Position numbers and translations under genes: made by a program. A stretch of 64,000 bases of DNA from Photorhabdus heterorhabditis (lineage in GTDB: Bacteria; Pseudomonadota; Gammaproteobacteria; Enterobacterales; Enterobacteriaceae): the NCBI RefSeq assembly GCF_018448905.1, contig NZ_RCWA01000003.1:62001-126000 (forward strand), in the 5' to 3' direction. Below the pieces are notes generated by a model. It did not search any database and had not been told where the DNA came from. It saw only the letters and a program-made list of their open reading frames with translations. Positions 1 through 64,000 of the stretch are shown in pieces; position 1 is the first letter of the stretch, and each line of letters starts with the position of its first letter.

Positions 1-2
1 AT

Positions 3-455
3 GAGGCGCTGAATCAGTTTTTACATCTCCATGCAAGGCAGAGCCATGAGAAAGGTGGAGCAAAAACTTTCCTGGCTGTTAGCGGGGGCAATAAAAAGAT
101 ATTGGGCTATTACAGTTTAAGCCCGGCCTCCATTGCTTACGAACGAGCGCCTGAAGTGATTAAACGCGGTTTGACTCGACATGAAGTACCGGTATTTCGG
201 CTTGGCCGCCTAGCTGTAGATTCTTCAGTACAGGGGCAAGGACTTGGCGGGCAGTTATTGCTTACAGCTGGGCGGCGTTGTTTGTTGGTAGCTGCTCATG
301 CCGGCGGAGTGGCATTGTTGATTGATGCCAAAAATGAGCGTGTCGCTCAGTGGTATACCAGCTATGGTGCTATTTCGTTATTAGATGCTCCTCTATTTTT
401 GCTGTTACCATTCAAAACGATCCATACAGCGCTGACTACAGCGGGGAAGCTCTAA
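3..455 (+). CDS. GNAT-family acetyltransferase, TacT-like toxin (5' end outside window)
   Basis: The frame is open from base 3, so the true start lies upstream; about 150 residues are visible. The central motif RLAVDSSVQGQGLGGQLL is the acetyl-CoA-binding motif A of GNAT enzymes (R/Q-x-x-G-x-G/A type). The opening NQFLHLHARQ and the stretch ILGYYSLSPASI match the layout of TacT/AtaT toxins, which acetylate the amino group of charged tRNAs and are paired with a DUF1778 antitoxin. The antitoxin would precede it and is outside the window. A second, complete pair of this type lies at 20928-21718. Family call is firm; the toxin role is inferred from similarity to that pair. Confidence 0.8.
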   Translation, partial: EALNQFLHLHARQSHEKGGAKTFLAVSGGNKKILGYYSLSPASIAYERAPEVIKRGLTRHEVPVFRLGRLAVDSSVQGQGLGGQLLLTAGRRCLLVAAHAGGVALLIDAKNERVAQWYTSYGAISLLDAPLFLLLPFKTIHTALTTAGKL

Positions 456-698
456 CACTAATGCCTTCATGATACATCCTCTCATTTTTATGTTTTCAAT
501 ATCATTTGTATAGACAATGAATGGACAGTAAGCAATTTAACTTATGTTGAATATTTAGTGATGGAAATTTTTTAACCGAGATCCCGAAAAAAGATACAAA
601 AGGGCATACAGACTGGCCGAAAACGAATCCTTTTCATATTATATTGTGGATCTTGATATTCTGATCTTGAGCCTACAAGTTAATTACAAGGAGTAATT

Positions 699-1874
699 GT
701 GAAAATATTGAATATTATAATTTTATCTATATCGACAATAATAGCTTCCAATTCTTTAGCCAATGAGATGAGAGCAAGGGACTTAGGCATTCCGTTCTCT
801 GGCGTAACGGGGAAATATAATGCGATTACAGATGTCAGCGGTGTACAAGTTGGCTATTCAACCATAATAGAAGGCAATGGCAAGCTAGAGGTTAGAAAAG
901 GCCCAATAAGAACCGGCGTGACAGCTATATTGCCAAGGGGGAAGAAATTTAGCCCAGTATTTTCGGGTATATTCTCTTTAAATGGAAATGGAGATATGAC
1001 AGGCAATCAATGGGTCAAAGAGAGTGGTTTCTTGGAAACGCCAATATTAATCACTAACACTCATAGCGTTGGAGTGGTCAGAGACTCAACAATTAGCTGG
1101 ATGATTGATAACAATCTAACATCACCACTAAAAGATGATTTATTTTGGTTATTACCTGTGGTTGCAGAAACGTGGGATGGAATATTAAATGATATAAACG
1201 GTATGCATGTAAAAAAAGAACATGTATATAATGCGTTGAATAGTGCTAAATCAGGAGCGATAGAAGAGGGTAATGTCGGTGGGGGAACGGGAATGAACCT
1301 TTTTAAATTTAAAGGGGGCACAGGTACTTCATCAAGAGTTCTGGATAAAGAAGATGGAGGATATACTGTTGGAGTTCTTGTTCAGGGCAACTTTGGTAAT
1401 CGTGATGACTTAATTATTGCGGGGATTCCGGTTGGTAAAGAAATACAGGATCTTGAGCCGATATATCATGGGAGTAAGAAAAAAATAAAGGATGCGGGTT
1501 CTATAATAGCCGTCGTAGCCACAGATGCACCATTAGCGCCTCACCAATTAGAAAAAATAGCCAAAAGGGTATCTCTTGGGCTTGCAAAAGTAGGTGGTGT
1601 AGCCAGAAATACTAGCGGTGAGATATTTATTGCATTTTCAACCGCAAATAATGATGCATTCTCCAGAGATAAGGCAAAAACAATAAAAATTCTGCCAAAT
1701 GACAAACTAGATCCTTTATATGAAGCAACAATAAACGCAACAGAAGAAGCAATAATTAATGCCATGATTGCCGCTAAAAAAATGGTTGGGAGAAATAGTA
1801 ATACTTCCTATCCTATTCCTAAAGATAGGGTTAAAGAGATATTAAAAAAACATAATGTACTTAATATCACCTGA
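699..1874 (+). CDS. S58 (DmpA/P1) family peptidase, exported
   Basis: 391-residue member of the DmpA family of N-terminal-nucleophile aminopeptidases (L-aminopeptidase / D-Ala-esterase / beta-peptidyl aminopeptidase), which self-cleave into two chains. Residues 1-21 look like a Sec signal peptide ending SLA before NEMRARDLG, so a periplasmic or secreted enzyme is expected. The family signature GNVGGGTGM followed by FKGGTGTSSR contains the self-cleavage and nucleophile region. Start is GTG at 699 with AAGGAG six bases upstream. A second, non-exported member lies at 5718. Substrate cannot be told from sequence. Confidence 0.85.
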   Translation: MKILNIIILSISTIIASNSLANEMRARDLGIPFSGVTGKYNAITDVSGVQVGYSTIIEGNGKLEVRKGPIRTGVTAILPRGKKFSPVFSGIFSLNGNGDMTGNQWVKESGFLETPILITNTHSVGVVRDSTISWMIDNNLTSPLKDDLFWLLPVVAETWDGILNDINGMHVKKEHVYNALNSAKSGAIEEGNVGGGTGMNLFKFKGGTGTSSRVLDKEDGGYTVGVLVQGNFGNRDDLIIAGIPVGKEIQDLEPIYHGSKKKIKDAGSIIAVVATDAPLAPHQLEKIAKRVSLGLAKVGGVARNTSGEIFIAFSTANNDAFSRDKAKTIKILPNDKLDPLYEATINATEEAIINAMIAAKKMVGRNSNTSYPIPKDRVKEILKKHNVLNIT

Positions 1875-1880
1875 GAGATA

Positions 1881-2150
1881 TTAGTTCAGACAAGGTGAAT
1901 CCGAGCTGTCCACCAATTCCCGCAAATATTGAGCTAACTGACTGACAGTTTTCTCACCGGTAGCAGCTTCTACAGTTAGGTTTTCCAGCATATTGCCGTT
2001 GTCTCGAATACGAACACCATTACGCCATAGAAAAGTCGTAGTCACGAGAAATGCAGTCCGCTTATTACCGTCATTAAAGATATGACCACGAGCAATCGAC
2101 ACCCAGTAAGGGTGTGTCAATTCCCACTCTGTACCGCTGGTTGCTAGCGC
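1881..2150 (-). pseudogene. truncated second copy of doc (Fic-fold toxin)
   Basis: From the YW-x-x-IARG segment onward it is nearly identical in protein to the intact Doc at 2228-2614, including the Fic motif HIFNDGNKR and the tail QLAQ-x-LRELVDSS. The N-terminal half (helices before the Fic motif) is missing: upstream the frame reads about ten more codons and then meets a TAG at 2151-2153. No ATG with a ribosome site precedes it. It looks like a decayed tandem duplicate; the Fic motif itself is intact. Confidence 0.75.
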
Positions 2151-2227
2151 CTACCTAGATGGAAATGAATGTCACTGCTCCAGTGATGATCGTGAGATAT
2201 CGGTAAGTAGGGGCATGGTTTCTTCCA

Positions 2228-2614
2228 TTAATTCCTTGAACTGTCCACCAGTTCACGCAAACACTGCGCCAACTGGTCTACCGTTTTTTCCCCAGTAGCT
2301 GCTTCAACCGTCAGATTTTCCAGCGTATTGTCAGTATCGTGAATACGGATGCCATTACGCCAAAGAAAGGTCATAGTAACGAAAAAAGCAGTGCGTTTAT
2401 TGCCATCGTGAAAGATATGACCGCGGGCGATAGCGATCCAGTAAGTAGCCGCCAGTTCAAACAGATCAGTGACGCCTTCGTAGTGAACACGATTCTGCAC
2501 CCGATAAATCAACGCCTGTGCTCTGCCGGGGTCAGATAGACCTGCCACACCAGGAAAGCGTTGTAAAATTCGATCGTGGAAGGCAATGACTTCCTGTGCG
2601 CTGACCCAAATCAT
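2228..2614 (-). CDS. doc: Doc toxin (Fic-fold kinase of EF-Tu)
   Basis: 128 residues, the usual Doc length. The motif HIFHDGNKR (residues about 66-74 of the chain) is the Doc/Fic active site; Doc enzymes phosphorylate EF-Tu and stop translation. The start overlaps the stop of the upstream antitoxin by four bases (2611-2614), the standard coupled arrangement of phd-doc. A truncated duplicate follows immediately downstream. Family call is secure from the motif, length and partner gene. Confidence 0.9.
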   Translation of the reverse strand: MIWVSAQEVIAFHDRILQRFPGVAGLSDPGRAQALIYRVQNRVHYEGVTDLFELAATYWIAIARGHIFHDGNKRTAFFVTMTFLWRNGIRIHDTDNTLENLTVEAATGEKTVDQLAQCLRELVDSSRN

Positions 2615-2832
2615 CGGTCAGTCAGCGCCTTGATCGTGTGTTCATGCCGTTGCATGATGGCATCAAATTCCGCATCCAGTTTGGAATTTTGATAGGCCTC
2701 GAATTCGGCTTTGCTGATCAGCACGGCGGCACTGCCGTCACGACGGGTGATTTCAACAGGCTCACCATTTAACGCGGTATCCAGTACGGTGGAAATATTG
2801 GCTCTGGCCTGTGTGGTGGTATAGGTTTGCAT
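2611..2832 (-). CDS. phd: Phd/YefM-family antitoxin
   Basis: 73 residues starting MQTYTTTQARANISTVLD, a typical Phd/YefM N-terminal DNA-binding fold, followed by PVEITRRDGSAAVLIS and a C-terminal tail that would bind Doc. The ATG at 2832 has AGGAAA a few bases upstream; a longer reading to 2928 has no ribosome site and would run through the operator. It neutralises Doc and represses its own promoter in characterised systems. Confidence 0.88.
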   Translation of the reverse strand: MQTYTTTQARANISTVLDTALNGEPVEITRRDGSAAVLISKAEFEAYQNSKLDAEFDAIMQRHEHTIKALTDR

Positions 2833-2848
2833 GGTTATTTCCTGATAT

Positions 2849-2878
2849 GTACGAGTATAGTGTACGTTTAAATTGTAC
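2849..2878 (-). promoter_or_regulatory. probable Phd operator: three GTAC repeats at 13-base spacing
   Basis: GTAC occurs at 2849, 2862 and 2875, exactly 13 bases apart, just upstream of the antitoxin start. The second and third are arms of a near-palindrome with an AT-rich centre. Regularly spaced short palindromes in front of phd-type genes are the usual site for cooperative repressor binding. The role is inferred from position. Confidence 0.5.
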
Positions 2879-3065
2879 ATTACCCTAGGGCTAATGTGTA
2901 AATACATTTCATCGGCATATAAAATCACCCATAATCACTTACGTAACATTAGACAATCCGCTTTTCGCCGACAATAACGTCCTGCAAGAAGAATATGGGG
3001 GCGGGGTAACTGTATGATTGATCGTGGTCTGCGGGCGGTTATGAACTAAATGAATGGCGGACTAA

Positions 3066-3093
3066 ATTTAACATAATATACATTAGGCGCACT
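3066..3093 (-). other. dif: dif-like chromosome dimer resolution site (XerC/XerD)
   Basis: Read on the minus strand this 28-base site has XerC arm AGTGCGCCTAA, centre TGTATA and XerD arm TTATGTTAAAT. The XerD arm and centre equal E. coli dif as I remember it; the XerC arm differs at two positions. It lies in a 358-base gap between phd and hicB that otherwise holds only the phd operator and a terminator. Nearby Ter/tus and matS sites support a terminus location. XerCD recombination here would resolve chromosome dimers under FtsK control. Confidence 0.88.
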
Positions 3094-3130
3094 ATGGTTA
3101 TAACACCAATATAGTCATATCACTTTGGTA

Positions 3131-3166
3131 TTCTTAAAAGAAAAAGCCCGCTAACAGCAGGCTTTT
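3131..3166 (-). terminator. rho-independent terminator after hicB
   Basis: On the minus strand, the arms AAAAGCC and GGCTTTT enclose a short loop, and the second arm continues into a T-rich run (TTTTTCTTTT). It begins 25 bases after the hicB stop. Confidence 0.75.
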
Positions 3167-3190
3167 CATGGTTTTGATAGAGGAATTATC

Positions 3191-3598
3191 TTACGAGTGT
3201 TTCGACAGCTCACGTCGAGCCAATTCAGCCAAGAATCCGCTGCGGCTATGATACTCACGATGTGAGTTCACGTATTCATCAATTCTACCCAACAAAAATT
3301 GAGGCATAGTAATGTTTAGCTTGATGGCTTTTCCATCGTATTTAGTTAAATCCATATCAACATAAGCCCAACTACCGCCAGTGCAATCTTCATTGCTTAG
3401 ATGGTCAGCAACAGTTCTGGCTTGTACTGGAGCCTCACCCTTTTCGCTCATGTATTCAAAATAAGTATCTAATGCGTTTTGAGCATCGCTAATAGCGTCG
3501 TCAATGGTATCACCAGCAAAGTAACATCCGATCACGTCTGGCACAAAACCAGAAAACGATCCGTCGTCAGCCTGATGTAAATAAATAGGATATCTCAT
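3191..3598 (-). CDS. hicB: HicB-family antitoxin, apparently without HicA
   Basis: 135 residues. The N-terminal part MRYPIYLHQADDGSFSGFVPDVIGCYFAGDT with DAISDAQNAL is the HicB partial RNase-H-like fold; the C-terminal part KAIKLNITMPQFLLGRIDEYV-x(n)-SRSGFLAELARREL is a ribbon-helix-helix DNA-binding domain. HicA normally sits directly before or after hicB as a ~60-residue ORF, but no such ORF is visible on this strand in 3599-3884 or before 3191. It may be a solitary regulator or the survivor of a broken pair. Confidence 0.8.
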   Translation of the reverse strand: MRYPIYLHQADDGSFSGFVPDVIGCYFAGDTIDDAISDAQNALDTYFEYMSEKGEAPVQARTVADHLSNEDCTGGSWAYVDMDLTKYDGKAIKLNITMPQFLLGRIDEYVNSHREYHSRSGFLAELARRELSKHS

Positions 3599-3884
3599 GC
3601 TTACACCTTCTCTTTGATTAAAGAGCGGCCTTTCAACCGCTTAATTAAGTTATTTCAGTCCTGCTTAAGTATTTTAGTGACATTTTAAACTTGGAATAAC
3701 AACTTACTGCTGTATCGTGTGACGGGCAATATTAAATATGTCTTCATCAGCCAACTCGGAAAACTTATACATTTAAGTCTTTCGTTGCCATTACAAAAAT
3801 ATCATCCATGCTGTTTTTGCTGACAGGAGAATTCAGGCCATCCCAACGCTGACACGTTCTTTCGTCTTCATGCCTGAATGATTT

Positions 3885-4328
3885 TTACTCAGCGGGTTTA
3901 GAAAGCGGGATATCTTTTTGCCCCGCGTAGAAGACCAAGAGAGTAACGCCTTCTTTGCCTGTGTAACCGCGATGAGTGCTGTCAACCATCTCAGGTAACA
4001 CCTCTCCCGCCTTTATAAGACGTTTTTCACCACTGGATTTTTTCTCTGCCGTTAACACCCCGTTCAGCACGTAAGCGGCATTAGGTATCGGGTGCTGATG
4101 CCAGTCAAGACTGGTATTTGGAGCAATAGTAATTTTGAGAACTGAAAGCTGAGGTGTGCCTTTAGGATATCCCTGATAAGGCACGTCATCCCAAGATTTT
4201 TCAGTCTCAAGCAATTTTTCAATGTTAATACCCGCAGTATTGCTGCTATGTGCTTGAATGAAAAACGGAGTAATGAGGAAAGCAAAAGATGTAAAGAAGA
4301 GTGATAAAGTTTGAATAGATAGCCGCAT
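3885..4328 (-). CDS. exported cupin-domain protein
   Basis: 147 residues from ATG 4328, which has AAGGAA upstream; a longer reading adds 18 residues without a ribosome site. Residues 1-24 form a signal peptide ending FIQA before HSS. The cupin motif appears as LDWHQHPIPNAAYVLNGVLT, with two His as likely metal ligands, and the second motif around GEVLPEMVDSTHRGYTG. Cupins bind metals and small ligands; substrate unknown. It is divergent from the DapA-like gene downstream. Confidence 0.75.
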   Translation of the reverse strand: MRLSIQTLSLFFTSFAFLITPFFIQAHSSNTAGINIEKLLETEKSWDDVPYQGYPKGTPQLSVLKITIAPNTSLDWHQHPIPNAAYVLNGVLTAEKKSSGEKRLIKAGEVLPEMVDSTHRGYTGKEGVTLLVFYAGQKDIPLSKPAE

Positions 4329-4428
4329 ATGGGATTCCTTGTACATAAATAATTGGGTAGGTGACCTGTGGCAATTAGTCAATATAAGATTATCTAATGA
4401 TTTCTGTTATTCCGTCAATTGAACAATC

Positions 4429-4492
4429 GCGGGTCCGTGAGGATGCGTTAAAACAGGCTTGTAAAGCCGTATCCATAAGATGGTGAACCCGC
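4429..4492 (+). other. nested inverted repeats, possible structured leader
   Basis: Three nested arms are visible: GCGGGT (4429-4434) with ACCCGC (4487-4492), GGAT (4441-4444) with ATCC (4471-4474), and GGCTT (4456-4460) with AAGCC (4464-4468). The element lies about 105 bases before the DapA-like start. It does not resemble a riboswitch I know; function is unknown. Confidence 0.3.
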
Positions 4493-4596
4493 TATTATTA
4501 GAATTGAAACTAATCTCATCAGTCTGGAAGAAAAATAATTAGTTGATTCTCACGGGTAGCTTCAATTATTCATTTATTAAGAAACAGGAGAAAAAA

Positions 4597-5490
4597 ATGT
4601 TTACCGGATTGAGTGCTTTTCCTTTAACACCGCTGTGTGGCAATAAGGTGGATGAGAAAACATTTATCTCGCTTATTGAAAATCTTGTTGAGGCTGGAGT
4701 GGATTCTGTCGGCGCACTGGGATCGACGGGGAGCTACGCCTATCTTACATTGCCGGAACGTGCACATGTCGCCCGACTAGCTGTTGAACATGCGAACGGT
4801 ATACCGGTTATGGTCAGCATTGGAGCGCTGCGTGTAGCAGATATACTCAATCTTGCTGAAGATGCCCAGCACGCGGGTGCTAGCGCGGTAATGCTGGCTC
4901 CTGTTTCTTACCAACGCCCCACACCGGATGAGGTGTATTCACTCTATGAAGAAGTCAGCCGCCATCTATCCGTGCCGCTCTGTGTCTATGATAATCCTGC
5001 AACGACAGGTTTTGAATTCAACGATGAGTTACTGATTAATATTGCCAGTTTACCGTTTGTCAGCTCGCTCAAACTTGCTCGCTTGCCGCAAGAGCTGTCT
5101 TTGGCTACACAACGGGTGAATGCACTTCGTTCCCGCCTTCCCGGCCACGTTTCGCTCGGAATCAGCGGGGACTGGCAAGCGGCGACGGGTCTTTGTGCGG
5201 GATGTGATGTCTGGTTCTCTGTTATAGGTGGACTTTTTCCGCAAACTGCACAGGCTATTACCCGCGCAGCAAAGGATAATGATGAAAAAACGGTACAGAT
5301 GTTGTCGGCTGCCCTTGAGCCTGTCTGGAGGCTTTTCAGAACCCATGGTAGCCTCAGGGTCACCGCAGCCGCCGCTGAGTTGCTGAACAAAGTAACCGCC
5401 CCTTGCCTTCCCTTTCCACTCAAATCATTATCAGGTCAGTCCCGTGATCAGCTAGATGCTATTCTCGAAGATTTAAAAAAACTTATTTAA
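4597..5490 (+). CDS. dihydrodipicolinate synthase/N-acetylneuraminate lyase family aldolase
   Basis: 297 residues, a typical DapA-family TIM-barrel length. It shows the phosphate/carboxylate loop GSTG (residues 42-45), the catalytic Tyr in VYDNPATTG (Tyr131) and the Schiff-base Lys in SLKLAR (Lys159). These support a class I pyruvate aldolase. It differs from true DapA at the substrate loop, so the aldehyde partner is unknown; lysine biosynthesis is unlikely to depend on it. ATG 4597 follows AGGAG; an upstream in-frame ATG at 4543 lacks a ribosome site. It lies between two S58 peptidase genes. Confidence 0.85.
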   Translation: MFTGLSAFPLTPLCGNKVDEKTFISLIENLVEAGVDSVGALGSTGSYAYLTLPERAHVARLAVEHANGIPVMVSIGALRVADILNLAEDAQHAGASAVMLAPVSYQRPTPDEVYSLYEEVSRHLSVPLCVYDNPATTGFEFNDELLINIASLPFVSSLKLARLPQELSLATQRVNALRSRLPGHVSLGISGDWQAATGLCAGCDVWFSVIGGLFPQTAQAITRAAKDNDEKTVQMLSAALEPVWRLFRTHGSLRVTAAAAELLNKVTAPCLPFPLKSLSGQSRDQLDAILEDLKKLI

Positions 5491-5511
5491 ACTAAATGAT
5501 GAAAAATATGC

Positions 5512-5537
5512 TCGCCGGAAATTTCCTTTTCCGGCGA
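5512..5537 (+). terminator. terminator-like hairpin
   Basis: A ten-base stem, TCGCCGGAAA with TTTCCGGCGA, lies 21 bases after the lyase stop. There is no strong T-run after it, so termination may be weak. Confidence 0.5.
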
Positions 5538-5717
5538 AGAGAGCCATCTTTCTTTTCATAAGTGCATAATCTCTGTCTAACCTTGAATATCCCCCCTTCG
5601 TTTATCAAGCTGAATTCATGCCAAAAATCACAGTTTGTTTAGTCGTCTTTGCTATGATTTACTGCAAAATCATTAATATACTTTATGAATAACTTTAAAG
5701 ATTAAGGTGGGTAATTT

Positions 5718-6743
5718 ATGTATAAGACAAATGGAACAATCCTGGATGTACCGGGTATCAAAGTTGGGCATGCTGAAGATGAGTTGAAACAAACCGGTTG
5801 TAGCGTAATTATTTTCGACGATGGGGCTGTTTGTGGTGTTGATGTCAGAGGTTCTGCTCCGGGGACAAGGGAAACCGAACTTTTAGACCCTATTAATACT
5901 GTTCAGAAAACCAACGCATTGGTGCTAAGTGGAGGGAGTGCTTTTGGATTAGATTCCGCCTCTGGCGTCATGCGCTATCTTGAAGAAAGAAAAAAAGGTT
6001 TTGATGTCGGTGTCGCTGTTGTGCCTATCGTTCCTGCCGCAATCATATTTGATCTAAATTTTGGTGATCCTGCTGTTCGTCCTGACGCTAATATGGGCTA
6101 TATTGCATCGAAAAATGCTTCTACAAATTCTTTTCCATCGGGCAATATTGGTGCAGGTGCTGGGGCCACTATAGGTAAAATGGCCGGTTTTGATAAAGCT
6201 ATGAAAGGTGGGCTTGGGACAGCATCTGTTAAGTTAGCTGGGGGACTGACAGTCGGCGCCATGGTTGTTGTAAATGCTGTTGGTGAAATCAGAGACCCTA
6301 AAAATGGTAAAACTATTGCAGGTGCATGTGATGAAAATGGCCACCTTATCGATCTTATTTCCTACGTTTTAGAAAATTATAAAGATCATCATTTCACTCA
6401 GGGGAAAAATACGACCATTGGCATAATTTGTTGTAACGCAAATATGAATAAAAGCCAGATGAAAAAAGTTGCCCAGATGGCTCATGATGGGCTTGCGAGG
6501 ACGATATATCCTGTTCATACCATGAGTGACGGGGACACTATTTTTGCAGCGACAACAGGTGGTGTAGATTCATCGGTGAATATTGTTGGTATGCTTGCAG
6601 CGGAGGTTATGGCTGTTGCGGTTTTAGATGCTGTGAAATCAGCTAAGTCAAAATTTGGGGTTAGAGGTTATGCTGATTTAGCAAATACTTCTATATCCAG
6701 TGACGTCCCAAGTGTCACCGGAGCCAACAAAGAAGTACGATGA
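5718..6743 (+). CDS. S58 (DmpA/P1) family peptidase, cytoplasmic
   Basis: 341 residues opening NGTILDVPGIKVGHAED, the standard start of the P1/DmpA family. The signature GNIGAGAGATIGKM followed by MKGGLGTASVKL contains the self-cleavage/nucleophile region. No signal peptide is present, unlike the relative at 699. Start ATG 5718 has AAGGTGG upstream. The family cleaves N-terminal residues from small peptides or beta-peptides; the substrate here is unknown. Confidence 0.85.
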   Translation: MYKTNGTILDVPGIKVGHAEDELKQTGCSVIIFDDGAVCGVDVRGSAPGTRETELLDPINTVQKTNALVLSGGSAFGLDSASGVMRYLEERKKGFDVGVAVVPIVPAAIIFDLNFGDPAVRPDANMGYIASKNASTNSFPSGNIGAGAGATIGKMAGFDKAMKGGLGTASVKLAGGLTVGAMVVVNAVGEIRDPKNGKTIAGACDENGHLIDLISYVLENYKDHHFTQGKNTTIGIICCNANMNKSQMKKVAQMAHDGLARTIYPVHTMSDGDTIFAATTGGVDSSVNIVGMLAAEVMAVAVLDAVKSAKSKFGVRGYADLANTSISSDVPSVTGANKEVR

Positions 6744-6760
6744 AATCCAAAACGTCTTAC

Positions 6761-6790
6761 CACCCTTTTCACGAATGAGTTAAAAGGGTG
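6761..6790. terminator. hairpin between convergent genes
   Basis: Nine-base stem CACCCTTTT with AAAAGGGTG, placed between the convergent S58 peptidase and toxin-like genes; it could serve both strands. Confidence 0.6.
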
Positions 6791-6824
6791 ATTTGGCCTG
6801 AGCTAATACAATTAACAGTAATGT

Positions 6825-7703
6825 TTATTTTTTCCGACTAAATCTTGCCATACCCGGTTTTTTAGGATTAGGAACAAAGCCCGGATTTCCAGCGCCCGGT
6901 TTCCAACTCACTTTCATTTTTGCACCAACCTTGTTGTAAAACTTTTCTAATTCATAAATATCATTGGCTATTATCCATTTTCCTTTACAGATGATAGCAA
7001 CTGGAAACTCTCCAGGTTCGGCAACAACTTTGACAATCCCACCTCGTTTTTTGACTTCTTCTCTCTCTTTGTCCATAGCAAAAGCAGGATAACTTACCTG
7101 AGGACCATGTCTGATAACATTATGTTCTATATCTTCAAATGGCCGGTTTAAATCAGCGTGGGCAATAAATCGGTTAATCAGATCGATTATTTTCTTTTCT
7201 TCTAATGAAGCAGATGGAACTGAATGTGGTTGCGTCGTGAAACTAATCATGTCATGCATATCATAGTCACCAGTGAAAGGCAGCGCGGCCCAGTTTTCTT
7301 TTCCTTTTAAGGAAGAGAGACTTGCCTCGAGATTGTTTAAATCTATTGGATAAATTCTTCTGTCACCACTGCTCATATATATACCTTTAAGATGACCACT
7401 TTTTTTATCCCAGTGACCGACATAACCCTCAATAGATGCCTTCCGCACCTTATTTATGACATCTGAAGCTTCATCTCCAAAATATGCTTTTCTAATTGAA
7501 CCAGGTTTAATTGTTTTTTCAAGAATATCGTGTCCTTTCGCGGCAGCGCCTTTACTAAGCGCTTTCAGAGTTGGTTCACCTGCCGCCCGAAAACTGACAG
7601 CAAAATTACCCATTTTAGACGCTTTTTCAATCGCCTTCATGTGCCCTTCCCAAATAAATTCTCTCTTAACTTGCTGGCGAACACCAAAGTCATTCTCGAA
7701 CAT
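6825..7703 (-). CDS. toxin-like protein, possible EF/CyaA/ExoY-type nucleotidyl cyclase
   Basis: 292 residues, no signal peptide or membrane segment, very basic tail (KKPGMARFSRKK). Three segments recall the adenylate-cyclase toxin family: FAVSFRAAGEPTLKALSKGAAAKGHD near residues 34-59, compared with the FRPVNxxxxxLI..G.xxKxxxxKGKSS start; TGDYDMHD (Asp146, Asp148), compared with the metal-binding YDLF region; and IRHGPQVSYP (His199). However, the family Asn six residues after this His is Tyr here, and spacings are shorter than in EF or CyaA. The assignment is therefore tentative and the protein may be inactive or different. ATG 7703 has AAAGGA upstream. A relic of a second copy lies at 38867-38935. 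Confidence 0.45.
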   Translation of the reverse strand: MFENDFGVRQQVKREFIWEGHMKAIEKASKMGNFAVSFRAAGEPTLKALSKGAAAKGHDILEKTIKPGSIRKAYFGDEASDVINKVRKASIEGYVGHWDKKSGHLKGIYMSSGDRRIYPIDLNNLEASLSSLKGKENWAALPFTGDYDMHDMISFTTQPHSVPSASLEEKKIIDLINRFIAHADLNRPFEDIEHNVIRHGPQVSYPAFAMDKEREEVKKRGGIVKVVAEPGEFPVAIICKGKWIIANDIYELEKFYNKVGAKMKVSWKPGAGNPGFVPNPKKPGMARFSRKK

Positions 7704-7941
7704 ATTTATAAATCCTTTGAATAGTCTAAGCGCGGAATAATAAAAATAAGATTAATATTAACTTATTTAAATATCCTCCACTCTATATTGTATATTTATA
7801 TAAAATAACTCTAAACCAAGTTAATGCCTACATCACGATTAAATATTAATTTTATGACAAATCAGAAACTGTAAACACAAAGCTAAAAGTCCACTTCGGT
7901 AATGAAATTGTTGGAATTTCATTGCGTAGTGCTTAAAATGC

Positions 7942-8023
7942 TATACCCAATAAATTTCAAATTGCAGAGCGGCGGCAAGAGAACGCAGCCAACAAAGCAG
8001 CAACTTGAAAGATGACGGGTATA
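7942..8023. repeat. ERIC element, internally deleted (~82 bases)
   Basis: Imperfect palindrome bounded by TATACCC and GGGTATA, with AACAAAGCAGCAACTTGAAAG near one end. It lacks the central part present in the full 127-base copy at 52370. It lies in the 391-base gap upstream of the toxin-like gene; the rest of that gap is AT-rich without other visible features. Confidence 0.88.
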
Positions 8024-8049
8024 TATGCAGATTAAAGAAAGAAATAACA

Positions 8050-8076
8050 CCACCAGTACATATATTGTACTGGTGG
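8050..8076 (-). terminator. hairpin after the chitinase gene
   Basis: Perfect 11-base stem CCACCAGTACA with TGTACTGGTGG starting 18 bases after the chitinase stop. No T-run follows, so it may act mainly as an RNA 3' stabiliser. Confidence 0.55.
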
Positions 8077-8094
8077 CTTGGGTTTAATTAATTA

Positions 8095-9789
8095 TTAAAT
8101 TTTTATCCAGGGATAAGCATCATCAGATGTTCCAGCGCCGTCAGGTACGGTTCCCCTATTCCACCATTTAGCTTCCCAGTTTTGACCTTTCCAGCTGACT
8201 TTATCGCCAGCTTTATACTCATTATTTGCATCCCATGTTGGGTAATCTCCGCCCTTGTCCTGATCACCCGGATCAACATTGACACCTTTGAAGTAGAATG
8301 GCGTCATATCTATTTTTTGGGTAATTAGCTCACAGCCAAGACCTTCTCTTGCGGCATTGACTAACAAACCTCGGTCTTGGTCTGCGGTCCATGTAAATAT
8401 TCCACCCAAGTTCTTCTCCAATGCATATTGAGCCTTGGATTTAACGGAACGAGGGGTGTCAGTCGAAATAAACAATTTGCTTTCCTCATTGTAGAGATAA
8501 TCAGCATCTGCTATTTCATCTGTATATAATTTAAAGTTATTCCTCCCTTTCTTTCCTTCTAAATCCAGATAATTATATATTGTGTCGTACCATTCTATTG
8601 TTCCTGATTCAAACGAGCCTGTTGTCGTAATTTTGGGATCTTTTTTCGGAACATAGCCAGGATCATAACTACCAGACAATGGAGAATAGCTATCAATAAC
8701 GGTATTTCTAGCATTGCGTGAATATCCAGCATAACCAATATTGATTGCAGATGCTGGAACACCAATACTTAGTAAATATTCAACCGCTTTTTCTACACTA
8801 TTCTCACCTTCTGGATAATTACGGAGATTCGTATGATGTAGCAGTTTTTCAGCCCATGGAGTACCAAAGAAATCATAGGTCATCACGTTAATACCATATA
8901 GTCCGGCTTTCAATAATTCTGGTATTTTTGATTTCTCCATTTTTTCTGGTACTGCGGAACAGGCTATGCTTATTTTTATATCTGAACGCCCTGCTTCTTT
9001 GAAAGCAGCTGTTAAGTCCTGAATTAAGCTAATATAATAATCACCATCATCAGGCGCGTAAATATTACCTTCGTTCCCTGCAACTCCTGGATATTCCCAG
9101 TCAATATCAATCTCAGTAAACATGGGAAAACGTTGGAATATATCAACCAGACTTGAGCAGAAATAAGATTTCAGTGTTTCATCTCTGACCATATTATAAA
9201 AACCATTACTCATGGTCCAACCACCAACACTGAATGACATAATAAGGTCATGGCCCTGAGCTTTTGCAGCCTGTTGAATTTTAGCCAATCCACCTAATAC
9301 GCCCATACTTTTAGATTGATCAAAATCCCTTGGCATTTGGATATCCTGCCAACCAGCATAAGTACAATTCTGATAAGACTGGCAATCACCCCATGCATCT
9401 GTAAATGTCACTTCTCCATTATTGGTACGGTTAAATAGTGGTGCTTGTTCTTTAATTTGCTGCTTTTTTTCACCTTCATCACCTAATATTCCACAGAACC
9501 CAATAATTAATTTATCATAAGCGAAAGGATTATCTAAAAGGTGTTGTAAATCTATTCCTCTACCTCGACTGGTGGGATCTTGATTCCCTTGTAATCTGCC
9601 ATCATATTGTGACCAATCTGTATAATACCCGAAAATTTTCGGTTTATTTCGTGTATCATATTTATTATAAACAGGTAATAAAACTCTCCCTGATGTGTAA
9701 CTGAAATTTATTGTCTCCGTTGATGGGTTGAAATTATCTATTTGGTAAGACTGTTCACTAAGAAAATCTGTCTGGATTATTTTTGACAT
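8095..9789 (-). CDS. GH18 chitinase with C-terminal chitin-binding module
   Basis: 564 residues. The GH18 barrel starts at KIFGYYTDWSQYDG, carries the SFSVGGWT motif and the catalytic DxxDxDxE as FTEIDIDWEYPG (Glu is the acid), and MTYDFFG late in the barrel. The last ~45 residues, YPTWDANNEYKAGDKVSWKG-x-NWEAKWW, form a CBM5/12 module. There is no N-terminal Sec signal, as in the Photorhabdus chitinases associated with Tc toxins, so release needs another route. It is divergent from stlA. It probably attacks insect chitin or peritrophic membrane. Confidence 0.93.
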   Translation of the reverse strand: MSKIIQTDFLSEQSYQIDNFNPSTETINFSYTSGRVLLPVYNKYDTRNKPKIFGYYTDWSQYDGRLQGNQDPTSRGRGIDLQHLLDNPFAYDKLIIGFCGILGDEGEKKQQIKEQAPLFNRTNNGEVTFTDAWGDCQSYQNCTYAGWQDIQMPRDFDQSKSMGVLGGLAKIQQAAKAQGHDLIMSFSVGGWTMSNGFYNMVRDETLKSYFCSSLVDIFQRFPMFTEIDIDWEYPGVAGNEGNIYAPDDGDYYISLIQDLTAAFKEAGRSDIKISIACSAVPEKMEKSKIPELLKAGLYGINVMTYDFFGTPWAEKLLHHTNLRNYPEGENSVEKAVEYLLSIGVPASAINIGYAGYSRNARNTVIDSYSPLSGSYDPGYVPKKDPKITTTGSFESGTIEWYDTIYNYLDLEGKKGRNNFKLYTDEIADADYLYNEESKLFISTDTPRSVKSKAQYALEKNLGGIFTWTADQDRGLLVNAAREGLGCELITQKIDMTPFYFKGVNVDPGDQDKGGDYPTWDANNEYKAGDKVSWKGQNWEAKWWNRGTVPDGAGTSDDAYPWIKI

Positions 9790-10021
9790 AAATGACCTCG
9801 ATTATATATCAATTTATTTATGTTGATTAACATTCCGCAACTTTATTTCTTACAGTGATGCAATTACAGTCTAACTTGTTTTATTAGGAAAACAACTAAT
9901 TGCTATTTTTTTGATTGTTAATGGTTAACTTAATTTTATGTCAATGTGTATGATATTATCACTTGTTTATTATAAGATGGAAAAATTAAAAGCAATAGTC
10001 TCAATTTGAAAATATATTAAT

Positions 10022-10050
10022 TTGACATTATCATAACTTCCAATTTAAAT
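10022..10050 (+). promoter_or_regulatory. possible stlA promoter
   Basis: A consensus -35 TTGACA (10022-10027) is followed 17 bases later by TTAAAT (10045-10050). A second possible -10, TATACT, lies at 10123-10128. The surrounding 415-base gap between the chitinase gene and stlA is strongly AT-rich and shows nothing else clear except the palindrome at 10058. Confidence 0.45.
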
Positions 10051-10057
10051 AAAATTC

Positions 10058-10075
10058 CGTAAATTAATTTTTACG
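10058..10075 (+). promoter_or_regulatory. TyrR-box-like palindrome upstream of stlA
   Basis: CGTAAA, six bases, TTTACG: a perfect inverted repeat matching the TyrR consensus TGTAAA-N6-TTTACA at 10 of 12 positions. StlA consumes phenylalanine, so control by the aromatic amino-acid regulator TyrR is sensible; published work on P. luminescens stlA implicates TyrR as far as I remember. It lies 130 bases before the start codon. Confidence 0.6.
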
Positions 10076-10204
10076 AACCATTGATTTTAATTTTATTTTC
10101 AGGTGGCTATTTTTCTGTGTTTTATACTTATACTAATTTGTATCATTAAGGGAGTTTGTTTCTTTAATATATTATTATCATTCTTATTTTATACGGAGAT
10201 GAAA

Positions 10205-11803
10205 ATGACCGCTAAAGATATTCAGCCAACCATTATTATTAATGAAAATGGTTTTATCTCTCTGGAAGATATCGATCAGATTGCGACAAAACAGAAAAAA
10301 GTAGAGATATCAAAGGGTGTCATAGATATTTTGAATCGTGGTCGTGAAAAATTAGAGGAAAAATTAAACTCAGGAGAGGTGATATATGGGATTAATACCG
10401 GATTTGGGGGAAATGCCAATTTAGTTGTGCCGTTTGAGAAGATTTCAGAACATCAGGAAAATTTGTTAACTTTTCTTTCTGCTGGCACTGGGGACTATAT
10501 GTCCAAAACGTGTATTAGAGCTTCACAATTTACGGTGTTACTTTCTGTTTGCAAAGGTTGGTCTGCAACTAGGCCAATTGTCGCTCAAACGATAGCCGAT
10601 CATCTTAACCATGATATTGTGCCTCTGGTTCCCCGATATGGCTCAGTGGGTGCAAGCGGTGATTTAATTCCTTTATCTTATATTGCACGGGCATTATGTG
10701 GTATTGGTCAAGTTAATTATATGGGCGAAGAAATTAGCGCGGCTGAGGCAATTAAACGTGCAGGATTGACGCCGTTATCCTTACAAGCAAAAGAAGGACT
10801 CGCTCTTATTAATGGCACTCGGGTGATGTCGGGTATCAGTTCAGTTACAGTTATTAAACTGGAAAAACTATTAAAAGCCACACTTTCTTCTATTGCATTG
10901 GCTGTTGAAGCATTACTCGCATCTCATGAACATTATGATGCCAGAATTCAGCAAGTTAAAAACCATCCTGGACAGAAAGCAGTAGCTAGTACATTGCGTA
11001 ATTTATTGGAAGGTTCGACACAGATCAATTTATTAGCAGGGATTAAAGAACAAGCGAATAAAGCTTGGCGTCACCAAGAAATCACCCGGCTAAATGATAC
11101 TTTACAAGAAGTTTACTCAATTCGTTGTGCACCGCAAATATTAGGTATAGTTCCAGAATCTTTAGCTACAGCTCGAAAAATATTGGAGCGGGAAGTTATT
11201 TCTGCTAATGATAATCCTTTGATTGATCCAGAAAATGGTGATGTTTTACATGGTGGGAATTTTATGGGGCAATATGTTGCCCGGACTATGGATGCATTAA
11301 AGTTGGATATTGCTTTAATTGCCAATCATCTTCATGCAATTGTAGCGTTGATGATGGATAGCCGTTTCTCCCGTGGATTACCAAATTCACTTAGCCCAAC
11401 TCCCGGTATGTACCAAGGTCTGAAAGGTATCCAACTTTCACAAACAGCTTTGGTTGCTGCAATTCGCCATGATTGTGCTGCATCTGGTATACATACTTTG
11501 GCGACAGAGCAATACAATCAAGATATTGTGAGCTTGGGTTTGCATGCCGCGCAAGATGTTCTGGAGATGGAACAGAAGTTACGTAATATTGTTTCAATGA
11601 CAATTCTGGTAGTTTGTCAGGCAATTTATCTCCGTGGCAATATTAGTAAACTTGCACCTGAAACAGCTAAGTTTTACCATGCGGTACGCGAAATCAGCTC
11701 TCCTCTGGAGGCAGATCGTGCATTGGATAAAGATATAATTCGGATTGCAGATGCAATTATTAATGATCAACTTCCTTTGCCAGAAATCATTCTTGAAGAA
11801 TAA
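10205..11803 (+). CDS. stlA: phenylalanine ammonia-lyase StlA
   Basis: 532 residues from ATG 10205, six bases after GGAG; the in-frame ATG at 10199 touches that GGAG and earlier ones have no ribosome site. The sequence is recognisable as Photorhabdus StlA. The MIO prosthetic group forms from Ala-Ser-Gly in GSVGASGDLIPL; the aromatic lyase motifs NTGFGGNAN and ANDNPL are present. It converts phenylalanine to trans-cinnamic acid, the first step to the multipotent isopropylstilbene and to cinnamic acid derivatives. Homology to histidine ammonia-lyase is expected, but there is no hut operon. The other stilbene genes are not in the window, as is usual for this dispersed pathway. Confidence 0.96.
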   Translation: MTAKDIQPTIIINENGFISLEDIDQIATKQKKVEISKGVIDILNRGREKLEEKLNSGEVIYGINTGFGGNANLVVPFEKISEHQENLLTFLSAGTGDYMSKTCIRASQFTVLLSVCKGWSATRPIVAQTIADHLNHDIVPLVPRYGSVGASGDLIPLSYIARALCGIGQVNYMGEEISAAEAIKRAGLTPLSLQAKEGLALINGTRVMSGISSVTVIKLEKLLKATLSSIALAVEALLASHEHYDARIQQVKNHPGQKAVASTLRNLLEGSTQINLLAGIKEQANKAWRHQEITRLNDTLQEVYSIRCAPQILGIVPESLATARKILEREVISANDNPLIDPENGDVLHGGNFMGQYVARTMDALKLDIALIANHLHAIVALMMDSRFSRGLPNSLSPTPGMYQGLKGIQLSQTALVAAIRHDCAASGIHTLATEQYNQDIVSLGLHAAQDVLEMEQKLRNIVSMTILVVCQAIYLRGNISKLAPETAKFYHAVREISSPLEADRALDKDIIRIADAIINDQLPLPEIILEE

Positions 11804-11904
11804 GAATAAAGTTACTGAAATTCTTCAATGATCTCTTGACTAAAAATGCAGAACCCCATTTACTTGCTGGGATAAAAGCAATATCGGTAAATAAGGGGTT
11901 TTGT

Positions 11905-12654
11905 ATGATTGTTTTTGTGACAGGAGCAACTTCAGGTTTTGGTGAATCAATCGCTAGAAAATTCATTCAGCATGGTTCTAGTGTTATTGCTGCTGGACGC
12001 CGTAAAGAACGATTAAAAAAATTAAAAGAGGAATTAGGGGATAAATTTCACTTTGTTCAACTTGATGTTACTGATCGGATGGCTATTAACCAAGCTATAC
12101 AGCAATTGCCAGCATCACTCCGTGATATTGATGTTTTAGTTAATAATGCAGGTTTAGCGCTTGGATTAGAACCCGCGTATCTGGCGAACCCGGATGATTG
12201 GGAAATGATGATTGACACCAATACCAAAGGGCTTGTAAATATGACCCATGCTCTGCTGCCTAAAATGGTAAAACGAGACCGTGGGCATATTATTAATATC
12301 GGTTCTACTGCTGCAAGTTGGCCATATTCAGGCGGGAATGTTTATGGCGCCACTAAAGCATTTGTAAAACAATTTAGTTTGGGTTTACGGGCAGATTTAC
12401 AGGGGAAACAAATCCGTGTTACTGATATCGAGCCTGGTTTAGTTGGTGGCACCGAGTTTTCTTTAGTACGTTTTAAAGGTGACAACGATAAAGTGAATAA
12501 AACCTACGATGGAGCACAGGCATTAACAGCCGAAGATGTAGCAGAAGCTGTTTTTTGGGTTGCCAACTTGCCTGATCATGTCAACATTAATACATTAGAG
12601 ATGATGCCAGTTTGCCAGTCATTCGCAGGGCTTAATGTACATAGAAATATATAA
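11905..12654 (+). CDS. ydfG: short-chain dehydrogenase YdfG (3-hydroxy acid / L-allo-threonine dehydrogenase)
   Basis: 249 residues starting MIVFVTGATSGFGESIARKF. It has the NADP-binding TGATSGFG, NNAGLALG, the catalytic Ser in NIGSTAAS and Tyr-x-x-x-Lys in YGATK. The tail NLPDHVNINTLEMMPVCQSFAGL is typical of YdfG, which oxidises L-serine, L-allo-threonine and 3-hydroxypropionate with NADP. ATG 11905 follows AAGGGG; an upstream in-frame start at 11836 is not supported. It is co-directional with stlA, 101 bases downstream. Confidence 0.93.
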   Translation: MIVFVTGATSGFGESIARKFIQHGSSVIAAGRRKERLKKLKEELGDKFHFVQLDVTDRMAINQAIQQLPASLRDIDVLVNNAGLALGLEPAYLANPDDWEMMIDTNTKGLVNMTHALLPKMVKRDRGHIINIGSTAASWPYSGGNVYGATKAFVKQFSLGLRADLQGKQIRVTDIEPGLVGGTEFSLVRFKGDNDKVNKTYDGAQALTAEDVAEAVFWVANLPDHVNINTLEMMPVCQSFAGLNVHRNI

Positions 12655-12768
12655 TCACATTCTTCTTGATATTTTGTTGAATATCTCAATGCTATCTTAT
12701 AGTTTATCTATCTGATAATTCCCTATTGTGCCATTAATGGGTCCCACTTTCTTTCAAGAGGATAAAAG

Positions 12769-13131
12769 ATGAATATTTATAAGTCTTTGATATTAAAAAT
12801 TATATCAGCTATTGCTCTGGTAATTCCTTTGCTGTGGCAAGCGCCAGCATTGGCGGCAACTTGTACCTCCAGCAGTACCTGTGTCACAGTAAATGGTAGC
12901 GGTGATACGGCTATGGAGAAAGAAGCAGCCCGTCAAAGTAAAGAGCAATGGGATGAAACCAAGAATATTCGTACCAAGGTGAATAAACGTGCTGAGAAGG
13001 AATTTGATAAGTTAGATAAAGCGATTGATAACCGTGATGCATGCATGAAAAGTACCAATATAAACGCTTATTGGGAGCCGAATACCGAACGTTGCCTAGA
13101 CAGCAATACAGGTATGCCTATTAGACCGTAA
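12769..13131 (+). CDS. ynfB: YnfB family (UPF0482) exported protein
   Basis: 120 residues with a signal peptide (about residues 1-29, ending ALAA). The conserved block [35 protein letters not shown] and [15 protein letters not shown] matches E. coli YnfB closely. AGAGG lies upstream. Function is unknown; the protein is likely periplasmic. It keeps the E. coli order with ynfD and ynfK/mlc. Confidence 0.9.
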
Positions 13132-13153
13132 AATTTGAATAAAGGTGATGACC

Positions 13154-13426
13154 ATGAAGAAAGCGTTTTTATTTAGTGCATTGATTTTTACTGTATCTCC
13201 ATTTGCATTTTCTGCACAAGCTTCATGTGAAAGCGTGAAAGCACAGATTGCGCAAAAAATTATCAATAATGGTGTGCCGGAATCCAGCTTTAAGTTGGAA
13301 ATTGTTCCTAATGACCAAGTTGAACAAGCCAGTGGTAAGATCGTTGGACATTGTGAGAATAATACCCAAAAGATTGTATATACCCGGCAAGTAAATCAAT
13401 CCCCAAATTCGCCAGTTGCAAAATAA
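13154..13426 (+). CDS. ynfD: YnfD family (DUF1161) exported protein
   Basis: 90 residues from ATG 13154, eight bases after AAAGG; GTG 13145 and ATG 13148 overlap the ribosome site. The signal peptide ends SAQA. The mature part SCESVKAQIAQKIINNGVP and GHCENNTQKIVYTR are the DUF1161 core with two Cys that could form a disulfide. Small periplasmic protein of unknown role. Confidence 0.88.
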   Translation: MKKAFLFSALIFTVSPFAFSAQASCESVKAQIAQKIINNGVPESSFKLEIVPNDQVEQASGKIVGHCENNTQKIVYTRQVNQSPNSPVAK

Positions 13427-13435
13427 ACTCTCCGT

Positions 13436-13460
13436 AGAGGGCTTTGGATGCCCTCTTTCC
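13436..13460 (+). terminator. terminator after ynfD
   Basis: Stem AGAGGGC with GCCCTCT and a seven-base loop, followed by TTTCC; it lies between the convergent ynfD and bioD-like genes. Confidence 0.6.
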
Positions 13461-13489
13461 ATATCTTATTTAATATTTCAAATCCATAA

Positions 13490-14161
13490 TTATTCTCCAG
13501 TTTGTTTTAATATGGTAGAAATATCCAAATAGCTGGATAAATCTTTCTCTTCTGGACGTAAAAGATAAGGAATTTCACCCAATTGTGGTGCGTTGATGTG
13601 ACGGCGTAACCTATCCAGAACTTTTGCATAGTAAGATAAACCAGGATTAGTTCTGTTTGCTACCCATCCAACTAACTGCAAACCATCATTTATTATTGCC
13701 TGTGCGGTCAGAATCGAATGATTTATACAACCAGGCTGAATTCCAACAACTAAAATTACTGGGATTTTTTCCCGAATAACCCAATCAAAATAAAAAGTCT
13801 CATCATTTAGCAATACACGCCAACCGCCATTACCTTCAATAATAACGCGATCAGCTTTATTGTTAAGGTTATTTAATCCTTTTTTCATCTGTTCGAAATC
13901 AATCTGATTTTCTTCACAGTAACTGCTTTTCCAGATAACTGGGTTTATTTCTTCATATTTAAGCTGGATGGGAGAGGATTTTTGCAAAACTACGGCATCT
14001 CGATTGCGCATTCCTTCTTCTGTTTCATACCCTTCTGTAGCTATAGGTTTATAACCTACTGCTGTTGCTCCGTCACGATTAAAAACTTGTAATAATGCAC
14101 GGGTAACAACTGTTTTACCGATGTTGGTATCTGTCCCCGTCACAAATAAGCGAGTTAACAT
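13490..14161 (-). CDS. ynfK: dethiobiotin synthetase paralogue BioD2/YnfK
   Basis: 223 residues from ATG 14161, MLTRLFVTGTDTNIGKTVVTRALL; the P-loop is GTDTNIGKT. Other BioD features: VGYKPIATEG, and IIEGNGGWRVLL where BioD1 reads EGAGG. It would make dethiobiotin from diaminopelargonate, CO2 and ATP. It sits beside mlc, not in the bio operon, as does ynfK in E. coli, hence the paralogue name. The gap to mlc is 109 bases. Confidence 0.9.
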   Translation of the reverse strand: MLTRLFVTGTDTNIGKTVVTRALLQVFNRDGATAVGYKPIATEGYETEEGMRNRDAVVLQKSSPIQLKYEEINPVIWKSSYCEENQIDFEQMKKGLNNLNNKADRVIIEGNGGWRVLLNDETFYFDWVIREKIPVILVVGIQPGCINHSILTAQAIINDGLQLVGWVANRTNPGLSYYAKVLDRLRRHINAPQLGEIPYLLRPEEKDLSSYLDISTILKQTGE

Positions 14162-14270
14162 AAATTTTGTTTTCCATAATGACAGATAAAATCCAGTTAA
14201 TAAGGAGTTAAGTTTAGAGTATGTGGCTATCAAGGAGATTGCGTTAGCTCAATGTTTAGGTCAATTATCA

Positions 14271-15482
14271 TTATCCTTTCATCAAATTGATCAATAATGA
14301 ACCATCATATAAAGCTTTTTTAACTGAGGCTACAGCCGATAATGTTCCAGAGTTATTGAATTCCGTTGCAACCAACGTAACTTGTTTACTATAAGCAGGC
14401 AAAGATTGCTGTTTAATACATTCATTGATGATCGGGTATAAAATCTGCTGGCAAGTGTTAAGAGGAGAACCAATCAAAATTTTCTCTGGATTAAATAGGT
14501 TCACCATAATTGCGATAATACGACCAATTTTCACACCTATATCACGAATAATATCCATGGCTAAAATATCGCGTTTATTGGCTGCCTGACAGAGTGACTC
14601 AATAGTTAGCGACTCATCATTAAGTAAAGAATCTGGGGCAGTTGTTAACAACTGTTTTGTTCTGGATAAAATATGGCTGATATTTGTAACGGTTTCCAGA
14701 CAGCCTAAGTTTCCGCACTGGCAGAGTTCACCGTTGGGTTCAGATTGGATATGCCCTATTTCCATTACACTACGGTTACCTGAATGTAATGTTTGTCCTG
14801 CAATGATAACGCCAGCACCGATATTATCATCAATAACAATTTGGATAATATTCTGGCAGTTTTTTGCCGCCCCATATAATGATTCAGCTATCGTCCAGGC
14901 GGTTATTTCATGTTGAAGAAATATCGGTAGTCCAGTGCGGCGATGCAAATATTCACTTATTGGCAATTCCTGAACCTGATAGTAAGGAAAACTATGGATG
15001 AGTCCTTTGGTTGGATCAACAATAGCATTTATAGTAATACTGATTGCCGTCAAACGCTCAAGACAGGATTGATAGCAGCTGAAAAATGAATCAATTTCAT
15101 CAACAATTCTGTCTAAAAAGGATTTGTCATTGTTGGCAGGTAATGGCAATACATCTTCAACAATTAATTTGCCACTGAGATCGCGAAGACCCAACATCAA
15201 ATTTCCCAGACTAATACTGACACATAAAAAATGCCAACTTTCAGAAGCAAGCCTCAGCCCGGTTGCTGGACGCCCTCTGAATCCTAAATCCAGAAACTCT
15301 GTTTCCATGACTAAATGAGCATCAACCAGCTCACGGACAATTTTGGTAATACTGGCTGGAGCTAGTTGAGCTTTTTTAGAGAGCTCAATACGGGAAATCG
15401 GGCCATATTGATCAATTAATCGGTAAACAGTACCAATATTATTCTGCTTTATTTGATCAATGTGACTTGGTTGTCCATCCAT
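14271..15482 (-). CDS. mlc: Mlc (DgsA) ROK-family repressor of sugar uptake genes
   Basis: 403 residues from ATG 15482, preceded by AAAAGGG; a GTG at 15488 abuts that site. The N-terminal helix-turn-helix (SRIELSKKAQLAPASITKIVRELV) and ROK domain are full length. Zinc ligands lie in EIGHIQSEPNGELCQCGNLGC (His and three Cys). Mlc represses pts genes and is sequestered by the glucose transporter PtsG (EIICB). E. coli neighbours ynfK and ynfL are conserved. Confidence 0.94.
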   Translation of the reverse strand: MDGQPSHIDQIKQNNIGTVYRLIDQYGPISRIELSKKAQLAPASITKIVRELVDAHLVMETEFLDLGFRGRPATGLRLASESWHFLCVSISLGNLMLGLRDLSGKLIVEDVLPLPANNDKSFLDRIVDEIDSFFSCYQSCLERLTAISITINAIVDPTKGLIHSFPYYQVQELPISEYLHRRTGLPIFLQHEITAWTIAESLYGAAKNCQNIIQIVIDDNIGAGVIIAGQTLHSGNRSVMEIGHIQSEPNGELCQCGNLGCLETVTNISHILSRTKQLLTTAPDSLLNDESLTIESLCQAANKRDILAMDIIRDIGVKIGRIIAIMVNLFNPEKILIGSPLNTCQQILYPIINECIKQQSLPAYSKQVTLVATEFNNSGTLSAVASVKKALYDGSLLINLMKG

Positions 15483-15611
15483 ATTCACCCTTTTGCTCGT
15501 TAATTAATTCGTGCTCCAAAATAATTGAAGGCTGATTATGTCGATGTTTTAGGCAAAAGGTATCATTCTTTCAATCAATATGTGATATTAAACACGAAAT
15601 TTAGCTAATTT

Positions 15612-16526
15612 CTACTCATTTTTCTCGTTCAAAATGTTAGATATGAGTAATTTTATCAGCCTGTTCGCTGCTGCTGATACCGGTCGATTTTTATGGTTTA
15701 CCAACCACACTTCAGAAAAAGAGTGATTATCCGCTATTGGAATATATTGGACACCATCGACTTTCATTCGCGTAAAGGACTCGGTAACAACACTTATCCC
15801 TAACCCAGCAGAGACAAGACCGAGAATTGTCATTGCTTCGCCTGCTTCCTGTGAGATCATAGGTGTCACGCCAGCTTCAGCGAGTAAAGTGATTATTTCA
15901 TCATATAAAGCCGTCCCGACTTCGCGCTCAAAAAATACCAATGGATAACCAGCCAGCATTTCGAGTTTTATTCCCTGCTGGGTAAATTCCAACAAAGGGT
16001 GTCCATCACAAACAGCAAGTACAAAAGATTCGCGAAATAATAGCCGATACTCAAGGTTATCTGGTAATTGAGTATTACGCATGATACCGATATCTATCCG
16101 CCCAGTGAGTAATGGTGAGATCTGTTGTTTAGTATTCATTTGGTGCATATGAATAGATACCTCCGGATAACACTCCCGGAATTGGCGTAAACTAAGAGTG
16201 ACCTTCGGCATAAAAGGGGTTGTAGAGGTGAAACCGATTGATATTTCACCTAATTCCCCTTTTTGCATTCTCGCTGCTTTTGTTGCAGCAGCATCAACCT
16301 GAGCCAGAATTTGGTAAGCTTCCTCCAGAAACATGTTACCTGCCGGAGTCAGTTTCACATTTCGGTTATTACGTTCTAGTAACTGTGCGTTTATACTATT
16401 TTCAAGCGATTGAATTTGTTGGCTTAATGGCGGCTGTGAAATGTTAAGCCGTTCTGCCGCGCGACCAAAATGTAATTCTTCTGCAACTGCAATAAAGTAG
16501 CGTAAATGCCGTAATTCAATAGCCAT
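15612..16526 (-). CDS. ynfL: LysR-type transcriptional regulator YnfL
   Basis: 304 residues. The winged helix-turn-helix is at the N-terminus (LRHLRYFIAVAEELHFGRAAERLNISQPPLSQQIQSLE), with a periplasmic-binding-like effector domain after residue 90. ATG 16526 is seven bases after AAGG; the GTG at 16532 is too close. It is divergent from the MFS gene ynfM, which it probably controls; the effector is unknown. Confidence 0.92.
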   Translation of the reverse strand: MAIELRHLRYFIAVAEELHFGRAAERLNISQPPLSQQIQSLENSINAQLLERNNRNVKLTPAGNMFLEEAYQILAQVDAAATKAARMQKGELGEISIGFTSTTPFMPKVTLSLRQFRECYPEVSIHMHQMNTKQQISPLLTGRIDIGIMRNTQLPDNLEYRLLFRESFVLAVCDGHPLLEFTQQGIKLEMLAGYPLVFFEREVGTALYDEIITLLAEAGVTPMISQEAGEAMTILGLVSAGLGISVVTESFTRMKVDGVQYIPIADNHSFSEVWLVNHKNRPVSAAANRLIKLLISNILNEKNE

Positions 16527-16652
16527 AATCACCTTTAATATTTAATACATATCATTATGAATGATTAATATATTAGACAAAATATTTCACAATTCATATG
16601 CTTGATTTAGTCAAAACCAAAGTTACTTATTATGAGTTAAGTAAGGATTCAT

Positions 16653-17921
16653 GTGAGCACTATCCATAGCATTAGTGAAAACCGGGTTTCTGGTAAGAAT
16701 CTTGTCCAAAATATTCAAAATGAGAAAAATTATATTCAGAAAAAAGACGCTTTGTACATTAGAGTGACGTTGTCACTCTTTACTGTAGGATTAGCCTCGT
16801 TTGCCTTGCTCTATTTTGTTCAGCCGATTCTACCGATGTTATCAGAGGACTTTGGTGTTTCTCCGGCAACCAGCAGTTTATCTTTATCACTTTCGACTGG
16901 CATGCTGGCTTTGGGATTATTGATAACGGGTCCTTTGTCTGATGCCATTGGTCGTAAAAATATCATGGTAACTGCATTGTCTGCCGCTGCAATTTTCACT
17001 TTACTAAGTGCATTTATGACCAGTTGGTCTGGAATTCTAATTGTACGCATTCTGGTTGGTTTGTCTCTCAGCGGTGTAGCTGCTGTTGCTATGACTTATC
17101 TTAGTGAGGAAATTCATCCAAATTTTGTTGCTTTATCAATGGGGCTTTATATCAGCGGTAATTCTATTGGTGGAATGAGTGGACGATTAATATCGGGTAT
17201 TATCACTGATTATTTCTCATGGCGTATTTCTATCATCGTATTAGGTGCATTTGCATTGATTGCTGCCATTATGTTTTGTCGTATGTTACCTCAATCGCGT
17301 CATTTTCGTCCAAGCTCCTTAAAACCAAAATCTTTATTGATAAACCTGAAGTTACACTTTCGTGATAAAGGATTGCCATTATTATTTTCTGAGGCATTTT
17401 TGCTGATGGGTGGCTTTATTACGGTGTTTAATTATATAGGTTATCGTTTATTAGACTCACCTTATCATTTCAGTCAGTCAACTGTAGGTATATTATCCAT
17501 TGTATATCTTGCAGGTACATACAGTGCATCTAAAGCAGGCGCATTAACCCGTAAATATGGACTTGGAAAAGTTTTGATAGCTACGATTAGTATGATGCTG
17601 GTTGGTATTCTTATTACTATGCTATCGTCTGTAATGATGATTATGATTGGCATAACAGTATTAACCTCCGGTTTCTTTGCAGCACATGCTGTCGCTAGCA
17701 GTTGGGTTGGACGTCGTGCTCGCCGGGCTAAAGCCCAAGCTTCTTCTCTTTATCTCTTTTGCTACTATGCTGGCTCAAGTGTAGCAGGTACCCTTGGTGG
17801 TATATTCTGGCTTCAATTAGGTTGGAATGGGGTTGTGTTATTTATTACCATTCTTACCCTTTTAGCCTTATTTTTGGGGTTTAAACTCATTAAGTTACCT
17901 GATGCAAAAATAACATATTAG
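16653..17921 (+). CDS. ynfM: MFS transporter YnfM
   Basis: 422 residues with about 12 membrane segments and the MFS loop motif GPLSDAIGRKNIM after segment 2. It is in the YnfM group (drug/metabolite efflux), conserved beside ynfL. The start is GTG 16653 with TAAGGA upstream; the overlapping ATG at 16651 reads ATGTGA and stops at once. The coding region contains a perfect matS site. Confidence 0.92.
   Translation: MSTIHSISENRVSGKNLVQNIQNEKNYIQKKDALYIRVTLSLFTVGLASFALLYFVQPILPMLSEDFGVSPATSSLSLSLSTGMLALGLLITGPLSDAIGRKNIMVTALSAAAIFTLLSAFMTSWSGILIVRILVGLSLSGVAAVAMTYLSEEIHPNFVALSMGLYISGNSIGGMSGRLISGIITDYFSWRISIIVLGAFALIAAIMFCRMLPQSRHFRPSSLKPKSLLINLKLHFRDKGLPLLFSEAFLLMGGFITVFNYIGYRLLDSPYHFSQSTVGILSIVYLAGTYSASKAGALTRKYGLGKVLIATISMMLVGILITMLSSVMMIMIGITVLTSGFFAAHAVASSWVGRRARRAKAQASSLYLFCYYAGSSVAGTLGGIFWLQLGWNGVVLFITILTLLALFLGFKLIKLPDAKITY
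16764..16776. promoter_or_regulatory. matS site (MatP binding)
   Basis: GTGACGTTGTCAC fits the MatP consensus GTGAC-R-N-Y-GTCAC at every position. With ten fixed and two two-fold bases such a match is expected about once in four million positions of random sequence. It lies inside ynfM. MatP organises the Ter macrodomain. Confidence 0.85.
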
Positions 17922-18190
17922 GAAATATAACCACCCAATTTGGGTATTGCTGAACTGCACCAATGTAGCAATACCAGATTGAATCAACGTGAAGCGAAAC
18001 CGTTATTCATGGATATTGAACAACAGGCCGGGTATGGATATAAAGCTCTCCTAGGGGTCCGTTTGGAAAACGGAAAATATCCCACGCTAAGCCTGTTTTT
18101 TATACAGCCATGTAATGATGCTTGATTTCGCTGACTGCCCCATGAAGGGCGCAAACTTCACGACAGCAAAGCAGAGACATCACACTTGAT

Positions 18191-18889
18191 TTAAATTTTT
18201 GTCTGATTAACCCGCACAGACAGCTCCTCGTGACTTTCTTTTCGCTCACTGTATCTGTCGGCAAGGTATCCCGTATGCCCTTTCAGCAGGAGCGTGACTT
18301 TAAACAGCTCTTCAGTGACGTCGACGATACGGTCGTACCACGAGGAGGGCTTCATACGCCCATTGTCATCGAACTCCTGCCAGGCTTTTGCCACCGAGGA
18401 CTGGTTGGGGATGGTGAACATACGCATCCACCGGCCCAGAATCCGCATCTGGTTAACGGCATTGAAGGACTGCGACCCGCCGCAGACCTGCATCACCGCC
18501 AGCGTTTTTCCCTGAGAGGGGCGAACGGCACCTTCGCTTAATGGTATCCAGTCGATCTGTGCCTTCATAATTGCGCTCATCGCACCGTGCCGTTCCGGGG
18601 AACTCCAAACCATCCCATCACACCATCTGACCAGCTCACGGAGCTCGACGACCTTTGGATGTGTTTCCGGTGCATCGTCGGGTAATGGTAGTCCGGAAGG
18701 GTTAAACATTTTCATCTCCGCCCCCATAGCGGCCAGTAGTCGTCCCGCTTCCTCAGCAGCAAAACGGCTGTACGAGCGTTCTCTTACCGAACCATACAAA
18801 ATCAGGATTCGTGGTGGTTCCTGTAGGTGCAGGCGTTCCGCGATACGTTCATCAAAGCAATCAGCGTTCAGGGCAGGAAATTGTTCCAT
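18191..18889 (-). CDS. arsH: ArsH, NADPH-dependent FMN reductase / organoarsenical oxidase
   Basis: 232 residues from ATG 18889, preceded by GGAGGAG. Flavodoxin-like fold with the FMN loop [11 protein letters not shown] and [20 protein letters not shown] typical of ArsH. ArsH oxidises trivalent methylarsenicals to the less toxic pentavalent forms. It is divergent from arsR and shares its control region. Base composition is visibly richer in GC than neighbouring genes, pointing to transfer. Confidence 0.95.
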
Positions 18890-18920
18890 TTTTCTCCTCC
18901 GAAAGATTTGGGGATTCAAA

Positions 18921-18955
18921 TCTCAATATATATGATTTACCATATATGTATTCTA
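18921..18955 (+). promoter_or_regulatory. arsH/arsR divergent control region
   Basis: ATATATG occurs twice, 14 bases apart (18928 and 18942), in an AT-rich patch between the divergent genes. This is the likely ArsR operator and promoter; exact edges cannot be set from sequence. Confidence 0.35.
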
Positions 18956-18973
18956 AAGGGAACGGAGTAAAAA

Positions 18974-19294
18974 ATGCTACAACCTGTTCAACTTTTCAAA
19001 ATCCTGTCGGACGAAACGCGACTCGCTATCATCCTGCTTCTCAGGGAGTCCGGAGAACTATGCGTCTGCGATATTTGTGCGGCCACCTCGGAATCACAGC
19101 CCAAAATTTCGCGCCATATGGCAATCTTGCGCGAGGCTGAGCTGGTTATGGACCGCCGTGAAGGGAAATGGGTTCACTACCGTCTGTCACCTCACATGCC
19201 TGCCTGGGCGGCTGAAACAATCACGACTTCCTGGCTGTGCCTGCGGGAGGATGTACGTAAATGGCTGGACAAATCGGCCTGCACCTCCTGCTAG
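18974..19294 (+). CDS. arsR: ArsR arsenite-responsive repressor
   Basis: 106 residues. The metal site ELCVCDIC (Cys30, Cys32, Cys35) lies in the DNA-recognition region, followed by QPKISRHMAILREAELV. It is the plasmid/E. coli type ArsR that releases DNA on binding As(III) or Sb(III). ATG 18974 has GGAG upstream. It is followed by arsB 44 bases later. Confidence 0.96.
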   Translation: MLQPVQLFKILSDETRLAIILLLRESGELCVCDICAATSESQPKISRHMAILREAELVMDRREGKWVHYRLSPHMPAWAAETITTSWLCLREDVRKWLDKSACTSC

Positions 19295-19338
19295 GGCAGG
19301 AAAACACATGCATATGATCATATTTATTGGAGTCTGAA

Positions 19339-20628
19339 ATGCTTTTGGCAGGGAGTATATTTTTACTGACGCTGGTACTCGTTATCTGGCAACCCAGAGG
19401 GCTTAGCATCGGCTGGAGTGCAAGTATCGGGGCTGTACTGGCACTGGCTTCTGGTGTTATTCACCTCGATGATATCCCCGTTGTCTGGAACATTGTCTGG
19501 AACGCGACAGCTACATTTATCGCAGTGATTATTATCAGCCTGCTGCTTGATGAGTCGGGTTTCTTTGAATGGACAGCACTGCATGTTTCCCGCTGGGGTA
19601 ATGGGCGCGGGCGCTTATTGTTTACCTGGATAGTCTTGCTTGGCGCCGCCGTAGCTGCGCTATTTGCCAACGATGGTGCGGCGCTGATCCTGACGCCGAT
19701 AGTGATAGCCATGCTGCTTGCGCTGGGGTTCAGTAAAGGGACTACGCTGGCTTTTGTGATGGCCGCGGGATTCATTGCTGATACCGCCAGCCTGCCGCTC
19801 ATAGTCTCTAATCTGGTGAATATCGTTTCGGCTGATTACTTTGGCTTGGGCTTTACGCAATATGCTTCTGTCATGGTTCCCGTGGATGTGGCGGCGATTG
19901 CAGCCACACTGATGATGCTGCATCTGTTCTTTCGCAGGGATATCCCGACGACATATGACGTTTCGTTACTGAAGTCACCCACAAGCGTAATAAAGGATTT
20001 AGCGACGTTCAGGGCAGGCTGGATTGTCCTGCTGTTCCTGCTGATCGGTTTCTTCGTTCTGGAGCCTTTGGGTCTTCCCGTCAGCGCGATAGCAGCAATC
20101 GGAGCCGTTGTACTGTTTGTCGTCGCGAAGAGAGGCCATGTGATTAATACGGGAAAAGTGCTGCGTGGAGCGCCCTGGCAGATCGTTATTTTCTCCCTAG
20201 GCATGTACCTGGTGGTCTATGGACTCCGCAACGCGGGCCTCACGGAGTACCTGTCTGGCGTGCTGAATATGCTGGCAGATAAGGGCTTATGGGCTGCAAC
20301 GTTTGGTACCGGCTTCCTGACGGCCTTCCTGTCGTCGATCATGAATAATATGCCAACAGTGCTGGTTGGGGCATTGTCGATTGACGGGAGCACAGCTTCT
20401 GGTGTTATCAAAGAGGCCATGGTCTATGCCAACGTGATTGGCTGCGATTTAGGCCCGAAAATCACCCCGATTGGTAGTCTGGCCACGTTGCTGTGGCTGC
20501 ATGTGCTCTCGCAGAAAAATATGAAGATCACCTGGGGATATTACTTTCGTACCGGCATTGTTATGACCCTGCCGGTTCTATTTGTTACTCTGGCCGCGCT
20601 GGCTCTGCGGCTCTCTGTCACTCTGTAA
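19339..20628 (+). CDS. arsB: ArsB arsenite/antimonite efflux pump
   Basis: 429 residues from ATG 19339 (TTGGAG upstream; a TTG at 19327 is not needed), the same length as E. coli ArsB. About 12 membrane segments; conserved [14 protein letters not shown] and [15 protein letters not shown]. It exports arsenite using the proton gradient. The arsenate reductase gene that should follow is missing (see 20641). Confidence 0.96.
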
Positions 20629-20640
20629 TGAGATACTGTT

Positions 20641-20655
20641 ATGAGCAACATTACT
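20641..20655 (+). pseudogene. arsC scar: first five codons only
   Basis: ATG AGC AAC ATT ACT, at the expected distance after arsB, encodes MSNIT, the start of enterobacterial ArsC (MSNITIYHNPACG as I remember it). The sequence then departs completely from arsC. The gene is deleted, so arsenate could not be reduced by this operon. Confidence 0.65.
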
Positions 20656-20705
20656 AACCTCAGCTTCGTTTAAAAATAGCGATATCACAATCCCGTAAAT
20701 TCAAG

Positions 20706-20901
20706 CTCGGTTTGCTGGACTGGTTTCGCGATCCCGTCCCTGCGTCGACGTGTGCAGGCGGGACTGAATAAAGGTAAGGCCCTTGCCCGAGCCGTTTTCA
20801 TGCATCGGTTGGGGGAAATCAGGGATAGTGGGCTGGAAAATCAGAGCTACCGCGCCAGTGGGCTGACATTGCTGACTGCGGCGATCTCACTCAGCATTTG
20901 A
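20706..20901 (+). pseudogene. remnant of a Tn3-family transposase C-terminus
   Basis: Translating from 20740 gives [20 protein letters not shown] and [21 protein letters not shown], then [12 protein letters not shown] and a stop at 20899. This is the C-terminal signature of Tn3-family TnpA. Just upstream, GLLDWFRDP continues the match in another frame, so one base (near 20736) is inserted, and about three codons are missing inside GLNKG-x-ALARAV. It replaces arsC and suggests the island was carried by a Tn3-type arsenic transposon. Confidence 0.8.
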
Positions 20902-20927
20902 CAATCGTTGGATGTCTTTATAATTGC

Positions 20928-21440
20928 TCACAGCAAGGTACTGGCAACTTCTATACAGGTTTTAATGGGCAGCCACATTCCAAGACATGAAGGGTCGTCT
21001 GGCTCGACGGGTAAAAAATCATACTGCCGATAAAACGAAATGACCTCTGGGGTCATAGGATCAACAAATAGTCCGATAGCTGATATTTGTTGTGCGACCA
21101 ACACGGTGCGATAGATGGCATCAATCAATAATTTTTCGCCTAATCGTTTCCTCTGGCACGAATGATCCACCGCAAGACGGGCTAGTTTTACTGCATTAAG
21201 TGGATGAGGATACTTTTTATAGTCTTTATGGGCGGGCGGCGTTGTTATTGAATACCCAGTCAGCGTGTGATAACCGATGATAGCTTTGGGTGTCGAATCC
21301 CAGCAGGCCACGTAAGTTTTTGATATGTGCTTTACGGTTTTCTGCCGGGCTTGTTGCTGTAAGAACTTATTTAATTCATTGACGCGGCAATCAAACACTT
21401 TGCGATTATGTTGATGGGTTATTTCTTCAATGGTTATCAT
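20928..21440 (-). CDS. GNAT toxin of a TacA-TacT (DUF1778-GNAT) pair
   Basis: 170 residues. Motif A reads LARLAVDHSCQRKRLGEKLL; the N-terminal CRVNELNKFLQQQARQ and TYVACWDSTPKAIIGYHTLT match TacT-like toxins, which acetylate aminoacyl-tRNA. The start overlaps the antitoxin stop by four bases. The usual Q/R-x-x-G-x-G core is QRKRLG, slightly divergent from the classical motif. Confidence 0.88.
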   Translation of the reverse strand: MITIEEITHQHNRKVFDCRVNELNKFLQQQARQKTVKHISKTYVACWDSTPKAIIGYHTLTGYSITTPPAHKDYKKYPHPLNAVKLARLAVDHSCQRKRLGEKLLIDAIYRTVLVAQQISAIGLFVDPMTPEVISFYRQYDFLPVEPDDPSCLGMWLPIKTCIEVASTLL

Positions 21441-21718
21441 TTCACTGCATCCTTGTAGCCCAGCGCTGCTTTAAGTAGCTTCTTGTTTGCTTTTGGAGGA
21501 TTTTCCAGCGCAGCGAACAGTGCATCCGCACCGGCCATCGACAAATGTAATGTTTCAGTTCGTTCAATCACGTTACGGGCCTTATCCATTGCCGACTCAA
21601 TAAGGAATTGTGAAAGGGTTGTACCGGAGTAATCAGCCGCCCTTTGAATAATTTCTTGTATCTCTGCGGATGTTCGTGCAACCAAGCGAGTTTCTTTACG
21701 TTCTGCGTTAGTGGTCAT
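21437..21718 (-). CDS. DUF1778 (TacA-type) ribbon-helix-helix antitoxin
   Basis: 93 residues from ATG 21718, seven bases after AGGT; a start at 21736 is less likely. The N-terminal RHH (KETRLVARTSAEIQEIIQRAADYSGTTLSQFLIESAMDKA) binds DNA, and the C-terminal tail (FAALENPPKANKKLLKAALGYKDAV) would block the acetyltransferase. An inverted repeat upstream is its probable operator. Confidence 0.88.
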   Translation of the reverse strand: MTTNAERKETRLVARTSAEIQEIIQRAADYSGTTLSQFLIESAMDKARNVIERTETLHLSMAGADALFAALENPPKANKKLLKAALGYKDAVK

Positions 21719-21761
21719 AATTTTACCTATTGTCATCAGTATTAATAAATTCCATCAGGTA

Positions 21762-21798
21762 TCATTATGGCACGCGAAAATAATGTATGCCACAATGA
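21762..21798 (-). promoter_or_regulatory. probable operator of the DUF1778-GNAT pair
   Basis: TCATTATGGCA (21762-21772) and TGCCACAATGA (21788-21798) form an inverted repeat matching at 10 of 11 positions, 44-80 bases upstream of the antitoxin start. Confidence 0.55.
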
Positions 21799-21849
21799 CA
21801 CACAAAAATAGCAATAAACTCCATTTTTAATCCATCATATGAGGTTCAG

Positions 21850-23016
21850 CTAACCTAAAATAATGTGAGGCACAAATAACGATGTATCTTTTGTGATTCG
21901 GCCAATATCTTCCCTCACCGATAGACCAGCGGGTCTGTCATTAATAAGCCAGCTACCGATAAGTACATGGTTCTCACCGAATTTTGGTAACGGAGTATAT
22001 TGTTGCACGATGTAACCCTCTTCCCCATAAGGTCCATCGATTTTCTCAATCACTTTGCCGTCTTTATAAATACTGATATTCGACCCCTCACGACTAAATA
22101 TTGGCTTCTTGACATAATGAGTCAGGCGTTTGGCTTTTGGGTCATCGGCAAAGTAAGCCTCAAGCAGGTTTGGATGTCCTGGGAACATATCCCAAAGCAA
22201 CGGCAAGATGGCTTTATTTGAGGTAATACACTTCCACATTGGTTCAAACCAGTTAACACCAGCAGTTGCTAGATGCTGAGCATATTCCTCGCGGAACATA
22301 AACTCCCATGGGTATAACTTGAACATAGAATCGATGATTTTACTATTGTTGTCCGTAAACTTGCCGCATTCGCTTAGGCCAATGTCTTCAACATAGACAA
22401 ACTCAGTATGAATGCCAGCATCCTTAGCACAATCAGCCATATAATCGACTGTACCCTTGTCTTCTTCTGTACCCTTGCAGCATGTAAAATGAAGTGTGTT
22501 GAATGGCAAAAATGGTTTAAGTTCGTGGAAGCGATTCACAAGCAACTCTTGCAGAAGGTTGAACTGATCTGCCGAGCGCGGTACTTTGCCGCGATTAACC
22601 TTATCTTCCAGCCACAACCAACCAAAGAAACCCAGTTCATAGATCGAGGTCGGCGTATCTGAGTTGATTTCTAATAACTTGGCTGGATTTTTACCGTCAT
22701 AGGCAAAATCGAGTCGACTGTAGAGGCTCGGGTCTTTGCGTTGCCAAGATTCACGCACCAACCGCCACATTATTTCTGGAATTTGGAATTTAGCCATCAG
22801 CTTGTCGCTGTTAATCACTCGTTCTATCGCTTGAAGGCTCAGCTGGTGGATTTCCTCTGTCGGATCTTCAATATGTTCCTCTATCTGCTTGAGAGTAAAT
22901 TGATAGTAACGGTCTTCGATCCAGTACGGTTCATCATCAATCGTGTGGAAACCAAAACCGAATTCTTTTGCGCGTTCTTTCCAATCATGGCGTGGTGCCG
23001 TTGAAATTTGTAGCAT
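21850..23016 (-). CDS. yjfC: YjfC, glutathionylspermidine-synthase-like ATP-grasp ligase
   Basis: 388 residues of the pre-ATP-grasp/ATP-grasp family shared by the synthetase half of Gsp and YgiC. Recognisable blocks: SRLDFAYDGKNPAKLLEINSDTPTS (nucleotide/metal region), HFTCCKGTEEDKGTVDYM, KKPIFSREGSNISIY, and GEEGYIVQQYTPLPKF. It would form an amide bond using ATP; whether glutathione and spermidine are the substrates is not known. Last gene of the yjf operon, 148 bases after yjfM. Confidence 0.88.
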   Translation of the reverse strand: MLQISTAPRHDWKERAKEFGFGFHTIDDEPYWIEDRYYQFTLKQIEEHIEDPTEEIHQLSLQAIERVINSDKLMAKFQIPEIMWRLVRESWQRKDPSLYSRLDFAYDGKNPAKLLEINSDTPTSIYELGFFGWLWLEDKVNRGKVPRSADQFNLLQELLVNRFHELKPFLPFNTLHFTCCKGTEEDKGTVDYMADCAKDAGIHTEFVYVEDIGLSECGKFTDNNSKIIDSMFKLYPWEFMFREEYAQHLATAGVNWFEPMWKCITSNKAILPLLWDMFPGHPNLLEAYFADDPKAKRLTHYVKKPIFSREGSNISIYKDGKVIEKIDGPYGEEGYIVQQYTPLPKFGENHVLIGSWLINDRPAGLSVREDIGRITKDTSLFVPHIILG

Positions 23017-23164
23017 TCTTTAACCTTTCGATACTTCTTATCTGAATATCGGAGAAAATTATCGCCCAGACGTCTAATTCCGTAATTAATGATGAGCTTA
23101 TGCAAAATTCTGATAACAAAGAGGCTTGATAAAAACAGCCTCCGAATTAGATGTCAGAGTGGGT

Positions 23165-24085
23165 TTAACTGCCCCATCCTCCCCAGCTTGACTTTGCTGA
23201 GGAGGTTGAGCCAAAACCACCTTTAGATTTGGTAGTTACGATGGGTTTACTATCTGCGGTCTTAATCATGTCCTTGAATCCTGTTGAAGGGCTGACATGA
23301 GTGCCACCGTAGTAACCTGTTTCTAATTGCTGCGCTTTCTCACGATTTAGGCGCTCTCTATGCATCCTCTCTCTCTGCTTACACTCTGAATAATTGCCTA
23401 TTTCAGAAGCTATATAAGCATTTCCCAGAGTGTTTATGTTTAATACTGAGTTTGTCGCAGAGGTATTTTCTGCCCTCTTGCCTGAGTTTTGAAAAACCTC
23501 TGGCAGGCGAACAGTCTCTAGGGGATGTAAATAACGTTGGTTCATCTCGAACTGGATATTGTCCATATTAGAGTAAGAGCCAATGACTTTGCCATCAGCG
23601 AAGAACAGCTTATCATACAGGTCGCTGTAGCTTGATGTTGAAGTGAATATTGGCTGGTAGAACACATTACGGTATTGGTCAGAAAGGTTGTACTTGTTGA
23701 AATCCTCAGGCTTTACATCAGCCATCATAAAGGCAGCCATTTTTGGTCGATAACCAAGCTTGTCCGGCATCTCTTTACATTCGCCGTACTCAAGTTTACA
23801 CATTGCTTCTTGCCTGAATTTTTGTGATGTACGATCTGCTTCACGTAATGCTGCCTTGTACGTGGCTTCACATTCAGTAGTGATAGTATTCTGTGGATCA
23901 TTTTGGCAAGCCGCTAAGTCCTTATAGATCCTGATTGACAGTTTGTCGGTTGATTGGCTACAGCTAGCTATACAACCAACACTAAGCGCTAGCGAAGTGA
24001 ATGAGAAAGTTCGCCAGTATTTACGCTTATTCTCAATGTTGATGTCTGTGCTGCGCATTCTGCGCTTTTTATTCTTGCTCGTCAT
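23165..24085 (-). CDS. yjfM: YjfM/YgiB (DUF1190) putative lipoprotein
   Basis: 306 residues. After a basic leader, a hydrophobic stretch ends SVGCIASCSQS, which could be a lipobox or membrane anchor. The middle has repeated Cys (DLAACQNDP, TECEATYKAALREAD, EAMCKLEYGECKEM), typical of DUF1190. The tail is low-complexity, rich in Gly, Ser and Trp (GGFGSTSSAKSSWGGWGS). Partner of the ATP-grasp gene in both ygiBC and yjfMC. ATG 24085 follows AGAGG. Confidence 0.85.
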   Translation of the reverse strand: MTSKNKKRRMRSTDINIENKRKYWRTFSFTSLALSVGCIASCSQSTDKLSIRIYKDLAACQNDPQNTITTECEATYKAALREADRTSQKFRQEAMCKLEYGECKEMPDKLGYRPKMAAFMMADVKPEDFNKYNLSDQYRNVFYQPIFTSTSSYSDLYDKLFFADGKVIGSYSNMDNIQFEMNQRYLHPLETVRLPEVFQNSGKRAENTSATNSVLNINTLGNAYIASEIGNYSECKQRERMHRERLNREKAQQLETGYYGGTHVSPSTGFKDMIKTADSKPIVTTKSKGGFGSTSSAKSSWGGWGS

Positions 24086-24097
24086 ACAACCTCTGAA

Positions 24098-24535
24098 TTA
24101 GTAAGTCATACAAGCTGCGTTTAGAAGACCAACAGAAATTGAAACGGCAGCCAGAACTACAGCTGCTGGGATCTCATTGTTTTCAATACGAGATACGATT
24201 TTCGGCATCATGAATACGCGCACCATGAAGAAGCCAGCAATTTGAGCGAGTAATGCAACAACACCCCACATAACGAAATCAGTCACGCCGACAGAGTTGC
24301 TTGCTGCACTTGCAATTGCGATGGTATAACCTACCAAAGCCCCTCCCAGCGATATTGCAGCCGCTGTGTTCTTTTCTTCTTTGATCAGCTTCCATTCATC
24401 ATGTGGAGTCACCATAATGTAAACGAATTTGAATATAATGAAGAAAACGAGCGCCAGACCAAAGCATAATCCAAAGTTGGCTACACTATTAATAAATTGA
24501 GTTAAAGCTTGTTCTTCATTTACTAGTGTAATCAT
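24098..24535 (-). CDS. yjfL: YjfL, DUF350 inner-membrane protein
   Basis: 145 residues with four hydrophobic segments in the paired DUF350 layout (GLALVFFIIFKFVYIMVTP, AAAISLGGALVGYTIAIASA, DFVMWGVVALLAQIAGFFMV, AAVVLAAVSISVGLLNAACM). Function unknown. It abuts yjfK directly. Confidence 0.88.
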   Translation of the reverse strand: MITLVNEEQALTQFINSVANFGLCFGLALVFFIIFKFVYIMVTPHDEWKLIKEEKNTAAAISLGGALVGYTIAIASAASNSVGVTDFVMWGVVALLAQIAGFFMVRVFMMPKIVSRIENNEIPAAVVLAAVSISVGLLNAACMTY

Positions 24536-25198
24536 TTATGCTACCACTCTAAAACCTGTTTGATTAAGTTGAATACCGGTACTTTGTACCATCAGTCTGT
24601 CTAAGTTGTTGCTTACAATTTTCTCTTCGCCGGCAATCAGAAGCTCTTCTGTTTTGTTATCTGAAACCTGACGTGTGTAAACCATTACAAACTGGTCTGT
24701 TTCAGTCATGTTGCTGTTCTTATGGTAGGTTTTCTCCGTCATAGCTACCGGTTTCGTATTACTCCACAACTGAGAAAATTGAGTGCCATCGAGGTCATAT
24801 TGACCGTTCGGTGTGATGATGCCATTTTCAATCAACGCATCCCACTGTGTTTGGGAATCGATCGGTTTAGTTTCGTAGAAGTACCAAAGGCTCACTTCTT
24901 TCACACCATCATCGTTCTCACCTTCTTGAAGTACCTGGAGGTAGCCTTCATCATCGGTGTAGTAGCGAACCAAGCGCATATTATCGCCAAGGTCAATAAC
25001 ACCAACAGCGCATATAAGCTGAGTTGAGGCCGCATTTTCGATGGTAAGATCAGACTCAATCAGTTTTAGTATGAGCGGGTCTATCTCAAATGCACCACCA
25101 ATCCGCAACCCCAATATTTCTGGTACCTTCGGACCAACAGGCACAACTTCCTTGCGGCGAAGTGCTTTATTAAACGCGTCAGCGATTTTGGAAAACAT
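24536..25198 (-). CDS. yjfK: YjfK, DUF2491 family protein
   Basis: 220 residues, soluble. Recognisable by LGLRIGGAFEIDPLILKLIESDL and MRLVRYYTDDEGYLQVLQEG; the family is found only in yjf-type operons. No catalytic motif is visible. It lies 61 bases after yjfJ. Confidence 0.85.
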   Translation of the reverse strand: MFSKIADAFNKALRRKEVVPVGPKVPEILGLRIGGAFEIDPLILKLIESDLTIENAASTQLICAVGVIDLGDNMRLVRYYTDDEGYLQVLQEGENDDGVKEVSLWYFYETKPIDSQTQWDALIENGIITPNGQYDLDGTQFSQLWSNTKPVAMTEKTYHKNSNMTETDQFVMVYTRQVSDNKTEELLIAGEEKIVSNNLDRLMVQSTGIQLNQTGFRVVA

Positions 25199-25259
25199 AG
25201 AAACATCCTTTGAAGAGGAAGACCCTAAGGAACAGGGCCTTTATCTAACAACCAGGGGA

Positions 25260-25946
25260 TTACTTGCCAAGAATACGGGCAAGTTCGTCTTCCGCAGATG
25301 CAGAACTTGAGGTAATGCCAGCTGCTTTAAGTTTTTTGTCCAAATCGCTTGAAGTTGCGTTATCGTGAAGCTCTTGCTGAGCCTCGAACTGGGCAGCTTT
25401 CTCAGCCTGGCGTGCTTTGATACGTTCAAGCGAATCAAGAGCGGTAGATGTTTTAGATGATGCGCCAACAACAGAGTTGTGGGTAGCAGCCTGTGCTTTT
25501 TGTACCTGTTCAGTTGCTTTAACAAGGTCTACTTGGTTCTCAAGCTGAGACACTTTTTCTTTAGCTTCTTGCACAGTGCGGCGGTGGGTAACTTCAACTT
25601 TCTTGAAAGCTTCAAGCTGTGATTGCTCTGTTTCCAATTCACCACGCAGGCCAGCAACTTTCTGAGCACATTCTAAAGCAAGCCCATTGTCACCTTTATT
25701 AGCCGCAGAGCGAGCGTGATTTTCGTATTCACTGATACTGGTTTCGATAGATGAAACCTTTTTTTCTGCCACTTTGCGCTTAGCGATAATGCCAATCAGG
25801 CTTTCATCAGCGCGGCGAATTTCTGCTTTTGTTTCACGAAGCTCCTGATCAAGAATGGTCAGCGCTTTCCCATCAGCTACAGATTCTGCTGCGTTGTTTA
25901 CAGTTCCTTTAATTGCTTTGAAAAGCTTTTTCCATACACTGCTCAT
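25260..25946 (-). CDS. yjfJ: YjfJ, PspA/IM30 family membrane-stress protein
   Basis: 228 residues, almost entirely helical with long coiled coils (residues about 30-150), opening WKKLFKAIKGTVNNAAESVADGKALTILDQELRE as in PspA. PspA/IM30 proteins (ESCRT-III-like) coat and repair stressed inner membranes. The C-terminal LDKKLKAAGI and SSASAEDELARILGK form a short conserved tail. Third partner types DUF350 and ATP-grasp follow in the operon. Confidence 0.9.
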   Translation of the reverse strand: MSSVWKKLFKAIKGTVNNAAESVADGKALTILDQELRETKAEIRRADESLIGIIAKRKVAEKKVSSIETSISEYENHARSAANKGDNGLALECAQKVAGLRGELETEQSQLEAFKKVEVTHRRTVQEAKEKVSQLENQVDLVKATEQVQKAQAATHNSVVGASSKTSTALDSLERIKARQAEKAAQFEAQQELHDNATSSDLDKKLKAAGITSSSASAEDELARILGK

Positions 25947-25966
25947 AATATTTTTACCCTATGTTG

Positions 25967-26353
25967 TTATTTTAGAAACTCAGAATACGCATCAAGAAGC
26001 TCAGCAATGTTGGTGAATAACATAGAAACTTCGATGACAATACTCTCCATTTTTGATTCTGAAGATAAAGCGCCAAAAGCTGCATAGTAAGATTGACCAT
26101 CTACTACAGTAATTCCAACAGAAGTCAGAGGGATCATCTTGTGCGTTTCTAAAATGAACTTATTTAAGGCCGCTGTATCCGAAACATATTCTTCCGAGAA
26201 CAGCAGCGCTTCTACTGTGATTTGTTTTCCACAAATGGCTAAATGTGCCTTAATGCCGTCTTCGTTAGTGATTACGAGACATTCACCTATTTGCTCTACA
26301 GTCCAATTGTTATCAGACTTTTCAAGCTCAGTTATTACTTGATTTAATTCCAA
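25967..26353 (-). CDS. yjfI: YjfI, DUF2170 family protein
   Basis: 128 residues, acidic, soluble, first gene of the yjfIJKLMC operon. It matches the DUF2170 pattern (LVITNEDGIKAHLAICGKQITVEALLF and MIPLTSVGITVVDGQSYYAAFGALS). No known function. Gap to yjfJ is 20 bases. Confidence 0.87.
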   Translation of the reverse strand: MELNQVITELEKSDNNWTVEQIGECLVITNEDGIKAHLAICGKQITVEALLFSEEYVSDTAALNKFILETHKMIPLTSVGITVVDGQSYYAAFGALSSESKMESIVIEVSMLFTNIAELLDAYSEFLK

Positions 26354-27115
26354 GTTACTTACTCCAATCGTTTGTGTAGTTTTCCAGCCACAACCCGTAT
26401 TTTACAGCACTAATTTTAACAAATATCGTATCCAGATAAATAGTAGAACACTTAAGCAGTTCAACTAGGTTTTGAACTATCAGAACTATCGCTGAATAAT
26501 ACAAGATCACTAACCAGACTGAATTATGCTTATCATAACATCGATACTCCGTAATTCGCCAAAACGTTTTATTATGCTCCCCCGCTATATTGCTGCTATC
26601 CCCACAAACAAATTCATTTGCCAGCCAAATACCATTTTAGGAACTATTGTGTGGATGATTGAGTTCATACTTTGCAATGACTCAATAAAACAGACTGACG
26701 GTGACACATCACCAACATCACCATACTATATACCTGTTATCTTTCAAGTTGCCTCTTTATTGGCTGCATTCACTCACCCCGGTCACAGAGTTATCTATGC
26801 TCCCTTGCCGTCGCCATCCATCTTGAAATCTATTGGGTATAAATACGTGTTTTTAAATGAGCAGGCGCCCCGTTCAAAATGCAAAAATTGTCTTTTTCAT
26901 CAGTAAGGTAGAATAAATTATAGAAATCTTATCCTTTTATATTACAAAAAATAATAACAGGCACTTTTAATGAAAAATTTCAATACCTTAATGTAATTAG
27001 ATTATTAATTAATTTATGAAATGGATAATCATATTATATTCATCTAGGATAATAATTAAGTCCCGGGGCTTTGTTTGTCATAGACTAATTATCCTGTCTA
27101 ATGGAGGGCACTATT
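26354..27115. other. 762-base intergenic region between yjfI and the LPMO gene
   Basis: AT-rich DNA that must hold the yjf promoter on the left (minus strand) and the LPMO promoter on the right. It contains one ERIC element at 26729-26841. An ORF of 126 codons (26526-26906) runs through the ERIC copy and is not convincing. Nothing else is visible. Confidence 0.7.
26729..26841. repeat. ERIC element, near full length (~113 bases)
   Basis: Opposite orientation to the copy at 52370. It keeps the central part, with CACTCACCCCGGTCACAGAG and TTATCTATGCTCCC, but is about 14 bases short near GCTTGCCG. Ends are TATACC and GGGTATA. Confidence 0.9.
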
Positions 27116-27715
27116 ATGTACAAACATAAAGTGAGAATTATGACTTTAGCCACTACTGTAATCGCAGCTTTATTTAATGGAGCATGGGCTCATGGTTACA
27201 TTGATAGTCCAGGAAGTCGGGCATTCCTTTGTTCTGCACAGGGAAATAAACAAAATACAGATTGTGGGTTGGTAGAATATGAACCTCAATCTCTTGAAGC
27301 TAAAAAAGGCTTCCCGCAAGCTGGCCCAGAAGATGGTCATATTGCCAGTGCGGGTATTGGTCACTTTGACGCATTGGATGTTCAAACAGCAGAGCGATGG
27401 AAGAAAATTCCCATTACTACCGGTGATATTGAATTCAAATGGGAAATTGTAATCCAACACAAGACTTCAAGTTGGGAATATTTTATTACTAAATTAGACT
27501 GGGACCCCAATAAGCCTTTAACCAGAGAGCAATTTAATAGTACACCTTTCTGCTTTGAGGATTACCAGGAAAAAATGCCGGGGAATGAAGTTATTAATAA
27601 ATGTACTTTGCCAGAAGGTTATCAAGGTTATCACGTTATATTGGGTGTCTGGACAGTTGCAGATACCCTGAATGCATTTTACCAAGTGATTGATACAACA
27701 ATTAACCCTGCCTGA
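27116..27715 (+). CDS. AA10 lytic polysaccharide monooxygenase (chitin-binding protein)
   Basis: 199 residues from ATG 27116, preceded by GGAGGG. Signal peptide residues 1-25 end GAWA, giving a mature N-terminal His in HGYIDSPGSRAFLC. The second histidine-brace ligand is mature His90 in WEIVIQHKTSSWEYF. AA10 enzymes use copper and a reductant to cleave crystalline chitin by oxidation, aiding chitinases such as that at 8095. It is a single-domain enzyme without an extra chitin-binding module. Confidence 0.94.
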   Translation: MYKHKVRIMTLATTVIAALFNGAWAHGYIDSPGSRAFLCSAQGNKQNTDCGLVEYEPQSLEAKKGFPQAGPEDGHIASAGIGHFDALDVQTAERWKKIPITTGDIEFKWEIVIQHKTSSWEYFITKLDWDPNKPLTREQFNSTPFCFEDYQEKMPGNEVINKCTLPEGYQGYHVILGVWTVADTLNAFYQVIDTTINPA

Positions 27716-27748
27716 TATCCAATAGATGTTGCAAGACAATAATTATTG

Positions 27749-27775
27749 GGAACAGCATAACGCTGTTCCTTTTTA
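27749..27775 (+). terminator. rho-independent terminator after the LPMO gene
   Basis: Stem GGAACAGC with GCTGTTCC, loop ATAAC, followed by TTTTTAG; it also lies at the 3' end of the convergent exporter gene. Confidence 0.85.
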
Positions 27776-27788
27776 GTTTCAATTTAAC

Positions 27789-28406
27789 TTAAATGATGAA
27801 AGTACGCTGTACTAACCAGCAGGCCGTAATAAACAGAGTGACTGCGGCAATGCATTCTATAATACGGTACTGCCATGGTTTCGATATGAAGGCTGAGAAC
27901 TTGCGAGAACTATAGGCCAGACCGTAGAACCAAACAGACGAGGCCGCAAGTGCACCAGCCATGAACAAAATTCGATGACTGGCAGGATAAGGCGCTGCTG
28001 TTGATCCCAGGATGACAACGGTTTCCAGTAGCGCTAAAGGGTTCAGGAACGAGAGAACGAGTCCGCGTTTCACCATGTTAAAAGGTCTGGTATTTTGTTT
28101 CTCACTGAGGGTAATAGCCTCCCCACTCTCACTTATAGATCGACGCCCTGCCTGGAACGCCAAGAATAGAAGGAACACTATGGTAAATGACATCAAAACC
28201 ATAGTTATTTCTCGATTCAACGCAATGATACTTCCAACACCTAAAGCACCTATGGTAATCAGGATTGCATCACAAGCCACAAACACTGAAGCGAGCAGAA
28301 TTGCACGGTCATTCAGCAGACCGACCCGAAGGATTTCTATATTCTGAGGACCAATCGAAATTACCAGCCCTAAGCACAAAATAAAACCATTAATTAATGC
28401 CAACAT
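27789..28406 (-). CDS. LysE/ArgO-family amino-acid exporter
   Basis: 205 residues, about six membrane segments, opening NGFILCLGLVISIGPQNIEILRVGL, the LysE family start with Gly-Pro-Gln-Asn. VLSFLNPLALLETVVILG is the second conserved segment. The family exports basic or other amino acids; the substrate cannot be chosen here. Confidence 0.88.
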   Translation of the reverse strand: MLALINGFILCLGLVISIGPQNIEILRVGLLNDRAILLASVFVACDAILITIGALGVGSIIALNREITMVLMSFTIVFLLFLAFQAGRRSISESGEAITLSEKQNTRPFNMVKRGLVLSFLNPLALLETVVILGSTAAPYPASHRILFMAGALAASSVWFYGLAYSSRKFSAFISKPWQYRIIECIAAVTLFITACWLVQRTFII

Positions 28407-28679
28407 AATCCTTCCAAAGTATTGTTTTAAGTATCACCCGGTATATCTAGATTTGCTGGAAAATCAGGTCGTCTCGATGCACTCTTGCTACCTGATTATC
28501 AAATTATTCATGATATTGACCTCCAAAGAAACATCGACACAGCAGCCTACCCCACTGGCAAGTCGCCGCAATGTTCTTTAAGCATAAAACAATCAATGCC
28601 GTTACACTATTGGAGCAACAGTTTATGTGATATGGGTATTTATTTAATTTTACTTAGCTGTTTTAGTGGACAGACGAGT

Positions 28680-28707
28680 TTGATGTTTATGTTTTTTGTT
28701 CTATAAT
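28680..28707 (+). promoter_or_regulatory. tus promoter
   Basis: TTGATG (28680-28685), 16 bases, TATAAT (28702-28707), directly followed by the Ter site, so Tus binding would block its own transcription. The 334-base gap from 28407 holds this, the Ter site and no clear gene. Confidence 0.65.
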
Positions 28708-28731
28708 GAAAAGCATGTTGTAACTAAAACT
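28708..28731 (+). other. Ter replication fork arrest site (Tus binding)
   Basis: The core AGCATGTTGTAACTAAA (28712-28728) matches the E. coli Ter consensus AGnATGTTGTAACTAAA, including the G whose paired C flips to lock the fork. The orientation is that of TerB ahead of tus, so forks coming from the left (from the dif side) are blocked. Confidence 0.93.
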
Positions 28732-28740
28732 GTTACTTAT

Positions 28741-29667
28741 ATGAATAAATACTTATCAATTGAAAACTTGAATAGTTGCTTTCAAAAACAAGAAAGCAGA
28801 TTGAAACAATTGTATGAACTTCTTCATAGTTACACTTTGCTGGCCGCCCATGTATTTGTTCTGCCCAATGTAGAAAAAGGCAGTGAACATGATCCAATAA
28901 CAGAAATAACTGTTAATAAAACGACAGGTAATGAAGCATTAGATTTAGGTTTAAGCCATTATCTGAAGCTATTTATCCATCACAACAATCAAAATATCAG
29001 CAGTAAAGCAGCTGTTCGCCTTCCTGGTGTATTGTGTTTTTCTGTGAACCAACCACAATATCACTCTGCTTTACTTTTGATTGAAGAAATTAATAAGTTG
29101 AAAGCAGAACTTGAACATATCGTAACTATTCAATCAGGCGTAAATAAAGAACAACGATTTGAATTTGTTCACAATCAATTACATGGATTGATTACACTAA
29201 ATGCCTACAGAACCATAACTCCCCTTCTCAATCCTGATTCCGTTCGTTTTGGTTGGGCAAATAAAAACATCATCAATAAAGTCACAAAAAATCAAATTCT
29301 GCAACGTTTGGAGAAAAGTTATCACTCTGGGCGTGCAGTTTCTCCTTATTCTCGGGAACAATGGGCAGAATTAGTTGCCAGAGAAATCATCGATATAAAA
29401 AAATTGTCCAATGATGTGGTTTTAAAAATAAAACGCCCTGTAAAAGTGCAACCTATTGCACGAGTCTGGTATACCGATCAACAAAAGCAGGTGCAATATG
29501 CTTGCCCTCTACCAATTATTGCGTTTTATGTTAACTCTGGTGATAACAAACCAAAGATAGGTGAACTTAGTGATTACAATGCTAATACAATAGTACATCG
29601 CCATAAACCCAAAGCTAAACCACTGGAGCTGATTATTCCCAGACTACATTTATATCGTGAAATTTAA
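28741..29667 (+). CDS. tus: Tus replication terminator protein
   Basis: 308 residues (E. coli 309). Long identities: SSKAAVRLPGVLC, LHGLITLNAYRT, RFGWANK, LKIKRPVKVQPIARVWY and LIIPRLHLY. Tus binds Ter sites as a monomer and stops the replicative helicase from one side. The start ATG 28741 lies ten bases after the Ter site; no strong ribosome site is visible, which fits low expression. Neighbour fumC is partly conserved from E. coli, with accessory genes inserted between. Confidence 0.96.
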   Translation: MNKYLSIENLNSCFQKQESRLKQLYELLHSYTLLAAHVFVLPNVEKGSEHDPITEITVNKTTGNEALDLGLSHYLKLFIHHNNQNISSKAAVRLPGVLCFSVNQPQYHSALLLIEEINKLKAELEHIVTIQSGVNKEQRFEFVHNQLHGLITLNAYRTITPLLNPDSVRFGWANKNIINKVTKNQILQRLEKSYHSGRAVSPYSREQWAELVAREIIDIKKLSNDVVLKIKRPVKVQPIARVWYTDQQKQVQYACPLPIIAFYVNSGDNKPKIGELSDYNANTIVHRHKPKAKPLELIIPRLHLYREI

Positions 29668-29695
29668 ACGAAAAGTAGCCAACAATAATTGCAAA

Positions 29696-29729
29696 TTGCA
29701 GGGCAAGAAAATTGCCCTGCAAGATTTTT
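29696..29729 (+). terminator. rho-independent terminator after tus
   Basis: Perfect 11-base stem TTGCAGGGCAA with TTGCCCTGCAA followed by GATTTTT. Confidence 0.88.
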
Positions 29730-30099
29730 AATCCAAAGGACATACCCGAATAATATGACCATCGGGATCTTCAGCAAGGAAAGTACGGCCAAAAACTTCA
29801 GTGTAAGGTTCCTGCACAATCTTGATGTCGGGGTTCTTCTGCCATTCTGCAAAAAAGCGATCTACATCTTCGCTGGATGGCAACATAATACCGATCTCAG
29901 AGAACCGCGGGACAGCAACATCTGGTTTTGTTCCCCCCGACCAAATGGCAAACAATGCTTCGTCGCCAGCAGAAAATGCCACATAACGGGGACTCGAAAA
30001 CACCGGTTCAGAATTGAAAAGTGTCTGGTAGAAGGCCGTTGAACGATCAATATCAGATACGTAGACAAGTTGAAGGTTAGGTTTAGAGGATATTGTCAT
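29728..30099 (-). CDS. VOC (glyoxalase/bleomycin-resistance fold) protein
   Basis: 123 residues from ATG 30099 (GAGAA upstream; the ATG at 30117 is weaker). Paired beta-alpha-beta-beta-beta units: LVYVSDIDRSTAFYQTLF at the start and EVFGRTFLAEDPDGHIIRVCPLD at the end, the latter with the typical metal-site Asp-Pro-Asp-Gly-His pattern. Function within the superfamily is open. Confidence 0.85.
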   Translation of the reverse strand: MTISSKPNLQLVYVSDIDRSTAFYQTLFNSEPVFSSPRYVAFSAGDEALFAIWSGGTKPDVAVPRFSEIGIMLPSSEDVDRFFAEWQKNPDIKIVQEPYTEVFGRTFLAEDPDGHIIRVCPLD

Positions 30100-30168
30100 T
30101 ATGTAATTCTCATGCAAGTTTGATTCATCTAAGAGAGTAAAAATAAATTGTTATAGGGTTTGAGGTTC

Positions 30169-30192
30169 AATGGAACAATGGAACAATGGAAC
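30169..30192. repeat. three tandem copies of an 8-base unit (AATGGAAC)
   Basis: Perfect 24-base tandem run in the gap between the VOC gene and the next minus-strand gene. Short simple repeats like this can vary in copy number; no promoter role is evident. Confidence 0.8.
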
Positions 30193-30233
30193 GAAAACAT
30201 ACTTAACTATATAAAAATATAAATCGACTCTAA

Positions 30234-30827
30234 TTAACGTAAGTTTCGATTAATATTCCAGTATTCGAGTGTATGGGGTGCGCTAATGCCAAAGATATCG
30301 CAAATTTTTATTATCATATAATCAAAATCATTTTTACTACCAACAAAGACATCAGGGAATTCTTTTAGGATTTTATTTGTTTTATCAAACTCCATTTCTG
30401 TTGCTTCTGCTTTAAAAAACATTTGCTTATAAGATGGCTCAATAATATCAATTTGGTCCTTGCTCAAAACAAAATAGTGCTCTTTAGATGGGTTAACTTT
30501 TTCATAATATTTATCATCAACATATTGCAATACCTCGTCGGAACATTCTCCACAATACCCCTTTCTACTTTCGAGGAGTATTTTCCGCTCGTATGGGTTT
30601 TGCTGGTAATAATTAAACCCGAACATTTCATTGTTTTTTATGATGATATCATTTAATCGAGCCTCTACTTTATTGTTCAGAATACCTCCTGTTTCATTAT
30701 CGCTTCCATAGAGGGAATGAACGTCTACTCTCCGGGGAAGTGAATCTTCAGTGCTACTGATTTTAGTTGAGATATATTGATGATTCGATACTGGTCCTAA
30801 CATGTAGTTTGTCCTTTTTGGATTCAA
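30234..30827 (-). CDS. unknown protein, possible papain/transglutaminase-fold cysteine enzyme
   Basis: 197 residues, no signal peptide or membrane segment; I do not recognise the family. GYCGECSDEVLQYV (Cys92) resembles the G-x-CGE nucleophile helix of papain-fold toxins and transglutaminase-like effectors. EHYFVLS (His117) then resembles the strand carrying the catalytic His, and IIEPSYKQMF (Glu130) the place of the usual Asp. The order and spacing Cys-His-acid fit that fold. It is strongly AT-rich and stands alone between a VOC gene and a toxin-antitoxin pair. A secreted effector or immunity function is possible but unproven. Confidence 0.5.
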   Translation of the reverse strand: MNPKRTNYMLGPVSNHQYISTKISSTEDSLPRRVDVHSLYGSDNETGGILNNKVEARLNDIIIKNNEMFGFNYYQQNPYERKILLESRKGYCGECSDEVLQYVDDKYYEKVNPSKEHYFVLSKDQIDIIEPSYKQMFFKAEATEMEFDKTNKILKEFPDVFVGSKNDFDYMIIKICDIFGISAPHTLEYWNINRNLR

Positions 30828-31062
30828 AAATAATCGATGGAGTATAATTCACAATCTAAATTCAGTATAGTGAATGCCACCCGCCGTAAAGAGAGTTTAC
30901 GGCGGATTTGCTAAAAAAGCGTATGAATTTTTCAGAATAACGTATTGAGTCCAAAGCCCTCCCTATGCCGGGAATACGAAACTACTACATCAGCTCCTGC
31001 ATTTCAAGGAAAAACTGTATGTATACACAGTTATTATGATTTATCCTCAAATCACTTGTTAT

Positions 31063-31108
31063 TTGACCTATTCAGGTCATCTGTCTATTATAAAATTGAC
31101 AGATGACC
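31063..31108 (+). promoter_or_regulatory. xre-res promoter with flanking inverted repeat
   Basis: TTGACC (31063-31068), 17 bases, TATTAT (31086-31091). A perfect 11-base inverted repeat, GGTCATCTGTC (31075-31085) and GACAGATGACC (31098-31108), brackets the -10 box with a 12-base spacer. It is the obvious operator for the Xre antitoxin. Confidence 0.75.
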
Positions 31109-31120
31109 AACGAGGTGCTT

Positions 31121-31570
31121 ATGCAAGTTTTTACACCAAGCCATAAAGTCCAAAGTCCTCCCCCACTTTGGCGAACAGTGGGTTTTCCTTCAAGCAGTGG
31201 ACCACATTTGAATGCAGTATTAAACGAAGGGTTACCAGTCACGATAGTTGAGAAAATACAAAATTGGTCCACATTCGGTAAAGGAGATATCCTGCGGATC
31301 GCGGGTATTCAAATACGCAGCTATTCAAGGCGCCGTTCAGGTAAAGGTAAATTCACGGCTGACGAAAGTCAGCGGATTGCCCGATTCGTTCGTGTAATGG
31401 ATCACGCGGTAGATCTGTTTAACGGTGACAAAGATAAAGCAACTCAATGGATGAAGCGCCCAATCCGAGGTCTGGGATACGTCACACCTGAGTCAATGCT
31501 CGATACAGAAAGTAGCGCACTAGATGTCATGAATCTTATAGGAAGAATTGAGCACGGGATTGTATCGTGA
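31121..31570 (+). CDS. Xre-type antitoxin with DUF2384 domain
   Basis: 149 residues from ATG 31121, with GAGG 5-8 bases upstream; the ATG at 31103 lies inside the operator. The N-terminal half is an Xre-like helix-turn-helix region. The C-terminal part (FTADESQRIARFVRVMDHAVDLFNGDKDKATQWMKRPIRGLG) is the MbcA/ParS/Xre toxin-binding domain DUF2384. It represses the operon and covers the RES toxin active site. It overlaps res by four bases. Confidence 0.9.
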   Translation: MQVFTPSHKVQSPPPLWRTVGFPSSSGPHLNAVLNEGLPVTIVEKIQNWSTFGKGDILRIAGIQIRSYSRRRSGKGKFTADESQRIARFVRVMDHAVDLFNGDKDKATQWMKRPIRGLGYVTPESMLDTESSALDVMNLIGRIEHGIVS

Positions 31571-32046
31571 TCCTATACCGACTTACCCGTTCAAAGTATG
31601 TCGAATCAGCATGGAGCGGTACTGGAGGAAAACTGTATGGTGGCCGCTGGCACAATATAGGAAGACCAGCGGTCTATGTCGCCACTTCTATTTCTCTTGC
31701 TGTGCTGGAAATACTTGTCCATGTAGGAGATGATGAGCTTCTCGCTGATTTTTCGCTGTTGAGTATCGATATCCCAGAAAACCAAATTGATATTTTAAAC
31801 ATCGATACGTTACCGCCTGATTGGAATGATCCCATCCCTCCGGCTTGCACAATGGAAATAGGCAGTGAATGGTTCGAAGTTAGTCATTCCATTGGTCTGA
31901 TGGTTCCCTCTGCCATCGTCCCCTACGAAAATAATGTCATGTTGAATCCCATGGCGAAGGATTTTCATAAGTATATCAATACGGTTAAACTCCTTGATTT
32001 CGGCATTGATTCTCGATTAGTAAAGGAAAAAAATAATCTGAGATGA
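31567..32046 (+). CDS. RES-domain toxin (NAD+-degrading)
   Basis: 159 residues, GTG start at 31567 overlapping the antitoxin stop. The family Arg, Glu and Ser are in YRLTRSKY, GGRWHNIGRPAVYVATSISLAVLEILVHV and LMVPSAIVPYENNVMLNP. RES toxins consume NAD+ by phosphorolysis/hydrolysis and resemble ADP-ribosyltransferases. Xre-RES pairs are known in Photorhabdus. All conserved residues look intact. Confidence 0.92.
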   Translation: MILYRLTRSKYVESAWSGTGGKLYGGRWHNIGRPAVYVATSISLAVLEILVHVGDDELLADFSLLSIDIPENQIDILNIDTLPPDWNDPIPPACTMEIGSEWFEVSHSIGLMVPSAIVPYENNVMLNPMAKDFHKYINTVKLLDFGIDSRLVKEKNNLR

Positions 32047-32061
32047 GATAGTAAAACAAAA

Positions 32062-32091
32062 AACCGGAGCACCCGTCTCCGGTTAGTTTTT
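32062..32091. terminator. bidirectional terminator between res and fumC
   Basis: Stem AACCGGAG with CTCCGGTT; T-runs follow on both strands (AGTTTTT on plus, TTTGTTTT on minus). It serves the two convergent genes. Confidence 0.88.
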
Positions 32092-32108
32092 CATGGTAAA
32101 AGCAGCAA

Positions 32109-33503
32109 TTATTTCAAGCTACCAACCATATCTTCAGGACGAACCCACTCGTCAAACTCAGCTTCTGTCAGATAGCCCAGTTTCATTGCTGATTGTTTCA
32201 GTGTCAGCCCTTCTTTATGCGCTTTCTTAGCAATTTCGGCGGCTTTGTCATAACCGATATGCGTATTCAGCGCCGTTACCAGCATCAGAGATTCATTCAG
32301 CAGTTGAGTGATACGCTCACGGTTAGGCTCGATACCTACAGCGCAATGCTCATTGAAGCTACGCATCCCATCAGCCAGTAAGCGGATAGATTGCAGGAAG
32401 TTATCAATAACCATCGGGCGGAACACGTTCAGTTCAAAGTTGCCAGATGCACCACCAATATTAATAGCAACATCATTACCCATCACTTGGGCACAAAGCA
32501 TAGTGACGGCTTCACACTGAGTCGGGTTAACTTTACCTGGCATGATCGAGCTGCCTGGTTCGTTTTCAGGAATTGAAATTTCACCAATACCACAACGTGG
32601 CCCGGAAGCCAACCAGCGAACATCGTTGGCAATCTTCATCATTGAAGCCGCCAGACCTTTCAGTGCACCGTGTGAATGAACCAATGCATCACAGGTAGCC
32701 AGAGCTTCAAATTTATTTGGTGCAGTCACAAACGGATGGCTGGTTAATTCAGCCAGCTTCTTAGCAACGCGAACGGCATACTCAGGATGTGTATTCAAAC
32801 CTGTACCTACCGCAGTACCACCTAGTGCCAATTCACAAACATGAGGAATACTGTCTTCAATGTGTTTCAGATTATGAGTCAGCATGGCTACCCAGCCGGA
32901 AATTTCCTGACCCAGTGTTAGTGGCGTCGCATCTTGCAAATGAGTACGCCCAATTTTGACGATATCCTTGTAAGCTTCAGCTTTATCAGCCAGTGTTTTT
33001 TGTAATACTTTCAGCTCAGGGATAAGATGCTCACGCAGCGCGATAACTGCGGCAACATGCATTGCGGTTGGGAAAACGTCGTTAGAACTCTGGCTCTTAT
33101 TGACATCATCGTTAGGATGGATAAGACGTTCGCTACCCCTTACCCCACCAAGAATCTCGCTACCACGGTTCGCCAACACTTCGTTCATATTCATGTTACT
33201 TTGTGTTCCGGAACCGGTCTGCCAGATAGCAAGCGGAAATTCTGTTGGATGTTTACCTTCCAGTACTTCTTTTGCGGCAGCAATAATTGCTTCACCCCGC
33301 TCTTTCGACAGAAGGCCCAAATCCATATTTACACTGGCCGCAGCCTGTTTGGTTAATGCAAGAGCGTGGATCAATGCAACCGGCATTTTCTCCTGCGAAA
33401 TGCGGAAATGCTCAAGTGAACGTTGAGTTTGCGCTCCCCATAATTGGTCAGCAGGTACTTCGATAGGCCCCATTGAGTCTTTTTCAATGCGAGTGGCTGC
33501 CAT
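32109..33503 (-). CDS. fumC: class II fumarate hydratase FumC
   Basis: 464 residues, full length. The fumarase/aspartase signature is [15 protein letters not shown]; also [19 protein letters not shown]-type region ([13 protein letters not shown]) and [16 protein letters not shown]. It interconverts fumarate and malate without an iron-sulfur cluster, and in E. coli it is favoured under oxidative stress or low iron. In E. coli fumA lies next to fumC; here it is absent. Confidence 0.97.
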
Positions 33504-33542
33504 TACTATCTCTCCTTAACACACAGAATAATCGAATATGCA

Positions 33543-33624
33543 TATACCTGTTATCTTTCAAATTGCTGCTTTGTTGGCTGCGTTCACTTGCCGCCGCGCT
33601 GCAAATTGAAATTTATTGGGTATA
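33543..33624. repeat. ERIC element, internally deleted (~82 bases)
   Basis: Bounded by TATACC and GGGTATA; it shares the same short form as the copies at 7942, 51735 and 52193. It lies in the 233-base gap between divergent fumC and manA. Confidence 0.9.
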
Positions 33625-33736
33625 ACATTCTGTTATCATGCCATATATTAGTTCCTGATTATGCCGACCAAGTCGTGTTTATCGTATTGTAGTCGCAAGG
33701 AAATAGATTGATTTTTTAAAAAAGAGAGTAACGGCC

Positions 33737-34912
33737 ATGTTTAAAATGATAAATCAGATCCAACACTATTCCTGGGGAAGCCAAACCGCCCTGACTGATA
33801 TTTATGGTGTTGAAAATCCAGATAATCTGCCAATGGCTGAATTATGGATGGGCGCTCATCCTAAAAGCAGTTCGATTGTCGTCAATCCTGAAACGGGGAA
33901 ACCGGTGGCCCTAAATGAATTCATTGCCAGTGATCCAGAAAAATATTTAGGGAAAGAGGTTGCAGATACATTTCACCGTTTACCTTTCTTATTTAAAATT
34001 TTGTGTGCAGCTCAACCGCTCTCTATTCAGGTTCATCCCGATAAAAAATCGGCAGAAGAAGGTTTTACCAAAGAGAATGTCGCAGGTATTCCACTGGATT
34101 CACCTGAAAGAAACTATAAAGATGATAACCATAAGCCTGAGTTAGTTTATGCCCTGACCCCTTTTCGGGCAATCAATGGATTCCGTCCGCTAAACGAAAT
34201 CGTACAATTACTGGAATTTGTTACTGCGGCGCATCCCAAGATTCGATTTTTTATCCAAAAACCGAATGAACAAAATCTTGCTTTTTTATTTTGCCAATTA
34301 CTCAATATGAGCGGCAAACAAAAACAGCTGGCTCTTGGCGTATTAAAGTCAGCATTAAACAGCCGCATCGGAGAGCCTTGGGATACCATAAAAAAAATGG
34401 CGGAGTTTTATCCTGACGATAATGGTCTGTTTAGCCCACTTTTGCTAAATGTTATTGAACTTAAACCAGGTCAGGCCATGTTTTTATGCGCCCGTACACC
34501 TCACGCTTATCTAGAAGGTGTTGCTCTTGAAGTCATGGCAAACTCAGATAATGTCCTGCGGGCTGGATTGACCAATAAACATATAGACATTCCAGAGTTA
34601 ATGGCAAATCTTGATTTTGTATCAAAACCAGTAAACACATTATTAACCTTACCAAAACAGCAAAAAACAGCGCAAACCTTCCCTGTTCCCATCAATGATT
34701 TTGCATTTTCCATTTATCCTTTATCAGAACAGCCAATTACTCTTGAGAACAATTCAGCATCGATTGTTTTTTGTATTGAAGGTCAAACAGTTATACAATC
34801 TAGCGAACACCAATTAAGGATTTCCCCAGGCGAATCAGCATTTATATCTGCTGCCGAGAAGATTGTGATTATTCACGGTTGTGGTTTGGTTGCTCGGATT
34901 TTTAATCAATAA
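33737..34912 (+). CDS. manA: mannose-6-phosphate isomerase
   Basis: 391 residues, type I PMI. Zinc ligands are in IQVHPDKK (Gln, His), HKPELVYAL (Glu) and RTPHAYLEG (His); the start MFKMINQIQHYSWGS is typical. It links mannose-6-phosphate with fructose-6-phosphate for GDP-mannose synthesis or mannose use. Order fumC-manA-ydgA is as in E. coli. Confidence 0.96.
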   Translation: MFKMINQIQHYSWGSQTALTDIYGVENPDNLPMAELWMGAHPKSSSIVVNPETGKPVALNEFIASDPEKYLGKEVADTFHRLPFLFKILCAAQPLSIQVHPDKKSAEEGFTKENVAGIPLDSPERNYKDDNHKPELVYALTPFRAINGFRPLNEIVQLLEFVTAAHPKIRFFIQKPNEQNLAFLFCQLLNMSGKQKQLALGVLKSALNSRIGEPWDTIKKMAEFYPDDNGLFSPLLLNVIELKPGQAMFLCARTPHAYLEGVALEVMANSDNVLRAGLTNKHIDIPELMANLDFVSKPVNTLLTLPKQQKTAQTFPVPINDFAFSIYPLSEQPITLENNSASIVFCIEGQTVIQSSEHQLRISPGESAFISAAEKIVIIHGCGLVARIFNQ

Positions 34913-35047
34913 TACGCTAATCTGGGTTTAAAACTTATTCACAGGCTGTTAAGTGCGACTTAAATTTCAAGTGATGTTAACAGCCATTTTTATACTAGAA
35001 GAGTACATATTATTTGCAAATATGTACTAAAAGGATGGATCTCCATT

Positions 35048-36595
35048 ATGAAAAAATCGTTAGTGGCAGTAGGCGTTATCGTTGCCTTAGGTGCAATCTG
35101 GACGGGTGCTTCATGGTATACTGGTAAACAAATCGAGCAACATATCGGCCAATCTGTTGCCCACGCAAACGCGGAGCTGGAAAAAGCATTCCCTGAAACT
35201 GGTTTGGTATTACAGAGTAAAGATTTCCATCGTGGAGTGTTTAGTTCTGATGTACGTCTTGTCCTGACGGTTAAAGCAGGTATTAAAAACGCAGAAATCA
35301 AGCCAGGTGAAGAGATTGCAATTAAATCTGTGATTGATCATGGCCCTTTCCCGCTGGCACAAATAAAGAAATTTACCCTTATTCCTAGCATGGCTTCCGT
35401 TCATTCCGAATTGGAAAATAATGAAGATCTAAAACCATTATTTGAAGTCACGAAAGGAAAATCCCTGTTCACGGCTGATTCTCGTGTCAGCTATAGTGGC
35501 TCTGTTATTTCTGATGTTGATATCATCCCCGTCGATTTTGCAAAAAATGGCGTTAAATTCAATTTCTCTGGCGCCAAACTGACTTCAGATCTCAGCCGCG
35601 AGCTGAAAGATATCTCACTAACAATAAAGAGTGACCAACTGACCATCAACAAAAATGATGAAAACTTCGTTGTTAAAGGTGTTGATTTAAACCTGTCCAA
35701 TAAAAAAGGCAAATTTGATATCTATGTGGGTGATCAAAACATCAACATTCAGGAAATCAGCCTGAAAGGTATCAACAACCAAGATATCGTTCTCTCTGGC
35801 CTTAAAATGGGTTCAAATATCAGTGAAGACGAAACGAATCTGAAAGGGAAAATTACGTATAGTTTAGATGGTTTCAAACTAAAAAATATTGATTTCGGTT
35901 CAGGGACATTTGCTATTACAGCGGATCGTCTGGATGGTGAAGCCGTGCGTAAATTTACCCAAGCATATAATGATGCCACAGCCAAATCTCTCGCTTCTGA
36001 TCATCTCTCTCCCGATGCTGTAGACACAGCGGTTATTGACGCTGTTTTTTCTAATTTGCCTATCCTGCTGAAAAATAATCCGCAATTTGGTATCGAGCCA
36101 TTAACCTGGAAAAATACCAAAGGTGAAAGCACGATTAATTACAAAGTGAATCTACAAGACTTACCGAAAGATAAAAGTAGCTTATCTTCAATGAAAACAG
36201 AGGAAGCTATCCGCACTTTGATTCAGGATATGTCTCTGCATGTGACATTACCAAAACCAATGATACTTGAATTCGCCACCCAAGCATCATTGGTTAATGG
36301 TATGGATAAAGACAGAGCTGAAGAAAATGCGGAGCAACAAGTAAAACAATTGGAGCAATTTGGGAAATTGTTTAAAATCACCACTGTTGATAATGACGCC
36401 ATTAGCATCAAGTTTAACTATGCAAACGGTAATGTAGAAATGAACGGTGAGAAAATGTCCTTACCTAAGTTCTTGTCTGAGTATGGTTTATCCGAATCTT
36501 CTGATGATGAAGTACCAGAGCAAACGATGCCAGAAGATGATACCCACAGCAGTGGAAATATACAGGTAGAAGGCACTGTGCCGCCGGCACAATAA
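35048..36595 (+). CDS. ydgA: YdgA family (DUF945) protein
   Basis: 515 residues. An uncleaved hydrophobic N-terminus (LVAVGVIVALGAIWTGASWYTG) anchors it to the inner membrane, with a long beta-rich periplasmic part; the acidic tail ends in DDEVPEQTMPEDDTHSSGN. Function is poorly known; YdgA interacts with tetratricopeptide/swarming-type networks in some bacteria but no activity is assigned here. AAGGATGG precedes the start. Confidence 0.9.
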   Translation: MKKSLVAVGVIVALGAIWTGASWYTGKQIEQHIGQSVAHANAELEKAFPETGLVLQSKDFHRGVFSSDVRLVLTVKAGIKNAEIKPGEEIAIKSVIDHGPFPLAQIKKFTLIPSMASVHSELENNEDLKPLFEVTKGKSLFTADSRVSYSGSVISDVDIIPVDFAKNGVKFNFSGAKLTSDLSRELKDISLTIKSDQLTINKNDENFVVKGVDLNLSNKKGKFDIYVGDQNINIQEISLKGINNQDIVLSGLKMGSNISEDETNLKGKITYSLDGFKLKNIDFGSGTFAITADRLDGEAVRKFTQAYNDATAKSLASDHLSPDAVDTAVIDAVFSNLPILLKNNPQFGIEPLTWKNTKGESTINYKVNLQDLPKDKSSLSSMKTEEAIRTLIQDMSLHVTLPKPMILEFATQASLVNGMDKDRAEENAEQQVKQLEQFGKLFKITTVDNDAISIKFNYANGNVEMNGEKMSLPKFLSEYGLSESSDDEVPEQTMPEDDTHSSGNIQVEGTVPPAQ

Positions 36596-36618
36596 AACAG
36601 CCATAAACGCTTTCGCTA

Positions 36619-36652
36619 AAAAGCCAGTCAACAAACCTGACTGGCTTTTTTA
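36619..36652 (+). terminator. rho-independent terminator after ydgA
   Basis: Perfect ten-base stem AAGCCAGTCA with TGACTGGCTT, loop ACAAACC, then TTTT. Confidence 0.9.
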
Positions 36653-36673
36653 TATAAAAAAAGGACCCAGAAT

Positions 36674-37675
36674 ATGATTGATATACAGCTCCCATTGACA
36701 GATTTACACCGCCATCTTGACGGCAATATCCGGCCAGCAACCATTTTAGATCTTGCCCACCAGCATAATATTCAACTTCCGGCTAATAACCTGGAATTAC
36801 TGCGCCCTCATGTACAGGTGATTGGAAATGAACCCGATCTCGTTAGCTTTTTACAAAAACTGGATTGGGGTGTGGCAGTACTGGCTGATTTAGATGCTTG
36901 TCGTCGTGTTGCTATCGAGAATGTTGAAGATGCCGTAAATGCTGGTCTGGATTATGCAGAATTACGTTTTTCCCCTTATTACATGGCAATGAAACATCAA
37001 TTACCTATTGAAGGGGTTGTTGAAGCGGTTATCGATGGTATCTATTCTGCCCGCCAAAATAATGATATCGACATTCGCCTTATCGGTATTCTAAGCAGGA
37101 CTTTTGGAGAAAAAGCCTGTACTCAGGAATTGGCGGGCTTGCTGGCTCACCACCAGCATATTACAGCACTGGATCTGGCAGGTGATGAATTAGGTTTCCC
37201 CGGCCATCTTTTCCAGTCTCATTTTACTAAAGCCCGTGATACTGGCTGGAAAATAACTGTCCATGCTGGTGAAGCGGCTGGCGCCGAAAGTATTTGGCAA
37301 GCCATTCGTGAGTTAGGCGCAACTCGTATTGGTCATGGGGTAAAAGCGATTACTGATCCGGCGCTAATGGATTATTTAGTTGAAAACCGTATCGGAATTG
37401 AAGCCTGTTTAACCTCAAACCTTCAAACCAGCACCGTGAATTCTTTACTGGACCATCCACTAAAAAGATTTTTGGAAAAAGGTATTCTTGCTTCCATTAA
37501 TACAGACGATCCGGCAGTTGAAGGTATCGAAATTCGCCATGAATATGAAGTTGCCGCCCCTGCCGCAGGTTTATCTGCCATTCAAATCCGTCAGACTCAG
37601 ATAAACGGATTAGAAACTGCTTTTATCAGTGATACAGAAAAACAAGCATTACGAATAAAAGCAGCAAACCGTTAA
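36674..37675 (+). CDS. add: adenosine deaminase
   Basis: 333 residues. Zinc and catalytic motifs: [10 protein letters not shown] (His, His), TVHAGEAAG (His, Glu), RIGHGVK (His) and SINTDDPAV (Asp, Asp). It deaminates adenosine and deoxyadenosine to inosine forms. AAAGGA lies upstream of ATG 36674. Synteny add-ydgJ-ydgK-rsx holds, with about 3.6 kb of accessory genes inserted after add. Confidence 0.96.
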
Positions 37676-37688
37676 ACATTAAACAGTG

Positions 37689-37717
37689 CAGGAATGGGTT
37701 TTCCATTCCTGATTTTT
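37689..37717 (+). terminator. rho-independent terminator after add
   Basis: Stem CAGGAATGG with CCATTCCTG followed by ATTTTTG. Confidence 0.85.
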
Positions 37718-37810
37718 GTCAGTGAAGCGGCTTCGTATGGCACCATAATTATTCGCTCTTTTCTGTTTTTTTATTTGATATACGCCAAAGCAATAGTAAG
37801 CAATACTGAT

Positions 37811-38077
37811 TTATAATGTTTCTCTACTCATCCCCCCATTGATTAATCGAGAAATATTTAACGGATTACGGTATTGCGATGCATCGCAAAATTCAGCCCC
37901 CAAAGCATGAACAGATATACTAGCCAGTTCGTGGGTCATGACAGCATATTCTTTGTTGTCTATCAGCCTGATAAGGGGGATCATTCGAACAGGGCGACTG
38001 TTGTCAGGATATTTTTCAACTGGCAGCAGTGGGATCACAATTCGGCGGTTTAACTGCCCGATAATGTCACTTATTTC
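37811..38077 (-). pseudogene. ccdB remnant (gyrase-poison toxin)
   Basis: Read from 38077 the frame gives EISDIIGQLNRRIVIPLLPVEKY and then PVRMIPLI, YAVMTHELASISVHALGAEF, matching the CcdB core. The N-terminal 20-odd residues are missing: a TAG stands directly upstream and no CcdB start is readable. The C-terminus (RLINGGMSRETL) departs from the CcdB end that contacts gyrase. No ccdA is present. Likely inactive. Confidence 0.65.
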
Positions 38078-38124
38078 CTATCATAGATTTATATCTATTA
38101 AGGTTAAAAAATTTAATTGTAGTA

Positions 38125-38544
38125 TTAGGGTTTCATCCAATCTTCGAGTTTAAGCCCTTCGACTCGTGAAAATTCACGGGTATTATTTGTTACCAATATT
38201 GCATTAACAGCAATTGCATGTCCTGCTATTGCAGTAGCATTATTACCTATTGGCATTCCGACATCAGATAAGCATTTTTTTATCATAACTGTTGCGTCTA
38301 TTGCTTCTTTATCCCAAGGTAGAATCGCATCAAGACGTTCACAAAATGCGTCAACTAAAACATTATGTTTAGGTGATGCTTTCCTTCCTATTGCCCCAAA
38401 GCGTATTTCTGAATAGGTAATTGCTGAAACCACAATAGTATGGCGTTTCATTACACACGCTTGAAGTTTTTCAAGCAGATATACAGGTTGTTCTCTCATA
38501 ATGAAAGAACAAATATTTGTATCAAGCATGTAGACTTTTTTCAC
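38125..38544 (-). CDS. vapC: VapC PIN-domain toxin with a catalytic-position change
   Basis: 139 residues. PIN motifs: MLDTNIC (Asp8), ITYSEIRFGA (Glu46) and LVTNNTREFSRV near the end. The third acidic position, normally Asp in GPNDTAIAGHA-type sequences, is Ala103 here (codon GCT at 38236-38238, one base from GAT). VapC enzymes cut initiator tRNA or rRNA and need this Asp for metal, so activity may be lost or reduced. It overlaps vapB by four bases. Confidence 0.9.
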   Translation of the reverse strand: MKKVYMLDTNICSFIMREQPVYLLEKLQACVMKRHTIVVSAITYSEIRFGAIGRKASPKHNVLVDAFCERLDAILPWDKEAIDATVMIKKCLSDVGMPIGNNATAIAGHAIAVNAILVTNNTREFSRVEGLKLEDWMKP

Positions 38545-38774
38545 AGAATAACCCGTCCATCTTCGATAACATCATTACGTTCAATCAAGAAATCATTATC
38601 TGCTTTTTCTTCTTCTTTAAATGAGATCCAATTAGGTTTTGCTGGGCGTAGGATGATGCTATCACCATCACGGATAATCTCTAATTCGTTCACTCCATCA
38701 AAATCAAGATCTTTCGGTAAACGGATAGCTCGGTTATTACCATTTTTAAACACTGAAACTGTTCTTGTTCTCAT
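38541..38774 (-). CDS. vapB: VapB antitoxin (AbrB/MazE fold)
   Basis: 77 residues: MRTRTVSVFKNGNNRAIRLPKDLDF is the swapped-hairpin AbrB DNA-binding domain; the C-terminal tail (KADNDFLIERNDVIEDGRVIL) would block VapC. GGAGAG lies upstream of the start. Confidence 0.92.
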   Translation of the reverse strand: MRTRTVSVFKNGNNRAIRLPKDLDFDGVNELEIIRDGDSIILRPAKPNWISFKEEEKADNDFLIERNDVIEDGRVIL

Positions 38775-38804
38775 AATGTATTCTCTCCATTAACTTAATA
38801 AGTT

Positions 38805-38851
38805 AGCATATGCATAGTATATGCCAAACCGTGCATATGTCAACATATGCT
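38805..38851 (-). promoter_or_regulatory. VapB operator region
   Basis: Four copies of a CATATG-like palindrome, including AGCATATGC (38805) and CATATGCT (38844), crowd the 30-80 bases upstream of vapB. VapBC complexes bind such repeats. Confidence 0.6.
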
Positions 38852-38866
38852 CCTTTATTCATATCC

Positions 38867-38935
38867 ACTAAGCGCTTTCCGAGTTGACTCACCTGCCACA
38901 CGAAAATAGACAGCAAAATTACCCTCTTTAGAAGC
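38867..38935 (-). pseudogene. relic of a second toxin-like gene (paralogue of 6825-7703)
   Basis: About 57 of 67 bases match 7554-7620. Translated on the minus strand it reads SKEGNFAVYFRVAGESTRKALS against SKMGNFAVSFRAAGEPTLKALS in the intact protein. Homology stops on both sides. The rest of the 307-base gap (38775-39081) holds only the vapB operator. Confidence 0.8.
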
Positions 38936-39081
38936 CGGAATAGATAAAATAAGATGTAAAAGCTTTTCTACAGTACAAAATGTTATTGTTACTTGGGATT
39001 GGTAAGAGTATATTATTAATGGCCCTACTTAGTTTTTAAGTGGGGCTATATGTAGTTTCTAAATATGACAGGTTCGAAATT

Positions 39082-39483
39082 ATGAAAAATCTATTTGTTA
39101 TTATGATGTTCCTCTCCGCAATAGCCGGATGTTCCGACAAAAACAATCGAAATAATCTAATTCAAACGAAAGAAGGGTTAAAATTTGAATTTTCATCCGG
39201 TGACAAATTTGTCTTAACACAAGCGTGTACAGATCAAATCGATTATTTAGGAGCACATGATGGAATGGATAATGAGTTATCAGTAGTCATGAAGAAAGAT
39301 AAACAATGTTTTCCTAAATTTAATGCTCTAATCACTAAAAACATTGGAACCAAAATGACAGTATCATTCAACGGTATTCCTATGTACACGACGACTATTC
39401 AAACCGCTTTATCTCCTTCATTTAGAATGGGGGCAAACGATAAAAAACAAGCCATGAGTATTGTAAACACATTAAAAAATTAA
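39082..39483 (+). CDS. small lipoprotein, SecD-P1-like fold (copy 1)
   Basis: 133 residues from ATG 39082. Signal peptide with lipobox SAIAGC at residues 12-17; lipidated Cys followed by SDKN. The mature part (KFVLTQACTDQID ... KFNALITKNIGTKMTVSFNGIPMYTTTIQTAL) follows the pattern of the SecD/SecDF P1 head subdomain. A diverged paralogue follows at 39650. Role unknown; no partner gene suggests one. Confidence 0.7.
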   Translation: MKNLFVIMMFLSAIAGCSDKNNRNNLIQTKEGLKFEFSSGDKFVLTQACTDQIDYLGAHDGMDNELSVVMKKDKQCFPKFNALITKNIGTKMTVSFNGIPMYTTTIQTALSPSFRMGANDKKQAMSIVNTLKN

Positions 39484-39649
39484 ATGGTTTACCCTAAATA
39501 GTTTTCAAAATAATAGAGCACCGGAAACTCAGTTCAATTTAAAAAATATATCCAATCTGAACATCACAATTACTTGCGTAAAAGAACTTAGTTTGGTAAC
39601 TATAATTGAGAATACTAATGTCAAAAGTCAAAAATGGGGGCAAACCGCT

Positions 39650-40042
39650 ATGACTAAGTTAATTCTTATACTATCTACTATTCTTGGTCTTACAGGGTGT
39701 GTTTCACAGAAAAAACCACTTTCCCTTGATTATACAGCAGGTAATGAAACATTCCATTTATCTAAGTCGTGTGTAGAACAGGCTCTTTCTGCAAGAGAAA
39801 CTGGTAATCAGTTATCTGTAAATTCCAATAACATTTTTATTAAGGTTAAAAAAGGATTGAATTGTAATGATAAGTTCAAGCTTTTTTTAGAAAAAAACTT
39901 AGGGAAAGAGATGTTCATTTATTTTGACGGTAAGCCTGTGATAAAAACAAGAATTGTTTCTACGTTTTCTCCAGAAAAGGGATTTTATCAAGCAATTGAA
40001 TCCAAAACATTATCAGATGAAATTCTTAGACATCTGAATTAA
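39650..40042 (+). CDS. small lipoprotein, SecD-P1-like fold (copy 2)
   Basis: 130 residues from ATG 39650, with GGGGG upstream; earlier in-frame codons from 39593 have no ribosome site. Lipobox GLTGC then VSQKK. NETFHLSKSCVEQALSA and FKLFLEKNLGKEMFIYFDGKPVIKTRIVSTF parallel the first copy (FVLTQACTDQ; FNALITKNIGTKMTVSFNG), so the two arose by duplication. Low sequence identity suggests an old event or fast divergence. Confidence 0.72.
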   Translation: MTKLILILSTILGLTGCVSQKKPLSLDYTAGNETFHLSKSCVEQALSARETGNQLSVNSNNIFIKVKKGLNCNDKFKLFLEKNLGKEMFIYFDGKPVIKTRIVSTFSPEKGFYQAIESKTLSDEILRHLN

Positions 40043-40047
40043 TAAAA

Positions 40048-40106
40048 AGCCTATGGTTTTTACCTTTTGTGTTTTATTCATCCTGAAAAAAGGTAAACCA
40101 TAGGCT
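40048..40106. terminator. long hairpin between convergent genes
   Basis: About 21 bases on each side pair (AGCCTATGGTTT...ACCTTTT with AAAAAAGGTAAACCATAGGCT), with a 17-base loop. It probably ends transcription from the lipoprotein pair and may also serve yfeH, whose stop is 190 bases away. Confidence 0.6.
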
Positions 40107-40295
40107 CACTTTAACCGTTATAGGTAATCCTAATATATACTGAACGTCCCGAATCTATTATTATATATATGCCCATTTTTTATATTTTTTGTAGTGATAT
40201 ATATCACATCTTTGTGTTATTTGCATATTTTACACAGCTGTAAAACTGATGTATTCCTTCGATCTAATGAAAGTGTTTTCCAACCATTTACATAT

Positions 40296-41273
40296 CTATT
40301 CCCGTTTTAACCTCCGGGCATAACGCTGCGCTAATACCGCGCACACCATCAATTGAATTTGATGAAAAATCATCAATGGCAACAACATCACGCCAACTGT
40401 CGCAGCCGGGAATAAAACATTCGCCATTGGCACACCATTAGCCAAGCTCTTTTTCGAGCCACAAAAGACAATGGTAATTTCATCTTCTTTACTAAAACCC
40501 AACCAACGGGAGATATAAGTATTAATAACCAACACAATCGCCAACAAGATACAGCAAACAACGCCAATCATCAGAAGTGAATAACCATCAATCTTGTGCC
40601 AGATACCTTCTACCACCGCCTCACTGAAAGCCACATAAACCACCAAAAGAATTGATGACCGGTCCGTCATATTAACCAGTTTTTTATGTCGCTCAACCCA
40701 ACGAGCAATCAATGGCCGCGACAAATGCCCGACAATAAAAGGAACCATCAATTGAAGAATAATGGATTTTATGGCTTCCAACGTATCAGTGCTGCCTTCT
40801 CCCTGTGTATGGATCATTAGCCCGACGAGTATTGGCGATAAAAATACCCCCAAAATACTGGATGCCGAAGCGCTACAAATAGCAGCAGCAATATTACCAC
40901 CAGCAACAGAAGTAAAAGCAATCGCCGACTGAACCGTGGCCGGTAATGCACAAAGATAAAGAAATCCCCAATAAACCGTTGATGTCATTATCTCAGGTAC
41001 CAACAGACCCAACCCTAACCCCAGAATTGGAAACAAAACAAAAGTACTGAGAAAAACGACCAAATGAAGCCGCCAATGCGCCATACCCTCAATAATGGCT
41101 TGACGGGATAATTTGGCACCATGCATAAAGAACAGCAAAGTAATAGCCGCCGTCGTTAACCGTTGAAACCAAACTTTAATTTCACCTTCACAAGGAAAGA
41201 ACGTCGCAATAACAACGACTGTCACTAATACCATCAAAAAAGGATCTATTTTTAATCTTTGCCACCAGGTCAT
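40296..41273 (-). CDS. yfeH: YfeH-like bile acid:Na+ symporter family membrane protein
   Basis: 325 residues with about ten membrane segments. Conserved FFMHGAKLSRQAI, ALPATVQSAIAFTSVAGGNIAAA and VFCGSKKSLANGVPMANVLF mark the YfeH/SBF-like group (PF13593 type). Substrate is unknown. It lies between the lipoproteins and ydgJ, not at its usual E. coli location. Confidence 0.9.
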   Translation of the reverse strand: MTWWQRLKIDPFLMVLVTVVVIATFFPCEGEIKVWFQRLTTAAITLLFFMHGAKLSRQAIIEGMAHWRLHLVVFLSTFVLFPILGLGLGLLVPEIMTSTVYWGFLYLCALPATVQSAIAFTSVAGGNIAAAICSASASSILGVFLSPILVGLMIHTQGEGSTDTLEAIKSIILQLMVPFIVGHLSRPLIARWVERHKKLVNMTDRSSILLVVYVAFSEAVVEGIWHKIDGYSLLMIGVVCCILLAIVLVINTYISRWLGFSKEDEITIVFCGSKKSLANGVPMANVLFPAATVGVMLLPLMIFHQIQLMVCAVLAQRYARRLKRE

Positions 41274-41338
41274 TTATCATTTTCCTTGCTTTGCAAATAA
41301 TTAGCCCGGTAAACCGGACTAATCAATAAAAGTCACGA

Positions 41339-42376
41339 CTAAACTGCCACTGTACGTTGCTGTTTTGCCGATTCTGAACCAGCTTCAATTAGCTTCATGA
41401 TTTGAATAGCTTCACTTGCCGTTACTGGATTGAGTTTACCTAACGTAATCGCATCACGAATCGCCGCATAATAAGCAGAATAATTACCGGGCAAAGTCGG
41501 CACATATTCAGTTACTAACTCCTCTCCACGTGACACCGTCATAATTCCATCACGAATATCATATCCCCAGTCAACATGTGGCGGTCTTTCTCCTGCTTTC
41601 AATCGTTCTTCCTGAGGATCAAGACCATATTTCACATAGCTGCCTTCCATACCATGCAATGTATAAACAGCAGATTCAGCCGCTGCCACTGTTGTCGCAT
41701 GAAGAACCACTTTAATATCCGGGTAATTCAGCAATACATGGAAATAATCTGCCGCTTCGGCTTGTGGACGGATCATCCCCAAATCAGCCGTAATAGATTG
41801 CGGTTTACCAAACAATTGAACCGCCTGATCAAGCAAATGAGGACCTAAATCATACCAAATACCACTTCCTTCCCCTGCCGCTTCACGCCATCTTTGACGT
41901 ATAACTGGACGATAGCGATCAAAATGAGATTCAAAATATTTCAATTTGCCCAGCCGATTTTCTTTAATTAAAGATTTTATGGTCAGAAAACCAGAATCCC
42001 AACGACGGTTATGAAATACAGAAAGGAGTAATCCAGCTTCTTCAGCTTGTTGTTTTAAAGATTCAGCTTGTTCAACTGTGATAGTAAATGGTTTATCCAC
42101 TACAACATGTTTACCCGCTGCCAGCGCCTTCTGAGCCAGTGGGTAATGAGTATCATTAGGTGTTGGAATAACGATTAAATCAATGTCAGGATCATTAAAA
42201 AGATCTTCAGGGCTGGATACCACCGGAATATTTGACCAATCTGATTTAACTTTCTCTGCATCACTGCTGGAAATTGCTGTCAATTTAACACCCGTAGTCC
42301 CAGCAATTAATGGCGCATGGAACGTTTTACTGGCATAACCATAGCCTACCAACCCAACCTTTAACAAACCACTCAT
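41339..42376 (-). CDS. ydgJ: Gfo/Idh/MocA oxidoreductase YdgJ
   Basis: 345 residues. N-terminal Rossmann fold VGLVGYGYASKTFHAPLI, catalytic region HVVVDKPFT (Lys of the E/D-KP motif) and SGIWYDLGPHLLDQA (His, Asp-x-x-x-His layout). NAD(P)-dependent sugar or inositol dehydrogenase of unknown substrate. Order add-ydgJ-ydgK-rsx is as in E. coli. Contains one near-match to matS at 41530. Confidence 0.93.
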   Translation of the reverse strand: MSGLLKVGLVGYGYASKTFHAPLIAGTTGVKLTAISSSDAEKVKSDWSNIPVVSSPEDLFNDPDIDLIVIPTPNDTHYPLAQKALAAGKHVVVDKPFTITVEQAESLKQQAEEAGLLLSVFHNRRWDSGFLTIKSLIKENRLGKLKYFESHFDRYRPVIRQRWREAAGEGSGIWYDLGPHLLDQAVQLFGKPQSITADLGMIRPQAEAADYFHVLLNYPDIKVVLHATTVAAAESAVYTLHGMEGSYVKYGLDPQEERLKAGERPPHVDWGYDIRDGIMTVSRGEELVTEYVPTLPGNYSAYYAAIRDAITLGKLNPVTASEAIQIMKLIEAGSESAKQQRTVAV

Positions 42377-42561
42377 GACAGCCCCTCAAATTTATTCTTA
42401 ATAATAACTGCAATGTTATATCAGTAAAAAATATCACCCTCGACAGCCGTCTCACAAATTATCTCTGAACTCAGCTCTGAAAATCTTTCAATCAATCTAT
42501 TTCCTAACCCAACAGAATCGCCTATTATTCTTCCTTCGCATAGTTTTAAATGGAATGATTT

Positions 42562-43002
42562 ATGTATCAAGCCCATGACTACCAAAGAATTAATGGTTGG
42601 ATTCTGGCCCCAGCAGCTTACCTGATCATGACATTTCTCAGTGCCAGTGTCATGCTTGCCTTATACATTATGATTTTTTTCAGTCAGAACAATATGTTGA
42701 GTACCGGAAGTCATCACTTTACTCTAATGTGGTTTCTTTCCGTCGTCATTACGGCGGTAATGTGGTGCTTCACCCTATGGGTCCTAAAACTGCTTTTTAT
42801 TCGGTCAAAAAGATTCCCTCAAACTTTTATTATTTGGCTTATTGTTACCGTATTAATTGCATTGAAAACTTTCACCTTTTCCCCTATTCCTGATCAAATG
42901 GCTCTACGTGCATTAGCATGGCCATTACTGGCAGCCGCTATTTTTGTCCCCTATATTAAACGCTCTCATCGGGTCAAAATGACTTTCACACAAGATCGAT
43001 AA
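42562..43002 (+). CDS. ydgK: YdgK family (DUF2569) membrane protein
   Basis: 146 residues with four membrane segments and a DUF2569-like layout (RINGWILAPAAYLIMTFLSASVM at the start). E. coli ydgK also directly precedes rsxA. Function is unknown. Confidence 0.88.
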   Translation: MYQAHDYQRINGWILAPAAYLIMTFLSASVMLALYIMIFFSQNNMLSTGSHHFTLMWFLSVVITAVMWCFTLWVLKLLFIRSKRFPQTFIIWLIVTVLIALKTFTFSPIPDQMALRALAWPLLAAAIFVPYIKRSHRVKMTFTQDR

Positions 43003-43039
43003 CCGCAACTTTCTTTGATTGTTATCATAACAATAGATT

Positions 43040-43060
43040 GCCCCTCAGTAAGATGAGGGC
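43040..43060 (+). terminator. weak hairpin between ydgK and rsxA
   Basis: GCCCCTCA with TGAGGGC and one bulged base, followed by ATATTTATAATTTT. It could end ydgK transcription or lie in the rsx leader. Confidence 0.4.
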
Positions 43061-43110
43061 ATATTTATAATTTTATAAAAAGTAAACAAACTTCATTTTC
43101 AGGCACAGCA

Positions 43111-43692
43111 ATGACTGACTATTTTCTTTTATTTGTTGGAACCGTATTGGTTAACAATTTTGTCCTGGTGAAATTTCTCGGCTTATGTCCTTTTATGGGC
43201 GTCTCTAAAAAGCTGGAAACTGCCATCGGGATGGGATTTGCGACAACATTCGTGATGACACTGGCCTCAGTGTGTTCATGGCTGGTGAATACGTTTATTT
43301 TGTTACCACTGGACTTAATCTATTTGCGTACCCTGAGCTTTATTCTGGTCATTGCCGTTGTCGTGCAATTCACAGAACTTGTTGTACGCAAAACCAGCCC
43401 GACATTATACCGGCTGTTGGGTATTTTCCTGCCGTTGATTACCACTAACTGTGCCGTACTCGGCGTAGCGCTGTTGAATATCAACCAATCACACGATTTT
43501 CTACAATCTGCCATTTATGGATTTGGTGCTGCCGCAGGCTTCTCTCTGGTTATGGTACTGTTTGCCGCTATTCGTGAACGCCTGGCTGTTGCTGATGTAC
43601 CGGCGCCTTTCCGGGGTTCATCTATCGGTCTTATCACCGCAGGTTTAATGTCCCTGTCTTTTATGGGCTTTAGTGGTTTGGTGAAGTTCTGA
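43111..43692 (+). CDS. rsxA: RsxA, electron transport complex subunit
   Basis: 193 residues, six membrane segments; [30 protein letters not shown] is the conserved start shared with RsxE. With RsxBCDGE it forms an Rnf-type complex that moves electrons to reduce the SoxR iron-sulfur cluster and so switch off the superoxide response. The stop overlaps the rsxB start. Confidence 0.96.
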
Positions 43693-44324
43693 TGATATCG
43701 TTATGGATTGCTATTGGTGCACTAAGTGCACTAGGGTTAATTTTTGGTTTAATCCTAGGCTTTGCTGCCCGTCGTTTTCAAGTGGAAGAAGATCCTATTG
43801 TTGAAAACATCGACAATATTCTGCCTCAAAGTCAATGTGGGCAATGTGGTTATCCCGGCTGCCGCCCTTACGCTGAAGCCATAGCGAATAATGGTGAAAT
43901 GATTAACAAATGTGCACCCGGTGGTGAACAAGCAATGCTGAAAATCTCAGAATTACTTGGTGTCGATCCACAGCCACTGGAAGGAGATGAAAGCGTACAA
44001 AACCCAATCCGCAAAGTTGCATTTATTGATGAAGAAAATTGCATTGGTTGTACCAAATGTATCCAGGCATGCCCTGTAGACGCTATCATCGGCGCAACCC
44101 GTGCTATGCATACCGTTGTTGAAGATTTATGTACTGGATGCGACCTATGCGTTGCCCCCTGTCCTACAGATTGTATTGCCATGATCCCGGTGGCAACGAC
44201 CACTTCCAACTGGAAATGGGATTTGAAAACCATTCCGGTAAAAAATATCCCAGTTCAGCCATCTCAAGATGTTTTCGTTAAAAACATTCCTGTTAACAAT
44301 ATTGAGGCTGAACACCATGTTTAA
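43692..44324 (+). CDS. rsxB: RsxB, iron-sulfur subunit
   Basis: 210 residues: one N-terminal membrane segment, a Cys cluster CGQCGYPGC, then two 4Fe-4S motifs [12 protein letters not shown] and [12 protein letters not shown]. It carries electrons between complex subunits. Confidence 0.96.
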
Positions 44325-46569
44325 TTTGTTAAATTTACTCCATAAAAACAAAATATGGGATTTCGACGGTGGAATTCATCCACCGGAAATGAAGCTGCAA
44401 TCCAGTCAAACACCATTGCGCATTGCACCACTACCGGAAGAGTTAATTATCCCATTACAACAACATTTGGGAACGGAAGGCGAATTACTGGTTAAAGCAG
44501 GTGATAAGGTGCAGAAAGGCCAACCTCTGACATTTGGCTCTGGTCGTACTGTACCGGTTCATTCATCGACTTCCGGTACAATCATTGCCATTGAACCTTG
44601 CATTACAGCGCATCCATCTGGGTTGAAAGAATTGTGTGTTCGTCTACGCCCAGATGGTGAAGATCAATGGTGTGAACGCATTCAGACACCTGATTATCAA
44701 TCACTTGATGCAAACACTATTCTTAATCGAATCCATCAGGCAGGTATCGCGGGTTTAGGTGGCGCGGGTTTTCCCACCGCCGCCAAACTTCAAAGTGGCC
44801 GTTCTGGTATTAAGACGCTGATTATTAACGCCGCAGAATGCGAACCTTATATTACCGCTGATGACCGCCTTATGCAGGAACACTCAAACGAATTAATTGA
44901 AGGAATTCGTATTCTGGAACATCTGCTTAAACCTAAGCAAATACTGATTGGTATCGAAGATAATAAACCAGAAGCAATAAGAGCACTGAAAACCGCACTA
45001 AAAGGCGATAAAACTATCATCGTCCGGGTTATCCCGACCAAATACCCCTCCGGTGGTGCAAAACAACTGACCAAAATCCTGACAGGTGAAGAAGTGCCAT
45101 CCGGTGGCCGTTCCTCAGCTATTGGTGTTCTGATGCAGAACGTCGGCACAGTGGTTGCTATCAAAAGAACCATTATTGATGGCGAACCCTTAATTCAACG
45201 TGTGGTGACCGTCACTGGTGACGCTGTAACCTCCCCCGGTAATTTCTGGGCGCGAATCGGTACTCCAGTTCAATTTCTTCTCCAGTTAGCCGGTTTTGAA
45301 CCACAATCAGAACAGATGGTGATTATGGGTGGCCCGCTAATGGGATTCACTCTGCCCGATCTGAATGTACCTGTTGTCAAAATCAGTAACTGTATTCTGG
45401 CACCCTCTCATCAAGAAATGGATGCAAATACTGCGGAAGAAGCATGTATCCGTTGTGGATTATGTGTGGAGGCTTGTCCCGCTAGTTTATTGCCACAACA
45501 ACTTTACTGGTTCAGCCGTGGTCAAGAACATGAAAAAGCCCGCGATCACAACTTGTTCGACTGTATTGAATGTGGTGCCTGTGCTTATGTCTGTCCCAGC
45601 AACATTCCTCTGGTGCAATACTATCGCCAGGAAAAAGCGGAAATTAAGGCATTAGATCAGGAAAACCGTCGTTCAGCAGAAGCCAAAATTCGTTTTGAAG
45701 TTAAACAAGCTCGTATGGAACGAGAAAAGCAGGCTCGTGAGGAAAGACACAAAAAAGCGGCTGTTCAGATTGATAATCAAGATAAAAATACAGTACAAGC
45801 GGCACTCTCCCGAGCAAGGGAAAAACAGGCTGACACAGGCAAAATTGTTTCCATAGAACCGGGACAAGTACCGGATAATTCAGCAGCAATAGCGGCTCGT
45901 CAGGCAAGAAAAGAGCAGATTCGGGTTCGCCAAGCGGAAAAACAAGCGGCTGAACATATTCATACTGCTACATCGGTACAAACAGAATCAGAAGATCCAC
46001 GCAAAGCCGCATTAGCCGCAGCCATTGCCAGAGCTAAGGCAAAGAAAGCTGCTCAGAGCCAAGAGGTGACAACGTCACCTGAAATAGCAGAACCAGAATC
46101 TATAACCAGTGAAAAGCCAGATCCCCGTAAAGATGCAGTGGCTGCCGCAATCGCTCGCGTTAAAGCGAAGAAAACCGCGCAAACGCAACAAGTTACTGAA
46201 ACCCAAACCGAAGTTCCACCTGCATCCGTAGAAGAAATCGATCCTCGCAAAGCAGCAGTGGCTGCCGCTATTGCCCGCGTTAAAGCTAAAAAAACCGCGC
46301 AAACGCAGCAAGTTACTGAAACCCAAACCGAGGCTCCACCTGCACCCGCAGAAGAAATCGATCCACGTAAAGCAGCAGTGGCTGCTGCTATTGCCCGCGT
46401 CAAAGCTAAAAAAACCGCGCAAACGCAGCAAGTTACTGAAACCCAAACCGAGGCTCCACCTGCACCCGCAGAAGAAATCGATCCACGCAAAGCTGCGGTG
46501 GCTGCCGCTATTGCCCGAGTTAAGGCTAAGAAAGCAGCTCAGGAACAGCAGAAAATTTCAACAGAATAG
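44317..46569 (+). CDS. rsxC: RsxC, NADH-binding iron-sulfur subunit with repeat tail
   Basis: 750 residues from ATG 44317, overlapping the rsxB stop by eight bases. N-terminal NADH/FMN part ([17 protein letters not shown]) and two 4Fe-4S motifs [12 protein letters not shown] and [12 protein letters not shown]. After residue ~450 there is a charged, Ala/Lys/Gln-rich tail with five repeats of about 40 residues starting DPRKAA. Such tails are normal in enterobacterial RsxC but vary in copy number. Confidence 0.95.
45990..46545 (+). repeat. five tandem 40-residue repeats in rsxC
   Basis: Units open with DPRKAAxAAAIARxKAKK. The last three spacings are exactly 120 bases and adjoining copies are almost identical in DNA, while the first unit is diverged and 126 bases long. 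This points to recent amplification at the 3' side. Long open frames on the opposite strand here are shadows of the repeat. Confidence 0.9.
46066..46078. promoter_or_regulatory. matS site (MatP binding) inside rsxC
   Basis: GTGACAACGTCAC is a perfect match to GTGAC-R-N-Y-GTCAC. It lies in the first, diverged repeat unit linker of the rsxC tail. Confidence 0.85.
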
Positions 46570-46581
46570 TGATTGTTATAA

Positions 46582-47661
46582 ATGAAATTCAGACCCGTTC
46601 AAACTGATAATAAAAAGCTAAAAGTCGCCAGTTCGCCTTTTACACACAACCAGCAAAGCACCAGCCGTATTATGCTGTGGGTCGTGCTGGCAGCTATACC
46701 CGGTATAGTTGTACAAACTTACTTCTTTAGTTACGGGACATTGTTCCAGCTCCTGCTTGCAGTGATTACCGCCCTGCTTGCGGAATCACTTGCCTTGTCT
46801 CTGCGTAAACAAGCAATTATCACGCGCTTGAAAGATAATTCTGCTCTACTGACAGGCTTACTTTTGGGGATCAGCCTTCCGCCGCTCGCTCCCTGGTGGC
46901 TGATTGTATTGGGAACAGTTTTCGCGGTGATTATTGCTAAACATCTATATGGCGGTCTTGGACAAAACCCATTTAACCCCGCAATGGTAGGTTATGTGGT
47001 GCTGCTAATATCGTTTCCTGTCCAAATGACCAGTTGGTTGCCTCCCATGGATTTACTGGCAACTCAAATTACCCCACTAGACAGCCTGATGGTGATCTTC
47101 ACCGGCCACACTCCCAATGGCGCGACATTACAACAGTTGCAACAAGGTTTCGACGGAATAAGTCAAGCCACCCCCTTGGATAGTTTCAAAACGGGTTTAC
47201 TCACTCATAATATTGATGACGTTCTGCATCAACCAATATTACAAGGCTCTCTGGCAGGTATTGGCTGGCAATGGGTCAACATTGCTTATCTTGTTGGTGG
47301 ATTTATTCTGCTAAACAGAAAAGTTATCAGTTGGCAAATTCCAGTAGCATTTATCCTGGCATTAGGTCTGTGTGCACTCGCAAGCTGGCTGGTTGATCCA
47401 ACTCGTTATTCCCCGCCATTGCTGCAATTGCTTTCAGGCGCAACCATGCTGGGCGCATTCTTTATTGCCACAGATCCTGTTAGTGCCTCCACGACCCCTA
47501 AAGGCCGTCTCATTTTTGGCGCTATGATTGGCTTGCTAGTCTGGGTCATCCGTGTTTATGGTGGTTATCCTGATGCAATCGCATTTGCCGTCTTACTGGC
47601 AAATATCACCGTTCCACTCATCGACCATTACACTCAACCCCGCGCTTACGGGCATAAATAA
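46582..47661 (+). CDS. rsxD: RsxD, membrane flavoprotein subunit
   Basis: 359 residues, about nine membrane segments. The covalent FMN threonine lies in [37 protein letters not shown] is also conserved. It begins 12 bases after the rsxC stop. Confidence 0.95.
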
Positions 47662-47670
47662 GGAGCCGTT

Positions 47671-48300
47671 ATGTTAGAAACCATGCGACGTCACGGCATC
47701 ACACTAGCTATCTTTGCTGCATTTACCACCGGACTGACCGCAGTCGTGAACTCATTAACTCAAAATACTATCGCTGAGCAAGCCGCATTACAGCACAAGT
47801 CATTGCTTGATCAGGTCATTCCTCCAGAACTGTATGACAACGATATACAAACCGAATGCTATCTGGTAAGTGCTGATGCTCTGGGAAATAACTTACCTCA
47901 TCGTCTCTATCTGGCCCGCAAAAATGGCCAGCCAGTAGCAGCTGCGCTGGAAAGTACAGCACCGGACGGCTATTCAGGTGCCATTCAGTTGCTGGTTGGT
48001 GCAGATTTCTCAGGAAAAGTGTTCGGTGTTCGAGTAACAGAACATCATGAAACCCCCGGCCTGGGCGATAAAATCGAAACCCGAATTTCAGACTGGATCA
48101 ATGTGTTTTCAGGGAAAATCATAAAATCAGATCATGACCAACACTGGGCAGTGAAAAAAGATGGCGGTGAGTTTGATCAATTTACCGGTGCCACGATTAC
48201 CCCACGTGCTGTGGTAAACTCTGTCAAACGGACCGCTCTTTATTTAAAAACCCTACCTGAACATCTCTCTTCTTTAGAATCCTGTGGAGAAAAATCATGA
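47671..48300 (+). CDS. rsxG: RsxG, periplasmic flavoprotein subunit
   Basis: 209 residues, one N-terminal membrane anchor. The FMN attachment motif is [12 protein letters not shown] (Thr), and [15 protein letters not shown] is the conserved FMN-binding region. It overlaps rsxE by four bases. Confidence 0.95.
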
Positions 48301-48995
48301 GTGAAACCAAAAACTTATTTGTCCAGGGATTGTGGAAAAATAACTCCGCTTTAGTGCAGCTTCTTGGACTATGTCCACTACTGGCGGTGTCTTCTACTGC
48401 AACCAACGCTCTTGGCTTAGGGCTGGCAACCACATTGGTTCTGGTCTGTACCAACATTGCAGTTTCCTGCCTACGCCGTTGGGTACCCAATGAAATCCGT
48501 ATCCCGATTTATGTAATGATCATTGCTTCGGTTGTCAGTACCGTACAGATGCTGATTAACGCCTACGCTTTTGGTCTGTACGAATCATTAGGAATTTTCA
48601 TTCCATTAATCGTGACTAACTGTATTGTTATTGGTCGTGCGGAAGCCTATGCCGCTAAAAATCCGGTTATACCTTCTGCCATCGATGGCTTGTCAATGGG
48701 ATTAGGCGCTACTTTTGCCCTGTTTGTTCTCGGTGCCATGAGGGAAATTCTCGGCAACGGAACCTTATTTGATGGCGCTAATCTGCTTCTGGGCCATTGG
48801 GCTAAAGCATTACGAATAGAAATCGTCCATATGGATTCCCCTTTCTTGCTAGCCATCCTACCGCCCGGTGCTTTTATTGGCCTTGGATTAATGCTGGCAG
48901 CGAAATACCTTATTGATGAAAAAATGAAAACCAGAGCAATAAAAGAAAAAAGCAATGCAGTTGCTATGTCACAAGGATCGGAGAGCGCTACTTAA
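48297..48995 (+). CDS. rsxE: RsxE, membrane subunit
   Basis: 232 residues, six membrane segments, paralogue of RsxA ([24 protein letters not shown]). It closes the rsx operon and is followed one base later by nth. Confidence 0.95.
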
Positions 48996-48996
48996 T

Positions 48997-49635
48997 ATGA
49001 ACAGCCAAAAACGTATCGAAATTTTAACGCGCTTACGCGATAACAACCCAAAACCAACGACTGAGTTGGTTTTTACAACACCATTCGAACTGCTTATTTC
49101 AGTATTGCTTTCAGCCCAGGCTACCGATGTGAGTGTTAACAAAGCCACAGCGAAGCTCTATCCCGTTGCCAACACCCCTCAGGCAATACTTAATCTGGGT
49201 GTTGATGGGCTGAAAGAGTACATAAAAACCATCGGCCTGTATAACACGAAAGCAGAAAACACCATTAAAACCTGCCGAATCCTGCTGGAAAAACATGCAG
49301 GCGAAGTTCCTGAAGATCGCGCTGCGTTAGAAGCATTACCGGGTGTTGGCCGCAAAACAGCCAATGTGGTATTAAACACCGCTTTTGGCTGGCCAACGAT
49401 TGCTGTCGATACACATATCTTCCGGGTTTGTAACCGTACCTACTTCGCTCCCGGTAAGAACGTTGATGAAGTCGAAAAGAAGTTACTGCAAGTTGTTCCC
49501 GCTGAATTTAAAGTGGATTGTCATCACTGGCTTATTTTACATGGTCGTTATACTTGTATAGCCCGTAAACCTCGCTGTGGTTCTTGCATTATTGAAGATT
49601 TATGCGAATTTAAAGAAAAAATTTACCCAGAGTAA
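48997..49635 (+). CDS. nth: endonuclease III
   Basis: 212 residues from ATG 48997. Helix-hairpin-helix LPGVGRKTANVVL contains the catalytic Lys; the catalytic Asp is in VDTHIFRV; the C-terminal 4Fe-4S loop is CIARKPRCGSCIIEDLC. It removes oxidised pyrimidines from DNA and nicks abasic sites. Co-transcribed with rsx, as in E. coli. Confidence 0.96.
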   Translation: MNSQKRIEILTRLRDNNPKPTTELVFTTPFELLISVLLSAQATDVSVNKATAKLYPVANTPQAILNLGVDGLKEYIKTIGLYNTKAENTIKTCRILLEKHAGEVPEDRAALEALPGVGRKTANVVLNTAFGWPTIAVDTHIFRVCNRTYFAPGKNVDEVEKKLLQVVPAEFKVDCHHWLILHGRYTCIARKPRCGSCIIEDLCEFKEKIYPE

Positions 49636-49770
49636 CTATTATAATTTTTACCGCAATTTCCATGCTGTTTTACGCTATTTTGCAGATGTTGCTTGCTCGA
49701 CACCGCCGATTCGCGTAAAACTATTGTTCCAAAACTATCTGATAATAACCTCCAACTTTCTCCGGATATT

Positions 49771-51714
49771 ATGTTTCAAAACAACCCGCTGCTTGCGCAG
49801 CTAAAACAGCAACTTTACTCCCAAACCCTTCGTGTAGAAGGTTTGGTCAAAGGCACCGAAAAAGGTTTCGGATTTCTGGAAGTCGATGGGCAAAAAAGCT
49901 ATTTCATTCCTCCTCCACAAATGAAAAAAGTGATGCATGGCGATCGGATTACCGCTGCTATTCATACTGATAAAGAAAGAGAGATCGCTGAACCAGAATC
50001 ATTGATCGAACCATTTCTAAATCGCTTCGTTGGCCGTATTCAGAAAAAAGAAAATGACAATCGACTGTGGATCGTTCCTGACCACCCGCTGATAAAAGAT
50101 ACTATCCCTTGCCGCCCAACCAATCAGGTTACTCATTCGTTTCAGAATGGTGACTGGGCCGTCGCTGAAATGCGCCACCATCCATTAAAAGGAAGCCGTG
50201 GCTTTCATGCAGAAGTTACCGGCTACATTACTGAAAGCAACGACCATTACGCCCCATGGTGGGTAACACTCACCCGCCATAATCTGGAACGCAATGCTCC
50301 AACCATGACGGCTGATTGCCAGATGGATGATGGTACTCTTGAGCGCATAGACTTAACTTCTCTGGATTTTGTCACTATCGACAGTGCAACCACAGAAGAC
50401 ATGGATGATGCTTTGCATGTTGCTAAGCAAGACGACGGTAGCCTGAAACTCAGCATTGCTATCGCTGACCCAACAGCTTATATCGCCGTTGACAGCGAAC
50501 TCGATAAGATCGCCCACCAGCGGGCTTTCACTAACTATCTGCCAGGTTTCAACATTCCAATGTTACCGCGCGATCTGTCAGAAAATCTATGTTCATTGCG
50601 CCCCAATCTTCGCCGCCCAGCACTGGTTTGTCAGGTTTCCATTCTCGAAGACGGGCAACTTGGTGATGATATTGCGTTTTTCTCCACCTGGGTTGAATCA
50701 AAAGCGAAGCTAGTTTACGACGAAGTTTCTGACTGGCTGGAAGAAAAAGGTAACTGGAAACCTTCTTCTGAGTCCATTGCTACTCAAATTACTCTTCTGA
50801 AAGAAGTGAGCGATCGTCGTAATCAATGGCGCCATCAGCATGCACTTATTTTCAAAGATCGCCCTGACTACCGTTTTGTCCTTGATGAAAATGGTTATGT
50901 ACTGGATATCGTTGTAGAACAACGTCGGGCAGCCAACCGCATTGTTGAAGAAGCCATGATCACAGCCAACCTATGCGCAGCAAAGATACTATGTGATAAG
51001 TTTGGTTTCGGTATCTACAATGTTCATACAGGTTTTGAACCACTCCAAATTGAACAAGTGATTGAATTACTAAAAGAAAACGATATTGATGCAAATGCGG
51101 AAGAATTATTGACACTGGATGGCTTCTGCAAGTTACGTCGTGAATTAGATAAACAACCAACCCAATTCCTCGATAGCCGTATTCGCCGTTTCCAAACTTT
51201 TGCAGAAATTAAATCTGAGCCGGGTCCTCATTTTGGCCTTGGTTTTGATTCTTATGCTACCTGGACATCCCCAATCCGTAAATACAGCGACATGATTAAC
51301 CATCGTTTACTGAAAGCCATTATTCAAAAAACGGATGCAGGAAAACCAGCAGAAGAAACTTGTCTGCAACTGGCGGAGCGCCGCCGATTGAACCGCATGG
51401 CTGAACGTGATGTCGGAGATTGGTTGTATGCGCGTTTCCTACAACCACATGCAGGAACAGAGCAACCATTTACCGCAGAAGTCATCGATATTACCCGTGG
51501 CGGTTTACGTGTCCGTTTGGTAGATAACGGCGCAGTTGCCTTCATACCTGCCCCATTCCTGCATGCCGTGCGTGATGAACTGCAATGTAGTCAAGAAACC
51601 GGTACCGTGCTTATCAAAGGTGAAGCTATTTACCGATTAAACGACATTATCGATGTTCGTATTGAAGAGGTAAGAATGGAAACCCGCAATATTGTCGCTC
51701 GCCCTGTTGCCTGA
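49771..51714 (+). CDS. rnb: ribonuclease II
   Basis: 647 residues from ATG 49771 ([15 protein letters not shown]), matching E. coli RNase II. It has N-terminal cold-shock domains, the RNB domain with catalytic Asp residues in [14 protein letters not shown], and a C-terminal S1 domain ([22 protein letters not shown]). It degrades RNA 3' to 5'. The gene lies after nth here, not at its E. coli position. Confidence 0.96.
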
Positions 51715-51734
51715 CTTTCCTCATTGAATCTATT

Positions 51735-51815
51735 TATACCAATAGATTTCAAGATGGATCGCGACGGCAAGAGAACGCAGCCAACAAAGCAGCAGCTTGA
51801 AAGATGACAGGTATA
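51735..51815. repeat. ERIC element, internally deleted (~81 bases)
   Basis: Ends TATACC and AGGTATA; same short form and orientation as 7942 and 52193. It lies 20 bases after the rnb stop. Confidence 0.88.
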
Positions 51816-51818
51816 TAT

Positions 51819-51850
51819 CAAACTACAGCGTGATCGCTGTAGTTTGTATT
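51819..51850 (+). terminator. terminator downstream of rnb
   Basis: Perfect 12-base stem CAAACTACAGCG with CGCTGTAGTTTG, loop TGAT, then TATTT. It separates rnb from the virulence cassette. Confidence 0.75.
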
Positions 51851-52120
51851 TAAAAATATTCTCTATTATATGAAAACTATAAATCCCCCACTCTTCGTTA
51901 TTAAAACTTAATAACCTGACATATTAAACCTGATAAAAAAGCATACGTAACCTTCTGTTAATAAATCTCTTTACTGAAACTCGTCATCATTTATATATCA
52001 AAACTTATAACACACTATTTATTCATCCTTTCATAGAAAAATATAACAATGTGATTGCAAAATGATTTATATCGCAATGATTTTATTGATTGATAATTTT
52101 AAATATTAATAATTGATATT

Positions 52121-52147
52121 TGAAATTAATACGAGTTGACTATAATC
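52121..52147 (+). promoter_or_regulatory. possible promoter of the virulence cassette
   Basis: TTGAAA (52121-52126), 15 bases, TATAAT (52142-52147), in AT-rich DNA about 375 bases before pvc1. An 11-base palindrome GTGATCATCAC follows at 52152 and could be an operator. The 805-base gap 51715-52519 also holds three ERIC copies and an ops-like element. Confidence 0.45.
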
Positions 52148-52192
52148 CAACGTGATCATCACTGTGATCTCAAATTCACCGAGTAACGTTTC

Positions 52193-52274
52193 TATACCCA
52201 ATAGATTTCAAATTGCAGTGCGGCGGCAAGTGAACGCCGCCAACAAAGCAGCAGCTTGAAAGATGAAGGGTATA
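52193..52274. repeat. ERIC element, internally deleted (~82 bases)
   Basis: Ends TATACCC and GGGTATA; it lies between the possible cassette promoter and the ops-like element. Confidence 0.9.
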
Positions 52275-52301
52275 AAGAGTAACCAAGGCAAAACAGGTTA
52301 G

Positions 52302-52314
52302 TGCGGTAGCTATT
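52302..52314 (+). promoter_or_regulatory. ops-like element (RfaH/NusG-paralogue recruitment)
   Basis: TGCGGTAGC followed by TATTG resembles the ops consensus GGCGGTAGCnT, with the GCGGTAG core intact and mismatches at the first and eleventh positions. Ops elements sit in long leaders of large surface or secretion operons; the related Serratia antifeeding prophage is controlled by an RfaH-like protein (AnfA1). Inference from motif and position. Confidence 0.45.
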
Positions 52315-52369
52315 GTCTATAGCTCAGTGCTAATAAAAACAAAACAATAATCGCTTTTAATTCGCAATA

Positions 52370-52496
52370 TATACCCTATGGATTTCAAGATGCATCGCGG
52401 CGGCAAGAGAGCGAATCCCCGGGAGCAGAGATAACTCTGTGACCGGGGTGAGTGAGTGCAGCCAACAAAGAGGCAATTTGAAAGATAACGGGTATA
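52370..52496. repeat. full-length ERIC element (127 bases)
   Basis: Ends TATACCC and GGGTATA; the centre contains GAATCCCCGGGAGC and GTGACCGGGGTGAGTGAGTG, matching the classical ERIC core used for ERIC-PCR. It ends 23 bases before the pvc1 start, so it is in the cassette transcript. Confidence 0.93.
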
Positions 52497-52519
52497 AATG
52501 AAAAATAAAGGAAATAATT

Positions 52520-52969
52520 ATGACCACAACTACAGATCAAATCGCTGTTGACTATCCTATTCCTACTTATCGATTTGTTGTCTCCGTTGGTGATGAACAA
52601 ATCCCTTTCAACAGTGTTTCGGGACTGGATATTACGTATGACGTAATAGAATACAAAGATGGTACCGGTAATTACTATAAAATGCCGGGTCAACGTCAGT
52701 TAATCAATATTACGCTACGTAAAGGCGTATTCCCTGGGGATACTAAACTTTTTGACTGGCTTAATTCCATTCAGCTTAATCAGGTTGAGAAAAAAGACGT
52801 TGCCATTAACCTGACCAATGAAGCCGGTACCGAGATTTTAATGACCTGGAGCGTAGCAAATGCGTTCCCAACTTCATTAACTTCCCCTTCTTTTGATGCC
52901 ACCAGCAATGATATTGCGGTTCAAGAAATAAAGCTTACCGCAGATCGAGTAACCATTCAGGCAGCTTAA
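52520..52969 (+). CDS. pvc1: Pvc1, inner tube protein
   Basis: 149 residues, T4 gp19-like tail tube fold: FVVSVGDEQIPFNSVSGLDITYDVIEYKDGTGNYYKMPG at the start and LTADRVTIQAA at the end. It polymerises as the hollow tube of the contractile injector. AAAGGA precedes ATG 52520. First gene of the cassette. Confidence 0.93.
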   Translation: MTTTTDQIAVDYPIPTYRFVVSVGDEQIPFNSVSGLDITYDVIEYKDGTGNYYKMPGQRQLINITLRKGVFPGDTKLFDWLNSIQLNQVEKKDVAINLTNEAGTEILMTWSVANAFPTSLTSPSFDATSNDIAVQEIKLTADRVTIQAA

Positions 52970-53105
52970 AGTGCCAAGCCAAAATAGCTGATGACGATAT
53001 CAGTCAAGACAAAATAATTATCAAAAATTGGATAATTGCCACCTGTCTAGCTGAATTCATCATCCTGTAGTTTACTCAACATATCGCTTAATAATTGGAG
53101 GCAAT

Positions 53106-54170
53106 ATGCCAACAACAACAACTTATCCTGGCGTTTATATTGAAGAAGACGCTTCACTGTCACTCTCCATTCGTTCCAGTGCAACGGCAGTACCTGTTTT
53201 TGCAGTTGCAAATGGTCATCCATTAATACCACAAAAACCTTTTATCCGAATTAACAGTTGGTTGGAATATTTGACACTAAAAGGCGGGCCATTTAATTCT
53301 AACGAAAAACTTGATATTTCACTGCGTGCCTATTTTATTAATGGCGGTGGATATGGTTATCTCGTGAAAACCCAAAACTTAGAAGCACAAGTTCCAAAAC
53401 TTGACGATGTCACATTACTGGTTGCTGCTGGAGAAGATATCAAAAGCGCTGTGACTACACTTTGCCAATCGGGCAAAGGATTATTCGCCATTCTGGACGG
53501 TCCAACCGAAGAGTTAAAATCTGATAGCCAACCCGGAACTAATTATGATTCAAGCCCTTTTGCCGCAGTTTATTACCCTTGGCTAACGGCTGATTGGACG
53601 AATATCCATATCCCGCCAAGCGCGGCCATTGCCGGTATCTATTGTTCAGTTGACCGTACCCGCGGTGTCTGGAAAGCTCCCGCAAACGTCATATTACAAG
53701 GTGGGGTGAAACCGAAATTTAAAGTCACTGATGATTTGCAAGGTACCTATAACACCGGTAAAGCCATCAATATGATCCGTGAATTTCCAAATACCGGTGT
53801 CACCATCTGGGGCGCCCGCACACTTGAGGATAGCAATAACTGGCGTTATATCCCGGTTCGCCGCCTGTTTAACAGTGCAGAAAGGGATATCAAAAATGCC
53901 ATGAGTTTCGCGGTCTTTGAACCTAACAGCCAACCCACCTGGAAAGCCGTACATCGTGCTATCGATAACTATCTCTATGCCCTCTGGCAACAAGGAGGAC
54001 TGGCAGGCAACAAAGCTGAACAGGCTTACTTTGTTCAAATCGGTAAAGGCACCACCATGACCGAAGACGATATCAAACAGGGCAGAATGATTGTCAAAGT
54101 GGGTATGGCGGCGGTTCGTCCAGCTGAATTTATTATTCTGCAATTCACCCAAGATGTTGCCCAGTCTTAA
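53106..54170 (+). CDS. pvc2: Pvc2, main contractile sheath protein
   Basis: 354 residues; N-terminal YPGVYIEEDASLSLSI and C-terminal IVKVGMAAVRPAEFIILQFTQ are the arms that link sheath subunits. The middle SAAIAGIYCSVDRTRGVWKAPAN is the sheath core shared with Pvc3 and Pvc4. No large insertion. GGAGG precedes the start. Confidence 0.94.
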   Translation: MPTTTTYPGVYIEEDASLSLSIRSSATAVPVFAVANGHPLIPQKPFIRINSWLEYLTLKGGPFNSNEKLDISLRAYFINGGGYGYLVKTQNLEAQVPKLDDVTLLVAAGEDIKSAVTTLCQSGKGLFAILDGPTEELKSDSQPGTNYDSSPFAAVYYPWLTADWTNIHIPPSAAIAGIYCSVDRTRGVWKAPANVILQGGVKPKFKVTDDLQGTYNTGKAINMIREFPNTGVTIWGARTLEDSNNWRYIPVRRLFNSAERDIKNAMSFAVFEPNSQPTWKAVHRAIDNYLYALWQQGGLAGNKAEQAYFVQIGKGTTMTEDDIKQGRMIVKVGMAAVRPAEFIILQFTQDVAQS

Positions 54171-54225
54171 TGAGGCCGGTAACTGATTCAGGTCAACCGC
54201 ACATTTACTTACCTAAGGAAAACCT

Positions 54226-55644
54226 ATGACTTCTGCAACCTATGCCACGCCGGGCGTCTATATTGATGAAGATGCCTCACTATCACTATCAATTAACTCC
54301 AGCCCAACATCTATTCCCGTTTTTATTGGTAAGTTTTTCAGAAAAGATGGAAACCCGATAAAACCGGGTAGCTGTATTAAAATCACCAATTGGTTGGATT
54401 TTACCTCACAGTTTTCATTTTCGCCTGTAGTGTCAGTAAAGGCTGAGCCTGAAGCTAAGGTTGAGCCTGAGATTGTTGAAGCTGAGGTTGATGTAGATGA
54501 GAGTGAAGCTAATGGTGGTGATGTTCCACTGGACGAAGACAAAAAGGTTGAATACACCTATGTTGTCACTGTCACGGCCACGTCTTTAAGTGCCTTTGCT
54601 GTGCAGCACTATTTTAATAATGGCGGTGGTGTCTGTTATCTATTGCCATTGGTAGCAATTGAAGCAGGGGCTGTGACAACAGAATTAGCAACGCTACCAA
54701 ACCTGATTGAAAAACAGCAGGAGATTACTTTACTGCTCTGTGCTGAAACGGATAAAACGCTAGTAAACTGCAAAAAACAGGCTGTTTACAATGCGATAAA
54801 CTCCTTGTTGCAAAAAAAAGTAGGTTACTTTCTGATTGCTGATGGCAAAAGTGAGACAGATAAACCTGATACCCAACCGGATAAAACCGCTGTTTATTAC
54901 CCTGATTTAAAGACCTCTTTTACTTATAGCCAGCCAACGGATGAGGATATTGTGCTAAGTGGTTATAAAGGGAATAAAGAGGTGAATACGCTAGCCGCGC
55001 TGAAAGCGACTGCATCAGATGAATATACTAAAGCTAAGGAAGAAATCGATAAAAAATGGCAAGCGGCTAACGTACCCACAACACCAATTACCTTACCCCC
55101 AAGTGCCGCCGTTGCGGGGGCCTATGCAGCAACTGATGCCAGCCGTGGTGTCTGGAAAGCTCCCGCTAACCTAGCACTGAATAATGCTAAACCGTCTGTA
55201 GCAATCACAGATACCGCTCAAGGAACCATGAATGATGCGGGTATTAATATCATCCGTGCCTTTACCGGCAAAGGCACGCTAATTTGGGGAGCCCGCACAT
55301 TAGATCAAACGGACAATTGGCGTTACATCCCGGTTCGACGTTTATTTAATGCAGCGGAACGGGATATCAAAAAGGCAATGCAATTTGCCGTCTTTGAACC
55401 TAATAGCCAGCCAACCTGGAAACGGGTACAAACAGCCATTGACAACTACCTCTATCAACTTTGGCAACAAGGTGCACTCGCGGGAAATAAACCGCAAGAA
55501 GCCTATTTTGTCCAGATTGGTAAAGATATCACCATGACCGATGACGATATCAAGCAAGGCAAAATGATTGTCAAAGTTGGGATGGCCGCCGTGCGTCCGG
55601 CTGAATTTATTATCCTTCAATTTTCACAAAACGTAGCACAGTAA
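54226..55644 (+). CDS. pvc3: Pvc3, sheath protein with acidic insertion
   Basis: 472 residues, closely related to Pvc2 at both ends (GVYIDEDASLSLSINSS; IVKVGMAAVRPAEFIILQFSQ). Extra segments lie in the surface domain: an acidic stretch rich in Glu, Asp and Val around residues 68-108, and a second added part around residues 235-275. These probably project outward from the sheath. Confidence 0.93.
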   Translation: MTSATYATPGVYIDEDASLSLSINSSPTSIPVFIGKFFRKDGNPIKPGSCIKITNWLDFTSQFSFSPVVSVKAEPEAKVEPEIVEAEVDVDESEANGGDVPLDEDKKVEYTYVVTVTATSLSAFAVQHYFNNGGGVCYLLPLVAIEAGAVTTELATLPNLIEKQQEITLLLCAETDKTLVNCKKQAVYNAINSLLQKKVGYFLIADGKSETDKPDTQPDKTAVYYPDLKTSFTYSQPTDEDIVLSGYKGNKEVNTLAALKATASDEYTKAKEEIDKKWQAANVPTTPITLPPSAAVAGAYAATDASRGVWKAPANLALNNAKPSVAITDTAQGTMNDAGINIIRAFTGKGTLIWGARTLDQTDNWRYIPVRRLFNAAERDIKKAMQFAVFEPNSQPTWKRVQTAIDNYLYQLWQQGALAGNKPQEAYFVQIGKDITMTDDDIKQGKMIVKVGMAAVRPAEFIILQFSQNVAQ

Positions 55645-55708
55645 TCGTACTGAGGCGCGGTTTAACGCCGCGTCCATTCAGTCCAGTGTTGAATAAGAGG
55701 AAACAATA

Positions 55709-56890
55709 ATGATAACGGAGATAAAACAGCCTGGCATCACGATAGCGGAAAATTCAATATCTCTAAAACCAAACAATGAATTTATCGGCATACCCGTTTT
55801 TATTGGCTATACCGAAAAAAATTCAAGCCATAAAACGGCTGTAAAACTAAATAGCCTGATGGACTTTACCCAAACTTTCGGTGAATCAGAATTAACGTAT
55901 TATTCAGTACGCCACTTTTTTGAAAACGGCGGACAGCAAGCTTATATATTGTCACTGGGGATCAATGAACAGTTAAAAGATTTTCAATCATTAATTACTG
56001 CCCTACAACAAGAGTGGGTGAAACAAGCGATTTCCGCAGAAAGTGAAATTACGCTGATTGTCACACCTGATATCACTCGTTTTAATGATACCAACGCTCA
56101 AAAAGCCCTTTGGCTACAATTCTGGCAATCAGTTCTCGACCTTTGCAAAAGCCGACGCGGCATTATGGGATTACTGGACGCCCCGGACGATCCAACATTA
56201 GCCGCTGATTGTCTGGCTGATCTTTCTTCAAGTGATCGCCAATGGGGTGCCGTATACTGGCCGGGGCTAAAAAGCACTTACCAAAAAAAGGGGGAATATA
56301 TTGTACTTTCGCCTACCGCTGCGGTCGCCGCTGTTATACAACGCAATGACAACCAGAAAGGCGTATGGACTGCTCCCGCCAATGTCGCTTTAGCTAAAGT
56401 GATCAGCCCGGTACGTTCTTACCTTGAAGCGGGGACTCTCCTTAATCTTAATCAAGAAAGCACTTCGTTGAATCTGGTTCGCAGCTTCCCGGGCAAAGGT
56501 ATTAAAATCTGGGGTTGCCGCACGCTGGACAACATGTCAGGTTCCCCCTGGCGCTATATCCAAATTCGCCGTCTGGTTTCCTATGTCGAAACCCACATGA
56601 CCCAACTGGGCCGAGCCTTTGTCTTTGAACCCAATAACGCCATTACCTGGATGAAATTTAAAGGTCAAGCCCACAACTGGTTACGTCAATTATGGTTAAA
56701 AGGTGGATTGCGAGGCACTGAGGAAAATCAGGCATTTGAGGTGTTACTGGGTGTTAATGAATCAATGAATGAAGCGGATATTTTGGCCGGAAAGATGATC
56801 ATGAAAATCAGGCTGGCCCTGTTAATTCCAGCAGAGTTTATTGAGTTAAGTCTGACATTTGATATCCATAACAATACCGTACCTAGCTAA
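55709..56890 (+). CDS. pvc4: Pvc4, sheath protein
   Basis: 393 residues, more diverged sheath paralogue (PGITIAENSISLKPNNEFIGIPVFIGYTE; SPTAAVAAVIQRNDNQKGVWTAPAN). By analogy with the solved structure it forms the sheath ring(s) nearest the baseplate. AAGAGGAAAC precedes the start. Confidence 0.9.
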   Translation: MITEIKQPGITIAENSISLKPNNEFIGIPVFIGYTEKNSSHKTAVKLNSLMDFTQTFGESELTYYSVRHFFENGGQQAYILSLGINEQLKDFQSLITALQQEWVKQAISAESEITLIVTPDITRFNDTNAQKALWLQFWQSVLDLCKSRRGIMGLLDAPDDPTLAADCLADLSSSDRQWGAVYWPGLKSTYQKKGEYIVLSPTAAVAAVIQRNDNQKGVWTAPANVALAKVISPVRSYLEAGTLLNLNQESTSLNLVRSFPGKGIKIWGCRTLDNMSGSPWRYIQIRRLVSYVETHMTQLGRAFVFEPNNAITWMKFKGQAHNWLRQLWLKGGLRGTEENQAFEVLLGVNESMNEADILAGKMIMKIRLALLIPAEFIELSLTFDIHNNTVPS

Positions 56891-56908
56891 TCTAAACAGG
56901 GGAAAAAC

Positions 56909-57367
56909 ATGCACAACCTATACACCCCGTCAGTATCACACCGTTTTATCGCCAGTTTTCTGTTTAACAATATTCCCAGCCCACTTGATATCGCTTTTCA
57001 GCGCATATCGGGCCTGAGCCGAGAGATGCAAACCACCCAACACAGCCAGGGCGGAGAAAATGCCAGAAACGTCTGGCTAACCGAAAAGATCCAACATGGC
57101 AGCCTGGTGCTGGAGCGTGGTGTCATGACCATTACGCCCCTCACTTTGATATTTGATCGCGTACTGCGTGGTGAGAAAGCGGTGTATGCCGATGTCGTCA
57201 TCATGCTACTGAACGAAAACACGTTACCCGTGGCGAGCTGGACGGTCAGTAACGCACTCCCCGTTCGTTGGTCCACCAGCGACTTTGATGCTAATAGCAA
57301 CACCGTACTGGTGAACTCTCTGGAATTACGTTATCAGGATATGCGCTGGTTAGGAGTAAAAGCATGA
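56909..57367 (+). CDS. pvc5: Pvc5, tube-initiating gp19-like protein
   Basis: 152 residues, tube fold ([65 protein letters not shown]). It likely forms the first tube ring on the spike. GGGG precedes the start; it overlaps pvc6 by four bases. Confidence 0.9.
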
Positions 57368-57543
57368 CTGTTGAAATTAAGGAACTGATTATTCAGGCAA
57401 AAGTCACCGATCCGACGAGTGATCAACTCTCCCCACCAACATTAGCTCAGGAAAAACTGGATAACACCCGTTTGATTGAGATGGTGAAACGGGAGGTATT
57501 AGAGGCATTACGTGAAACAGGAGGTGATTATGAGTTTAATTGA
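57364..57543 (+). CDS. pvc6: Pvc6, small DUF5908-type protein
   Basis: 59 residues: [17 protein letters not shown], then [19 protein letters not shown]. It starts inside the pvc5 stop and its end overlaps pvc7 by 14 bases, so translation is coupled. Position and length match the small pvc6 gene of other cassettes; exact role unknown. Confidence 0.88.
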
Positions 57544-58213
57544 ACGCGGTTTATCCAGACTCACCCTTTCCGCCTTCAAAGACCGGGAAGGAAAAGTCTC
57601 CGTGGGTAGCTTACAGGCCATGTATAACCCCGATACGATCCAGCTTGATTACCAAACCCGTTACCAACAGGATGAAAGTGTTAATCGTACCAGCCAAAGC
57701 AGCCGTTATGTATTATCTCAGCCTGCTGGATTATCCTTGGTCCTGCTGTTTGATGCCTCAATGCCCGGCAATAACACACCCATAGAAACACAGCTTGCAA
57801 CCCTGAAATCCCTGTGTGCGGTGGATGCCAGCACCAAAGTACCCCACTTCCTTAAAATTAAATGGGGTAAAATGCGCTGGGAAAACAAAGGTTATTTCGC
57901 TTGCCGAGCCAGTAGTCTGGCCGTCAACTATACTTTGTTTGACCGGGATGCCACACCACTGCGCGCCAATGCGACCTTATCCCTGGTGGCAGACGAGAGT
58001 TTTGTTATTCAAGCTACCGAGCGACAGTTAAAATCGCCTCCGGCTACTGCGGTTAGCGTAACCGATATGCTTTCCCTACCCTTGATCGCCTTAGGTGCTG
58101 GAGCTTCGCTGGCCGGTGGTATCGATTATCTCTCGCTGGCCTGGCAAAACAGTCTGGATAATCTTGATGACTTTACCCCCGGACAAACCCTACAAGCTCG
58201 GGGGGATACATGA
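57530..58213 (+). CDS. pvc7: Pvc7, baseplate protein (LysM/gp53-like)
   Basis: 227 residues from ATG 57530, preceded by [50 protein letters not shown] is the family start. The C-terminus [15 protein letters not shown] holds only a stub of a LysM-like end. It joins tube and baseplate. Overlaps pvc8 by four bases. Confidence 0.9.
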
Positions 58214-59745
58214 AAATACCCACAGTAACCCTCAAAATAGGGGGTAAAACCCTCAATCAATTTACCGTAATCAGCTTGACAACCAACCATCACATCAACG
58301 GTATCCCTTCGGCCAACATCACTCTGGGTATCGCCGGTGATGCCAACCCTATTTTTGACACCAAGACACAGGCTGAATTGGCAAGCTGCCGCCCGAACCA
58401 TGAAATTATCGTACAAATGCAAAAAACCGTGTTGTTTAAGGGAATCATCGTTCGGCAGACATTGGGGCTTAAAGGTCAGGACAGCATCATTACCCTGACG
58501 GCAAAACATCACCTGCAAAAATTAACCCATAGCTTTCACTCACAGCTATTCAATAAACAGAGTGATGAGGCAATTATCAAAAAACTCTTCAATCAGAATG
58601 GTATCCAAACAACGATAAAGCAGGCCCCTCAACTCAAAACCGTTCATGAACAAATGGTGCAATTTCGTTGTAATGATTGGGCATTTCTAAAAAGCCGATT
58701 GACTGCCACTAACACCTGGCTGCTGCCCGGCAATGAGTCAGTGACCTTGATAACCCCCAAGGCCCTAAATCAATCAACGGTACATACCCTTCATCGACAT
58801 GCCAGTCGTATTCAAGATATTGTGCTATTTGAAGCGGATCTCCAATGGAATAACCAATACAGCCCTAAGACAGTGAGTGTCCGTGCCTGGGATATTGCTC
58901 AACAAAAGCTTTCTCAAGCAATCAATACTCAAAACAGCAGGCTTGGCGGTAATAGATTGGCGGTGGACAGTATCGCCGCACTGGCCGATAAAGAGTGGCA
59001 ATGGGCTTACAGCTATCCATTGGATAATGAACAAGCCAAACATCTTGCTCAAGGCATTATGGATAATCTACGCAGTCATAATATATCTGGTAGTTTTGAG
59101 ATCGAAGGCAATCACCATTATCAACCAGGGGATGTTCTGGCGTTAAATGGCTTTGGTCAAGGAATAGATGGTCAAGGGATCATCACCGGTGTAAATCAGA
59201 TAATTAACCAGCGGCAAGGCTGGCGTACCCGATTAACCTTAGGCATGTTGCCAGATGTGGCCGCCCCAGTGCCACAGGTGAAAGAGTTACATATCGGTAT
59301 CGTGGAAAAATACCAACAAGACAGCCAATCGCTGGGGCGCATCCCGGTCAGAATACCGGCATTAAACCTGACCCAAGGTGTCCTTTTTGCCCGGTTAGGT
59401 AAACCTTATGCCAGTCATGAAAGTGGATTTTGCTTTTATCCAGAACCGGGAGATGAAGTGATTATCGGATTCTTTGAATGTGATCCCCGTTTTCCAGTGA
59501 TATTAGGTTCCATGCATAATCCGAAAAATAAACCGCCGTTAGAACCCAGCGAAAAAAATCCGGTGAAAACTTTAGTTATCAAGCAAGGAGATAAACAACA
59601 GTCATTAATATTCGATAATAAAGAAAACACAGTGGCCCTTAATAGCGGAGAAAATAAAGTTTCTCTGCAACAGGATAAAGATATTACGCTCAATTCAACG
59701 AAAAATCTCAATATTAAAGGTACGAAAATCAACTTAACACAGTAA
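58210..59745 (+). CDS. pvc8: Pvc8, central spike (gp27-gp5/VgrG-like)
   Basis: 511 residues: N-terminal gp27-like region, an OB-fold near residues 365-440 (LGRIPVRIPAL; GFCFYPEPGDEVIIGFFECDPRFPVILGSMHNPKN), and a C-terminal beta-helix (LIFDNKENTVALNSGENKVSLQQDKDITLNSTKNLNIKG). It is the trimeric needle that pierces the target membrane. Confidence 0.93.
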   Translation: MKIPTVTLKIGGKTLNQFTVISLTTNHHINGIPSANITLGIAGDANPIFDTKTQAELASCRPNHEIIVQMQKTVLFKGIIVRQTLGLKGQDSIITLTAKHHLQKLTHSFHSQLFNKQSDEAIIKKLFNQNGIQTTIKQAPQLKTVHEQMVQFRCNDWAFLKSRLTATNTWLLPGNESVTLITPKALNQSTVHTLHRHASRIQDIVLFEADLQWNNQYSPKTVSVRAWDIAQQKLSQAINTQNSRLGGNRLAVDSIAALADKEWQWAYSYPLDNEQAKHLAQGIMDNLRSHNISGSFEIEGNHHYQPGDVLALNGFGQGIDGQGIITGVNQIINQRQGWRTRLTLGMLPDVAAPVPQVKELHIGIVEKYQQDSQSLGRIPVRIPALNLTQGVLFARLGKPYASHESGFCFYPEPGDEVIIGFFECDPRFPVILGSMHNPKNKPPLEPSEKNPVKTLVIKQGDKQQSLIFDNKENTVALNSGENKVSLQQDKDITLNSTKNLNIKGTKINLTQ

Positions 59746-59757
59746 TGAGGTATTGAA

Positions 59758-60180
59758 ATGACAAGCAAAATATTAGCTGATATTTATGGTTGCGGCTGGA
59801 AATTTCCGCCACAGTTTTCTCTTGATAATGGAGTAGCAATGGAAAAAGGAGCCGAAAACGTTCGCCAAAGTATTAAAATCCTTTTTTTAACTGAACCCGG
59901 TGAACGGATTATGCGTGAGGATTATGGCTGTGGTCTGAATGATTATATGTTTGAAAATATCAGTGATGAATTATTATCGGAGATTCAAACCCGCATTGAA
60001 GAACGCATATTGCGCTATGAACCCCGCGCAGAAATCACCGATATTCAGGTAACTCAGAAAACAGATTCACCGAATACCTTACATATTCAAGTGACCTATG
60101 CCCTGAGAGGCAGCCAAATCAGTCAACAGCTTAAAGGGGTTCTTGAGATCAACGAAGGTCAGGCAAAGGTGAATCTATGA
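59758..60180 (+). CDS. pvc9: Pvc9, gp25-like baseplate wedge protein
   Basis: 140 residues with the gp25 signature FLTEPGERIMREDYGCGLNDYMFE and the EPR motif in YEPRAEITDIQV. It anchors the first sheath ring to the baseplate. Overlaps pvc10 by four bases. Confidence 0.93.
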   Translation: MTSKILADIYGCGWKFPPQFSLDNGVAMEKGAENVRQSIKILFLTEPGERIMREDYGCGLNDYMFENISDELLSEIQTRIEERILRYEPRAEITDIQVTQKTDSPNTLHIQVTYALRGSQISQQLKGVLEINEGQAKVNL

Positions 60181-60593
60181 GTAAACAACTCATTATTGAT
60201 GGCGACAGCCTGCTATTCGAGCCATTCTTCGGCAACCGTCAGGTCACCATTTTGGGACTAGCAACCATCAGCGGCAGCGGACACGCGCAAATCCAGGGCA
60301 AAAAGATCGCCATTGTGGGGGATGAAAAAAAGGTACAACTTCAAGCCCAATACATTACCCCAAGCCACCCGATACCCGGCCTAGGGATGGTCACCATTGC
60401 GCAATTGGATGCCAGTCAACAAGTAAACTTTTGCCGTAGCCCTGCCACAGTGATAGTTGTCGGGCAGCAATTTACCGCCCGTTTTACCCCATCACAACCA
60501 GCGAGTAATCCGTCAACCGGACCAGATATCACAACACCTAGTATGGGAAAAGGCCGTTTTATTGCCAGTCAATATAGCGTTAACGCAGGATAA
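60177..60593 (+). CDS. pvc10: Pvc10, PAAR-like spike tip
   Basis: 138 residues, small beta-rich protein (QVTILGLATISGSGHAQIQGKKIAIVGDEKKV; GLGMVTIAQLDASQQV). Position after pvc9 and content fit the spike-tip protein; no extended toxin domain is attached. Confidence 0.85.
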   Translation: MSKQLIIDGDSLLFEPFFGNRQVTILGLATISGSGHAQIQGKKIAIVGDEKKVQLQAQYITPSHPIPGLGMVTIAQLDASQQVNFCRSPATVIVVGQQFTARFTPSQPASNPSTGPDITTPSMGKGRFIASQYSVNAG

Positions 60594-60677
60594 ATAACCT
60601 CTAAAAACTCATTATTAAATAACGATCCTATTGCTCAATAGCTATCAGCAATATATTTAAATAACAGGTGGTATAAT

Positions 60678-63359
60678 ATGGGACTCACCGAATTAAAAAA
60701 TAAACTCGCCGCTATCGTACCAGAGACAGATTTTAAACTTGATGAAAGAAGTACGCTGGATATTTTAAACTGGCTACAAGAATATGCTAAAAACATCCCT
60801 TTCGCTCAAGAGCAAGAAAAATTCTGGGATAGTTTCTATTTTATTCAGGAAAATAGCCCTGAGAAATTAGCCGATCTTTACCAAAACGTTAATAAAACAA
60901 ATGGTCATTTACCGGCCCATCAAGCTTTTGTTTTAGCCTTTTTAAAACTCTTAGAAACCTCCAAAATATTATTTAATACTTTTCCGGCACGACATCGTGA
61001 TCTTTATTACCGGGAATTATTGGGACTAAAACCAAGAAATGCTCAAGCAGATAGCGTTGCTTTAGGCATTACCTTAAATACAGATAATGCAGAACATCTT
61101 ATTCCTAAAGGAACCTTGTTTGATGCCGGGCAGGATAGCGCTGGAAACCCATTACAATATGCATCAGATACCGATCTATTAGCGAACCAAGGGAAACTAA
61201 CCGATCTGCGTTGGTGTCGGAAAGATAACGGTGGCTGGAAATCAGCAATACTGTTAAGCGACTCAGACAATATTGAATTACCTGAAAACGGTATTAAGCT
61301 TTTTAGCCCCTTTTCCGAAGATAACTCGGTCTTGTCCGGTTATCTGATTACCTCCTCTTTATTTGCTATGTCGAAAGGAGTACGTAGTATCGAGGTAACT
61401 CTAGCAAGTGAGTGGACGGGTGATCCTAACAACATTACTGCTCAGATCAGCTCTGGAAAACATTGGCTTTCACTATTCGTAGAAAAAGAAACCGACCTTA
61501 AACTCACCTTAAGCTTATCAGCTAATGATGGACCCATCAGCCCCCCTGATGAATTAGATAATATGGAGTTTAATGTACCCGTATTAAAGCTGGGCACCAC
61601 TCAGGGGCCTATACTACCCAAGATTACTGATATTGAAATTAGCATTAACGGCAGCAGTAATGTGCGCTATGCCTCTGATAGCGGTATTGAAAACGTAGGT
61701 ACGACTAGTTTTCCTTTTGGGCAATCACCGACACTAGGTTCCGGTTTTAATCTGATTTCCCCTGAATGGTATCATGTTAAAAACGCAACACTCACTATCA
61801 CCCCACAATGGGTGGGATTGCCAACAAAAAGTTTTAAAGATTGGTATAAAGGGTATGAGACTCAACCCAATAATAATAGTGCATTCAAAGTAATGGGGTA
61901 TTTAGTCACACCTAAGAAAGAAACCAAACTAGAAAATACTGAGCCTCAACCATTATTTGATGATACGGATAAACCACAAGGAAAAAGCCTGAATTTTTCT
62001 GTGCCAGCAATGGATTATCCTATTGCAGATAGTCAATCCCCAAATGACTGGCCAGCGTTTATTCGTGTAGAACTAGCTGAACAGGATTTTATGCATTCTC
62101 AGTATCAGAAAAATCCTCTGGATAAAAATCCCCCCTATATTCCTCAGATCAGCTCATTGAAAATTGAATTCAAAGCAAAAGTTAAAACCGACCAATATTC
62201 CGTTTATCCCCTAACACCTTTTGGCTGGGACAAAGCAGGAAAAGATATAACATCACTAACCGACGACGCATTCTATTTAGGTTTTACTGATATATTACCA
62301 AGACAAACTTTATCCCTGTACTGGCAGTTAGAAGGTTCTGAAAAACTCCCTTTATCCTGGTTTTACCTCAATAAAAACAACAGCTGGTGTTCACTGGATA
62401 AGTTGATTGACGATAAAACTCGCAACCTGTTTGACCGAGGAACCTGGAGTACTTTGTTACCCCATGATGCTTCAAATCAAACCTCTCTAATGCCAACAGA
62501 TAAATATTGGCTAAAAGCTGAGATGATATCAAAGGTATCTGGTAAAAAACCGCCTAATTATCCAAGCATTAAAGGGCTATTATATAACGCGATAACCGCC
62601 ACTCTAATTAACGTAGAAACCATTGAATCGGCTCACTTAATCAATGGATTAGCCATCAGCAGCATTAAACAACCAGTAAACTCATCCGTTGCAATCAGTG
62701 AAGTGACTCAACCTTGGACATCCTGGAATGGTCGTCTGAAAGAAGACGAGCAAACCTTCCTGAAACGGGTTCCCACCCGGCTGTCCCATCGTAACCGAGC
62801 ATTGAATTGGGGAGATATTGTCACCTTATTAAAAGAGCGATTTGTCAGCATATTTGATGTCAAATACCCTTCTACCAATGAATTAACCAAAATACCCGCG
62901 CCAGAAAATCGCCAATTAATCGTTATCCCTGATAATCGCTACAAAGATAATAATGATTCACTCCGCCCAGAATTGAACCAAGCCCGATTAACTGAAATGG
63001 TTGAATGGTTAGATCAATTAAGCAGCCTCTGGACAACTATTGAAATTAAAAATCCCACATACGTTGACGTGAAGATCAACTATCAGCTGGAGTTTGCGTC
63101 AGACGTTAACGCCGATTATGGCTACCATCAATTACAACAGGAATTAAGTCGAATCTACATGCCGTGGGGAGAAAATATTGCTATCGGCGTAACGCCAGGT
63201 AATCGCATTGACTACTACCAGTTATTAGCCACAATTCAACAATCACCTTGGGTTGAGCGAGTTGCTAGCTTAACTCTGCAAAAAAACAATAAGTCCACTA
63301 GTGACATAGGTGAAAGTATTGACGCTAATGACAATGAAGTCCTGATTTTAACCTGGTAA
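60678..63359 (+). CDS. pvc11: Pvc11, gp6/baseplate-J-like wedge protein
   Basis: 893 residues. The C-terminal part (PNRYKDNN..LRPELNQARLTEMVEWLDQLSSLWTTIEIKNPTYVDVKINYQLEF and YMPWGENIAIGVTPGNRI) is the baseplate-J/gp6 core; the N-terminal 600 residues are extra wedge domains. Forms the hexagonal baseplate with Pvc12. AGGTGG lies upstream. Confidence 0.9.
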   Translation: MGLTELKNKLAAIVPETDFKLDERSTLDILNWLQEYAKNIPFAQEQEKFWDSFYFIQENSPEKLADLYQNVNKTNGHLPAHQAFVLAFLKLLETSKILFNTFPARHRDLYYRELLGLKPRNAQADSVALGITLNTDNAEHLIPKGTLFDAGQDSAGNPLQYASDTDLLANQGKLTDLRWCRKDNGGWKSAILLSDSDNIELPENGIKLFSPFSEDNSVLSGYLITSSLFAMSKGVRSIEVTLASEWTGDPNNITAQISSGKHWLSLFVEKETDLKLTLSLSANDGPISPPDELDNMEFNVPVLKLGTTQGPILPKITDIEISINGSSNVRYASDSGIENVGTTSFPFGQSPTLGSGFNLISPEWYHVKNATLTITPQWVGLPTKSFKDWYKGYETQPNNNSAFKVMGYLVTPKKETKLENTEPQPLFDDTDKPQGKSLNFSVPAMDYPIADSQSPNDWPAFIRVELAEQDFMHSQYQKNPLDKNPPYIPQISSLKIEFKAKVKTDQYSVYPLTPFGWDKAGKDITSLTDDAFYLGFTDILPRQTLSLYWQLEGSEKLPLSWFYLNKNNSWCSLDKLIDDKTRNLFDRGTWSTLLPHDASNQTSLMPTDKYWLKAEMISKVSGKKPPNYPSIKGLLYNAITATLINVETIESAHLINGLAISSIKQPVNSSVAISEVTQPWTSWNGRLKEDEQTFLKRVPTRLSHRNRALNWGDIVTLLKERFVSIFDVKYPSTNELTKIPAPENRQLIVIPDNRYKDNNDSLRPELNQARLTEMVEWLDQLSSLWTTIEIKNPTYVDVKINYQLEFASDVNADYGYHQLQQELSRIYMPWGENIAIGVTPGNRIDYYQLLATIQQSPWVERVASLTLQKNNKSTSDIGESIDANDNEVLILTW

Positions 63360-63389
63360 TAAAAATCCCCTAAACGAAGGAGTTAACAA

Positions 63390-64000
63390 ATGAATAATCG
63401 AGATATGTTATTTCCCATTATTAAAGACGATATTACCTTTGATACTTTACTTGCTCAGGCAAAGACCGTTATTAAACAACAATCTGGAAAGCTCTGGAGT
63501 GATATGGGCGAAAATGATCCCGGTATTACCTTACTGGAAGCTTGTTGTTATGGTGCCTCTGATTTAGCTTACCGCCATTCATTACCCCTGAAAGATCTTC
63601 TTACACCTAAGCAAGAAAGACAGGCATCCGATGACGGTATTTTTCCTGAGGAATTTGGACCACAAAAAATACTGACTTGTGACCCGATTACCGCAGAGGA
63701 TTATCGCAAAGCTTTACTGGACTTACATAGCGACAACACCACTAATAGTTATTTTTTCTTTAATGATGTACAGCTCATTCGTGAACCTGAAAATGAACGC
63801 TATGAATACTGGTATAACAAAGGAAAACGTGAATATAGTTTCGCGAAAACCCCAAACGGCGAACAATTAACATTAAGAGGAAACTATTGGCTCTACTTAC
63901 TTCCCAGTAGGAAAACGCAAATCGACAATACCCTAGCTGAAAAAAGGCTCAAAACTTTTTTAAAAGATAACCGAAATTTAGGGGAATTGGTCAGCAAGAT
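63390..64000 (+). CDS. pvc12: Pvc12, baseplate wedge protein (3' end outside window)
   Basis: 203 residues visible, frame open to the edge. ATG 63390 follows AAGGAG. The start MNNRDMLFPIIKDDITFDTLLAQAK and LWSDMGENDPGITLLEACCYGASDLAYR, with ITAEDYRKALLD, is characteristic of Pvc12/Afp12 gp6-like proteins. pvc13 to pvc16 and effector genes should follow to the right. Confidence 0.92.
   Translation, partial: MNNRDMLFPIIKDDITFDTLLAQAKTVIKQQSGKLWSDMGENDPGITLLEACCYGASDLAYRHSLPLKDLLTPKQERQASDDGIFPEEFGPQKILTCDPITAEDYRKALLDLHSDNTTNSYFFFNDVQLIREPENERYEYWYNKGKREYSFAKTPNGEQLTLRGNYWLYLLPSRKTQIDNTLAEKRLKTFLKDNRNLGELVSK

What the first reader, a model, noticed from the sequence alone, without database searches (positions are those of the whole stretch)
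3066..3093. dif site with an intact XerD arm and an altered XerC arm
The 28-base site equals E. coli dif in the centre and XerD arm and differs at two XerC-arm positions. It marks the exact place where replicated chromosomes are resolved, and it lies among toxin-antitoxin genes.
Basis: partly seen in the sequence, partly recalled or inferred. Interest (0 to 1): 0.7.

Follow-up and report, generated by a model that had tools for sequence, protein, structure and literature searches.

The report
Chromosome dimer-resolution site of a Photorhabdus
This 28-base stretch is the bacterium's dif site, where XerC and XerD separate joined daughter chromosomes; it is an ordinary site whose one variable half differs in a way typical of Photorhabdus, and in relatives filamentous phages insert there.

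Summary
Window 3066-3093 (minus strand) reads AGTGCGCCTAA-TGTATA-TTATGTTAAAT: E. coli dif with two changes, both in the XerC arm. It is the only place within 3 mismatches in the assembly. On its contig 9 of 9 KOPS point at it, GC skew changes sign around it, and 3 of the genome's 6 exact matS places lie on that contig. It is the chromosomal dif (0.95).

The altered XerC arm is a genus trait. Each of 13 Photorhabdus genomes has one dif with an unchanged XerD arm. C at position 8 occurs in 10 of 13, and in a 295-genome family sample only in the 3 Photorhabdus in it.

Relatives show filamentous phages at this dif. IMG/VR prophage L164 shares 332 identical bases with the empty site of G007, up to base 15 of dif. 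G011 keeps a 1.6-kb phage relic with different XerC arms at its two ends. XerC-type integration would swap the arm; that is possible but unproven, and drift is at least as likely.

In this genome no phage was found at dif. Beside it lie an orphan hicB and phd-doc genes.

The parts
3066..3093 (-). dif, 28 bp: AGTGCGCCTAATGTATATTATGTTAAAT
   Evidence: KOPS, skew and matS
3083..3093 (-). XerC arm AGTGCGCCTAA (positions 1 and 8 differ from E. coli dif)
3077..3082 (-). central region TGTATA (same as E. coli)
3066..3076 (-). XerD arm TTATGTTAAAT (same in all 13 Photorhabdus genomes searched)
3094..3126 (-). 33-bp flank next to the XerC arm, 30 of 33 as in G002; its last 17 bases recur by eye in G001, G004 and G008 behind different upstream sequence, and versions of it lie on both sides of the phage relic in G011
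   Evidence: a pattern of it met 3 contigs in genome contigs, all Photorhabdus
3191..3598 (-). hicB antitoxin gene without a complete hicA: likeness to G011, which has a hicA reading frame there, stops at about 3680
   Evidence: (PF15919, 7.5e-35); hicA read by eye
2611..2928 (-). phd-type antitoxin gene (ORF as listed; the real start may be further in)
   Evidence: PF02604, 9.6e-13
2228..2614 (-). doc-type (Fic/Doc) toxin gene
   Evidence: PF02661, 9.1e-14
1881..2120 (-). second, truncated doc copy (76% identical in DNA over 208 bp to the first)
   Evidence: PF02661, 5.5e-7
7644..7651 (-). nearest KOPS to the right of dif, pointing at it (C3:69644)
58074..58081 (-). KOPS pointing at dif (C3:120074)
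16764..16776 (.). matS palindrome (C3:78764)
46066..46078 (.). matS palindrome (C3:108066)

Best explanation
The site is the chromosomal dif of this Photorhabdus. As in E. coli (established knowledge, not shown here), XerC and XerD bind the two arms, FtsK guided by KOPS reaches the site in dividing cells that carry a chromosome dimer, activates XerD, and two strand exchanges split the dimer. The XerC arm has the CGCCTAA form common in Photorhabdus; the XerD arm and centre are unchanged. This genome has XerC and a match taken as XerD, so the variant arm is expected to work (inferred). In relatives the same site takes up filamentous phages by exchange beside the XerC arm (shown by sequence junctions for L164 and the G011 relic, not in this window). 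Such an exchange leaves the host arm at the far junction and the phage arm on the restored dif, which could have produced part of the XerC-arm variety (inferred).
For: Only match in the assembly. 9 of 9 KOPS and both skew signs oriented on it. 3 of 6 matS places on its contig, which is 4.3% of the assembly. One match in each of 13 of 13 Photorhabdus genomes with up to 1 mismatch to a pattern free at positions 1, 2 and 8, XerD arm identical in all 13. XerC over the curated cut-off in 13 of 13, and a second uninterrupted match (open frame 304-315 aa, 307-311 bits), taken as XerD, in 13 of 13. C at position 8 in 10 of 13 Photorhabdus, against 3 of 295 in the family sample, all 3 Photorhabdus. Phage at dif: L164 identical to G007 over 332 of 332 bases through XerC arm plus TGTA, then DNA whose proteins match phage replication, virion, pI/Zot-type and pIV-type families (9 of the 19 ORFs scanned). 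G011: a relic with a piece of a G2P-type replication protein (PF05144, 3.7e-17), 1,598 bases from the arm GGTGCGCCTAA-TGTACG to the arm GGTTCGCCTAA-TGTATA-TTATGTTAAAT.
Against: No experiment. Draft assembly (226 contigs), so a second dif in a gap cannot be excluded. The skew maximum lies 18 kb from the site. Only 9 KOPS on the contig. FtsK and MatP were not searched. For the arm-swap part: in IMG/VR the CGCC arm with a full dif, and with this phage junction, gave 0 and 0 hits; all 11 contigs with the junction have CGCATAA; the right junction of L164 is not in the record; a Phage_CRI search found the phage in 1 of 13 Photorhabdus genomes, G011.
Confidence: 0.95

Rival explanations
1. The XerC-arm changes are plain drift by point mutation in the tolerant half of dif, with no phage involved; phages merely use the site.
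For: XerC arms vary more than XerD arms throughout proteobacteria (PMC2731167, PMC3025954, passages). Position 4 also varies in other genera of the family, and position 1 in the table printed in PMC2731167. XerC proteins of the 13 Photorhabdus are 86-97% identical and no column separates the A8 from the C8 genomes, so no matching change in XerC is needed. G012's arm is one change away from the outer arm of its neighbour on the tree, G011.
Against: Position 8 is in the part of the arm that is usually palindromic (8-11, PMC2731167 passage), and no other genus in the sample shows C there with an otherwise exact pattern. On the gyrB/parE/xerC/xerD tree the A8 genomes G012 and G005+G007 are apart, so position 8 changed at least twice.
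Confidence: 0.55
2. XerC arms are swapped by XerC-type filamentous phages, so that the arm in this window came with a past phage whose body has been lost; the 33-bp flank is a scar.
For: G011: the arms at the two ends of the relic differ, and both are preceded by versions of the flank (26 and 27 of 33 as in G002). L165: two junctions carry GATGCGCATAA and GGTGCGCATAA. The last 17 bases of the flank are kept behind different upstream sequences.
Against: In this genome no PF05144 match, and the 5 other loose dif-like places within 20 kb are what shuffling gives (6 with dif itself; mean 6.15 in 40 shuffles). The flank is also on the host side of L164 and in G007, so it may be host DNA. In the 47 IMG/VR contigs, the 8 full dif sites have GGTGCGCATAA (4), GCTTCGCATAA (3) or GGTTCGCATAA (1): none has C at 8. 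A stretch shared by G008 and G011 that I first took for a phage end looks like the start of a transposase gene (recalled resemblance; no hit).
Confidence: 0.3
3. The site is a relic or mobile-element copy and the working dif lies elsewhere.
For: Draft assembly; flanks on both sides differ between species, as at insertion hot spots.
Against: Only match in the assembly, one per genome in 13 of 13, KOPS converge on it.
Confidence: 0.03

Closest known systems
Chromosomal dif of E. coli / Enterobacterales (XerC-XerD, FtsK)
   Same: 28 bp, 11-6-11 layout, identical centre and XerD arm, one match in the assembly, at the meeting point of KOPS
   Different: A at position 1 and C at position 8 of the XerC arm; C8 met only in Photorhabdus in the sample
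UPphi and related Lineavirus-type filamentous phages that integrate at dif (PMC7307601, passages read); phage I2-2 as relative
   Same: L164 and the G011 relic: junction after about the first 15 bases of dif, ORFs on the opposite strand just inside that end, replication protein like I2-2 (67% over 70 aa for G011)
   Different: Host is Photorhabdus, a name absent from that paper's main text; G011 is a broken remnant; nothing of it was found in the window's genome
XerC-dependent integrating elements (IMEX), VGJphi/CTXphi class (PMC4246890, PMC5357621, passages)
   Same: Likeness to dif limited to the XerC arm and the adjoining central bases; junctions as expected for exchange beside the XerC arm
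   Different: No recombination tested; attP of the Photorhabdus phages was not seen whole

Membership tests
Chromosomal dif (XerCD) | 28-bp site with XerC arm, 6-bp centre and XerD arm close to consensus | tested here: met
   2 mismatches of 28 to E. coli dif
Chromosomal dif (XerCD) | single copy per chromosome | tested here: met
   1 in this assembly with up to 3 mismatches, 1 in each of 13 of 13 genomes; draft assemblies among them
Chromosomal dif (XerCD) | at the convergence of KOPS and near the GC-skew switch | tested here: met
   9 of 9 KOPS point at it; skew +0.090 / -0.061; skew maximum 18 kb off
Chromosomal dif (XerCD) | inside the matS-rich terminus domain | tested here: met
   3 of 6 exact matS places on this contig; the reversed control pattern occurred at 1 place in the genome. 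All three lie on one side of dif
Chromosomal dif (XerCD) | host encodes XerC and XerD | tested here: met
   XerC over cut-off at C8; uninterrupted 307-aa match at C2 taken as XerD. FtsK not searched
Chromosomal dif (XerCD) | FtsK-dependent recombination at the site | not testable with these tools
   needs an experiment
XerC-dependent phage integrated at dif, in this genome | phage genes between dif and a second XerC-arm site | tested here: not met
   no PF05144 match in G000; loose dif-like places within 20 kb no more than in shuffles
XerC-dependent phage integrated at dif, in L164 and G011 | empty and occupied sites identical up to the XerC arm plus the first central bases | tested here: met
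   L164 against G007 332 of 332; G011 outer junction against G000 95.9% over 606 columns, ending at base 15 of dif
XerC-dependent phage integrated at dif, in L164 and G011 | right junction has phage arm plus host centre and XerD arm | tested here: inconclusive
   fits in G011; the right end of L164 is not in the record

The most novel reading that the evidence does not exclude
In Photorhabdus the XerC arm of dif is a phage-supplied, exchangeable half-site: each XerC-type filamentous phage overwrites it on entry, so the arm's history follows phages rather than the host, and the C at position 8 spread through the genus that way.
Probability: 0.25. Interest if true: 0.5.

Novelty: new member of a known kind. 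Interest (0 to 1): 0.25.

Why it matters
It fixes the terminus coordinate for this genome and shows that a core position of the XerC arm can change in most of a genus. If arms are swapped by phages, that would be a simple further reason why XerC arms vary more than XerD arms, testable by comparing the arms at the two ends of integrated phages.

Tried and rejected
1. That the break of homology at the XerD-arm end marks XerD-type integration: XerD-side flanks differ between species, but no remnant att site was recognised, so it is left open. The 227-bp XerD-side flank of the window is single-copy in the genome and of unknown origin.

2. That a stretch shared by G008 and G011 upstream of dif is a phage right end: dropped after reading it as the likely start of a transposase gene (recalled resemblance; no hit in Pfam or NCBIfam). 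Its pattern met 0 contigs in IMG/VR.

3. Co-evolution of XerC with the arm: no XerC column separates the 3 A8 from the 10 C8 genomes.

4. An att site in phage I2-2: best match 13 of 15, inside gene III, not convincing.

5. The peptides were read by hand from the flanks and may contain errors; no hit, no weight.

6. Of the 6 IMG/VR contigs, L080-L083 carry another dif-like site (TGTTCGCATAATGTATA) and look by recalled resemblance like Acinetobacter filamentous phages. L084 and L085 hold CGCC half-sites followed by TGTA, but their ORFs look by eye like those of larger phages or other DNA, not filamentous phages; taken as chance.

Full report
OBSERVATION. The window holds AGTGCGCCTAA TGTATA TTATGTTAAAT on the minus strand at 3066-3093. 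It is the only match to E. coli dif with up to 3 mismatches in the window (0 of 100 shuffles had one) and in the 5.05-Mb, 226-contig assembly. The two mismatches are positions 1 and 8, both in the XerC arm.

IS IT THE WORKING dif? On its 218,707-bp contig all 9 KOPS (GGGNAGGG) point at it, 4 from the left and 5 from the right, with the flip between C3:58098 and C3:69644 and dif at C3:65066. GC skew is +0.090 left and -0.061 right. The cumulative maximum over the first 200 kb is at C3:83418, 18 kb off, on a plateau. Three of the six exact matS places of the genome are on this contig, all to the right of dif (the reversed control pattern occurred at one place). XerC is over the curated cut-off, and a second 307-aa match, taken as XerD, is uninterrupted. 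FtsK was not searched. The patterns are recalled.

THE GENUS. Each of the 13 genomes of the genus has one match (up to 1 mismatch). The genus is Photorhabdus: three contigs found by a flank pattern are named so and have the lengths of contigs of G001, G002 and G008. XerD arms are identical in 13 of 13. The centre is TGTATA in 12 of 13 (G004: TTTATA). XerC arms: AGTGCGCCTAA in 6 (G000, G002, G003, G004, G006, G009), GGTGCGCATAA in 2 (G005, G012), and one each of AGTACGCCTAA (G001), AGTTCGCCTAA (G008), GGTTCGCCTAA (G011), AGTGCGTCTAA (G010) and AGTACGCATAA (G007). C at position 8 is thus in 10 of 13.

In a family sample of 295 genomes, 192 matched a loose dif pattern with up to 1 mismatch. Most of the others are small genomes of about 0.2-2.4 Mb, but some are of 3 Mb or more. 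The exact C8 pattern was met in 3 of 295, the 3 Photorhabdus in the sample. The two calls differ in mismatch limit, and the match list was cut.

That XerC arms vary more than XerD arms is known (PMC2731167, PMC3025954, passages read). PMC2731167 also says that positions 8-11 are often part of the palindrome, so a change at 8 in most of a genus is a modest oddity. Neither main text mentions Photorhabdus. The supplementary table of PMC3025954, which may list it, could not be opened.

On a gyrB+parE+xerC+xerD tree G012 (A8) groups with G011 and G006 (C8), and G005 with G007 (both A8), so position 8 changed at least twice. XerC is 86-97% identical among the 13, and no column separates A8 from C8 genomes.

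THE NEIGHBOURHOOD. Left of dif in the window lie phd and doc and a second truncated doc; right of it lies hicB without a complete hicA. Sequence like the window's phd region starts 96-138 bases from the first base of dif in G004, G009 and G010, and 1,090 bases away in G007. Flanks on both sides differ between species, often breaking at the ends of dif. No call bears on a link between the toxin-antitoxin genes and dif function. Rfam and tRNA scans of the window gave nothing.

PHAGES AT dif IN THE GENUS. In G011, a copy of the window's XerC-side flank ends in GGTGCGCCTAA TGTACG (95.9% over 606 columns). 1,598 bases on, arm to arm, comes GGTTCGCCTAA TGTATA TTATGTTAAAT. Between them are pieces of a filamentous-phage replication protein in two frames (PF05144; 67% identical to I2-2 over 70 aa) and ORFs on the opposite strand. 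In E. coli, 1,004 of 5,426 genomes have some match to the relic, and 13 hold at least 80% of it.

IMG/VR contig L164 begins with 332 bases identical to G007 through AGTACGCATAA TGTA, then continues into other DNA. Of its 19 ORFs 9 were scanned; they include matches to phage replication, virion structural, pI/Zot-type and pIV families. That is an occupied site facing an empty one; that its host is a Photorhabdus is inferred from the flank.

PMC7307601 (passages read) describes UPphi phages, relatives of I2-2 and IKe, that integrate at dif with repeats that typically match its first fifteen bases; the junctions here look the same. Its main text does not mention Photorhabdus. A library search for Photorhabdus with inovirus gave 0 papers. 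With 'filamentous phage' it gave 18, of which 12 were listed and none by title is about phages of Photorhabdus. PF05144 was met in 1 of 13 Photorhabdus genomes.

MECHANISM AND ITS LIMITS. Exchange beside the XerC arm (known for VGJphi and CTXphi; PMC4246890 and PMC5357621, passages) should leave the host arm at the far junction and the phage arm on the restored dif; this consequence is my inference. G011's unequal arms fit, as do L165's unequal arms at two junctions. Against it as the source of CGCC: searches for that arm with a full dif and with this phage junction gave 0 and 0 in IMG/VR, all 11 contigs with the junction have CGCATAA, and the 8 full dif sites in the 47 contigs have A at 8. 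G012's arm is one change from G011's outer arm, so no swap is needed there. For the window's own arm drift is the likelier source.

VERDICT. An ordinary, well-supported chromosomal dif with a XerC arm typical of the genus. The occupied/empty pair for a filamentous phage at a Photorhabdus dif is a useful by-product.

Noticed in passing
L164:1-9279 (IMG/VR 2827157499_000009) against the dif of G007: Filamentous prophage of Lineavirus type in what looks like a Photorhabdus dif; the host flank is identical to the empty site of G007 over 332 bases; the right junction is missing from the record.
   Followed up: partly
G000:C16:392-1282, C68:6720-7604, C91:1126-2010, and places in relatives: XerC-like recombinases with open frames of about 340-480 aa (one of 622), several copies in several of these genomes, in G007 and G012 partly spaced 7-9 kb apart; perhaps a mobile element family with its own XerC-like enzyme.
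   Followed up: no
G120, G199, G221, G226, G277, G281: Second dif-like sites with centre TCTATC on another contig of these genomes, perhaps dif sites of large plasmids.
   Followed up: no
window 2839-3065: About 200 bases between phd and dif, single-copy in the genome and without a match in the dif regions of the 12 relatives; origin unknown.
   Followed up: partly
G004 dif (L005): Centre TTTATA instead of TGTATA, the only centre change among the 13 genomes.
   Followed up: no
G008, about 110-1500 bases from dif on the XerC side: An open reading frame (463 aa) that looks like part of a polyketide synthase (recalled resemblance) runs up to near the dif flank.
   Followed up: no
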